DNA of 50,922 nucleotides, taken from assembly GCA_902578675.1 (NCBI GenBank), contig CACHDV010000002.1:1-50922 (forward strand). The letters are read 5' to 3'. This document shows positions 1 to 50,922 of this stretch, piece after piece; positions within the stretch are counted from its first letter, which is position 1, and the number at the start of each line of letters is the position of its first letter. The notes under the pieces were generated by a model. It was given only the letters and a program-made list of their open reading frames with translations, was not told where the DNA came from and made no database searches. This DNA is from an uncultured Alphaproteobacteria bacterium. GTDB taxonomy: Bacteria; Pseudomonadota; Alphaproteobacteria; Thalassobaculales; Thalassobaculaceae. Both the position numbers and the translations under genes were made by a program.

Positions 1-63
1 GCCGCTAACTTCTGCACCTATCCGAGGCGTCATAGGAGTTATCTCGATGGTTTCATATCCCAT
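1..63 (-). CDS. TauD/TfdA-family 2-oxoglutarate dioxygenase, N-terminus only (runs off window)
   Basis: Minus-strand ATG at 63; reads MGYETIEITPMTPRIGAEVSG, resembling the N-terminus typical of TauD-family proteins (..IEV.PLTP.IGAE..G). Not in ORF track. Confidence 0.65.
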   Translation of the reverse strand, partial: MGYETIEITPMTPRIGAEVSG

Positions 64-222
64 TTTATTAATTCCTTAATTGAGCTTCTATTTTGTAATT
101 GAGGATAAAAGTTACTTAGCTAATATAAGTGTCAGCAAGTCAATGAAGAGAATTTCACATATAGGATGCTGCATATACCAAAAACCGTGCAAAGATTAGG
201 ATAGTTGTTGGGAGGACAGTTT

Positions 223-1449
223 ATGAGTGTAAATGGAAAAGCAGGCATGTTAGACGGAGTTAGGGTTTTAGATATGACCCAGTTTGAGGCGGGTCCATCA
301 TGCACTGAGACGTTGGCTTGGCTTGGTGCAGAGGTTGTCAAAATAGAAAATCCCAAAGGAGGGGATGCTGGGCGTTTCGCTAACACTGAGAAACCAGGTA
401 TCGACTCTTTTTATTTTATGCAGTTTAACTCTGGTAAAAAGAGTCTTACGTGTAATTTAAAGACGGATGAAGGTGTAGCCTTAATTAAAAAGTTAGTCAG
501 AGAAGCTAATGTATTTATTGAAAACTTTGCGCCTGGCGTTGTGAAGCGTATGGGATTGGATTATGAGGCTCTAAAAAAAGAAAACCCCAATATTATTTAT
601 GCTTCAGTTAAAGGGTTTGCGGAAGGCAGCCCTTACGAGAATTTTCTATCCTTCGATATGATTGGTCAATCTGCAGGGGGGGTGTTGAGTATAACAGGTG
701 AACCTGATGGTAAACCATGCAAGCCAGGCGTTACCCTAGCCGATACAGGTACAGGAATGTTAATGGCAATTACAATTCTTGGAGCCTTGTATAGACAGCA
801 GGCGACAGGGGAGGGAGAACATCTCCAGTTGGCGATGCAGGATGCTATGACGCAGTATAGCCGTTTGGCATATGCTTATCGGGACTTAAATGGAAAGGCT
901 GCACCAAGAGCGGGAGCAAAGCTATTCACGACAGGCAACGCTCCTACAGGGATTTTTCCATGCAAGCCGTTTGGCAAAAATGATTATGTTTATATTTACA
1001 CCACACGGGCAGGAAACCGTCATTGGGAGCGACTTTGCAATCTAATAGGTAGACCAGAATTAATAGATGACCCAAGATTTTCTGGACCTAAAGAACGAGC
1101 AGATAATGAAGAGGCTCTTGATGCGATTTTGTCGGAGTTCACAAAACAATATACGAAGCGTGAAGCAATGAAGCTGATTGGCGAGTGTGGTGTTCCTTGT
1201 GGAGCAGTGTTGGATGTGTCTGAATTGTATGATGATGAAGATTTGAACCAGCGTGGAATATTTCAAAACATGCAACATCCAGAACGGGGTGAATATAAGA
1301 TGCCTGCTTGGCCTGTAAAGGTTGGCGACGCGCATCTTCCGGTTCCTGCCGCCCCGTTATTAGGTGAGCATGTTGATTCGGTTTTATCAGAGTGGTTGGA
1401 TATGAGCCAAGAAGAAGTGGAGAAACTAAAAAATAGCGGGGCCATTTAA
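223..1449 (+). CDS. CaiB/BaiF-family (class III) CoA-transferase
   Basis: ORF with LDGVRVLDMTQFEAGPSCTETLAWLGAEVVKIENPKGGD; ATG at 223 preceded by ggagga (211-216). Confidence 0.9.
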   Translation: MSVNGKAGMLDGVRVLDMTQFEAGPSCTETLAWLGAEVVKIENPKGGDAGRFANTEKPGIDSFYFMQFNSGKKSLTCNLKTDEGVALIKKLVREANVFIENFAPGVVKRMGLDYEALKKENPNIIYASVKGFAEGSPYENFLSFDMIGQSAGGVLSITGEPDGKPCKPGVTLADTGTGMLMAITILGALYRQQATGEGEHLQLAMQDAMTQYSRLAYAYRDLNGKAAPRAGAKLFTTGNAPTGIFPCKPFGKNDYVYIYTTRAGNRHWERLCNLIGRPELIDDPRFSGPKERADNEEALDAILSEFTKQYTKREAMKLIGECGVPCGAVLDVSELYDDEDLNQRGIFQNMQHPERGEYKMPAWPVKVGDAHLPVPAAPLLGEHVDSVLSEWLDMSQEEVEKLKNSGAI

Positions 1450-1529
1450 TATATAACTAGGTATTGAAGATACATAATGAACGCAACAATTATCGAGCGT
1501 GACCATAAAAGTTTATTGGAGTAAAGACA

Positions 1530-3182
1530 TTGGCACAACTAACGGGATCCGAAATTCTGGCTAAGGCATTAAAAAACGAAGGTGTAGCGGATTTATTCTT
1601 TTTGATGGGAGGGCCAATGCTGTTGGCTGAAGAGTCCTGTATTAAAGAGGGTATAAGACCAATAGACGTCAGGCACGAACAAGCTGCGGCGTTTATGGGG
1701 CAAGCCTATAGTAGGCTGCTTAATAAGCCAAGTGTTTGCATGGCCGCAAGTGGCCCGGGAGTAACAAATTTAATAACGGGGGTAGCAAACGCATTCGTAG
1801 ATTGTGTACCATTGGTAGCTATTGGTGGCTCTAGCCCATTTAAAACATATGGCCAACAAGTATTCCAGGAAATCGATCAGCTCGGGATGATGAAGCCCTG
1901 TACAAAGTGGGCCGAGCGGATTTATACTCTCAGCCGTATTCCCGAAATGGTAAACGTGGCATTTCAAAAAGCGATGGCTGGTAAACCAGGTCCAGTTTAT
2001 CTAGATTGTCCCGGTGATCTATTATACGAAAAAATAGATGAGGAAGAAATCGACTGGTCTATCTCGGGGCGAGCTTTACCTCGAGCGCGCCCACATGCTT
2101 CACCAGAAATAATACATGAGACAATAGATGCTCTGCGAAATGCGGAAAGACCAGTAATTATAACTGGAGGAGGTATCCTTTGGTCGGATGCATCTTCAGA
2201 ACTACAAGAGTTTGTTGAAAAAACACAAATCCCATTTTACACAACGCCTCAAGGACGTGGTGTTATCCCCGAAGATCATCCTTTATCTTTTATGACCGTT
2301 CGGTCAGCGGCGTTTAGAGAAGCAGACCTGATTATGATCATTGGTACACGGATGAACTATATTATTGGCCATGCAGCACCACCTCGGTTTAACGCAGATG
2401 CAAAAATTGTTCGGATTGATATAGACGAAGAAGAAGTTAGCACTAGTCCCAGGTCTGTTGACATTGGAATAGTTGGTGATGCTAAAGCTGTTTTAAGTCA
2501 GATAAATCAGAAACTTACAGGGCAGGATGAAAAAATTTCCTACGATAGTTGGATAAAACGTTTAGGTGATGAAGAAGCAGCCAAGAGATCTAGGCCAGGT
2601 GGCAACGCAATCTCGGACAGTGAGCCGATCCATCCACTACGGCTTTGTGAAGAGGTTAAGAATTTTATGGACCGGGATGCCATACTAGTTGTCGATGGGC
2701 AGGAAATATTGAATTACGGACGTCAATCTATGCCTACATTTTCACCAGGACACCGCCTAAACTCAGGTCCCTTTGGGACAATGGGTGTAGGATTACCATT
2801 CGGCTTGGGGGCGAAGATTGCTAAACCAGACAAACAAGTAATTGTCGTTCATGGTGACGGTTCATTTGGGCTAAATGCTATGGAACTTGATACAGCAGTA
2901 CGCCATGGAATAAATGTTTTGGTTGTAATAAGCTTAAATGGAGGATGGACCGCCGATCCTGATGGTACGAAGCCAGGACGTGATCTTGGTTATACAAGAT
3001 ATCACAAAATGGCAGAATCTCTTGGGTGCTATGCCGAGTATATAGAGAAACCAGAAGAGATTAGGGAGGCATTAGAAAGAGCGCAGGCCAAAGTCAATGA
3101 AGGTCGTGTAGCTGTTGTAAATATAAAGACTGATCATACAGCACGAGCTGGAACACAAAATTTTTCTCAATATTCCACCTAG
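1530..3182 (+). CDS. Thiamine-diphosphate-dependent enzyme, oxalyl-CoA decarboxylase / 2-hydroxyacyl-CoA lyase-like
   Basis: Catalytic RHEQAAAFM motif, ASGPGVTN, IGGSS, GDGSFGLNAMELDTAVRHG ThDP motif; directly downstream of the CoA-transferase. TTG start. Confidence 0.8.
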   Translation: MAQLTGSEILAKALKNEGVADLFFLMGGPMLLAEESCIKEGIRPIDVRHEQAAAFMGQAYSRLLNKPSVCMAASGPGVTNLITGVANAFVDCVPLVAIGGSSPFKTYGQQVFQEIDQLGMMKPCTKWAERIYTLSRIPEMVNVAFQKAMAGKPGPVYLDCPGDLLYEKIDEEEIDWSISGRALPRARPHASPEIIHETIDALRNAERPVIITGGGILWSDASSELQEFVEKTQIPFYTTPQGRGVIPEDHPLSFMTVRSAAFREADLIMIIGTRMNYIIGHAAPPRFNADAKIVRIDIDEEEVSTSPRSVDIGIVGDAKAVLSQINQKLTGQDEKISYDSWIKRLGDEEAAKRSRPGGNAISDSEPIHPLRLCEEVKNFMDRDAILVVDGQEILNYGRQSMPTFSPGHRLNSGPFGTMGVGLPFGLGAKIAKPDKQVIVVHGDGSFGLNAMELDTAVRHGINVLVVISLNGGWTADPDGTKPGRDLGYTRYHKMAESLGCYAEYIEKPEEIREALERAQAKVNEGRVAVVNIKTDHTARAGTQNFSQYST

Positions 3183-3346
3183 AGCATTTTAAAAGTTTGC
3201 CTGTCACCTATACAAATTGTAGTGCTGAGGGCTAGCTAAAAAGTGTCAGCGGCGACTTGCTCATGCCACGATAGCTGTTTATAAGACAGCATTTAGCGAT
3301 TTAGTTGTAATTTAGATTCCCCGTTATATAAGGAAAGAAGATAGAC

Positions 3347-3769
3347 ATGGGTATTGAAAGAACATTTTCTATAATAAAGCCTGATGCAACCCTCGCCAAT
3401 AAAACAGGTGCTATTAACGCTCTCATCGAGCAAAGTGGTTTACGAATAATAGCGCAGCGGCGAATTAGAATGACTAAAGTGCAAGCACAGCAGTTTTACG
3501 CGGTTCATTCAGAAAGACCCTTTTACGATGAGTTGGTGGAATTTATGATTTCAGGACCCGTTGTCGTTCAGGTCCTCGAAGGAGAGAACGCGATAGCAAA
3601 ATATCGTGAAGTGATGGGTGCTACTAATCCTGCAGAGGCTGCGGAGGGTACAATTAGAAAGCTTTACGCAAAAAGTGTTGGTGAGAATTCAGTTCACGGT
3701 TCTGATGCTGCAGCAACGGCTGCAGAGGAAATCCCGCAGTTTTTTTCTGAGGATGATATCGTCGGCTGA
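3347..3769 (+). CDS. ndk: Nucleoside diphosphate kinase
   Basis: [14 protein letters not shown]...; [11 protein letters not shown]; catalytic NSVHGSD motif. Confidence 0.97.
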
Positions 3770-3886
3770 ATAGAGATCAGCTGACTGCGCGTTATTGGCG
3801 GGAGTAACATCAATAAGCTGCTAACTGAAGCTTTATTATCAAGGTTAATTCTATTTGTGCCTTTTCTCGCTAAATAATTTAATTTG

Positions 3887-4024
3887 TCAGACAACCAACC
3901 AAGCAAGAAGTAGTAGGGTTATAACGATTAATACAATAGATACTTGGATTAAAGTGCAAACGCCTTTGTAGGTATCTGCATGGAACTTGTAGTCCGGATT
4001 GTTTTCAGTCTCATTCGATGCCAT
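3887..4024 (-). CDS. Small membrane protein resembling aa3-type cytochrome c oxidase subunit IV
   Basis: 45-aa ORF not in track: MASNETENNPDYKFHADTYKGVCTLIQVSIVLIVITLLLLAWLVV; polar head with HxxTYKG motif plus one C-terminal TM helix. Confidence 0.65.
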   Translation of the reverse strand: MASNETENNPDYKFHADTYKGVCTLIQVSIVLIVITLLLLAWLVV

Positions 4025-4083
4025 TTTCTGTGTCCCCCCTTACGCCTCTATAAATAAAACAAATGCCTGAATCAAACAATACT

Positions 4084-4728
4084 TTAAAAGTTTAATAAAC
4101 TTTTGGATACAGCTTTCTGCTCACGATGTAAGTTTACCTTTTTGTTCTTTAGCATTTTATTTGCCACCAACTCCAGTCCCAATGCATAAAGCTTGTGTTC
4201 TTCTATAAGCACACGATTAGCCAAGGTTTTGGGCGTGTCGTTGTCTAGCACTGGCACTACTGCTTGGCCGATAATTGGTCCTGCATCTAATTCCGCTGTA
4301 ACGAAGTGCAGTGTGCAACCAGAAACTTTTACCCCAGCCTCTAGAGCTCGTTCGTGTGTTTTTGTCCCGGGAAAACTTGGAAGTAAACTAGGATGTATAT
4401 TAAGTATGCTGTTAGGCCATGTGTTTACGAAACTTTCAGAGAGAATTCTCATAAAGCCGGCTAAGCAAACTAATTTACATTTTGAATTGGAGAGGATCAT
4501 AGATAGCTCAGTATCAAATTCTTCTCGGCTACTATAATTTGTATGGTCCACTATCCTCGTTTTTATGCCAGCTTCTCGCGCTCTCAATATTCCCTTTGCG
4601 TTGGCCTTATTGGATATTACTAAAACAATTTCGGCGGGATAACTGGGTGCTGTACAAGCCTCAATTAGTGCTTGTAAATTTGTGCCATTACCGGAAATTA
4701 GTACTGCTACCTTTATTTTTTTACTCAA
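4084..4728 (-). CDS. purN: Phosphoribosylglycinamide formyltransferase
   Basis: [53 protein letters not shown]. Confidence 0.97.
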
Positions 4729-5825
4729 TTTTTCCAGCTCGCAATATTCTCTATAGTTACTTTCGGTAAGTTCTTCGAACGATTTTTTAAAACCCCTAAT
4801 TCATAGACGGTTTCACCGAGATTAGTTAGTTCTTGGACAACATTTTGCGCAAAACCTGGATCTGTAATAACAATCATCCCAATGCCGCAATTGAAAGTAT
4901 GCGCTAGTTCTTCTGGTGCTATTAAATTGGTTTTCATTAGCCACTTGTAAACGGGAGGAAGTGGCCAACTAGAAGCATCAATGTGTGCTGAAAGCTGATC
5001 ATTAAACGCACGTGGCGGGTTTTCCAATAATCCTCCGCCAGTTATGTGCGCGAGGCCCATTATCCCGCCTAGTTTAAGGGCTTGGAGACAAGATTTTACA
5101 TAAATTCTTGTCGGTTCCATCAGCGCTTCGCCGAGATTTTTAGTTTCGAGAAAAGGACAATTTTCTTCATATTTGAGGTCTAATTCTTTAATAACTTTTC
5201 TTATAAGTGAATACCCATTTGAATGAAGTCCATTTGAGGCCAGGCCTAAAATAATATCACCTTCTTTAGCATTGGCATTTGTTAACAGATCCTGACGTTC
5301 AACTGCCCCTACGGCAAACCCTGCTAGGTCATAATCGTTACCATTATACATCCCCGGCATTTCAGCCGTTTCGCCTCCTATCAAGGCGCAGCCAGCCATT
5401 AGACATCCTTCCGCGATACCATTTATCACTTCTTTTGCGGAACCCAATGATAATTTTCCGGTTGCATAGTAATCTAAAAAAAATAAAGGCTCAGCACCTT
5501 GGACTACCAGGTCATTCACACACATTGCGACTAAATCAATACCAACTTGATTATGATTATTCGTCTCAATTGCGAGCTTTAATTTGGTTCCTACTCCATC
5601 GTTTGCGGCTACTAGTATTGGATCACGATAATGCGCGGCTTTTAGGTCAAAAATACCACCAAAACCTCCAATTTTACCATCCGCTCCTGGTCGCGCGGTG
5701 GAGCGGGTTATAGGTTTTATCAATTCAATAAGTTGGTTGCCGGTCTCGATATCGACGCCGGAGCCCTTGTATGATAGTTTCGGTGATGGTTGTTCTTTTT
5801 TTATGGTATCCTCCGTGGCTATCAA
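4725..5825 (-). CDS. purM: Phosphoribosylformylglycinamidine cyclo-ligase
   Basis: [16 protein letters not shown]...; [11 protein letters not shown]; overlaps purN by 4 nt. Confidence 0.97.
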
Positions 5826-5941
5826 AAATTAATTAAATTTGTTAAAATAGAGGTTCATAGTTTCAAGAGAAATTATGTTCAACAAGATTGCAAATAAATG
5901 AAGCACTTGGGTTTTACTTCTTAAATGATTCCTATTTATAC

Positions 5942-7090
5942 ATGATTTATCTATTAAAATTTAAGTATTTGTATTTTTTTGTAATGATCTCGTGTTGCTT
6001 CCTTGGTGGTAGTTCAGAAGTAGAAGCAAATCAAGTTTTTAAAATTGAAAATATTGAAGTTGATGAAACTTCACACACTGCCATTGCCGCTAGAGAAGAG
6101 GCTTTGAAAATAGGTCAGAAGAAAGCGTGGGAATTACTTGTTAGACGAGTAACCTTGACAGATGAAAATTCCCAAATCGTAGAACTGTCTTTTGATGAAA
6201 TAAAGAGCTTGGTCCAGAGTTACGAGGTTGTTCGAGAACGGGTTTCACCTGTTCGATACTTGGCTACTTTAACTGTCACCTTTAATCCAAATCTAGTTAG
6301 AGAAATTCTTTTGAAAAATGGTGTCACGTTTTCAGAAACACCAAGTCTACCTATTCTGCTAATCCCAGTTTTTGAAACAAATGGTGTCTCTCGATTGTGG
6401 GAAACACCCAATCCATGGATGAATGTATGGAGGGAGAACCTTTATGATGATAGTTTAATCCCGTTAATTATTCCGGAAGGTGACTTGCAGGACATAAAGT
6501 ATTTGTCAGCTGCGCAAGCTATCAGTGAGAAATTAGTCCATTTTAATCCTATTATGAAAAAGTATGGGGTGCATAAGGTTGTTGTAGCTAAAATATCAAG
6601 AAAATTTGATCTCGTCGATAATTTGCCATTTTTAGAATTAACGAGTCGTGCACCTGGACAGGGTGACTTTGAGGAAACAATTATTGATATAATTAAGATA
6701 CCACCAGACACGGACCTAGATGCTCTAATGAATGCCGGAAAGCAAAAGACAATTAGAAGTTTAAACGAAGCTTGGAAAAAACAAAATCAAGTGGTCTCTG
6801 GTGTGAAGCAAAGAATTTCTGTAGAAATCCCAATAGTGGGCCTAAAACATTGGTTATCTATCAGATCTAAGCTACGGGAAATAGGTACGTTGAAAATGTC
6901 TGAGTTAGTTAGCTTGACAAAAAAGAGAGCATTAGTTGATTTTTGGATAATGGGGACCCTAAAACAACTCGATAATGCGCTTCAATATAAAAGGCTGGCA
7001 CTTTTTGAGAATAACAATTTGTTAATACTTTGCGAGCTTTCAAACACGATGACCAAAGTTTGTGACGGAATTAAAAGTAATAAAAATTAA
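5942..7090 (+). CDS. DUF2066-type exported protein
   Basis: Signal-peptide-like N-terminus (MIYLLKFKYLYFFVMISCC..EVEA); position between purM and perM; AREEALKIGQKKAWELLVRRVT. Confidence 0.7.
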   Translation: MIYLLKFKYLYFFVMISCCFLGGSSEVEANQVFKIENIEVDETSHTAIAAREEALKIGQKKAWELLVRRVTLTDENSQIVELSFDEIKSLVQSYEVVRERVSPVRYLATLTVTFNPNLVREILLKNGVTFSETPSLPILLIPVFETNGVSRLWETPNPWMNVWRENLYDDSLIPLIIPEGDLQDIKYLSAAQAISEKLVHFNPIMKKYGVHKVVVAKISRKFDLVDNLPFLELTSRAPGQGDFEETIIDIIKIPPDTDLDALMNAGKQKTIRSLNEAWKKQNQVVSGVKQRISVEIPIVGLKHWLSIRSKLREIGTLKMSELVSLTKKRALVDFWIMGTLKQLDNALQYKRLALFENNNLLILCELSNTMTKVCDGIKSNKN

Positions 7091-7106
7091 AGCGAGTTGA
7101 CTGTCT

Positions 7107-8153
7107 ATGATAAGGCTGAATTCTACTTTGTTCTGGTTGCTAGTAGCTATAATTATGGCTCTGTGCTTCTATTTTTTAAGAACTATTTTGCTTCCGTTTG
7201 TCATTGGAATAGCAGTAGCTTACTTTCTGGATCCTGTTGTGGATAAATTGGAAGAGCGAAAATGGAATAGGTCATTCGCAACTCTATTTACGTTGTTTGT
7301 ATTTCTTGCGCTTGTAATTTTTCTTGTTTTCCTATTGGTCCCTGTTCTTACCAATCAACTAAAGAATTTTGCTCAATTTCTTCCGATAGTTAAGGCCAAG
7401 CTACATTTGATAATAGATGCAGTTGCGGGGATACTAAATAATAAAGTTGACGCAAAAGTTTTAGAGGGTCCAGCAAGTGGGCTCGTAAAATGGTCTACAA
7501 AGATGCTTAGCGGTGTGATAGACGGAGGTGCAGCTATTGCGGATCTTTTATCCCTTATTCTCATTACGCCATTAGTTGCATTTTATTTGTTGCGTGATTG
7601 GGATCTCATAGTTGAGAAGGTATACGATTGGTTTCCGATAAAGCACAAGGCTACCTTGCAAGAGCAGCTAAGCGAGATAGATAAAAAACTAGCGGCATTC
7701 GTAAGAGGGCAGGGCACAGTGTGTTTAATTTTAGCTTCTTATTATGCGATTACGCTGACAATGGCTGGCCTAGAGTTTGGTGTTGTAATTGGAGTCTTCG
7801 CTGGTTTAATTTCTTTCGTCCCATTTGTTGGGGCGGTATTTGGAGGATTGCTTAGTATAGGATTAGCATATCTGCAGTTTGAAGCCTGGACAAACATTAT
7901 AATAATTGCGGGAATTTTTATACTGGGCCAGATCTTGGAAGGTTATATTCTTACGCCAAAATTTATTGGAGAAGCGGTTGGTTTGCACCCCGTTTGGGTT
8001 ATTTTTTCATTGCTGGCTGGCGGAGCGCTGTTTGGTTTTCTAGGAGTTCTATTGGCTTTGCCAATGGCGGCGATAGTTGGCGTGCTTTTTAGGTTTTGCA
8101 TAGATCGCTATAAAAATAGCTCGTACTATAATGGAAGTAGCGAAGAGAACTAA
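7107..8153 (+). CDS. AI-2E / PerM-family transporter
   Basis: Multi-TM protein with ...GQILEGYILTPKFIGEAVGLHPVWVIFSLLAGGALFGFLGVLLALPMAA, a PerM signature. Confidence 0.92.
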   Translation: MIRLNSTLFWLLVAIIMALCFYFLRTILLPFVIGIAVAYFLDPVVDKLEERKWNRSFATLFTLFVFLALVIFLVFLLVPVLTNQLKNFAQFLPIVKAKLHLIIDAVAGILNNKVDAKVLEGPASGLVKWSTKMLSGVIDGGAAIADLLSLILITPLVAFYLLRDWDLIVEKVYDWFPIKHKATLQEQLSEIDKKLAAFVRGQGTVCLILASYYAITLTMAGLEFGVVIGVFAGLISFVPFVGAVFGGLLSIGLAYLQFEAWTNIIIIAGIFILGQILEGYILTPKFIGEAVGLHPVWVIFSLLAGGALFGFLGVLLALPMAAIVGVLFRFCIDRYKNSSYYNGSSEEN

Positions 8154-8196
8154 TTAGAAGAAAACACAAAGCGTCAATACTGATGTCTGCTCTAAA

Positions 8197-8877
8197 ATGA
8201 CTGATAATAATGTTCAACTAACCTTTGATCTTGGTGATCAAGTATCCTTAAATAGAGATGACTTTATAGTGTCGAAATCAAATAAGGATGCTGTATCTTG
8301 GATAGATAGCTGGCCGAATTGGCCGGTAAATGTTCCCGGTTTAAATATTTTTGGAGCACCGTCATCAGGTAAATCACACCTGGCGAATATATGGAGATCA
8401 AAATCAAACGCCTTATCAATTGACAATCCATCATTGGACGTAATTGACGTGAGGGACTTATTGGTGGATCACAAAAATGTATTAATAGATAATTTCGATA
8501 ACTCATGGAAAGAAGAATCTTTATTACATCTATATAATTTAATCCAAGAACTTGGAGGGAGTTTCATCATAATAAGCGAGCTACCTGTGTCACAGATGGA
8601 TATTAAATTACGCGATTTAGCATCAAGAGTTTCGATTATGTCGACTGTGGAATTAAAGTTACCAGATGACGAAATTATAAAAGGCGTCATGAGAAAACTG
8701 TTTAAAGATCGTCAGATTGATGTTTCGAATGATGTGGTTAATTATCTTTGCAGAAGAATGGAGAGGTCGTTCAAAGAAATTGGGCGTCTAGTCGATAGAC
8801 TAGATAAAATTTCTCTTTCTGAAAAAAATACGATAAGTCTATCTTTAGCACGAAGAATATTGCAAGAAACTTGTTAA
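8197..8877 (+). CDS. hdaA: DnaA-regulatory inactivator HdaA-like AAA protein
   Basis: N-terminal QLTFDL clamp-binding motif; GAPSSGKSHLANIW Walker A; short DnaA-like AAA+ protein; syntenic with perM. Confidence 0.88.
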   Translation: MTDNNVQLTFDLGDQVSLNRDDFIVSKSNKDAVSWIDSWPNWPVNVPGLNIFGAPSSGKSHLANIWRSKSNALSIDNPSLDVIDVRDLLVDHKNVLIDNFDNSWKEESLLHLYNLIQELGGSFIIISELPVSQMDIKLRDLASRVSIMSTVELKLPDDEIIKGVMRKLFKDRQIDVSNDVVNYLCRRMERSFKEIGRLVDRLDKISLSEKNTISLSLARRILQETC

Positions 8878-8889
8878 AAAGGAACAAAA

Positions 8890-9669
8890 ATGGACTTAGG
8901 AATACAAGGTAAAAACGCACTTGTTTGCGCAGCTAGTAAAGGTCTGGGCAGAGGTTGCGCGGAAGCATTGGCAGAGGCGGGCGTTAACTTAACTATATGT
9001 GCGAGAACCGAAAAAGACATTGTTGATACAGCAAATGAGATCCGTTCAAAATATAAAGTGAGCGTAGAGAGCGTTGCTTGCGATATTACGACTAGTGAAG
9101 GTAGAGAAGCTGCTTTAAAAACTTCAGGACCTGTAGACATTCTTATTAATAATGCAGGTGGGCCACCACCCGGTCAGTTTAGAGACTGGACTAGAGAAGA
9201 CTGGATTAAAGCCGTAGATGCGAACATGCTGACAGCCATTGAGTTGATCAAGTCCACCGTTGATGAAATGATTTCAAGAAAGTTTGGTCGAATAATTAAC
9301 ATAACCTCTGCAGCAGTAAAATCGCCCATTTCAATACTCGGGCTGTCAAACGGAGCTAGAATGGGTTTGACAGGATTCTGCGCTGGAATAGCCAGAGATA
9401 CTGTAAGAGATGGCGTTACAATCAACGGGTTGCTACCTGGACCGTTTGAAACGGACAGACTTCTTGGCAATCTAAAAGTCAGAGCTGAAGCTGCGGGCGT
9501 GAGTGAAGAGGAAATGTATAAGACAGCCGCAGCAGAAAACCCCGCGGGTCGCTTCGGAAATTCTGAAGAGTTTGGTAAGACTTGTGCTTTTTTATGTAGT
9601 GCCCACGCAGGCTTCATCAACGGTCAAAATATCCTTATGGACGGTGGTGCCTTCAGGAGTTCTTTATGA
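8890..9669 (+). CDS. SDR-family oxidoreductase
   Basis: MDLGIQGKNALVCAASKGLGRGCAEALAEAG; NNAGGPPPG; GGAF C-terminus. Confidence 0.93.
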   Translation: MDLGIQGKNALVCAASKGLGRGCAEALAEAGVNLTICARTEKDIVDTANEIRSKYKVSVESVACDITTSEGREAALKTSGPVDILINNAGGPPPGQFRDWTREDWIKAVDANMLTAIELIKSTVDEMISRKFGRIINITSAAVKSPISILGLSNGARMGLTGFCAGIARDTVRDGVTINGLLPGPFETDRLLGNLKVRAEAAGVSEEEMYKTAAAENPAGRFGNSEEFGKTCAFLCSAHAGFINGQNILMDGGAFRSSL

Positions 9670-9809
9670 TTTTTGGAAAGGTTTTAATAACAGCATTAAA
9701 TTGAAACAGTGCTTAATGATGACAATTATAGATTAATGTTCAGACTGCGTAATAATTTGGTAAAGCCAGCTTAACAGCTAACATTTATAAACGCGTTGGG
9801 GAGCCATCG

Positions 9810-9975
9810 ATGAGTGAGAAACGAAGTATCGAGTTAGATGGGAAAACTTTCGTCGGTGGTCAAAAATATTTCAACCGTGAGCTCTCTTGGTTGTCCTTCA
9901 ATCGCCGAGTAGTAGAAGAAGCAAAAAATAGCCTCCATTATTGGTTTGTTGTTGGATTTTGCTATTAGTTTTTGA
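9810..9975 (+). pseudogene. ppk: Polyphosphate kinase remnant, N-terminal fragment
   Basis: ATG at 9810 after ggggag reads MSEKRSIELDGKTFVGGQKYFNRELSWLSFNRRVVEEAKNSLHYWFVVGFCY* (stop 9966-9968). NRELSWL.FN.RVLEEA is the PPK1 N-terminal signature; similarity then continues only with frameshifts and ends by about 9975. Confidence 0.88.
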
Positions 9976-9991
9976 CGTGGATTGAGGGGGC

Positions 9992-10141
9992 TTGGATAAA
10001 GTACAGATTAAAAGAGATAGAGATGCAATTTTAATGTTGTTTCCCAAGGAAATGAACATTAGTAAAGGACAAAATGTTAAAAGAAGAATAAAACGACTAG
10101 AGAGAATTTTTGGGGAACAAGTAACCCTTCAAGTTGTTTAA
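9992..10141 (+). pseudogene. ppx: Probable exopolyphosphatase C-terminal remnant
   Basis: Reads LDKVQIKRDRDAILMLFPKEMNISKGQNVKRRIKRLERIFGEQVTLQVV*; resembles alphaproteobacterial Ppx C-terminal tails and sits in the expected place before rnd. In-frame stop just upstream (9983-9985). Confidence 0.55.
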
Positions 10142-10157
10142 ATATTGAATAAATATA

Positions 10158-11309
10158 TTACGAATAGCGCGTAATTTTAACACTGTGGTTGTTAATGGAA
10201 AGACCAAGTTTTCCAGATTTCAAAAGCAATGCGTCGTTTCCAAAGATTTCTCGTCGCCAGCCTCTCAAAAAAGCAACATCGGCCATATCATTGGTGGCGA
10301 TTGCTTCAAGGTCTGCTGTTGCAGCAATCAATTTTTGAGCAACGTTATGTTCTTCAGCTTTCATTTTTAATAGCACCTTGAGAAGCTCAACGACAGCTGT
10401 CCCCTGATTATTTTTACGCTCCTTTTTTTCAATTTTAGGTGCTTGATCTATTGGTATTTGCTTTGCTTGAGAAATTGCTTCTAATATTTGAGCGCCGGAA
10501 TTACTTGTTGCAAAGTTGGCAGAAATACTTCTTACCTTTGCTAATTCTTCGGGTGTTGCAGGGGCCCTTGCGGCAATATCCAATATTACATCGTCGCGTA
10601 AGACACGATTTCTAGGGACGTCTCTGCGTTGTGCTTCGCGTTCTCGGAATGCTGCTATAGCCTGTACCAAGATTAGAAATTGTGGCCGGCCGCTCCTAAC
10701 TTTTAAACGAAGCCAAACCTTTTCTGGATCGATTATATAGGTTGTTCTACTAGTAACAAAATCCAATTCCTCAATTAACCAGCTTTCGCGCCCACTTTCC
10801 CTTAACTGCTTTTTTAATTTTTCATATATTTTACGTAAGTGCGTTACATCAGATAAAGCATATTTTAATTGAGAGTTCGATAGTGGTCGCTGGGACCAAT
10901 CGGTAAACCTTGACGATTTGTCTATCTCGATATCTAGTAATTGTTTGACTAATTTATCATAGCTTATGGCGTCACCATAACCGCATACCATTGCAGCGAT
11001 TTGGGTGTCAAATACAGGCTTAGGTGTGTTCTCGGTCAGGTGAAAAAATATTTCCATATCTTGCCTGCAAGCATGAAATACCTTTGTAATTGTTGGGTCG
11101 TTTAAAAGTTCAAAAACAGGTTCTAAATTTAGGTTGGGTGATATAGCGTCTATTGCTATAGCCTCCTTTTCACCTGAAATTTGAATAAGGCACAATTTCG
11201 GATAGTAGGTCTTCTCGCGCATAAACTCGGTATCTACGCTTAGATAGACTTCGTTTGAAAGTCTATCGCAAGCCGACGCAAGCGAGCGATTGTCAGTTAT
11301 TAAGGTCAT
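10158..11309 (-). CDS. rnd: Ribonuclease D
   Basis: DTEFMREKTYYPKLCLIQI DEDD exonuclease motif; HRDC-like region; MTLITDN start. Confidence 0.93.
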   Translation of the reverse strand: MTLITDNRSLASACDRLSNEVYLSVDTEFMREKTYYPKLCLIQISGEKEAIAIDAISPNLNLEPVFELLNDPTITKVFHACRQDMEIFFHLTENTPKPVFDTQIAAMVCGYGDAISYDKLVKQLLDIEIDKSSRFTDWSQRPLSNSQLKYALSDVTHLRKIYEKLKKQLRESGRESWLIEELDFVTSRTTYIIDPEKVWLRLKVRSGRPQFLILVQAIAAFREREAQRRDVPRNRVLRDDVILDIAARAPATPEELAKVRSISANFATSNSGAQILEAISQAKQIPIDQAPKIEKKERKNNQGTAVVELLKVLLKMKAEEHNVAQKLIAATADLEAIATNDMADVAFLRGWRREIFGNDALLLKSGKLGLSINNHSVKITRYS

Positions 11310-11363
11310 GCCATCCGTATACACGTAAAGAGATGCCGGGGAAACATATAGTGTGAAATTAAA

Positions 11364-12131
11364 TTACAATGTTGAAAGTCGCATCTGGCCGATCGTTGAA
11401 ACAATTTTTTTGTCAGTATTTTTTTTTAGTTTTTTATCATACATGCTTAAGTCAGCCAGATTGATTAGCTCTGTATAAGTTTCAGTCCCAGAGTAGTCAT
11501 AACGACCAATACTTGCGCCAACAACGATTTTTTGATTTTCCCACTCAAAGTGGAGGTACTTGATAGCGTTCTGTATTTCCTCAATTCTATTTGAAACCAT
11601 AGAAGATGGAAGGCCAGCTAAAATAATGGCAAATTCGTCGCCGCCCAAACGCCCGATAGTGTCGCTATCCCGAACCCTGAGTTTTAGGGAATTAGCAACT
11701 TTCTGAAGTAGTTTATCACCGGCAATATGTCCATACCGGTCATTAATGTTTTTAAACCTATCAAGATCTAACATCACTAAGGATCCACCAACTCCGCTGC
11801 GTTTTGATGAGGACAAAGTACGTTTTAATTGTGTTAGAAAACCACGCCTATTTAATAATTTCGTGAGTTCGTCAGTTATGGAGAGTTTCTCTAGTTGCTT
11901 AATTCTCTTTTGTTGTCTATCAATTCTCTTTTCGGCCTCTGTCATAGCAAGTAGGGCTAAGCTAAGAGCTTTCTCCACTTCAGTTATATCGTTAATTTGG
12001 GTGGGTGGTAGATTACCTCGCTCTATTAGACCTGAGAAATGAGAAATAATGTTGCCGAGTTTTACCTCGTCGATCGATATTTCTCGATCCGCTCTTTGGT
12101 TAACCGTAGCAATGGATTTGATTTCGCCCAT
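11364..12131 (-). CDS. GGDEF-domain diguanylate cyclase
   Basis: DELTKLLNRRGF; DLDRFKNINDRYGH; RDSDTIGRLGGDEFAIIL (intact active site with RxxD I-site). Confidence 0.93.
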   Translation of the reverse strand: MGEIKSIATVNQRADREISIDEVKLGNIISHFSGLIERGNLPPTQINDITEVEKALSLALLAMTEAEKRIDRQQKRIKQLEKLSITDELTKLLNRRGFLTQLKRTLSSSKRSGVGGSLVMLDLDRFKNINDRYGHIAGDKLLQKVANSLKLRVRDSDTIGRLGGDEFAIILAGLPSSMVSNRIEEIQNAIKYLHFEWENQKIVVGASIGRYDYSGTETYTELINLADLSMYDKKLKKNTDKKIVSTIGQMRLSTL

Positions 12132-12301
12132 TTTATTAATTACTCACGAATTGGTTTTTTTTAATGATAAGCAATAGTTGTGCCATATAAATTCACGCTA
12201 CCAATCTGTTTTAAAATGTGTGGCATTTAGAGACTTGTCTGCTAGCGCACATGCGCACCAGTAGCTTAAAGACCTGCTTCCTAACTATATTTGAGTTGCG
12301 G

Positions 12302-12343
12302 AAGCTCTATGCCAAAGAGTTTGGATATTTGACCATAGAGCTT
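12302..12343. repeat. Inverted repeat / strong predicted hairpin upstream of eipB
   Basis: AAGCTCTATG (12302-12311) ... CATAGAGCTT (12334-12343) perfect 10-bp arms; inner CAAA/TTTG extends the stem around an 11-nt loop. Confidence 0.75.
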
Positions 12344-12425
12344 GAACATGTTTGTTGTAGGGATTTTCAAATCAGATGAAAACGCTATGTATTAATGGCG
12401 AAATATCAATTAAAAGAGATGACAA

Positions 12426-13244
12426 ATGATAAGGTTTTTTTTACATAGTTTTGTTGCTACCGTTTTAACCGCAATGACTCTCTTTGCTAACGCTGAAGCC
12501 GTTAGCCAGAATTCTTTTGATCAGCTTCTACCCCATCGCGCTTTTTATAAAATGTCAACAAAGCAAACTGCTTCTAGCACTGCACTATTAAATGTCGAAG
12601 GAAGACTGAGTTTTGAAATGAGAGAATTGTGCGCGAGTTGGACTGTGGAACAGCGTTATGTGATGTTGTATCAAAGAGATGACGGTTCTGAAATACAGAT
12701 TAATACCTTTCTCAGTTCTTGGGAGGAAAAGACAGGAGAGCAATACAAGTTCTTTGTAAAACGTGATGAAAGTGACGGAGTGGAAAAAGTTATTGAAGGA
12801 AAAGCTATTGTTCCAAAAAATAAAGCCGGTGGTAATGTAAAGTTTTCACAACCGGAATCAAAGCAGATTACATTAAACAAGGGGGCTCTTTTTCCTGCGG
12901 GTCATACCGTGGCATTAATTAAGGCGGCAAAGAGCAAGAAAAAGATTGCTAGAAACTTTCTTTTTGACGGTACCGAAGTTGAACCAGCAGCTCTAGTCAA
13001 CAGTATTATTGGGGTTCAAAAAACATATCTAGGAGGTCTAGCTCAGCTAGAAAAAACTACTTATTGGCCAATTCGAATGGCTTTTTTTTCAGCTGAAAAA
13101 CAACAACTTGAACCTGACTATGAAATAACCATAAACCTGCATGATAATGGTGTCGTTAGTGGATTAATCCTTGATTATGGAGATTTAATTATTGATGTGG
13201 AACTCATGGAAATAGACTATCTTCAGCGGGCTTCATGCAACTGA
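12426..13244 (+). CDS. eipB: EipB-family (DUF1849) cell-envelope protein
   Basis: Signal peptide; LLPHRAFYKMSTKQTASS...NVEGRLSFEMRELCASWTVEQRYVMLYQRDDGSEI. Confidence 0.8.
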   Translation: MIRFFLHSFVATVLTAMTLFANAEAVSQNSFDQLLPHRAFYKMSTKQTASSTALLNVEGRLSFEMRELCASWTVEQRYVMLYQRDDGSEIQINTFLSSWEEKTGEQYKFFVKRDESDGVEKVIEGKAIVPKNKAGGNVKFSQPESKQITLNKGALFPAGHTVALIKAAKSKKKIARNFLFDGTEVEPAALVNSIIGVQKTYLGGLAQLEKTTYWPIRMAFFSAEKQQLEPDYEITINLHDNGVVSGLILDYGDLIIDVELMEIDYLQRASCN

Positions 13245-13247
13245 GGT

Positions 13248-14552
13248 TTATTTTTTTTTAATGGGTTGTTCAAGATTAAAGCCCCGTCCTTTACCGATGA
13301 CATTTTCTCCAACTTTTTCTCTAATTTGATCGATAGTCTTCTCTAATTTTTCCTGCTTGATATCATGATCATCCAAGAAGTCGAAGTCAGTCTCAACACT
13401 ACCAATATCATCGGAAAGAGTTGATAAACCAACACCCATTAGCCGGTATGTGCCTCTAGAGTTTGGAATTAGAAGTTCAAATGCGACTCTGTATATTACG
13501 TCAGCTAGCTGGGTCGGCGTTTTAATGGTTTTGCTCCGCGTGATAGTTCGGAATTTAATAGTTTTAAGCTTTAGTGTAATCGTTTTGCCGAATTTGTTTT
13601 TTGATTTCAATGACGAAGATAGTTGATCACATAGTCGCCACAGCACTGGTTTCAGTTGTTCGAGGCCACTTTTATCGTAGCTGAAAGTGACTTCTTTTGA
13701 AACGCTCTTGGCTGGCGGGTTAGGCGTTATCACTCTACTATCTATTCCGTTGGAAAAGTTAAAAAGGCGCGCGCCGATGCTGCCGTAGCGCTTTTGAAGT
13801 TCTTGAACGGAGCAGCGTTGAAGGTCAAAAATACTATAAATACCATCATTTTTAAGTTTTGTTTCCAGACGTCTTCCTACCCCAGCGATGGCTTGGATGG
13901 GGTAGTTTCCGAGAAATGTTTTAATATTCTGTTCGCCTATTACACTGAACCCGTTTGGCTTATCCATGTCAGAGGCTAGTTTTGCTAGAAATTTATTATA
14001 GCTAAGCCCAATAGATACTGTTATGCCAAGCTTTTTTTGGACATCGTTGGCAAGACGCGCCATAGTGAAAGCAGGGACACCCTGGTGCAATCGATTGGTG
14101 CCGCTTAAGTCTAAATATGCTTCGTCAATTGAAATTGATTGTACTAAAGGGGTCGTCTGCAGCATTATAGCTTTAACTGCCTTGCTAATAGCAGCGTATT
14201 TTTTCATATTTGGCGGAATTACAACCGCATCGGGACACTTTTGCAACGCCTTATACATAGGCATCGCCGACTTAATCCCGTAGGTTCTTGCAATATAACA
14301 TGCTGCCGCAACGACGCCTCGACGACTTCCGCCAATTAAAACGGGGGTATCTCTTAATTCAGGTTTATCTCTTTTTTCTACACTTGCATAGAATGCGTCA
14401 CAGTCGACGTGCGCAATTGCCAGTTGTCCTAATTCAGGATGCTTTATCAAGCGCGGCGATTGGCAGAAATAGCAGCGGGATGCTGCTTCATGGTTCATTG
14501 AAGAATAACAGTCACGACATAATACGGTTACCAGTGCGCTAGATAGTGACAA
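13248..14552 (-). CDS. dinB: DNA polymerase IV with N-terminal Cys motif
   Basis: AHVDCDAFYASVEKRD; SIDEAYLDLSGT; N-terminal CRDCYSS...CYFC. Confidence 0.96.
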   Translation of the reverse strand: MSLSSALVTVLCRDCYSSMNHEAASRCYFCQSPRLIKHPELGQLAIAHVDCDAFYASVEKRDKPELRDTPVLIGGSRRGVVAAACYIARTYGIKSAMPMYKALQKCPDAVVIPPNMKKYAAISKAVKAIMLQTTPLVQSISIDEAYLDLSGTNRLHQGVPAFTMARLANDVQKKLGITVSIGLSYNKFLAKLASDMDKPNGFSVIGEQNIKTFLGNYPIQAIAGVGRRLETKLKNDGIYSIFDLQRCSVQELQKRYGSIGARLFNFSNGIDSRVITPNPPAKSVSKEVTFSYDKSGLEQLKPVLWRLCDQLSSSLKSKNKFGKTITLKLKTIKFRTITRSKTIKTPTQLADVIYRVAFELLIPNSRGTYRLMGVGLSTLSDDIGSVETDFDFLDDHDIKQEKLEKTIDQIREKVGENVIGKGRGFNLEQPIKKK

Positions 14553-14591
14553 AGTGAAGCTTCCTACCGCTGACTATTTTTTGGCTTTTTC

Positions 14592-15494
14592 TCATAACCA
14601 CGCGGCTCCTCTTACGCCACTTGAGTCCCCGAACCTTGCTTTGCTAAGTACTGTTGAAACATCATCAGAGAAAATATATTCAGCCCAGATTTTTGGAACG
14701 TTTGAATAAAGCCTATCAATGTTAGATAGTCCTCCACCCAATACAATGGAGTCGGGATCGAGTATATTTATGACATGTGCAAGCGCTCTTGCCAATCGAT
14801 CTTCAAGGTTGCTTATTACTTGCTCTGCTTTCAAATTACCTGCAACGGATTCTTTAACAATATTTTTCATATTCAAGTTGCTGCCATGCAGATTTTTAAA
14901 CTCTCTTTCTATTGCGGGTCCAGAAATAAAGGTTTCAAGACAGCCAGTTCTTCCGCAGTAACACTTTCTGCCTTGAAGTTCACCTTCGTGCGCCCACGGG
15001 AGGGGATTGTGCCCCCATTCTCCTGCGATTTTATTTTTCCCTTTATGGATTTTTTTCCCAATCACAATACCGGCGCCAACGCCAGTGCCTAGGATTACAC
15101 CAAAAACGGTATGTGCTTTACTGCCAGCGCCATCAAAAGCTTCTGATATAGCAAAACAGTTGGCATCGTTTTCTATTAATACATCTCTCTTTAAAATTTT
15201 TTTGAGATCTTGTTTTAGTGGCTTTCCTATCAACCAGGTTGAATTCGCGTTTCGCACAAGGTTTGTCTTGGGAGATAAAGATCCCGGTATCCCTATACCA
15301 AGTTTTGTTAGATCACTTACTTCTTTATCAGCTCTATTAACTAGGTAAGCTATGGCCTTTATAGTATCGTTGTAATTGCCTTGAGGAGCAATGATGCGAT
15401 GTCGAAAAACTTCTGCGCCATTTCTATCCAAAACTATTGCCTCGATCTTTGTGCCACCCAAATCTATGCCAGTTCTAAATCGGGAAATGGTCAA
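14592..15494 (-). CDS. ROK-family sugar kinase
   Basis: GIDLGGTKIEAIVLD; GEWGHNPLPW; CYCGRTGCLETFISGPA zinc motif. Confidence 0.94.
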   Translation of the reverse strand: MTISRFRTGIDLGGTKIEAIVLDRNGAEVFRHRIIAPQGNYNDTIKAIAYLVNRADKEVSDLTKLGIGIPGSLSPKTNLVRNANSTWLIGKPLKQDLKKILKRDVLIENDANCFAISEAFDGAGSKAHTVFGVILGTGVGAGIVIGKKIHKGKNKIAGEWGHNPLPWAHEGELQGRKCYCGRTGCLETFISGPAIEREFKNLHGSNLNMKNIVKESVAGNLKAEQVISNLEDRLARALAHVINILDPDSIVLGGGLSNIDRLYSNVPKIWAEYIFSDDVSTVLSKARFGDSSGVRGAAWL

Positions 15495-15532
15495 TGTAAC
15501 AATCCTAAAAGCAAAGTTATTAATGATTTACC

Positions 15533-16579
15533 TTAATAACCCCTTTTCCAATCTATAATATTCTCGAGAGTCTCATTCGCCATGTAGCGCTTTAAATTTT
15601 TGAGGAATAATTCATTCCCTCGATGAGTATTAATATCAGAAGCGGCGGAAATATGAGGAGTGATTAGCACTCTATCATCATCCCATAAGCGGCTGTCCGG
15701 GGGCCTCTCAAATTCTCCGACGTAGACATCCAAAGCGGCACCTTTGATTTTGTTTTTGGCTAAAGCTCGCACTAGAGCATCTTCGTCAATTATTTCACCG
15801 CGGGCGATATTTACTATTACGGAATTGTCTTTGATAACGTCAAGGGCATCATCGTTAATTAGCTTTTCCGTCTCTTCTGTCCATTGGCAGCAAATTGCAA
15901 GATAATCGCTTTCAGCTAATATAGACTTAAATTGATCTTGGCTTGCCACACTTTCAAACCCGTCTATATGTTCTGTCGCATTGCGCCTTATTCCTAAAAC
16001 GCGCATCCCTAGAGCACTTGCCAAGCGGCCCACCTCAGTGCCGATCCCTCCAGCGCCGAGTACACAGAGTGTTTTCCCACTTAATTGCGTAACATTATAG
16101 CCCCTAGCATTAAGTTGTTTAGCTTTACGCTCTTGCTCAGGAAGATGGAGATCTTTTGCGAAGTGCAGCATTGTCGCTATAGTGTACTCAGCAATGGGAA
16201 GGTTATGGGCATATCCCCTGGAAGAAGTCACAACGATATCTGACTCCCATAGGTCACCTCTAAGCATATTGGAAGCCCCTGCTGGTCGTTGGTGAACCCA
16301 CTTAAGTTTCGGCGAGCGTGCTTTTAGGTCGAGCGGAAATGGAAACCCTACTAGAATAACTTCTGCGTCATTTAATAGTTTGTCACGCTCTTCTTTTGTT
16401 GCTTGCCCATGAGACATTGGTGATAAATAACGGTCGACAGTGAAAGTAGGCCATGTACCTCGTATTTCACCATCGAACCAACCAGGAGCCATTTTTAGTC
16501 GTATGTCTTTATCGAGATTTTTGATTTGATGCTGGAGGTCTTCTGGTAAGTTGGTTAAGGACAGAATTTCTAAGCTCAT
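15533..16579 (-). CDS. D-2-hydroxyacid dehydrogenase
   Basis: GKTLCVLGAGGIGTEVGRLASALGMRVLGIRR; VNIARGEIIDEDALVRAL; ATGA overlap with upstream ThDP gene. Confidence 0.92.
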   Translation of the reverse strand: MSLEILSLTNLPEDLQHQIKNLDKDIRLKMAPGWFDGEIRGTWPTFTVDRYLSPMSHGQATKEERDKLLNDAEVILVGFPFPLDLKARSPKLKWVHQRPAGASNMLRGDLWESDIVVTSSRGYAHNLPIAEYTIATMLHFAKDLHLPEQERKAKQLNARGYNVTQLSGKTLCVLGAGGIGTEVGRLASALGMRVLGIRRNATEHIDGFESVASQDQFKSILAESDYLAICCQWTEETEKLINDDALDVIKDNSVIVNIARGEIIDEDALVRALAKNKIKGAALDVYVGEFERPPDSRLWDDDRVLITPHISAASDINTHRGNELFLKNLKRYMANETLENIIDWKRGY

Positions 16580-18261
16580 TCGGGTTTCTCCCAAGCTAAC
16601 GGAGCAACAACTTCGATATCAGAAACGATATCGATAACGACAGGTTGTTTCTCTTTTAAAGCACGTTTGAATGCAGCTTTAATTTCGTCCGGATCTTCGA
16701 CTCTTAAACCAATCGCACCCATGTCTTCAGCAATTTTTGCAAAATTATCCTTACTACGTGGAAACATTTCGTCCACTCTAGCGGTTAATTCGTCATCATA
16801 TAATTTTTTTGTGGTGCGCAGGGCCTGGTTTCCAGAATTATTATTATTGATGACCGTTATTGTTTTTACGTTGCACCTGACCGCCGTTTCAAGTTCTGCC
16901 ATGTGATACCAGAACCCTAGATCTCCAGTAAAGCATACCACAGGTCTTTCTGGCGCTCCGCATTTTGCACCAATAGCAGCCGGGAAAGCCCATCCAAGAT
17001 GACCGGAACTTCGAATATAAGTTTGACTTTTCCTTCGCATCTCGAACATTCCTCCCATCCACATTCCCGAGTGTCCGGTATCTACAACCACAATTGCATT
17101 CTCAGGCATTGCTTCAGATAACTCGTTAACAATTCGTTCTGGTCGAATCGGTACTGCTCCAGAATGATAAACATCTGAGTAATCTTCTTTGTAGCGACTG
17201 CAAATATTCCTCACTTCTTCTAGCCATCTTCCTCGGCTACTGGGTACGGGGACATTAATCTCGGACATTTTTTCTAGACAAACCCTAGCATCACCAACAA
17301 TAGAAACGTCATTTGGATAGTTCCGACCGTTTACAGATGGGTCGATATCAATTTGTATCGTAGCGGTTCCTTTTGGAGGCATTGTCCAAAAATGCGTAGT
17401 CATACCGCCAGCCCTCGTACCAACAAAAATTACAAGATCAGCGCTTGCAACAACTTGATTTGCGCTTCTTCTAGAATATGTGCCAACCACCCCAACTGAT
17501 AATTCATTATCCTCGAGTATAGCGTCCTTTGCCGCCAAAGATGTAGCAACGGGAATTTTCATTGAATCAGCTAATTTATTCAATGCATCATATGCACCAG
17601 ACATCTTAGTGCCTGCTCCTGCAACTATCACTGGACGCTCTGCTAACGCTATTCTATCCACCGCTTTTCGAATTTGATCGGGGTCAGGTTGCGGTCGGTC
17701 TGGTGGGACTTGGCCAAATTGCGGCTCAACAACGCCATCAAAGTTTATTTCTGAATTGTCTATGACCTGACCACTATTTCCAGAAAGTTGAAGGTGAACG
17801 GGGCCGGGACAACCTGTCGTTGCCGCACGGAAAGCTTGTCTAAGCATGTCAGGTAAGCGTTCAGGATCGTCAACTGCGGCATTCAATTTGGTATAGGGTG
17901 CGAAAGCAGGCAGATCATCTACTTCTTGATAAGCCCAACGGTCCCTATGATTGGCTTCCCTGCCGCCTGTCAATGCGATTATGGGTGACTTTGCTAGATG
18001 AGCATCACGAAGACCTGCGCACAAATTTAACGCACCTACGATCTGAGCCATGCAGATTCCAGGTTTTCCAGTCACCCTTGCATAACCATCAGCCATATAT
18101 GCCGCACCAGCCTCAGAGCGCGTATGAATTCTCTTTATTGAAGTCCGTCGTTCAATCTCCCGCAACATCCTTCTCAAGACAGCTGGGAGGAAAAAAACAT
18201 GCGTTACACCATAAGCTTCTAGCATATCTGCTAAAACTGACGCTCCCAATTGTTTTGTCAT
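16576..18261 (-). CDS. ThDP-dependent enzyme, acetolactate-synthase-like
   Basis: HTRSEAGAAYMADGYARVTGKPGICMAQ; GDLGFWYHMAELETAVRCNVKTITVINNNNSGNQ. Confidence 0.87.
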   Translation of the reverse strand: MTKQLGASVLADMLEAYGVTHVFFLPAVLRRMLREIERRTSIKRIHTRSEAGAAYMADGYARVTGKPGICMAQIVGALNLCAGLRDAHLAKSPIIALTGGREANHRDRWAYQEVDDLPAFAPYTKLNAAVDDPERLPDMLRQAFRAATTGCPGPVHLQLSGNSGQVIDNSEINFDGVVEPQFGQVPPDRPQPDPDQIRKAVDRIALAERPVIVAGAGTKMSGAYDALNKLADSMKIPVATSLAAKDAILEDNELSVGVVGTYSRRSANQVVASADLVIFVGTRAGGMTTHFWTMPPKGTATIQIDIDPSVNGRNYPNDVSIVGDARVCLEKMSEINVPVPSSRGRWLEEVRNICSRYKEDYSDVYHSGAVPIRPERIVNELSEAMPENAIVVVDTGHSGMWMGGMFEMRRKSQTYIRSSGHLGWAFPAAIGAKCGAPERPVVCFTGDLGFWYHMAELETAVRCNVKTITVINNNNSGNQALRTTKKLYDDELTARVDEMFPRSKDNFAKIAEDMGAIGLRVEDPDEIKAAFKRALKEKQPVVIDIVSDIEVVAPLAWEKPE

Positions 18262-18290
18262 TTTATAAGCTCCTAATTAAGGTTTTAATA

Positions 18291-19298
18291 TTAATGAGTG
18301 TCGAAAATGTTCTGAATTTTTTCTGGATCGTTTGAAATAGTTAATGCAAGCATTGCCAGTACACGAGCTTTTTGCGGGTTCAGATTATCAGCCGAAATTA
18401 TCCCTTCACTCACCATTGACTCTCTTCTTAAAACTCGTCCGCTACCCGCCCTTGTGCTGTAAATAATTTTGATATTCTTTTTTATTGCGGAAGTAATTTC
18501 CAAAACTTGATCAGGGGTAGGCAGCCCTGGAGCCAAGCTGGCTATTATAAGTGCTTCCGTCCCTGATTTAATGAAGGCATCAATTGCTGTACCGTTTGCA
18601 CCAGCATAACTTAGCACTATGTCAACCACCGGAAGTTCTTTTATGTTTTCTATATTAAATATAGTGTTACTTGTATGGAGGCGTGTTGGCTTTCTATAAA
18701 GGGCAACCTTGCCATCGGGGTCTGCATAACCGAGCATTCCTATGTCGGGTGTCTGAAAGGTTTCTAGGCGAAGCGTGGAGGTCTTTGTAACCTCTCTCGC
18801 TGCTTGTACTTCTTCGTTAAGAACAACTAAGACACCGTAACCGTGTGCGTCTTTAGAACTAGCCACTCTAACTGCTGATAGTAAATTAGAACCTGCGTCG
18901 GTAGCAAAGCCCGATGAAGGTCTTTGCGCGCCAATAATTACAACGGGTTTATCAGTTTTTACCGTAAGGTTTAAAAAATAGGCTGTTTCTTCTAAAGTTG
19001 CTGTACCGTGAGTTACCACGAAACCATCTAATTCTGTATTTGACGAAGCAATTTCGTTTATTTTAGAGGCTAGTGCCAACCAGTCGGCGGGTACTATGCC
19101 AGAGCTTGAAACTTGCCGGACATCTATTGGTATTATGTCAGCACTGTCTTCTACCTCTGGAAAACGAGAAAGGATTTCACTGACACTCAACCGCGTACCA
19201 AAATCCATATATTCCCAGACATCTAGACTATTGCGGCCAGTGTAGGAAATAGTTCCACCGGTTCCTAAAAATGCAATTTTTGGTTTTTTTGCCATCAA
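18291..19298 (-). CDS. L-asparaginase family protein
   Basis: IAFLGTGGTISY; DGFVVTHGTATLEETAYFLNL. Confidence 0.93.
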   Translation of the reverse strand: MMAKKPKIAFLGTGGTISYTGRNSLDVWEYMDFGTRLSVSEILSRFPEVEDSADIIPIDVRQVSSSGIVPADWLALASKINEIASSNTELDGFVVTHGTATLEETAYFLNLTVKTDKPVVIIGAQRPSSGFATDAGSNLLSAVRVASSKDAHGYGVLVVLNEEVQAAREVTKTSTLRLETFQTPDIGMLGYADPDGKVALYRKPTRLHTSNTIFNIENIKELPVVDIVLSYAGANGTAIDAFIKSGTEALIIASLAPGLPTPDQVLEITSAIKKNIKIIYSTRAGSGRVLRRESMVSEGIISADNLNPQKARVLAMLALTISNDPEKIQNIFDTH

Positions 19299-19403
19299 CT
19301 AGACCCCTTACAAATGTCATTTGGCTTTTACGGTTTCACCATTTTCAATAATCAACAAGATAAAATATCGTGTTATACATATCTGATGTGCTAAATTTTC
19401 TTA

Positions 19404-19922
19404 ATGCTTAGAATTGTATCTTTAATAGATAAACTCTCTTTAGTTGTTGGTGCAAGCGCAGCGACGTTAGTCCTGCCGCTTGGTCTCATTATGACTTATG
19501 AGGCTTTAGCGCGCTTTTTACTTAATTTGCCGACATTTTGGGCGTACGAGCTAAGTTATATGATTACTGGAGCGCATTTTGCCCTTGGTATTGCGCTAGT
19601 AACCCGAAATTCGGAGCATATTCGAATTGATTTCCTCTATTCTCGTATGCCCGAGCTTTGCAAAGAAATTATTGATTTCGTCATTCTATTTTTTTGTATG
19701 ACCCCGCTAGTTATATGCACGTCAGTAGAGCTGGTAGCATACGCTTGGAATACCTGGCTAATAAATGAAGTATCTGGTGAATCTGGATGGAATCCTGTTA
19801 TTTGGCCAGTAAAGACAGCAATAGCTATTGGTTTTAGTGTATTTGCCATTCAGTTGATCGCGGAGGTTATTAAAACAGGAAGTCGTATTCTATCCCTTAT
19901 CTTTGGGGAGAAACGAGGTTAG
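19404..19922 (+). CDS. TRAP transporter small permease (DctQ type)
   Basis: Four-TM protein, upstream of and abutting DctM; YEALARFLLNLPTFWAYELSYMITGAHFALG...HIRIDFLY. Confidence 0.9.
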   Translation: MLRIVSLIDKLSLVVGASAATLVLPLGLIMTYEALARFLLNLPTFWAYELSYMITGAHFALGIALVTRNSEHIRIDFLYSRMPELCKEIIDFVILFFCMTPLVICTSVELVAYAWNTWLINEVSGESGWNPVIWPVKTAIAIGFSVFAIQLIAEVIKTGSRILSLIFGEKRG

Positions 19923-21236
19923 ATGACTGACATAGTTACGTGGATGTTTCCTGTTTTGCTTACACTAATCTTTCTGGGTGTCCCCATAGCATTTGCACTT
20001 ATGTCGACAGCATTTTTGTTTGGCATATTTCGCTTTGGAGAAAACCTTTTCTTTGTTTTTCTGCATAAAATTGATGACATCACAGGTGCGTCGATTCTAG
20101 CAGCCGTTCCACTTTTTGTGTTCATGGGAGCGATGTTAGAAAAATCTGGAACGGCCGAAAAACTTTTTGAAGCGATACACCTCTGGACACATCGTTTGCC
20201 GGGTGGCTTGGCGGTAGGCACCATATTAATGTGTGTCATCTTCGCTGCTTGTAGCGGTGTTATCGGGGCAACGGAGACTGTAGTCGGGCTTTTAGCAACC
20301 CCTGTCATGCTTCGGCATGGATATGATAAAGCGCTGATTTCTGGGACAATTACGGCGGGTGGATCCTTAGGAGCGATCATTCCTCCCTCGGTTGTTGTAA
20401 TAATTTTGGCAGCGGTATCGGAAATGTCGCTCGGTGATATGTTCATAGGAATGTTTATTCCGGGGCTTTTGATGGCCGGCCTCTATATACTTTACATTAT
20501 AATAACTTGCACACTCAATCCTGAGGCTGGTCCAAAAATACTCCATCCCGATAACACCCTAAGTTTTCATGACAAACTTAGGGTGACGGCCAAAGCGCTT
20601 TTGCCGCCTTTAATACTTATAATTGTGGTATTAGGTAGTATTATGATTGGTGTTGCCGTTCCTACAGAGGCGGCGGCTGTTGGGGCTATAGGTACTATAG
20701 CGATGACAGTATGTTACAAAACATTCACGCTGTCTGTTATGTTTGATGCAATGATCAAGACACTTTCTGTTACCGCAATGATACTGACGATTGTTGTCGG
20801 TGGCACTATGTTTGCAAGCGTTTTTTTATCATCTGGCGGTTTTGACGCCGTTCGTGGGATCTTGGAATTTTGGGATTTAGGTAAGTGGGGAACCTTAATC
20901 CTTATTTTAACGCTGGTTTTTTTTGCAGGTTTCGTTCTAGATGGTCTCTCGATAATCTTAATAATCGTTCCAATAGGGTTTCCTATCATTCAGAATTTTG
21001 GTTTCGACCCAATCTGGTTTGCCGTTTTGTTTTTAGTTGTTAAACAGACTAGCTACTTGACGCCGCCAATGGCAGGGGCAATTTTTTACTTTCGCGCAAT
21101 AGCGCCACCTCAAATTGGTCTAATGCATATGTACAAAGGGGTTGTACCTTTTATCATTTTGGATCTGATAGTCTTAGTACTCGTAATGATATTTCCTAGT
21201 TTGGCGCTGTGGCTGCCAGCAAAAATATTAGGCTAA
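19923..21236 (+). CDS. TRAP transporter large permease (DctM type)
   Basis: ATG abuts dctQ stop; AACSGVIGATETVVGLLATPVMLRHGYDKALISGTITAGGSLGAIIPPSVVVIILA; PTEAAAVGAIG. Confidence 0.95.
   Translation: MTDIVTWMFPVLLTLIFLGVPIAFALMSTAFLFGIFRFGENLFFVFLHKIDDITGASILAAVPLFVFMGAMLEKSGTAEKLFEAIHLWTHRLPGGLAVGTILMCVIFAACSGVIGATETVVGLLATPVMLRHGYDKALISGTITAGGSLGAIIPPSVVVIILAAVSEMSLGDMFIGMFIPGLLMAGLYILYIIITCTLNPEAGPKILHPDNTLSFHDKLRVTAKALLPPLILIIVVLGSIMIGVAVPTEAAAVGAIGTIAMTVCYKTFTLSVMFDAMIKTLSVTAMILTIVVGGTMFASVFLSSGGFDAVRGILEFWDLGKWGTLILILTLVFFAGFVLDGLSIILIIVPIGFPIIQNFGFDPIWFAVLFLVVKQTSYLTPPMAGAIFYFRAIAPPQIGLMHMYKGVVPFIILDLIVLVLVMIFPSLALWLPAKILG
20555..20585. repeat. Perfect 12-bp inverted repeat inside dctM
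   Basis: CACCCTAAGTTT-TCATGAC-AAACTTAGGGTG. Confidence 0.9.
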
Positions 21237-21250
21237 AAGAAGTAATTTTT

Positions 21251-22453
21251 ATGAGAAATAACCCCTTGCATTTGTTCAAAAACCCCGGCTTTCTTCGAGT
21301 ATGGGGATTAGGGTTTTTAGGAAATACAATGCGGTGGTTAGAGACACTAGCAATTGGCATTTTTGTCTATGAAGTAACCACGTCCGCTTTATTGGTGGCA
21401 CTAATGACTATAGCTCGCCAGCTTCCATTGGCGCTTTTTGGCAGTTTCATTGGGCCTTTCGCCGAACGGTTCAATAGGAAGCACCTTTTAGTGCTTGGTT
21501 CTAGCGTCATGACAGTCTCAGTTTCTTGCCTCGCTTTGTTTGCTTACTTCTCTTTCTTGGAAATATGGCACATAGCGATCCTAGTATTTATCAATGGGAC
21601 TTGTTGGACGCTTGATTATCCGGTTCGTAGAACATTGGTTGGTGAATTTTCAGGACCTGAAAAAATGGGCGCTGGTATCTCATTGGATTCTGCCACCACA
21701 AACGTGACGCGAATGCTCGGACCATTTTTAGGTGGCGTGACTTACGGCTTTTTGGGTTTAGAAGGTGCATTCATTATTTCGGCAGTGTCGCATTTCATAT
21801 GTATTTGTATCGCCTGTTCTCTCGTGTTTGAATTTAAACCGCTGAACCAAAAGGCCGAGTCATATTTCTTGTTGCTTAAAGAAGGTTTGAGTATAGTCAA
21901 AAAATCTCCGCAATTAATAGGCGTGTACTTAGTTACTGTAATTTTAAATATCTTTGGTTTTCCTTACGCGTCTATGGTTCCGGTTTTAGGGCGCGACGTC
22001 TATAAAGTCGAGCCAGTTTTAATTGGCATACTCTCTGCCGCGGAAGGTGCGGGAGCTTTCGTAGGGGCTCTTGTTGTTGCTTTTTTGATAAGACCAAGTT
22101 GGTTTAATAAAGTTTACACTATCGGGGCTTTAACGTTTATTTCCGGCATATTTTGTCTATCCTTTGTAGATAAGTATTTTTTAGGTGTTTCAATTTTGTG
22201 GGTGGCGGGGTTAGGCATGGCGGGGTTTGGCGCGATGCAAAGCACACTGGTCCTTACTTTAGCTCCTAAAAATGCTAGAAGTCGGCTGATGGGTGTGTTG
22301 TCCGTATGCATCGGTTGCGCGCCGATAGGATTATTAAACTTAGGTATATTAGCGGATTTATTTGGAGCTCAGATTGCTTTAACAATTATTTCATCTGCTG
22401 GGCTTGCTGCTCTCGTTCTGACTATTATATGTATTCCACAATTAAGACGGTGA
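21251..22453 (+). CDS. MFS transporter
   Basis: MRNNPLHLFKNPGFLRVWGLGFLGNTMRWLETLAIGIFVYEVT; 12-TM pattern. Confidence 0.92.
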   Translation: MRNNPLHLFKNPGFLRVWGLGFLGNTMRWLETLAIGIFVYEVTTSALLVALMTIARQLPLALFGSFIGPFAERFNRKHLLVLGSSVMTVSVSCLALFAYFSFLEIWHIAILVFINGTCWTLDYPVRRTLVGEFSGPEKMGAGISLDSATTNVTRMLGPFLGGVTYGFLGLEGAFIISAVSHFICICIACSLVFEFKPLNQKAESYFLLLKEGLSIVKKSPQLIGVYLVTVILNIFGFPYASMVPVLGRDVYKVEPVLIGILSAAEGAGAFVGALVVAFLIRPSWFNKVYTIGALTFISGIFCLSFVDKYFLGVSILWVAGLGMAGFGAMQSTLVLTLAPKNARSRLMGVLSVCIGCAPIGLLNLGILADLFGAQIALTIISSAGLAALVLTIICIPQLRR

Positions 22454-22616
22454 CGTTTTTAAAAGTTGATGCCCTGCGGTATTTTTTATTCTAAAAAATC
22501 AAATTTCTATCATTTGTGCAGTTGCATGTTATTACAATATTCAGTAGGCTTGCACGACTTAAACACATAATATAGTGTGCTAGACAATTAAATGATCGAA
22601 ATTATGGGGGTAAATA

Positions 22617-23003
22617 ATGCCAGACCGAGCTGCCAGCGTGTGGAATGATGAGCGCCTTGAAAAACTAACAAAGTTTTGGGAGCAGGGGCTTTCTATCACC
22701 CAGATAGGAATAAGGTTAGGTGTGACTAGAAATGCGGTAGTTGGCAAAGTTCATAGAATGGGGCTTCCAAAGCGTCAGTCTCCTATAGTTCGATCTGATA
22801 AGCCTTTTGAGCCTAAGCGCAGAAAGTTGTCCCCCCTTACTTTCGCCAATTGGGATCGTAATAAATGCTCTTGGCCGATAGGAGATCCTCGATCTCCTGA
22901 TTTCAAGTTTTGCGGAGAACCAATTGAAGAGGGGAAACCTTATTGTACCGCGCATTGTAAAATGGCTTACACTACGGTCAATAAGGATGAGCAAGCAGCT
23001 TAG
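22617..23003 (+). CDS. gcrA: GcrA-family cell-cycle regulator
   Basis: WNDERLEKLTKFWEQGLSITQIGIRLGVTRNAVVGKVHRMGLPKR; C-terminal CSWPIGDP..FCGE....YCTAHCKMAY. Confidence 0.95.
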   Translation: MPDRAASVWNDERLEKLTKFWEQGLSITQIGIRLGVTRNAVVGKVHRMGLPKRQSPIVRSDKPFEPKRRKLSPLTFANWDRNKCSWPIGDPRSPDFKFCGEPIEEGKPYCTAHCKMAYTTVNKDEQAA

Positions 23004-23035
23004 TAATTAAGTAAAACGTTAGATATATCCTAAAA

Positions 23036-23812
23036 ATGCGTCTGCAACAAAGAGTTATAATAGTTACTGGTGGGGCATCTGGGATAGGGAAAGCAATAGC
23101 TATTAAGGCTGCATCCGAAGGTGCGAGTGTCATCGTCGCAGATATCTGCGAAAATCCTGTAGAAGGTGGTGAAACGACGATCAACCTAATTAAGAGGGCT
23201 GGGGGTGACGCTTCTTTTAAATTCTGCGATGTGAGTAAGTGGGTAGATGTAGATGCATTGGTTCAGTCCACCGTTGACGCTAAAGGTACTTTAGACGTAA
23301 TGGTGAATAATGCTGCAGCCCACGGTCGTTCAGCTCTTTTAGAAACAACAGAAGAGGAATGGGACGCCGTTATGGCCGTTGGAGCAAAGGGAATGTTTTT
23401 TGGTTGTAAAAGAGCGATACAGCAGATGTTAAGACAAACAGGAAGAGATAACTCTGAGGTTAGAGGGCGTATTATAAATATCTCTTCGCAACATGGTATG
23501 TTGAGGGCTCCCTTTGACTTTGCTTATGGAGTAAGTAAGGCATGCGCCGTTTATATGACAAAACAAATAGCGGGTGATTATGCTAGTGATGGAATAGTAT
23601 GCAATGCAGTGGCGCCAGGTAAAATAATCACTGGAAGAAAAGGAGCTCCAATTACCCCTGAAGCAATTTCATATAGTCGCGCACGTACGCCATGGCCCAG
23701 ACTAGGGAAACCAGAAGATGTTGCCTCCGCCGTGGTATTTCTGGCAAGTGATGAGGCCTCGTTCATTACAGGAGAAAACCTGATGGTCGACGGTGGTTGG
23801 ATGGCGTCATAA
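23036..23812 (+). CDS. SDR-family oxidoreductase
   Basis: VIIVTGGASGIGKAIAIKAASEGASVIVAD; NNAAAHG; TGENLMVDGGWMAS. Confidence 0.94.
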   Translation: MRLQQRVIIVTGGASGIGKAIAIKAASEGASVIVADICENPVEGGETTINLIKRAGGDASFKFCDVSKWVDVDALVQSTVDAKGTLDVMVNNAAAHGRSALLETTEEEWDAVMAVGAKGMFFGCKRAIQQMLRQTGRDNSEVRGRIINISSQHGMLRAPFDFAYGVSKACAVYMTKQIAGDYASDGIVCNAVAPGKIITGRKGAPITPEAISYSRARTPWPRLGKPEDVASAVVFLASDEASFITGENLMVDGGWMAS

Positions 23813-23827
23813 AAGGAAAAATCAATT

Positions 23828-26473
23828 TTGCAAAAAGAAGTTATAAAACTATCTGAGTATAAGCCCCCACCGTATACAATAGAAACAATAGATTTAAAAT
23901 TTGAGTTATCAGCCACAAAAACAGTTGTTACAACGAAAATCATTGGCCACGGTAATAATCACTTTGAGAATGAAAATTGTCCACTTGAACTGAACGGCGA
24001 ATGTCAGAACCTGATCGGTTTAGAACTTGATGGTGTGGCTCTTTACGAAAATGATTTCGAACTTTTCGATGGGGTTTTAAGACTAGATGTTCCAACTGAA
24101 CGTTTTGAGATTAAAGTTACCAGTGAAATAAATCCGTCAAATAACAAGGCATTAGAGGGCCTCTATCTTTCGGAAGGGATATTCTGTACGCAGTGTGAAC
24201 CTGAGGGGTTTCGGCGCATAACCTTTTTTCCAGACCGACCTGACGTTCTTGCCATCTACACAGCGACCCTTATTGCTAACAAAAGAGATTATCCAATTCT
24301 TCTATCTAACGGAAACTTGCAAGATGCTGGGGATCTAGACGATGAACGTCATTTTATGATTTGGCATGACCCGTTTCCAAAACCTTCTTATCTTTTTGCG
24401 CTTGTTGCTGGAAAGCTGGATTGTCTTGAAGATACTTTTTTAACTAAGTCGGGTCGTTTTGTGAAATTGCAGATTTTTGTCGAGCCGGGAAATAAACACA
24501 AATGCCACTTCGCAATGGAATGCTTGAAAAAAGCGATGAAATGGGATGAGGATAGGTTCGATCTAGAATATGACCTAGATTTATTTATGATTGTGGCTGT
24601 TAGCCATTTCAATATGGGAGCCATGGAAAATAAAGGACTAAATATTTTTAATAGTCGCTATATCCTGGCCGATAAATTAACAGCTACTGATAAAGATTTT
24701 CAAAGAATTGAGGAAATAATCGCTCACGAGTATTTCCACAATTGGACAGGGAACAGAGTCACATGTAGGGATTGGTTTCAATTGAGCCTTAAAGAGGGGT
24801 TAACTGTCTTTAGAGATCAAGAGTACACGTCTGATATGTATTCTCGTGGCGTCAAGAGAATTCATGATGTTCAATTACTCAAAACAATTCAATTTGCAGA
24901 GGATGCAAGTCCAACCTCGCATCCGGTAAAGCCTAGCTCTTACGTCGAAATTAATAATTTTTATACACCCACAGTTTATGAAAAGGGAGCAGAGGTCATA
25001 CGGTTAATACATACTACTGTTGGGGAGAAAAATTTTCAGAAAGGAATGAAGCTATATATATCAAGGCATGATGGAAAAGCAGCTACATGCGGTGATTTTC
25101 TTCTAGCGATGCAAGATGCCTCGGGCGAAGATTTATCCTTGTTTGAGCATTGGTACACACAGTCGGGAACACCCGAGCTAAATGTTGTAATAAAGCATAT
25201 AGCCAAAAGTAATCATCTGCATGTAACTTTTACTCAGATTAATCGACCGACAGCAGACCAAGCCTCTAAAAAACCGTTGCCTCTCATTATAGAAATTGGA
25301 TTATTGGATCAGCAGGGCAAGCCGTACCCTTTAAAATTTAAAGGAGATATAAGTGAGGTGACTTACTCAAAAAAGCTCTCGCTTAATAAAGAGCAAGCCT
25401 CTTTTACCTTTGAAAATATACAACAACCTGCGATCCCCGCAATTCTTCGTAATTTTTCCAGCCCAGTCAAGCTCTTGAGAATACCACCTAAGGAGGAGCT
25501 TCTGGTGCTAATGCGTTATGAACATGATCCATATGTACGTTGGGATGCAACACAAGTCTATGCGTTTTCCTTGATAAAGGAGATGTTAAGAAACACGGGC
25601 AGCAATAATAATCCTGAGATAGATGGCGCTTATGAAGAAGCGATTAATGAAATTCTTCTGGATGAAAATATAGATAGTGCATTAAAAGCATCATTAATTC
25701 AGATCCCCACAGAGAGAGAAATACTCGAGGAAATCGATGTGATTGACGTGAATGCTATCCATCAATCTAGAGTGAGTTTATGCAAGATATTAGCTAGAAA
25801 ATTAAAATCAACTTTTGAAGATGTTTACGACACAGCAAAAAATGCAAACAATTTAGATGACCTCTCCAATGAAGCTATGGGTAATAGAGCATTAGCGAAT
25901 GCCGCCTTGAAAATACTTGTTCGAAATGAGGATTCGAAATCAATTAAATTAGCTTTCGATCAAGCAGTAAATGCTACTTCAATGACCATGGTCATTGGTG
26001 GTCTAGATGCTTTGAACAACATTGATAAACCTGAACGAAACGAGGCATTAGAACATTTCTACAAAACATGGCTGGAACATCCACTAGAACTTGATAAGTG
26101 GTTTGGATTTTATGCAACATCAATACTGCCGAATACCTATGAAGATGTAGCTTCTTTGATACGCCATCCTAAATTTGACTTAACAAACCCTAATCGAGTG
26201 CGCTCTTTGCTGAGCAATTTTGCCTCCAATAATCCTCTTCATTTTCACAAGGGTGATGGTAGTGGTTACGAGTTGATTTCGAATGCTGTAATTAGTATCG
26301 ATAAATTTAATCCCCAAGTGGCCGCTAGACTGGCACTTCCGTTAACGCGTTGGCAAAAACATAACGACCAACAAAGAAGATTAATGATAAAAAGTCTACA
26401 TAAGATTAAAGCTACGAACCATCTTTCTAATGATGTTGATGAAATTATAAGCAAGGGATTAATTGGAGTGTAA
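23828..26473 (+). CDS. pepN: Aminopeptidase N
   Basis: MGAMENKGLNIFN; HEYFHNWTGNRVTCRDWFQLSLKEGLTVFRDQEYTSD. TTG start. Confidence 0.96.
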   Translation: MQKEVIKLSEYKPPPYTIETIDLKFELSATKTVVTTKIIGHGNNHFENENCPLELNGECQNLIGLELDGVALYENDFELFDGVLRLDVPTERFEIKVTSEINPSNNKALEGLYLSEGIFCTQCEPEGFRRITFFPDRPDVLAIYTATLIANKRDYPILLSNGNLQDAGDLDDERHFMIWHDPFPKPSYLFALVAGKLDCLEDTFLTKSGRFVKLQIFVEPGNKHKCHFAMECLKKAMKWDEDRFDLEYDLDLFMIVAVSHFNMGAMENKGLNIFNSRYILADKLTATDKDFQRIEEIIAHEYFHNWTGNRVTCRDWFQLSLKEGLTVFRDQEYTSDMYSRGVKRIHDVQLLKTIQFAEDASPTSHPVKPSSYVEINNFYTPTVYEKGAEVIRLIHTTVGEKNFQKGMKLYISRHDGKAATCGDFLLAMQDASGEDLSLFEHWYTQSGTPELNVVIKHIAKSNHLHVTFTQINRPTADQASKKPLPLIIEIGLLDQQGKPYPLKFKGDISEVTYSKKLSLNKEQASFTFENIQQPAIPAILRNFSSPVKLLRIPPKEELLVLMRYEHDPYVRWDATQVYAFSLIKEMLRNTGSNNNPEIDGAYEEAINEILLDENIDSALKASLIQIPTEREILEEIDVIDVNAIHQSRVSLCKILARKLKSTFEDVYDTAKNANNLDDLSNEAMGNRALANAALKILVRNEDSKSIKLAFDQAVNATSMTMVIGGLDALNNIDKPERNEALEHFYKTWLEHPLELDKWFGFYATSILPNTYEDVASLIRHPKFDLTNPNRVRSLLSNFASNNPLHFHKGDGSGYELISNAVISIDKFNPQVAARLALPLTRWQKHNDQQRRLMIKSLHKIKATNHLSNDVDEIISKGLIGV

Positions 26474-26478
26474 ACAAG

Positions 26479-27138
26479 ATGAGTCGAGCAAAGGAAATTA
26501 TTGTTATAAACCCCAATAGTAATGAGCATGTCACAAGCTCAATGGACACAGCTTTAGAACCATTGCGATTAGCCAACGGACCAATAATCAAAAGTGTAAC
26601 CAATTTAGATGGACCGCCAGGTATAGAATCGCAACAGGATGCAGATACTGCAGCTCTTCAGATTATAAACATCATTGAGCGAAATAATAGTGCTGATGCA
26701 TTTGTAATAGCATGTTTTTCAGACCCCGGCATTTATGCGGCACGGGAAGTAACTAATAAACCAGTATTTGGTATTGCTGAAAGTGGCATTCTTACTGCGT
26801 TATCACTAGGTTCTTCGTTTGGTATACTAGCGATCTTGGATACGTCTGTTCCCAGACACGTACGATATATAAGGTCATTGGGGCTGGAAAAACGGTTTGC
26901 CGGAGACCTGGCTATAGGACTGGGGGTAGCTGAGTTGAGTGATGAAAAGAAGACCTTTCACAGGCTCCTGGAAGTTGGAAGAAAGTTAAGGGATAATCAC
27001 GAATCATCGGTATTAATACTGGGGTGTGCGGGTATGGCACGCTACAGACATGATTTACAAGAGAGCCTTGGAATACCAGTTGTAGATCCTTCGCAAGCCG
27101 CCGTTTCAATGGCTGTCTCTGCTGTTCTTTTAAATTAG
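26479..27138 (+). CDS. Asp/Glu/hydantoin racemase family protein
   Basis: INPNSNEHVTSSMD; two catalytic-type cysteines (VIACFSDPG, LILGCAGM). Confidence 0.9.
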   Translation: MSRAKEIIVINPNSNEHVTSSMDTALEPLRLANGPIIKSVTNLDGPPGIESQQDADTAALQIINIIERNNSADAFVIACFSDPGIYAAREVTNKPVFGIAESGILTALSLGSSFGILAILDTSVPRHVRYIRSLGLEKRFAGDLAIGLGVAELSDEKKTFHRLLEVGRKLRDNHESSVLILGCAGMARYRHDLQESLGIPVVDPSQAAVSMAVSAVLLN

Positions 27139-27155
27139 TAATCTATTTCTCTAAA

Positions 27156-28484
27156 CTAGCGGCGTAAAAGAAAAGCGGGGACATGGTCACCCATACCAAT
27201 CGTTGGTTCATTTGTAGGAACTGGCGGAGGGACTCGTTCGCCATAACGATTGTTTTCAGAACTAAGATTCTTTTTTGAAACACCGTTTTTAGTGTTTTTT
27301 GTTTTACCTCTGCGCACTGGTGTACGCCGTTGCTTTTCTATGCTGGTTTGGGACGTTTTCTGTTTTTCATGATCGTTGAGTGTTTCTATTGGTTTCTTAA
27401 TTAAGGCTGTAATGGCTTCTATATATTTTTCATCTTCGGAGGTGACAAAAGTGAATGCTTTCCCCTTTTTTCCGGCTCTTCCGGTCCGTCCAATTCTATG
27501 AACATAATCTTCAGCATTGCTCGGAACATCAAAATTAACTACGTGGCTTAAATCCGCTATATCGAGGCCACGTGCGGCTACATCACTGGCGATAAGCAGT
27601 TGTATATCTCCTGACTTAAATCTATTTAGCGTAGATGTTCTGGAGCTTTGGGGTAGGTCCCCGTGAAGTTCCGCCGCGTTAAAACCATGTTTTAAAAGAG
27701 AACGATATAAAATTCCAATATCTCTTTTTCTATTACAGAATATTACAGCGTTAGAAACCTCTTCGTTAGCGAGCAGCTCACGTAATATCGAGCGTTTATT
27801 TCTCTGTTCAGTAAAAACTAATCTTTGTATGACAGTTTCAGCGGCTGAAGACGGGGGCGCTACGGAAATTTCTTTTGGATTGACTAGAAAACTATTAGCA
27901 ATTTTTCGGATACTTTTGTCTAACGTAGCGGAAAAAAATAAGGTTTGACGTTTTTTAGGGAGAAGGGAAACGATACGATCAACATCAGGTATAAAGCCCA
28001 TATCGAGCATTCTATCTGCTTCATCGATCACTAAAATTTTCACATCATTGAGCAAGATTTTTCCGCGTTCAAAATGATCAAGGAGTCGTCCTGGTGTAGC
28101 TATCAAGACATCTACGCCCTTATCTAATGCTTGCAATTGACTGGTCATCGTTACCCCACCGATGAGCAGTGCCATTGATAGTGCGTTGTTTTTCCCGTAG
28201 GTCTGGAAATTATCTGAAACTTGTGCTGCTAATTCTCTCGTTGGACATAGGATTAGCGACCGAGGCATTCGAGCTTTTGCTCTGCCCGCACTTAAAATGT
28301 CAATCATGGGTAGGGTAAAAGAAGCGGTTTTTCCTGTCCCTGTCTGAGCGCATCCGAGGATGTCGCTCCCCATGAACACAGCCGGTATGGCTTGCTGTTG
28401 TATCGGGGTTGGTTTGGAATATCCTGCGTCCGCAACTGAAGAGAGTAGTTGCTCACTTAAACCGAGTTCGTCAAAGCCTAAGAT
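27156..28484 (-). CDS. DEAD-box RNA helicase, proposed non-canonical ATC start
   Basis: GCAQTGTGKT, DEADRMLDMGF, SAT, HRIGRTGRAG. In-frame extension upstream of the track's M adds LGFDELGLSEQLLSSVADAGYSKPTPIQQQAIPAV (Q-motif). No ATG/GTG/TTG between it and the upstream TGA; ATC at 28484-28482 preceded by AAAGGGAG. Confidence 0.88.
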   Translation of the reverse strand: MLGFDELGLSEQLLSSVADAGYSKPTPIQQQAIPAVFMGSDILGCAQTGTGKTASFTLPMIDILSAGRAKARMPRSLILCPTRELAAQVSDNFQTYGKNNALSMALLIGGVTMTSQLQALDKGVDVLIATPGRLLDHFERGKILLNDVKILVIDEADRMLDMGFIPDVDRIVSLLPKKRQTLFFSATLDKSIRKIANSFLVNPKEISVAPPSSAAETVIQRLVFTEQRNKRSILRELLANEEVSNAVIFCNRKRDIGILYRSLLKHGFNAAELHGDLPQSSRTSTLNRFKSGDIQLLIASDVAARGLDIADLSHVVNFDVPSNAEDYVHRIGRTGRAGKKGKAFTFVTSEDEKYIEAITALIKKPIETLNDHEKQKTSQTSIEKQRRTPVRRGKTKNTKNGVSKKNLSSENNRYGERVPPPVPTNEPTIGMGDHVPAFLLRR

Positions 28485-28650
28485 GTTAAACGGCTCCCTT
28501 TGTAAACGTTTAAGCGATCACTTAAAGCTTTCGGCCTCTGAAGTCAATTGAGATCATTATTTATATGTTCGCAATTAGTCAGGTGTGATAATTTTGCACC
28601 ACAAGTTTATTTTTTAATAAATTTATTCAAAATGATGTAAATGCAACCAT

Positions 28651-29952
28651 TCAACGCTCTGTTATCGGGACATAATCACGCTTAGTGGGGCCCGTGTAAA
28701 GCTGTCGCGGTCGACCTATTTTTTGTTTGGGGTCCTCAACCATTTCTTTCCATTGCGCTATCCAGCCGGTTGTTCGCGCAACTGCAAATAAAACTGTGAA
28801 CATACTTGATGGGAAACCCATTGCTTTTAAGATTATTCCAGAATAGAAATCTACATTTGGATACAAATTACGTTCCACGAAATACTCATCCTCACGGGCT
28901 ATTTTTTCTAATTCCATAGCCAGTTCTAAGAGTGGATCATTGATCCCTAAATCGTCTAATACTTCGTGACAACTTTGCATCATTACTGTTGCTCTTGGAT
29001 CATAGTTCTTATAAACACGGTGACCAAATCCCATTAGACGGAAGGGATCATCTTTATCTTTTGCTTTTTTTACATATTCACCGACTCGAGATTTGTCCCC
29101 AATTTCGTTTAGCATGTTTAAAACCGCCTCATTTGCCCCTCCATGGGCGGGACCCCATAGTGACGCTATCCCAGCGGCTATACAAGCAAATGGGTTGGCT
29201 CCGGAAGAACCGGCGAGCCTAACGGTGGAGGTTGAAGCATTTTGCTCGTGGTCAGCATGCAATATTAAAAGACGATCCATTGCTCGAGCGAGCACTGGGT
29301 TTATATCGTATTCTTCAGAAGGAACACCAAATAACATTTGGAGAAAATTTTCAGCATAAGTCAGTTTGTTTTGAGGAAAATTAAAAGGCTGTCCAAGAGA
29401 ATATTTGAAGGCCATGGCTGCTATTGTTGGTACTTTTGCAATCAAGCGGTAAGAAGCAACCATTCTAGCGTGTGAGTCTGCTATATCTGTTGAGTCATGA
29501 TAAAAAGAGGAGAGTGCACCTACAACACCGCACATTATGGCCATTGGGTGAGCGTCGCGTCTAAATCCCCTGTAAAAATTCATCAATTGATCATGAAGCA
29601 TTGTGTGGTAGGTGATAGCGCTGACGAATTTTTCGGATTCCTGTTTATTAGGTAAATCTCCATATAAAAGCAGGTGCGCAACTTCTAAAAAATTACTATG
29701 CTCCGCCAATTGCTCGATCGGGTAACCGCGATGTAACAAAATACCCTTATCTCCGTCTATATACGTCAGCGCGGACTCACATGATCCTGTCGAGGTATAT
29801 CCAGGATCGAAGGTGAAGTGATCTGTTTCTCCATAGAGAGTTCTCACATCAATTACACTTGGCCCAGTGGTGCCATCAATAACTGGAAGTGTATATTTAT
29901 CACCGGTTTTATCGTTTATAAGTGTGAACGTTCCCGAGTTTTTCTCGTTCAT
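28651..29952 (-). CDS. gltA: Citrate synthase
   Basis: [48 protein letters not shown]. Confidence 0.98.
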
Positions 29953-30040
29953 TCCTTTTTTCCTTCTTTTACTAACCGTTTACTCTGCTAAAACCCTCAG
30001 AAAGGTAATCCAATCTACATTGTAACTTCGAAAATCTATT

Positions 30041-31438
30041 TCAGCAAACTGCCTCAATTCTTTGCAAAACTTCATCCTTCCCAAGAATTTCAATTACCTC
30101 AAAAATATCTGGTGACGATGTGGTGCCGGTAAGAGCCGCCCGCAGTGGCTGAGCGACTAAACCGAATTTGATATCACGACACGTTACAAAGTTCTTGAGG
30201 GTTTCTTCGATTTCTGTTTTGTTCCAATTTGTCAGTTCATTAAATGGTTTTAAAAGACCCCCAATCAACTGTCGAGCATCTTTGCTCAAAATACTATCAG
30301 CTTTCTCATCCATGTTTATTGAAGGACTAACTATATATATCATGGCGCTGGCTGCTAGTTCATTGATATTCTTAGCGCGCAGTTTTAGTCCACTTAAACC
30401 CCTATTCAGTCGTTCTAATTTGATTGGATCTAAAGTTACATTTAGGTTTTTTAAAAGATGAGTTTCAAGCAAATGTAATAGACGCGCCTCGCTCATTTCT
30501 CTCATGTATTTCGAATTTATATTGTCTAACTTTTTTATATCAAATCGAGAAGGGGATTTACCTACCGCGCCTATTTCAAATAAGGCTATCGCTTGCTCTC
30601 TTGTTATAATTTCTTCATTCTCGTGACCCCACCCAAGTCTCAAAAGGTAGTTGCACAAAGCTTCGGGAAGGTATCCTTGATCTTTATAGGCATCAATCCC
30701 AAGTGCACCATGCCTTTTTGATAGTTTCGTGCCGTCCTGCCCATGAATCAAAGGTATATGAGCAAACTTCGGAGTTGGCCAATCCATGGCAGCATAAATT
30801 TGGTATTGTCTAAATGCATTGTTGAGGTGATCGTCGCCCCGAATAACATGCGAAATCTCCATGTCATGGTCGTCAACAACGACTGAAAGCATATATGTGG
30901 GCGTACCGTCTGCACGTAAAATTACAAAATCATCCAATTGTTCATTTTTTACCTCTACACGACCTTGTACAAGATCATCTATCATTGTCGAACCTTTTAA
31001 TGGGCTCTTTAGACGCACAACTGGATTAACGTTAGGTGGTGCCGTAATAGGGTCTTTTTCTCGCCATCTTCGATCGTATAAAACAGTTTTACCTTCACGT
31101 CGAGCTAGGGCGCGCATTTCCTCTAATTCATGAGCTGAGCAATAACACTTGTAGGCTTTTCCTTGTTCGAGGAGTGTGTTTACAATCTGCTTATGTCGTT
31201 CTTGCCGTGAATACTGAAATACTGGTTGCTCATCACCTGAAAGTTCTAGCCAGTCAAGTCCATTTATTATCGTTCCAACCGCCTCTTCTGTAGAACGCTC
31301 ACGATCTGTATCTTCGATGCGAAGGACATATTTTCCATTATTGCTTCGCGCAAAGAGATAGTTGAATAAAGCGGTTCTCGCGCCTCCAATATGCAGGAAA
31401 CCGGTTGGTGATGGTGCAAAGCGGGTTATTACGGTCAT
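30041..31438 (-). CDS. gltX: Glutamate--tRNA ligase
   Basis: VITRFAPSPTGFLHIGGARTALFNYLFAR; KLSKRHGA. Confidence 0.97.
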   Translation of the reverse strand: MTVITRFAPSPTGFLHIGGARTALFNYLFARSNNGKYVLRIEDTDRERSTEEAVGTIINGLDWLELSGDEQPVFQYSRQERHKQIVNTLLEQGKAYKCYCSAHELEEMRALARREGKTVLYDRRWREKDPITAPPNVNPVVRLKSPLKGSTMIDDLVQGRVEVKNEQLDDFVILRADGTPTYMLSVVVDDHDMEISHVIRGDDHLNNAFRQYQIYAAMDWPTPKFAHIPLIHGQDGTKLSKRHGALGIDAYKDQGYLPEALCNYLLRLGWGHENEEIITREQAIALFEIGAVGKSPSRFDIKKLDNINSKYMREMSEARLLHLLETHLLKNLNVTLDPIKLERLNRGLSGLKLRAKNINELAASAMIYIVSPSINMDEKADSILSKDARQLIGGLLKPFNELTNWNKTEIEETLKNFVTCRDIKFGLVAQPLRAALTGTTSSPDIFEVIEILGKDEVLQRIEAVC

Positions 31439-31688
31439 ACTTATCTTCTCTTCTTTGCTATACTTTGCACTAGCCAATTGCCATTTCTATTGAAGTGTTA
31501 TTCACTTAGTTAAGATTTTATAAGTTTATTATTATCTATACAAATCTAGAGCCTTTTTGTGAATAGGATACCTCTATAAATAAAATTTCCGAGGCGCTTC
31601 TAATTTTCCAATCTCAACAAAGAATATTGTTAGTTGCGCTGCTTATTTTGCAGCAGGACGACCGATACAAGTCGGTATCTTGCTTTGA

Positions 31689-32402
31689 CTAGTTATATTT
31701 TCTTATGATGCCAACTAGTTTGCCTTGTAGCTTAACTTGATCTGGACCAAAGATTCTGGTCTCATATTGTGGATTTGCGGGTTCAAGTGCTATAGAATCG
31801 TTCCTTTTTCTTAACTTTTTCAGTGTTACTTCTTCATTTTCTACTAAAGCCACGACTATTGTACCATTTTCCGCGTTTTCACATTTTTTGATGATAGCGG
31901 TGTCACCATCAAATATACCCGCCTCCACCATAGAGTCTCCCTCCACCTGCAGAGCGTAGTGATCACCTTGTCCTATAAGGCTATTGGGGACCGCAATGTT
32001 CTGGGATGAGTCATTAATTGCTTCAATAGGATTACCGGCAGCAATTTTACCATAGAGGGGCAAAGCTATTATTTGATGGTCTTCATTACTTTCAGATCTG
32101 ATTGCTCGGGGGAAGTTTCCCGGAATCACGTTGGGCGAAAATTGTCTGTGCGGCAAAATTCCGGTGCCGCTTTTTAAACTTGGTTCTATCGTGGTTGTTT
32201 TGATTATCTCTATTGCTCTTGCTCTATTTGGCAACCGTCTTATGAAGCCTCTTTCTTCAAGAGCCGAAACTAACCTATGTATCCCAGACTTAGACTTAAG
32301 GTTTAATGCATCTTTCATCTCGTCAAAGGAGGGTGGCACATCATTTTTTTTAAGATGGTTCTTTAAAAAAGTTAATAATTCTAGCTGTTTCTTAGTAAGC
32401 AT
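31689..32402 (-). CDS. lexA: LexA repressor
   Basis: [27 protein letters not shown] cleavage region; [13 protein letters not shown]; LexA box upstream. Confidence 0.97.
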
Positions 32403-32450
32403 GTCTAATACCTCTACGCGAGGGAACAAATCATAAACAAAATTATTTTT

Positions 32451-32465
32451 GTTCTACTTTAGTTC
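32451..32465. promoter_or_regulatory. LexA (SOS) box upstream of lexA
   Basis: GTTC-TACTTTA-GTTC, exact match to the alphaproteobacterial GTTC-N7-GTTC consensus, about 50 nt upstream of lexA. Confidence 0.85.
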
Positions 32466-32526
32466 TATGTCCTTGTCAATCAATAGGCGCTGCAAACGAG
32501 GAAAAGTAGCCTTCTTTCAGTAAATG

Positions 32527-33609
32527 TTAAACATCCAGATTGTAAAAGTTTTTTGCGGTATCGTGAAATAGGAAACGTTTTTCAGTAGGCGAAGCATCCA
32601 ATACTATTCTTTTAAATGTATTCCAGTAAACAGCGTAGGAAGACGTTACTTTATCAACAGGGAAATTACTTTCGAACATACAACGCTCGGGACCAAAAGC
32701 GTCTATGGTTGTCTCGAAGAATGGTTTCCATTCGTTTGCTAGCTCATCGGAGCTTGGCGGGAATTGCCGATTTTCGAATTGATAGCCATTCAGAACCATC
32801 CCCAAGCCTCCCAACTTAACATATACGTTTGATCTTTTTGATAAATTCAAAATCGATTGTTTCCAAGATGCGAAAACTTCGGCCCTTTTATTCGCGTAAG
32901 GTCCTATGCCTATTGGGCCTCCAAAATGGTTGAGCACGATATTTTGATTTGGGAAGGCGTCTGCGAGCATGCTAACGTCGTTAATTTGAGTATGATAAAG
33001 CCACGCATCAAACGAGAGGCTATAATCAGCTAGTTTTGCGAATCCTTCCCTAAATTTTTTATTTTTATACAACTCAGGAGGTGGATTGGTGTGACTGTTA
33101 TTTATAACTTCACTTTCGTTGAACCCAGCACCGTATCTTACACCTTTAAATCGTCCTCCTCCCACGTTGACCTGCGCTTCTAAAACCTCAGATACTGAAG
33201 CGCCCAATGTCAAATCAGCAAAACCAACAATCCCAGCACAAATTTTTGATTTTCCGTATTTTCCACTTGCGCTCATTGCTGCAATGCCGTTAACAAACTC
33301 GGTCTCACCGATTGACCGCATTTCTATTGGCCCACGTGACCGATACATAGCCGCGCATTCAAGAAACACGGTGGCCACAATGTTGTGGCCTGAACCTATA
33401 TCTTCTAATAACTCATCTAGTAAATATCTATTTCCCTTCATGTCCCAAAGGTGATGGTGTGGGTCGATTATTGGTATTTCTGGCTCAATTATTTCTTCTT
33501 TTATTTGAGACAACCAGTCGGCTTTAGGTGAAGGAATACGTTTTTCTAATAATTGCGATCCATCTTGATGCACTGGAAACCTCCAAATTATGCTAATTTT
33601 ATAAGACAA
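32527..33609 (-). CDS. Amidohydrolase family (TIM-barrel, 2-pyrone-4,6-dicarboxylate lactonase-like)
   Basis: PIIDPHHHLWDMKGNRYLLDELL; VLNHFGGPIGIG; MFESNFPVDK. Confidence 0.9.
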   Translation of the reverse strand: MSYKISIIWRFPVHQDGSQLLEKRIPSPKADWLSQIKEEIIEPEIPIIDPHHHLWDMKGNRYLLDELLEDIGSGHNIVATVFLECAAMYRSRGPIEMRSIGETEFVNGIAAMSASGKYGKSKICAGIVGFADLTLGASVSEVLEAQVNVGGGRFKGVRYGAGFNESEVINNSHTNPPPELYKNKKFREGFAKLADYSLSFDAWLYHTQINDVSMLADAFPNQNIVLNHFGGPIGIGPYANKRAEVFASWKQSILNLSKRSNVYVKLGGLGMVLNGYQFENRQFPPSSDELANEWKPFFETTIDAFGPERCMFESNFPVDKVTSSYAVYWNTFKRIVLDASPTEKRFLFHDTAKNFYNLDV

Positions 33610-33665
33610 TTATTTTGCGAATACTTATCCTAAAAGTTGTCTGCTTTTTAATGAGGTAGAAAACT

Positions 33666-34943
33666 CTATAAACACGTATCAAGTTTAATTATTTTTACTA
33701 AATCACCCTTTTTTCTTTTTTTATCAAATGGTTTTCTAACAATTAAACAATTAGCTTTCGCAAGTGAAGCCATCATAGAGCTATCTTGTTTGGCAAAAGG
33801 CTCAACAAATTGGTCTCCTGACTTGGTCTTAAAAACAAAGGACCTGAGATAATCTTGTCTTTCATCATTGTCGGGTAAGCTATAAGCGAGTGTGGCAAAT
33901 TCGACTTCCTGTTTGATTTCTAAACCTAACATGGTTTCAATTGCAGGTTTTAGAAAAATTAAACCACAAATCATTGTTGAAACTGGGTTGCCTGGTAACC
34001 CAATAAAGGGTTTCTTTTGCAACTTGCCAAAAATAAGAGGTTTACCCGGTCGCATAGCAATTTTCCAAAAGTTTAATTTGAGGGCGTTTTTGCCAAATTT
34101 CTGGGCGCTAAGTGCTTCCTGTATCAAGTCATGTTTTCCTACAGAGGCGCCACCTGTAGTCACCAATAGGTCGGATCCTTCCGCTTCTTTTGCCAGTAAC
34201 CCAATCGCATCTGTATCATCTGGTGCGACACCAAGAATTTGAACATCAGCCCCAAGAGCCGTCAGAAAGGCGTGCAGCGTGTAACTATTGGAGCTTACAA
34301 TTTGGTTTTTCGAAGTGAGTTCTCCAGGTCGAACAATCTCATCACCAGTGGCGATAATTGCTATACGAGGGCGACGTCTTACCAAGATCCATGGTACATT
34401 CATGGCTGCTGCCAATCCGATATCTCGCGAAGTAAGCCTTTTATTTTTTGGAATGCCAACGTCACCAGTTTTAAAATCTAGGCCTGCTTTTCGGATGTAA
34501 ATTCCTCTTTTTGCACCTTTTAAAACGGTAATTTCTGATCCATAAGTTTCTGAGGTGGCAACAACATTTTCCTGTATGACAATTGTGTCAGCCCCTTTAG
34601 GTACGGGGGCACCAGTAAAAATCCTGAGGGCTTCTCCGCTTTTGAGGTGTCCACGAAAATTGCTACCCGCGGGGACGCTTCCAATGCATACGAGTTTTCT
34701 TGGAGACGTCTTTACATCCATACTTTTTACAGCATATCCATCCATAGCCGATACCGCTACAGGAGGTTGGCATCGTCTCGCGCGAACCTCTACAGCAGTC
34801 ACTCTATTTATGGCTGATGTAAGTGAAGTCTCTTCTGTAGAGACAACAGAAATATCTTTAATTATTTTTTCCAGTGCACTTTCAACGGATAATAGAGACT
34901 TATTTTCCACGCCACTGCCCCGATTTTCCACCTGTTTTTTCAA
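33666..34943 (-). CDS. moeA: Molybdopterin molybdotransferase
   Basis: SAMDGYAVKS; IATGDEIVRPGE; TTGGASVGKHD; GLPGNPVST. Confidence 0.96.
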   Translation of the reverse strand: MKKQVENRGSGVENKSLLSVESALEKIIKDISVVSTEETSLTSAINRVTAVEVRARRCQPPVAVSAMDGYAVKSMDVKTSPRKLVCIGSVPAGSNFRGHLKSGEALRIFTGAPVPKGADTIVIQENVVATSETYGSEITVLKGAKRGIYIRKAGLDFKTGDVGIPKNKRLTSRDIGLAAAMNVPWILVRRRPRIAIIATGDEIVRPGELTSKNQIVSSNSYTLHAFLTALGADVQILGVAPDDTDAIGLLAKEAEGSDLLVTTGGASVGKHDLIQEALSAQKFGKNALKLNFWKIAMRPGKPLIFGKLQKKPFIGLPGNPVSTMICGLIFLKPAIETMLGLEIKQEVEFATLAYSLPDNDERQDYLRSFVFKTKSGDQFVEPFAKQDSSMMASLAKANCLIVRKPFDKKRKKGDLVKIIKLDTCL

Positions 34944-35376
34944 GAAGCCTTATATTGTTAATAATTATCCCTTTATCTACAGCCTTACACATATCATAGA
35001 TTGTCAAAGCTGCTATACTGACAGCCGTTAAGGCCTCCATTTCCACCCCTGTTCTCGCATTAATTTTGCACTTGGAGGTTATCTTAATGATGCCAAGTTT
35101 TTCATCGCATCTTAGATCCAACTCGGCTGATGTGAGAGCTAAAGGATGGCACAGCGGAATAAGTTCGGGGGTTTTTTTTGCACCTAAAATACCAGCTAAT
35201 CTTGCCACAGATAACACGTCACCTTTTTTTATGCCTCCTTCCAGAATTAACGCCATTGTCGCTGGATTTACGTGCACATCGCAAGAAGCGACAGCAATCC
35301 TCTCGGTTATTTCTTTACTGGAAACATCAACCATTATGGCGTTTCCCTTACCATCAAAATGATTTAAGTCGGACAT
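34900..35376 (-). CDS. moaC: Cyclic pyranopterin monophosphate synthase
   Basis: MVDVSSKEITER; IPLCHPLALTS; TGVEMEALTAVSIAALTIYDMCKAVDK. Confidence 0.97.
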   Translation of the reverse strand: MSDLNHFDGKGNAIMVDVSSKEITERIAVASCDVHVNPATMALILEGGIKKGDVLSVARLAGILGAKKTPELIPLCHPLALTSAELDLRCDEKLGIIKITSKCKINARTGVEMEALTAVSIAALTIYDMCKAVDKGIIINNIRLLEKTGGKSGQWRGK

Positions 35377-35379
35377 TTC

Positions 35380-36186
35380 TTACACGTTTTCTTGAGTTGA
35401 TTTCTCTAAAAGTAATTTTGTAGCCTTCTCTACATCTTTCTGTTTCATTATCGATTCCCCGATTAAAAAACATCGTGCTCCTGCACTCGCCATTCTGTGT
35501 AAATCCGCCGGCGTTTGTAACCCACTTTCTGAAATTAAGATTTTTTCGGTGGGCGCAAGAGAAGCAAGTTTTTCTGTCATGCTTATGTCTGTGACCATTG
35601 TTTTTAAATTACGATTATTTACCCCAAGAAGCTTCGTTTTAAGCTTAAGCGCGCGATGAAGTTCTTCTTCATTATGGATTTCAACGAGAACATCCATTCC
35701 TAGCTCAATCGCGCAATCCTCTAAATTTTTAGCTGCATAGTCCTCTAAAGCTGCCATTATAAGTAAAATGCAATCTGCTCCTAGAACTCGTGATTCTATT
35801 ACTTGATAAGTGTCTAGCATAAAATCTTTTCTCAAGACTGGAAGGGATGTAGCCTCTCTAGCTGCAACCAGGAACTCATCGTCTCCTTGAAAGTATGGGA
35901 TATCTGTAAGGACCGATAGGCAGGCAGCTCCCCCTACCTCGTAGGCTTTTGCAAGGTGTACTACGTCGAATTCTCTTCTTATAAGACCTTTACTGGGAGA
36001 TGCTTTTTTTATTTCACCAATAAGTCCGTAACCATGTTTACTTTTTTGCGCTAAGGCTCTTAAAAAACCTCTCTGCTTTGATGCGTTCTTAGTCTCGTTC
36101 AGTAATTGATTTTCTGTTTTTTGTTGTTTGCACTTCTCTATGTGTATGAGTTTTTGCTCGCAAATTTCTAATAAGACGTTTTTCAT
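35380..36186 (-). CDS. trpC: Indole-3-glycerol phosphate synthase
   Basis: [40 protein letters not shown]. Confidence 0.97.
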
Positions 36187-36191
36187 ATTTC

Positions 36192-37223
36192 TTAGCCGGT
36201 ATGTGCGGTAATTGATACTAATTGATCTAATTTTTGTTTCGCTTGGCCGGTATCTATCATTTCTGCGGCTAGTTCGACTCCTTCCCTAAGGTCATCAACT
36301 TTTTCCGCGATGATGAAGGCAGCTGCGGAATTAAATAGAACGATATCGCGATAGGGGCCCTTTTCGCCCCTTAAAAGGTTTTCTAAAGCAATGGCATTTT
36401 GTCTAGGGAGACCGCCCTTGAGCTGTTTGGGGCTTACTAACTCTAGGTTTGCATCTTCTGGATGGATAGTGAATGTCGAAACGGAGCCTTTATCAAGCGC
36501 AGCTACTTTTGTAACACCAGTAGTTGTTATTTCATCCAAACCGTCTGAACCGTGAACTACCCATGCTCTTTCCGAACCTAAGCTTTTTAATACTTGTGCC
36601 ATTGGCTCAACCCACGCCTCTGAAAAGACACCGACTAGTTGCTTTTTAACCAACGCAGGATTGGCCAAAGGACCGAGAATGTTGAAAATTGTACGAGTGC
36701 CTAGTTCACTTCTACTCGCTGCAACATGACGCATCGCCATATGGTGTCTTGGCGCCATTAGAAAACAAATGCCAATTTCGTCCATAGCTTTTTGAATAAC
36801 TGACATGTCACAGTTCAGATTAACTCCAAGTTCGCTTAGAACATCCGCTGCTCCTGTTTTCGAGGAAAGAGCTTTGTTTCCATGCTTAGCAATAGGCACA
36901 CCAGCAGCGCTAACCACAAAACTGCTTGCTGTGCTGATATTAAACGTGCCAGATGCATCACCGCCCGTACCAACTGTATCTAGAGCATCCGAAGGAGCGT
37001 TAATTTTTATCACTTTTTCCCTCATAGCCCGAGCTGCGCCTGTGATTTCCTCAGTTGTCTCCCCCCTCACCCTCATGGCCATCAAAAAGCCGCCTATTTG
37101 TGCCGGGGTAGCATTACCTGTCATTATGATGTCGAAAGCTTCTTTAGACTGGTCTTCAGTTAATGAACATCCGTCGGAAACAATTTGAATTAGTGGTTTT
37201 AGGTTTAAATTTTTCCCGTTCAT
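36192..37223 (-). CDS. trpD: Anthranilate phosphoribosyltransferase
   Basis: [41 protein letters not shown]. Confidence 0.97.
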
Positions 37224-37852
37224 TCTGCTGCCTTCCTAAGATTAAGCTGAAGACTATTCAACTTTTCTAACGAAGCTATTTTACATCCACTTATTACAAG
37301 GAAATTTGACAATAATGTATAACCATATTCTGAGGCTATACTTTCTGGATGAAATTGAACGCCGTGGATTGGCCGAGACGTATGCGATAAGGCCATTATT
37401 ATACCGTCATGTGTCTCGGCAGTAATTTTTAAACTTGTTGGGAGACTCTCTTTATCTACAATTAGTGAATGATATCTTGTGGCCGAAAATGTTGTAGGTA
37501 TCCCGTTAAAGATTTCTGCGTTCTTATGTTTAATCGCGCTTATTTTCCCATGAATAGGTTCTGTACTTCTAATTATTTTGCTCCCAAAAGCCCGACCTAT
37601 ACATTGATGCCCCAAGCAAACACCAAATATGGGGAGGTTTTTAGGAGCAGTCTCAATCACTTCCAAGCTAATTCCAGCCCTATCTGGATCACAGGGGCCT
37701 GGTGATATTATGATACCCTCAGGTTCTAGTTCAAGCGCTTCTTTAGCGGTGATTTTATCATTGCGAACGACTTGTACATCAGCACCTAACTGGCCTAAAA
37801 AATGCCATAGGTTATAAGTAAAACTGTCGTAATTATCGATTAACAAAAACAT
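37220..37852 (-). CDS. trpG: Anthranilate synthase component II (glutamine amidotransferase)
   Basis: LLIDNYDSFTYNLWHFLGQLG; GVCLGHQCIG; GVQFHPESI. Confidence 0.96.
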   Translation of the reverse strand: MFLLIDNYDSFTYNLWHFLGQLGADVQVVRNDKITAKEALELEPEGIIISPGPCDPDRAGISLEVIETAPKNLPIFGVCLGHQCIGRAFGSKIIRSTEPIHGKISAIKHKNAEIFNGIPTTFSATRYHSLIVDKESLPTSLKITAETHDGIIMALSHTSRPIHGVQFHPESIASEYGYTLLSNFLVISGCKIASLEKLNSLQLNLRKAAE

Positions 37853-38008
37853 TTCTCGTTTAGCGACCTTCGGATGATCTGATCTAGTTTGTAAAGTAAT
37901 ATAAGTATATCAATAGGGGAGCCAGGAAGAAAGAGATAGGATAAAGCGACAATGAAGAAGAAAAAATGTGCCCTCCGACATAGTTTAAGCAATTAATAAT
38001 TTATAGCT

Positions 38009-39046
38009 ATGTTTTCGTTTCTTAAAATTTCAAAATCTCAACGTGTGATGATTCTATTGCTCGGTAGCCTCCTCGTGTTCAGCTCGGGAATTACGATAGG
38101 AATTTATATTGGTTCCCCTGACCATTCAGATAAAATAAGTTATTCGTCAGAGGAAATAGACCGACGTATCGTAAACAAAGAATTTAAAGAAGCTATAATT
38201 GCTGAGGCTCAGAAATCAGTCGATCTACCTAAATCTTTACCTAATTTAGACCAATTTAAAAATGAAAAAGTTGTTGATTTAAAACAAGATGAGAGAACTA
38301 GCAGAGCCGGTTGGACGGCGCACGCTCTACCGTTTGAAAATACAGAAAATAAGCCATTGGTTTCTATCGTTTTAGACGATATGGGGCTCAATCGACTTCA
38401 TTCGGACTGGGCTGTTAGTTTAAAAGCCCCACTGACGTTGTCATATCTCCCTTATGCTCAAGACTTAGCTAAACAGACCCAATCTGCTCGAGCTCAGGGG
38501 CATGAACTACTGATTCATCTGCCTATGGAGCCAAGAGGCGCCGCGGACCCTGGTCCCGGTGCTCTGATGGTCAATATGGACCAAATGGAAATTAAAAAGC
38601 TATTAGCGAGGGCGTTATATGCATTTCCGGGAGCGATTGGTGTGAACAATCATATGGGAAGTTTATTCACGGCCGACTACCGAGCAATGTCAATTGTATT
38701 AATGCAGATAAAGAGTTCTGGGCAGCTTTTTCTGGATTCTCTAACGGCGTCAAACTCTCTTGTTAGCCAACTTGGAGATAAATTTAACGTGCCTGTCGTC
38801 TCGCGAGATGTATTTTTGGACGACATTGATAAAGAAGATGAAATAGTTCGTCGTCTGAGAGAAGTTGAGAGGGTAGCCCTTGATAAGGGGACAGCCATTG
38901 CAATTGGACACCCAAGACTAACAACTTTGCGTGTCTTAGAGGAATGGTTAGCCAATTTGGCAGAAAAAAAAATAAGGCTGGCGCCACTCAGCGCGGTTGC
39001 TAAGAAGCGTTTGAAGCGAATGCAAAAAAATGGAGTTTTAAATTGA
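38009..39046 (+). CDS. Divergent polysaccharide deacetylase family protein
   Basis: VSIVLDDMGLN; LIHLPMEPRGAADPGPGALMVNM; GVNNHMGSLFTAD. Confidence 0.9.
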   Translation: MFSFLKISKSQRVMILLLGSLLVFSSGITIGIYIGSPDHSDKISYSSEEIDRRIVNKEFKEAIIAEAQKSVDLPKSLPNLDQFKNEKVVDLKQDERTSRAGWTAHALPFENTENKPLVSIVLDDMGLNRLHSDWAVSLKAPLTLSYLPYAQDLAKQTQSARAQGHELLIHLPMEPRGAADPGPGALMVNMDQMEIKKLLARALYAFPGAIGVNNHMGSLFTADYRAMSIVLMQIKSSGQLFLDSLTASNSLVSQLGDKFNVPVVSRDVFLDDIDKEDEIVRRLREVERVALDKGTAIAIGHPRLTTLRVLEEWLANLAEKKIRLAPLSAVAKKRLKRMQKNGVLN

Positions 39047-39510
39047 ATAATTCGGAAAATTTTCAATGGAAATGCCTAGGCTTTAGAGCACTGAACAGCT
39101 ATCAGCTTCACCAGATATTAAAAATGCGCCAACAGATTTTCATAATTGAACAAAAATGTATTTATGAAGATATTGACGAATTTGATATAGTTTCACAGCA
39201 TATTCAGGCAATAACTAATGGTAAACTGTTAGCATATTGTCGAGTACTTCCTGCCGGGTCTTTGTATGAGGAAGTGTCGATCGGACGCGTTATTGTTTCA
39301 AAAAACCACAGAAATCGTGGGTTAGGAAGGAAGCTCATGCAAAAGGCTCATGAGTGGTGTGAGTCGAATTATCGACACTGTCCTATTAGATTAAATGCAC
39401 AGTATTACCTTGAAAGCTTCTACCATAGCCTTCAATATCAGACGGTTTCCAAGCCTTATGATGATGAAGGAGTATTGCATATAGAAATGTACAGACGAGG
39501 AAGTTTATGA
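39043..39510 (+). CDS. GNAT N-acetyltransferase, ElaA-like
   Basis: FRALNSYQLHQILKMRQQIFIIEQKCIYEDIDEFD; IGRVIVSKNHRNRGLGRKLM. Confidence 0.88.
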   Translation: MNNSENFQWKCLGFRALNSYQLHQILKMRQQIFIIEQKCIYEDIDEFDIVSQHIQAITNGKLLAYCRVLPAGSLYEEVSIGRVIVSKNHRNRGLGRKLMQKAHEWCESNYRHCPIRLNAQYYLESFYHSLQYQTVSKPYDDEGVLHIEMYRRGSL

Positions 39511-39545
39511 AGGCAGGTTTTTTCTTATTTTAATGGAGAAGCGGT

Positions 39546-40526
39546 ATGAGGGTTTGTGTAATTGGAGCTGGAGCGATGGGGGGTGTTTACGGATTAAGTC
39601 TCATCGAAGCTGGTTACAAGGTGAATTTTTTAGATGTTAATCGAGATCATGTAAATGCAGTTAAAAAAAATGGATTTCGTTTGTCGGGGATAGGAAAAAA
39701 AAAAGTTTATAAAATAAACATTAGTGATAATGAGAATGATTTTAAAAATAGCGCTGATGTTGTCTTATTCCACGCACATACTACAGGAACGAAATCTGCC
39801 GCTCTTTCTGCGGCCAGCGTGCTTAAACCTGATGGTTACGCTATAACCCTTCAAAATGGCATCGGTAACATAGAGTCGTTGTCGGAAGTTCTGGGAGCAA
39901 AGAGGGTTGTGGGGGGAATTAGTTATCATAGTGCTGCACTGGAAGATCTTGGCCACGTGAACCATACGAATGGTGGATCAACATTTATTGGTGAACTAGA
40001 TGGATCCATCTCACCAAGGTTAAAAAGTCTTGAAAACGCTTTTCAAAACGCATTATTAAGTCCGCAAATAACAAACGATATACTTGGCGTTATATGGGGC
40101 AAGTTCATAGTAAATTGTGGTATCAATCCGTTGTGTGCCGTAACTGGACTTCGCTCTGGCGAAATATCCCAAAACACTGCCGCGGATGAAATGCAAACAA
40201 AAATACTTGAAGAGATTATGGCTGTGGTTAAAGCAAAAGGTATCAAAGCACCGAAAAAAGATATGATTACTTACGTCAAAGATTTATCAAGCAGTCGATA
40301 TAACAAACCCTCTATGCTGCAGCATATTGAGGCGGGCCGCTTAACCGAAATCGACTCACTAAATGGGGCGTTGGTGTCGGAAGCAAAAGCTCTGAATATA
40401 AGTGTTCCTTTCAATCAAGCTTTGGTTAACATGGTTAAGGCTAGGGAATTTGCGGTTCAACAGCTGTTCAAACAACCAAAGGTTGATTACGAAAAATTAG
40501 AAAGGCTTGCTCTTCAGGGAAAATAA
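39546..40526 (+). CDS. Ketopantoate reductase family (2-dehydropantoate 2-reductase-like)
   Basis: MRVCVIGAGAMGGVYGLSLIEAGYKV; LQNGIGNIESLSEVLG; WGKFIVNCGINPLCAVTG. Confidence 0.9.
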   Translation: MRVCVIGAGAMGGVYGLSLIEAGYKVNFLDVNRDHVNAVKKNGFRLSGIGKKKVYKINISDNENDFKNSADVVLFHAHTTGTKSAALSAASVLKPDGYAITLQNGIGNIESLSEVLGAKRVVGGISYHSAALEDLGHVNHTNGGSTFIGELDGSISPRLKSLENAFQNALLSPQITNDILGVIWGKFIVNCGINPLCAVTGLRSGEISQNTAADEMQTKILEEIMAVVKAKGIKAPKKDMITYVKDLSSSRYNKPSMLQHIEAGRLTEIDSLNGALVSEAKALNISVPFNQALVNMVKAREFAVQQLFKQPKVDYEKLERLALQGK

Positions 40527-40538
40527 TAAATTAAAGAT

Positions 40539-42551
40539 TTAAACATCGATGGATGTTACAAATTTAGCGTTTTCCTGCAGGTATGCAAATCTAAGCTCAG
40601 GTTTTTTACCCATTAGCGTATCTACAGTTTTATCAACTTCCAGCCGGGTCATTGGTTTAGACTTCATGGAATTAGTATCTAAACAATCTAAATTTGGCAC
40701 TGTTATTTTAAGCAAGTTCCTTTTTTCTGGGCACATCGTTGTCTCTTTTAGTTGAGACGCGGGCATTTCTCCCAATCCCTTGAACCGACTAATTTCAATT
40801 TTTATTTTTGATGATAATTGTTCATTGATTATTTCGTCCTTATGGGCTTCGTCTTTGGCATAATAAGTCTGGCCTCCTTGTGTTATTCTAAAAAGTGGTG
40901 GCATCGCTAGGAAAAGATGGCCATTCTCAATAAGCTTAGGTGTCTGTCTATAAAAGAACGTCATAAGTAATGAGGCTATATGTGCGCCGTCCACATCAGC
41001 GTCGGTCATTATTATTATTTTTTCGTATCTTAATAAATTTTCGCTGTAATTTTCTCCAGTTCCGCAACCGATTGCTTGCATCAAATCATTAAGCTCTTGG
41101 TTTGCACGAAGCTTTTCGGCCGATGCGCTTGCGACATTAAGTATTTTTCCTCTGAGTGGCAGTATAGCTTGGGTCTTTCGATCACGAGCTTGTTTAGCCG
41201 AGCCCCCAGCAGAGTCACCTTCTACAATAAAAAGTTCTGTGCCACTAGCATCCCCAAGGCTGCAGTCAGTCAGTTTCCCTGGAAGACGTAGCTTGCGAGT
41301 TGCCGATTTCCTGCTGACCTCCTTTTGCTGGCGTCTACGTAGTCTTTCCTCTGCCTTCACTATAAAGTGCTCAATAAGCTGTTTGCCTAGTTCCGGAGAG
41401 CCTGACAACCAATGATCAAAGTGGTCTTTAATAGCTTGCTCTACTAATCGATTTGCATGTGCGCTTACTAACTTTTCTTTTGTTTGACCCTGGAATTGTG
41501 GGTCACGTATAAAAGTCGATAAGGCGATGCAACAGCCCATTGTTATATCTTCCGTAGTTATTTGAGATACCCGCTTGGCCATACCGGATAGGTCTGAATA
41601 TGTTCGTACTCCTTTAAGAAGTGCAGCTTTCAGTCCAGCTTCATGCGTTCCACCTTGTGGTGTAGGAATCGTATTGCAATAAGAGCTTAAAAAGCCATCG
41701 TCATTGTCATCAGGCCAAGCAATAGCCCACTCAATCCTTTCATTTGTTTCAGTGTCTTTTTCGTTTGAAAATACGGCGTTTCCAATGATTTTTCTGTCTT
41801 GCAACTCGCTTTTTAGATAATCGGTTAATCCGTTTGGATAGTGAATTGTTTCAGCATCAGGAGTTTTTGGGTCACTCGCGATTAGTTCTGTATCACATGA
41901 CCATCTTATTTCTACACCTCTGAATAAATATGCTTTGGATTTTGCCATTTGATACAAAGCAGAGGGCTTAAATTTCAGACTTTTGCCAAAGATTTCTGGA
42001 TCTGGATGAAAACAAATTTTAGTGCCTCGTCTATTTCTGACAGGGCCTTCATCTATAAGACTACTACAAGCCGTGCCCTGCTTGAACTGTTGGGAAAATA
42101 ATCTTTGATCTCTAGCGATCTCCACAGTTAAGCTATCGGATAATGCATTAACCACGGATATTCCTACTCCGTGCAACCCTCCCGAAGTACTGTAGACGTT
42201 ATCTGAAAACTTACCTCCAGCGTGCAGCGTTGTTAAGATAACCTCCAGGGCAGATTTGTTTTTAAACTTTGGATGTGGATCAACAGGAATACCCCGACCA
42301 TTATCAGTGACTATTACTGATTGGTTCTTCGTTAAATGTAATTCAATTCTGTTTGCGTGTCCGGCTACCGCCTCATCCATCGAGTTGTCCAAGACTTCAG
42401 CAACTAAATGATGCATTGCCTGCTGGTCAGTACCTCCAATATACATTCCTGGACGCCGCCTTACCGGTTCTAAACCTTCTAAAACTTCAATATCTTTAGC
42501 GGAGTAATCCGTCTCTTTTGTCTTAGATAAAGATTGAAATAAGTCGTTCAT
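40539..42551 (-). CDS. parE: DNA topoisomerase IV subunit B
   Basis: GHKL ATPase (EVLDNSMDEAVAGH), VEGDSAGGSAKQARDRKTQAILPLRGKILNV, IMTDADVDGAHI; length fits ParE. Confidence 0.94.
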   Translation of the reverse strand: MNDLFQSLSKTKETDYSAKDIEVLEGLEPVRRRPGMYIGGTDQQAMHHLVAEVLDNSMDEAVAGHANRIELHLTKNQSVIVTDNGRGIPVDPHPKFKNKSALEVILTTLHAGGKFSDNVYSTSGGLHGVGISVVNALSDSLTVEIARDQRLFSQQFKQGTACSSLIDEGPVRNRRGTKICFHPDPEIFGKSLKFKPSALYQMAKSKAYLFRGVEIRWSCDTELIASDPKTPDAETIHYPNGLTDYLKSELQDRKIIGNAVFSNEKDTETNERIEWAIAWPDDNDDGFLSSYCNTIPTPQGGTHEAGLKAALLKGVRTYSDLSGMAKRVSQITTEDITMGCCIALSTFIRDPQFQGQTKEKLVSAHANRLVEQAIKDHFDHWLSGSPELGKQLIEHFIVKAEERLRRRQQKEVSRKSATRKLRLPGKLTDCSLGDASGTELFIVEGDSAGGSAKQARDRKTQAILPLRGKILNVASASAEKLRANQELNDLMQAIGCGTGENYSENLLRYEKIIIMTDADVDGAHIASLLMTFFYRQTPKLIENGHLFLAMPPLFRITQGGQTYYAKDEAHKDEIINEQLSSKIKIEISRFKGLGEMPASQLKETTMCPEKRNLLKITVPNLDCLDTNSMKSKPMTRLEVDKTVDTLMGKKPELRFAYLQENAKFVTSIDV

Positions 42552-42704
42552 AAGTTACCGGTCCAACATAATATTTTGTAGGGTGATACACACCCGATAA
42601 AGTATATGTGTAGCTTGTAAAATACAACATCTTGTTATTATATACCAGCTGTGAGTTATACTTTCGCAGTTTAGTTGGCCTCGTCGAGCAGGGAATTTAA
42701 GATT

Positions 42705-43842
42705 ATGAGAGAAGCTTTCCTAGTTGATGAAAATAATGGGAAGAAGTATGACTTAAGAGAGCCCCGTTGGTGCTCAGAAGAAAAAACACCATTAAGTTTT
42801 TCTAAAACCGATGGAATTACTCCGCAATCAATCAAAAAAAGTGCCAGATCAATCTGGCGTTATGAGAGAGCCTTTCCTTGCAAAATATCGAATCCAGTTA
42901 GTTTAGGAGAGGGATGTACACCATTAGTGCCATTTCGTTATAGAGGAACTAAAGCCTTGTTTAAATTGGAGTGGTTCTCGCCAACCGGTTCCTTTAAAGA
43001 TCGCGGGGCCTCCGTAATGATGTCATTTTTAAAGCAGCAAGATATCCAAGAAGTGGTGGAAGATAGCTCAGGAAACGGGGGGGGCTGCAATAGCTGCCTA
43101 CGGTGCAGCCGCAGGTATCTCTGTTAATATCGTAGCTCCATCCAATGCCTCACCTCCTAAAATCGCACAGATAAAGTCTTACGGAGCAAAAATTCATTTA
43201 ATTCCTGGCACTAGAGAGAATACGGAACAAGCTGCATTGGAGATGGCAAAAAATATTTTCTACGCGAGCCATAATTGGCACCCCTTTTTTTTACAAGGGA
43301 CAAAAACATTGGGTTATGAATTGTGGGAAGACCTTGGCTTCAACGCACCTGATAATATAATTATTCCAACAGGCGCTGGAAGTAACGTTTTGGGATGTTA
43401 CATGGCGTTTATGGAATTATTAGAAGCAAAACAAATTTTGAAGTTGCCTAAAATATTTGTTGTCCAGCCAAAAAACTGCTGTCCAATAGTCGCGTGCTGG
43501 AGAGACGGAATGGGGGCTCTAGAAAGCTTGACTTTTACAAAAACAATTGCTGAAGGGACTGCGATTAAGAAACCCATTAGGCTCACGAAAATCTTGGATA
43601 TCCTAAAAAAAACGAACGGTGGCGGCTTAGCCGTCACTGAAGAGGAGATTTTGAAAGCTACCCTTGACTTATCAAAAAATGGGTTTTTCGTTGAACCAAC
43701 ATGTGCTAGTGCTGCTGTTGGATTGGGTAAGCTGCGGGCAAAAAATTTAATTGGTTCCGATGAAACTACCGTTGTTGTTTTAACGGGTAGTGGCCTAAAA
43801 TCTAGCGACTTTTTTACAAAAAATGTTGAGTTGAAGTTATAA
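42705..43842 (+). pseudogene. Threonine-synthase-like PLP-dependent enzyme, interrupted by +1 frameshift at G8
   Basis: Upstream frame: GEGCTPLVPFRYRGTKALFKLEWFSPTGSFKDRGASVMM...DSSGN. Downstream frame continues GGAAIAAYGAAAGISVNIVAPSNASPPKIAQIKSYGAK. Deleting one G from 43077-43084 restores the full reading frame. Confidence 0.85.
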
Positions 43843-43858
43843 AAGAAAAGCTTGTGAA

Positions 43859-43886
43859 GGAAGCCTGGTAAAACACCAAGGCTTCC
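43859..43886. terminator. Hairpin between convergent genes, likely bidirectional terminator
   Basis: GGAAGCC-TGGT-aaaac-ACCA-aGGCTTCC, in the short gap between the thrC-like gene and glnA ends. Confidence 0.7.
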
Positions 43887-43910
43887 TACTGATACAAGAT
43901 TTTTATGATA

Positions 43911-45320
43911 TTAAACTGAATAGTACATCTGGAACTCTATTGGATGCGGAGTTTGTTCAAAAGCTAAAACTTCCTCCATTTTTAGCTCGATGTAAGCGTC
44001 AATTTGATCGTCATCAAAAACACCGCCTTGCGTTAAAAACGATCTATCCGCGTCGAGTGCAGCAAGAGCTTCCCTCAAAGAGCCGCATACCGTCGGAATA
44101 TCTTTCAATTCCTCCGGAGGGAGTTCATATAGGTCTTTATCCATCGGTTCACCGGGGTGTATCTTGTTTTTTATCCCATCTAGTCCTGCCATAAGCATCG
44201 CTGAAAAAGCCAAATAGGGATTGCTAGCGGCGTCAGGAAACCGGACTTCAACGCGCTTTCCTTTTGGATTGCTAACGAAGGGAATTCGGCAGGAAGCTGA
44301 TCGATTACGAGATGAGTAAGCTAAAAGAACGGGTGCCTCAAATCCCGGAACTAACCTCTTGTAACTATTCGTTATTGAATTACTAAAAGCATTTATTGCT
44401 CTTGCGTGTTTGATTATCCCTCCAATGTAATGCAGGCAAGTCTCAGACAAATCCGCATATTCAGATCCTGCAAACATCGGTTCGTTGTTTTTCCAAATTG
44501 ACTGATGTACGTGCATGCCCGATCCATTATCGCCTGCTACAGGTTTTGGCATAAATGTAGCTGTTTTCCCATAAGAGGCGGCTACCTGGTGTACCACGTA
44601 TTTGTATGTCTGGAGGCTGTCAGCTGTTTCTATGAGCGTTCCAAACTTCATTCCTAACTCATGTTGCGATGGTGCCACCTCGTGATGATGCTTTTCCACT
44701 TCGACGCCCATCTCTTCCATAACCGCCAACATTTCGCTTCTTAGGTCTTGCTCTGAGTCTACGGGGGGGACCGGAAAATAACCACCCTTTACTCCTGGTC
44801 GGTGGCCTGGATTTCCTTCTTCATACTCTCTAGCTGTATTGTAAGGCCCTTCTGAACTATCGACTTCGTAATAACCCCGGTTCATTTGAACATCGAATTT
44901 AACGTCGTCAAAGACAAAGAATTCTGCTTCCGGGCCAAAGAATGCCGTATCTCCAATACCTTGACTGGCCATATATTCGATCGCGGCCTTAGCTGTCGAT
45001 CTTGGATCTCTATTGTAAGCGGCCCCTGTGGTGGGTTCCGAAACATCGCAGACAAGCACCAAGGTAGCTTGCGCGAAAAACGGATCTATCGTCGCTGTCG
45101 AAAGATCGGGTTTCAGACACATATCTGACTCGTTTATCGCTTTCCATCCGGCTATTGATGAGCCATCAAACATAAATCCTTCTACTAAGGATTCCTCGTC
45201 AATTGTCGATACTGCCTGGGTTAAATGCTGCCATTTTCCTCGCGGGTCGGTGAATCGAAGGTCAACGAACCGTATATCGTTTTCTTTGATCATTTCTAGA
45301 ACTGAGCTAACGTCTGACAT
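43911..45320 (-). CDS. glnA: Glutamine synthetase type I
   Basis: [25 protein letters not shown]; adenylylation-type site [10 protein letters not shown]. Confidence 0.98.
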
Positions 45321-45352
45321 AATATTCCTTTCCTATGTTATTTGGTATAATC

Positions 45353-45712
<360 letters not shown>

Positions 45713-45727
45713 CTACTTGAATTCCAC

Positions 45728-45743
45728 TGCAGTAATTATGCCA
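45728..45743 (-). promoter_or_regulatory. Sigma54-type -24/-12 promoter element upstream of glnBA
   Basis: Minus strand TGGCAT-A-ATTA-CTGCA; GG and GC separated by exactly 10 bp as in TGGCACG-N4-TTGCW; about 37 nt upstream of the glnB ATG. Confidence 0.65.
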
Positions 45744-45861
45744 CAAAGGGTTTTCTAAAAACTTTAATAATAACAGTACGTTACAAAAGGTTTTTAAAGC
45801 TTTGCGGCCGCTTGAATTGATGAAATATTAGGCGGTTGATTAAAATATAGGCAGTTGAGTT

Positions 45862-47019
45862 CTACAGACATCCCTTAATTAAATCTACCGCTTTTAAAAT
45901 ATTCTCAGTTGAATTTGCGTATGAAAACCTGAGGTAGCCTTCCCCGTGCTCTCCAAAACTCGTTCCGGATATTACCGCAACTCCAGCGTCCTCGAGTATT
46001 TTTTTCTGTAGCTCGTCTGATCGAAAGCCTGTCTTAGTAATGTTGGGGAAAGCGTAGAAGGCTCCCCCTGGTTGAATGCAACTAAAACCGGGAATTTTAT
46101 TTAATTCATTTACGATAACAGCACGTCGTTCATCGAAAGCCGAAACCATTGCTTTTACCGGAGATTGGTCACCTTTCAATGCGGCTATGCCGGCAAACTG
46201 CGCCGAGGAATTCACGCAAGAATGAATATTGACACATAATTTTTCCGCATGCGGCGCAACCTTTTCAGGCCATACACTGTAGCCTAACCTCCAGCCAGTC
46301 ATGGCGTAAGTTTTTGACCACCCATCTAAAAGAATAAGTCTATCAGTTATCTCAGGATATCCTATTAGACTAACGTGTTCTCGATTATCGTATAGCATTT
46401 GCCCATATATTTCGTCGCTCATTATTGCAACGTCTGGCCATTTATAAAGTCCCTCGATTAATGCGTTAAATTCCCCGCGGGGTACTACACCACCTGTTGG
46501 ATTTGCAGGGCTATTTAAGATTATTAATCGAGTTCTCTCATTAATTTTTGACAACACTTCTTCAGCGGAAAAGGCAAATCCATTTTGTTCGCGAAGTGGG
46601 ATTGGTATTGGTTTTGCTCCCGAAAATCTAATTGTGGACTCGTAAATAGGGAAGCCCGGATTGGGATAGAGAATTTCGCAACCCGGTTCCCCGTAGATCA
46701 TCATAGCGAGGAACATTGTCACTTTGCCTCCAGGAACGGCTAATATCCTGTTGGGTTCTATTGTCACATCATGTCTACTGTTAAGATCATCTGCAATAGC
46801 TTGTCGAAGCGGGGGAATACCACTTGCAGGGGTGTAACCGTGGTGCCCATCTTTTAATGCTTTAATTGCTGCTTCAACAATATGCTCTGGAGTTTGAAAG
46901 TCTGGTTGGCCTATGCCTAGGTTAATGATTTCCCTTCCCTCTGCCTCCAATGCGTTGGCTCTAGCAAGAACTTCAAAAGCTGTTTCTGTTCCCAAATGGT
47001 TCATCCGTTCCGCTAGCAT
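45862..47019 (-). CDS. PLP-dependent aminotransferase (aspartate aminotransferase family, class I/II)
   Basis: INLGIGQPDFQTPEHIVEAA; NSPANPTGGV; LDGWSKTYAMTGWRLGY. Confidence 0.94.
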   Translation of the reverse strand: MLAERMNHLGTETAFEVLARANALEAEGREIINLGIGQPDFQTPEHIVEAAIKALKDGHHGYTPASGIPPLRQAIADDLNSRHDVTIEPNRILAVPGGKVTMFLAMMIYGEPGCEILYPNPGFPIYESTIRFSGAKPIPIPLREQNGFAFSAEEVLSKINERTRLIILNSPANPTGGVVPRGEFNALIEGLYKWPDVAIMSDEIYGQMLYDNREHVSLIGYPEITDRLILLDGWSKTYAMTGWRLGYSVWPEKVAPHAEKLCVNIHSCVNSSAQFAGIAALKGDQSPVKAMVSAFDERRAVIVNELNKIPGFSCIQPGGAFYAFPNITKTGFRSDELQKKILEDAGVAVISGTSFGEHGEGYLRFSYANSTENILKAVDLIKGCL

Positions 47020-47206
47020 AGATTATTCTCCTTGCTTATTGTGCTGCAGCTTAAAAAGCTTTTAGTCACCATCTCGTCGTTACAATGCATTTTTCTCGCT
47101 AAAAATTATATAATTGTAAAACATCTTTACATCTAGACTTAATTCTATACAGATTTATTCGGGTGGCCTTTACCAGCTTTATAAATAAGCTTTTAGAAGG
47201 GGTTAG

Positions 47207-48367
47207 ATGTATACAACTAATTTAACTTTTAATTCATACGGCACTACCGTTTTTGAACTGATGTCGCGCCTTGCTGTAGAGCACAAGTCTATAAACCTTG
47301 GGCAAGGCTTTCCCGATAATTATGGCCCTAATGCGGTTCTGCAAAAAGCATCAGAATACCTTTTTGATTTGCCTAATCAATACCCTCCAATGCTGGGAGT
47401 TCCTGAATTGCGACAGGCTATTGCTGCGCATAACAAGCGTTTTTATGGCCTCGATATTAATTGGAAAACAGAAACGATGGTCTCGTCTGGTGCGACTGAG
47501 GGATTAGCAGCTTGTTTCTTAGGGCTTCTAAATCAAGGTGATGAAGTAGTTGTAATTGAGCCGCTTTACGATTGTTATTTACCGATGATTGAGCGTGCTG
47601 GAGGAATCCCTAAGCGGGTATCAATTGAGCCACCTAACTGGAAATTGAACGGGTCGGCTTTACGTGCAGCTTTTTCAAACAAAACGAAGCTTGTGCTTAT
47701 TAATTCGCCCCAGAATCCATCCTCTAAAGTCTATCACAGGGAAGAGTTGCTGCATATTGCTGATTTGGTAAAAGAATATGACGCTATAGCAATATGCGAT
47801 GAAGTTTATGAACACATGGTCTACGACCACCGAGAACATATTCCACTTATGACATTGCCTGGCATGCGTGATAGGTCGATACGAATAGGTTCGGCAGGTA
47901 AAACTTTCTCGTTAACAGGTTGGAAGGTAGGTTATTTAACAGGAAGCGAAGAGCTATTAAAGGCTGTTTCGAAGGCACATCAGTTTTTGGTATTTACAAC
48001 CCCTCCAAATCTGCAACGAGCAGTAGCTGACGGCCTAAATGGTGACGATGCATATTTTGATCGTTTAACTATTGATATGCGATCTAAAAGAGATCGATTA
48101 GCTGAAGGATTATCGAAAATTTCAGGATTCAACCCGATAATCTGTGAAGGAACTTATTTTCTGTTTGTAGATGTTGAGAATGTGGGGTTTTCTGATACCG
48201 ATGTTAAATTTTGCGAATATCTAACAACAGAGGTTGGGGTTACGGGGGTGCCTGTTAGTGCATTTTATAATAGGTCACTTGAAAAAAAATATATAAGACT
48301 ATGTTTTGCAAAGGAAAATGCAGTATTGGACGAGGCCGTCGAAAAATTATCCGGGCATTTTAGTTGA
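47207..48367 (+). CDS. PLP-dependent aminotransferase (methionine/kynurenine-type, class I/II)
   Basis: SINLGQGFPDNYGP; INSPQNPSSKV; GSAGKTFSLTGWKVGYLTG. Confidence 0.92.
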   Translation: MYTTNLTFNSYGTTVFELMSRLAVEHKSINLGQGFPDNYGPNAVLQKASEYLFDLPNQYPPMLGVPELRQAIAAHNKRFYGLDINWKTETMVSSGATEGLAACFLGLLNQGDEVVVIEPLYDCYLPMIERAGGIPKRVSIEPPNWKLNGSALRAAFSNKTKLVLINSPQNPSSKVYHREELLHIADLVKEYDAIAICDEVYEHMVYDHREHIPLMTLPGMRDRSIRIGSAGKTFSLTGWKVGYLTGSEELLKAVSKAHQFLVFTTPPNLQRAVADGLNGDDAYFDRLTIDMRSKRDRLAEGLSKISGFNPIICEGTYFLFVDVENVGFSDTDVKFCEYLTTEVGVTGVPVSAFYNRSLEKKYIRLCFAKENAVLDEAVEKLSGHFS

Positions 48368-48408
48368 CTGAAATAGTAGCGTAGCTTACTACATCCTTTC
48401 TATAATGC

Positions 48409-48486
48409 GGCGGGTGTAGCTCAGCTGGTTAGAGCGCCAGATTGTGATTCTGGAAGCCGTGGGTTCAAGTCCCATCACTCGCCCCA
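48409..48486 (+). tRNA. tRNA-His (GTG)
   Basis: Cloverleaf: acceptor GCGGGTG/CACTCGC, anticodon stem-loop CCAGA-TTGTGAT-TCTGG, GGTTCAAGTCC T-arm, encoded CCA; G at -1 (48409) opposite C73. Confidence 0.97.
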
Positions 48487-48611
48487 CTTTATAAATGTTA
48501 AAAAATTGTCGCTGTGCTATTTTTGTCCTGATTGGTTCTGAAGAACACTAGAACAAAAGAATAGATGACTTTTAGCTTTTAATGGAATGCCTTTTCACTT
48601 GGTTAGATCTG

Positions 48612-50045
48612 ATGGCCAACTCACGAAAAACAAACTTGATAGATAAAACGATAGCTAATCTATGGAAAGCCTGGGACGAGCTTTCTATTTCAACGGCACA
48701 CTACATATCAGGAAAGCCAAGGCCCGACCTTCCTCAAGATGATCTTATTAAAGTTATGGCCGAGGTGGCCGATTGTATTAAAGGAAAGAGTGATGAGGCC
48801 TCATTGCGGGCAAGAGCTGCAGCCATAGGCAAAACTTATCTTGAGCTTAATGAAGATGGGCGAAGTAAATTCCTCAGGGCGCTGGCAGCTGATTTTGATG
48901 TGGATCGACAGATAGTTGATGAAAAAATTGAGCTCGTTAAAAATTCCTCCGATAATAAATCGTTACGATTGAGAGCAGAAGAAGAATTGAAAATAGCGCT
49001 TCAGCCGACCTGGCGTGTTCTTTTGGGACGTTTTACTACTTTACCAGAAGGGGTTAAGTTTTTAGTCGATATGAGAACGGAAATGTTATCCCTAGTAAAA
49101 AGCTACCCAGAAATAAAAATTCTTTCAAACGACCTACGCTCTATGCTGTCCGCGTGGTTTGACATTGGTTTATTAGAATTGGTCCAGATTAATTGGGGAT
49201 CGCCTGCGAGTTTACTGGAAAAGCTGATCGCCTATGAGTCCGTCCATGCCGTACGTTCGTGGAGTGATCTAAAAAATCGTCTCGGTCCAAATCGAAGATG
49301 TTTTGGTTTTTTCCATCCAAATATGCCAAATGAACCCCTTATTTTTGTCCAGGTTGCCTTAGTTGAGGGAATTTCAAACAATATTGAAGATCTGTTAGAT
49401 GAATCTAAGTCAGACAATAATTCGATAAAAGCTGATACAGCGGTTTTTTATTCAATATCTAATGCCCAGAGAGGACTGGACGGGATAAGTTTTGGCAACT
49501 TTCTTATAAAGACAGTCGTGGAAAAATTGAGTACTGAAACGCCTAATCTCAGGACTTTTGCAACACTTTCACCGATCCCTGGGTTTGCTAATTGGTTGAA
49601 TGAGCAAATTGAATCAAGGCAGGATAACCTACTCAAACAGTCTGAGAAAAAAAATCTAGCTAAATACACAACTCATTTCACTGATGCCGATATCTTGGAA
49701 GATTTGCTGCCAAAACTGGATGAAATAGAAAAAGGGCAGCAAAAGCAGTTGTTTAGCGAGTTAGAAGCTCCCCTTACACGGTTAGCTGCGGAATATATTT
49801 GTAACATCAGGAATAACAGGGGGAGGGCTATTGATCCGGTTGCGCACTTTCATTTATCAAACGGTGCCTCGGTGTATAGATTGAATTGGGCTGCGGATAC
49901 GTCAATAAAGGGTAAGGCTCAATCTTATGGCTTAATGGTTAATTACGAGTACAATTTAAAGGAAATACAATTTAATAGTTCAGTATATGAGGCGGAAAAA
50001 AAAGTGGCTGCTTCTAGCCTTATTAAAAATATTTTAAAGAAATAA
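48612..50045 (+). CDS. Malonyl-CoA decarboxylase
   Basis: LRLRAEEELKIALQPTWRVLLGRFTTLPEGVKFLVDMR; FFHPNMPNEPLIFVQVALVEGISNNI; LSPIPGFANWL; DPVAHFHLSNGASVYRLNWAAD. Confidence 0.94.
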   Translation: MANSRKTNLIDKTIANLWKAWDELSISTAHYISGKPRPDLPQDDLIKVMAEVADCIKGKSDEASLRARAAAIGKTYLELNEDGRSKFLRALAADFDVDRQIVDEKIELVKNSSDNKSLRLRAEEELKIALQPTWRVLLGRFTTLPEGVKFLVDMRTEMLSLVKSYPEIKILSNDLRSMLSAWFDIGLLELVQINWGSPASLLEKLIAYESVHAVRSWSDLKNRLGPNRRCFGFFHPNMPNEPLIFVQVALVEGISNNIEDLLDESKSDNNSIKADTAVFYSISNAQRGLDGISFGNFLIKTVVEKLSTETPNLRTFATLSPIPGFANWLNEQIESRQDNLLKQSEKKNLAKYTTHFTDADILEDLLPKLDEIEKGQQKQLFSELEAPLTRLAAEYICNIRNNRGRAIDPVAHFHLSNGASVYRLNWAADTSIKGKAQSYGLMVNYEYNLKEIQFNSSVYEAEKKVAASSLIKNILKK

Positions 50046-50151
50046 ACCATGTTTTTTTTAATAAGTATTGTTGACGTATAAGCTCGCATCCGGTAGCCAT
50101 GCTGATTAATGTTAAATTTAGCGAGTGCCTATATGAGTTAGATCGTTTTGA

Positions 50152-50236
<85 letters not shown>

Positions 50237-50358
50237 AACGGTAAAATTCGGGCCAATATTTAATAAATAAATACGGCGCTCGATGAGAGTTTTGAACCGT
50301 AATTACACGCTATGCTTGTGTTAGCCTGATATTAAATGAATTAGATCGGATAAGTTTT

Positions 50359-50922
50359 ATGGAAGTTACAGAAACGATTGCGGAGGGTTTAAAGAGAGAG
50401 TTTAAGGTAATTATCTCTGCCTCCGAAATAGATAACAAGGTTGATGAGCGTTTGAAAGAGATCGCTCCCACCCTTCAGCTTCCCGGTTTCAGACCAGGCA
50501 AGGTTCCCCCAGCGCTGGTGAAAAAGAGGTTTGGTCAATCTCTTTTGGGTGAGGTTTTAGAAAAATCGGTAAACGACTCGTCACAAAAGACCCTCGATGA
50601 GCGTGGGCTGCGTCCTGCTGCCCAGCCGAACATAGAAGTGGTTTCTTTTGATGAGGGTAAGGATTTAGAATTTAATCTTTCTGTTGAATTGATGCCGGAG
50701 ATTAAACCGCTGGATTTCTCTGATATCAAATTAGAAAAGCTTGTGGCGGAGGCCGATGAGAAGGATATAGAGGACGCGTTATCGAAGTTGGCTGAGCAGC
50801 ATAAGGGTTCAGAGCCAATAAAAACAAAGAGAGCATCGAAAAATGGTGATATCGTCGTAATTGACTTCGTTGGTTCAGTGGACGGTGAAAAATTTGATGG
50901 TGGAAGTGCTGAGAGCCACCAC
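50359..50922 (+). CDS. tig: Trigger factor, N-terminal part (runs off window)
   Basis: MEVTETIAEGLKREFKVIISASEIDNKVDERLKEIAPTLQLPGFRPGKVPPALVKKRFGQSLLGEVL: trigger-factor ribosome-binding signature GFRPGKVP. No stop in window; absent from ORF track. Confidence 0.96.
   Translation, partial: MEVTETIAEGLKREFKVIISASEIDNKVDERLKEIAPTLQLPGFRPGKVPPALVKKRFGQSLLGEVLEKSVNDSSQKTLDERGLRPAAQPNIEVVSFDEGKDLEFNLSVELMPEIKPLDFSDIKLEKLVAEADEKDIEDALSKLAEQHKGSEPIKTKRASKNGDIVVIDFVGSVDGEKFDGGSAESHH

Follow-up and report, generated by a model that had tools for sequence, protein, structure and literature searches.

Remnants of a deleted ppk1-ppx locus between an SDR gene and rnd in an uncultured alphaproteobacterium

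Introduction

What has become of ppk1 and ppx, the genes for synthesis and hydrolysis of polyphosphate, in an uncultured Thalassobaculaceae bacterium whose SDR-family oxidoreductase gene and rnd are separated by only 488 bases? The window analyzed here, a stretch of 50,922 nucleotides (contig CACHDV010000002.1 of assembly GCA_902578675.1, hereafter G000), carries neither gene intact at this place. A preliminary description of the DNA letters proposed that a single internal deletion of 3-3.5 kb had removed the pair from an hda-ppk-ppx-rnd order, which it regarded as common. This order is indeed common but not universal, as both ppk and ppx lie near rnd in 43 of the 86 alphaproteobacterial loci examined, a count in which loci cut by contig ends were scored as lacking the genes and a few genomes contribute two entries. 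Here, we locate the deletion by comparison with the congener G004, which has an intact ppk1-ppx locus, and consider whether its consequences extend beyond the locus.

Results

The 5' part of ppk1 is still recognizable downstream of the SDR gene, which is itself 98-99% identical to its counterparts in G004 and in the nearest relative, G003. The remnant is matched above cut-off by Pfam PP_kinase_N (E 1.7e-7) and also by the NCBIfam PPK model (E 5.6e-9), and retains an RBS-like GGGGAG and the ATG at 9810, which are largely conserved in G004. When the full-length G004 PPK1 was searched against the G000 assembly, this stub was the sole match (residues 1-43, 74% identity, E 1.2e-13). About 675 of the 715 codons are gone, and PF02503 has no match in G000. 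With PPK1 N-terminal homology at the syntenic place and no catalytic domains, the remnant is a ppk1 pseudogene. The codons 3' of 9931 in the residual frame are ppx read out of frame, and because the join is out of frame, the ppk frame terminates at 9966-9968. The PPK1 fragment with its ribosome-binding site and start codon was thus rightly recognized in the preliminary description, but its extension to 9975 was not borne out, as homology ends at 9931.

The 3' part of ppx follows directly. Of the 49 residues encoded at its end, 38 are shared with the C-terminal 49 of G004 Ppx (E 9e-26 in the pairwise comparison), and a genome search with G004 Ppx recovered the same tail (E 8.5e-20). The 49-residue frame, which lies beyond the Ppx-GppA domain, matched no model in the HMM libraries; for a tail of this length, a hit to a curated model of the Ppx family is no prerequisite. 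Upstream of it, the ppx frame at the scar reads ASIIGLLLDFAISF followed by a stop, where the G004 equivalent reads ASMIGFLLDFAISFSGGLKGVLNKVQ. The lesions are a TGA at 9973-9975 and a net loss of 2 nt near 9984-9990, after which the 49-codon frame resumes. Syntenic Ppx C-terminal homology together with these inactivating lesions make this remnant, too, a pseudogene. The Ppx-like C-terminus that had been pointed out at 9992-10141 is thus genuine, whereas the breakpoint lies further upstream, where ppx homology starts at 9932; the supposed transition from ppk to ppx within about 25 nt is actually one piece of ppx containing a frameshift.

Table 1 Features of the scar and its surroundings. Positions refer to the window, except for the two intact G004 genes, which are given on locus L022.
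Feature	Position	Strand	Basis
hda (Hda-type DnaA regulator), intact left neighbor	8197..8877	+	Pfam Hda_lid E 1.5e-8
Intact SDR-family oxidoreductase gene immediately preceding the scar	8890..9669	+	Pfam adh_short_C2 E 2.1e-39
RBS-like GGGGAG once belonging to ppk	9798..9803	+	read directly; aligned with G004
ppk1 5' remnant, first 40 of 715 codons	9810..9931	+	HMM matches and G004 alignment
Residual 52-codon open frame, from ppk start into ppx out of frame	9810..9968	+	ORF list, frames read
Deletion junction in a short imperfect direct repeat; window reads GCAAAAAATAG	9921..9931	+	G004 comparison
ppx 3' remnant, last 70 codons, with TGA and frameshift	9932..10141	+	84.7% identical in DNA to the end of G004 ppx
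Final 49 ppx codons, still open	9992..10141	+	ORF list, G004 Ppx comparison
rnd (ribonuclease D), intact right neighbor	10158..11324	-	Pfam DNA_pol_A_exo1 E 7.4e-46, HRDC E 6.5e-15
G004 ppk (715 aa)	L022 8306-10453		PPK1 above NCBIfam cut-off
G004 ppx (497 aa)	L022 10480-11973		TIGR03706 E 1.8e-79, 267 bits (cut-off 307); Pfam Ppx-GppA above cut-off

Alignment to close relatives, as had been suggested, placed the breakpoint at 9931/9932. G004 shares 89% DNA identity with the window in the left flank and 86% in the right flank, and its genes are arranged in the order DUF2066-like gene, perM, hda, SDR, ppk, ppx, rnd (the names perM and DUF2066 being our presumed designations). Collinearity from the left ends at ppk codon 40 (window 9931, G004 8427) and resumes 70 codons before the end of ppx (window 9932, G004 11762). 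The window thus has the G004 arrangement minus one block of about 3,334 bp (L022 8428-11761), which agrees with the size originally proposed and comprises ppk from codon 41, the intergenic gap, and all of ppx except its last 70 codons. In the undeleted G004, a similar short sequence flanks the missing block, GCAAAAAATAG on the left and GCACAAAATGG on the right, of which the window keeps a single copy; only 20 of 5000 random 40-nt pairs aligned as well as the two 40-nt stretches. This sequence is a short imperfect direct repeat. Bacterial pseudogenes can arise by deletion between short direct repeats, and the arrangement supports, without proving, such an origin here. Two other configurations were considered. 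An in-frame ppk-ppx fusion is ruled out, since the ppx codon that begins at window 9931 is out of register with the ppk frame, and the scar region matched no phage records and therefore gives no sign of phage insertion.

The more distant G001 (~73% DNA identity) has the same intact order as G004. In G003, only 257 bp separate the SDR and rnd matches. What remains of the ppk start is some 84 bases in which CTG has replaced the ATG and a TGA occurs early; beyond them the sequence continues from the very end of ppx or just downstream of it, and the tail is entirely lost. In window terms the G003 gap runs from about 9893 to 10137 and encloses the G000 gap on both sides. The left-flank tree unites G000 and G003 as sisters (support 100/100, 94.2% identity), with G004 at 88.6-88.9% identity, while on the rnd side the three branch without resolution. 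Across window 11033-12530, which covers the 5' part of rnd and a GGDEF gene, identity between G000 and G003 falls from ~94% to 80-86%, the level of G004; this dip at 11.0-12.5 kb, which adjoins the scar, is probably a recombination tract and suggests exchange between lineages.

The proposed search for further ppk1, ppk2 or ppx genes yielded none beyond the stubs in the assemblies of G000 (62% complete) and G003 (59% complete), neither of which has a match to PF02503, PF03976, or PF02541. Full-length G004 queries retrieved only the two stubs from G000 and only the ppk stub from G003. G001 (93% complete) encodes one PPK1, one Ppx, and no PPK2, which indicates that the ppk-ppx locus is normally the only source, and losing it probably equals losing the pathway. 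The congener G002 carries a PPK1 that is only 38% identical to the G004 protein and is encoded at a different place (L023 2-1066, contig 120), beside an ABC-type permease gene and cut by the contig end; this gene may have been acquired horizontally, may be a replacement ppk, or may represent contamination.

Discussion

The comparison with G004 points to the following history. An ancestor of the species carried an ordinary ppk1-ppx pair flanked by the SDR gene and rnd. A single ~3.33-kb deletion, for which slippage or recombination at the short imperfect repeats is the most likely mechanism, then brought ppk codon 40 up against the final 70 ppx codons in a different frame. Neither gene is functional any longer, and the stubs have since decayed by point mutations and small indels. 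G003 lacks the pair too and would have inherited the same deletion, its scar eroded further. We assign this account as a whole a probability of roughly 0.93. As had been proposed in the preliminary description, both synthesis and hydrolysis of polyphosphate are lost at this locus, where only stubs remain of the pair that is intact in G004.

The draft genome is fragmented (109 contigs), and it is conceivable that an assembly or amplification chimera conceals intact genes in the cell. However, a false join would not create a stop and a frameshift within the ppx stub, and the TGA and 2-bp frameshift gained there argue against an artifact; moreover, the second assembly, G003, likewise lacks the genes and bears its own lesions. 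We consider a chimera extremely improbable. Scarcely more credible is that the 52-codon frame or the ppx tail survives as a small gene with a function. The intact start signals of the stub, the 78% identity of the open tail, and its pN/pS of 0.38 would fit such a gene, but this ratio derives from just 19 differences, the majority of them perhaps older than the deletion, and in G003 the start codon and the entire tail are gone. The values on the stubs are also too sparse to put a date on the deletion.

Whether G000 and G003 lost the pair in one event or in two independent deletions is a closer question. The end points differ between the two genomes, as do the short matches at the joins (GTTGT in G003), the rnd-region tree leaves the pairing of G000 with G003 unsettled next to the identity dip, and genes have been lost at the same locus in further lineages. 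Because the G003 gap contains that of G000 and the two are sisters on the left flank, though, one loss followed by a later deletion of ~240 bp suffices. The most economical reading is one shared deletion with subsequent erosion, and a pair of separate events is possible but rather unlikely.

For the organism as a whole, loss of ppk and ppx is likely. A second, unrecovered ppk is possible, since the assembly is 62% complete and G002 has a PPK1 elsewhere. That canonical polyphosphate synthesis and hydrolysis by Ppx disappeared entirely and in one step from the G000/G003 lineage is a tentative proposal, to which we give slightly less than even odds. If true, the intact sister species would offer a natural before-and-after comparison for the role of polyphosphate in such bacteria.

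Further Rhodospirillales have lost ppk, some of them also ppx, at the same locus. In L113 (7189-7256), SDR and rnd are 68 bases apart, and in L106 (7145-9200) ppx is retained and ppk absent; no PPK1 was found in either assembly. G015 and G023 (L139 and L140) are single-contig genomes of 1.5 Mb, 99% complete, in a genus-level group otherwise of ~5 Mb; both lack PPK1, PPK2, and Ppx entirely, and their rnd has no ppk or ppx nearby. The nearest named Rnd records, at 58-59% identity, belong to a SAR116-labelled single cell and a Rhodospirillaceae assembly, and a marine habitat of the organism would be only a guess. In the marine clade HIMB59, ppk-ppx content also varies between close relatives (PMC10734472), as here, but there the genes reside in a variable phosphate island, whereas here the hda-rnd neighborhood is conserved and the scar visible. 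The bacteria without any of the surveyed polyphosphate enzymes (14 species; PMC5932413) resemble the present case in the loss of these enzymes; those species are host-associated. Pseudogenes formed by deletion between short direct repeats share the internal deletion, the repeat at the join, and the stops and indels. Nothing essential sets the present scar apart from them, except that an opposing enzyme pair was lost in one event.

Gene loss through an internal deletion is known and ordinary; the scar is a well-documented example of it and no new kind of system. Its value lies in the detail: loss of the ppk1-ppx pair is mapped to within a handful of nucleotides, neighboring branches hold relatives that are still intact, and the Rhodospirillales have emptied this locus repeatedly. 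As synthesis and hydrolysis were lost together, at no point was either enzyme left without its counterpart. For these reasons, the scar and its relatives provide a usable comparison for when polyphosphate is dispensable.
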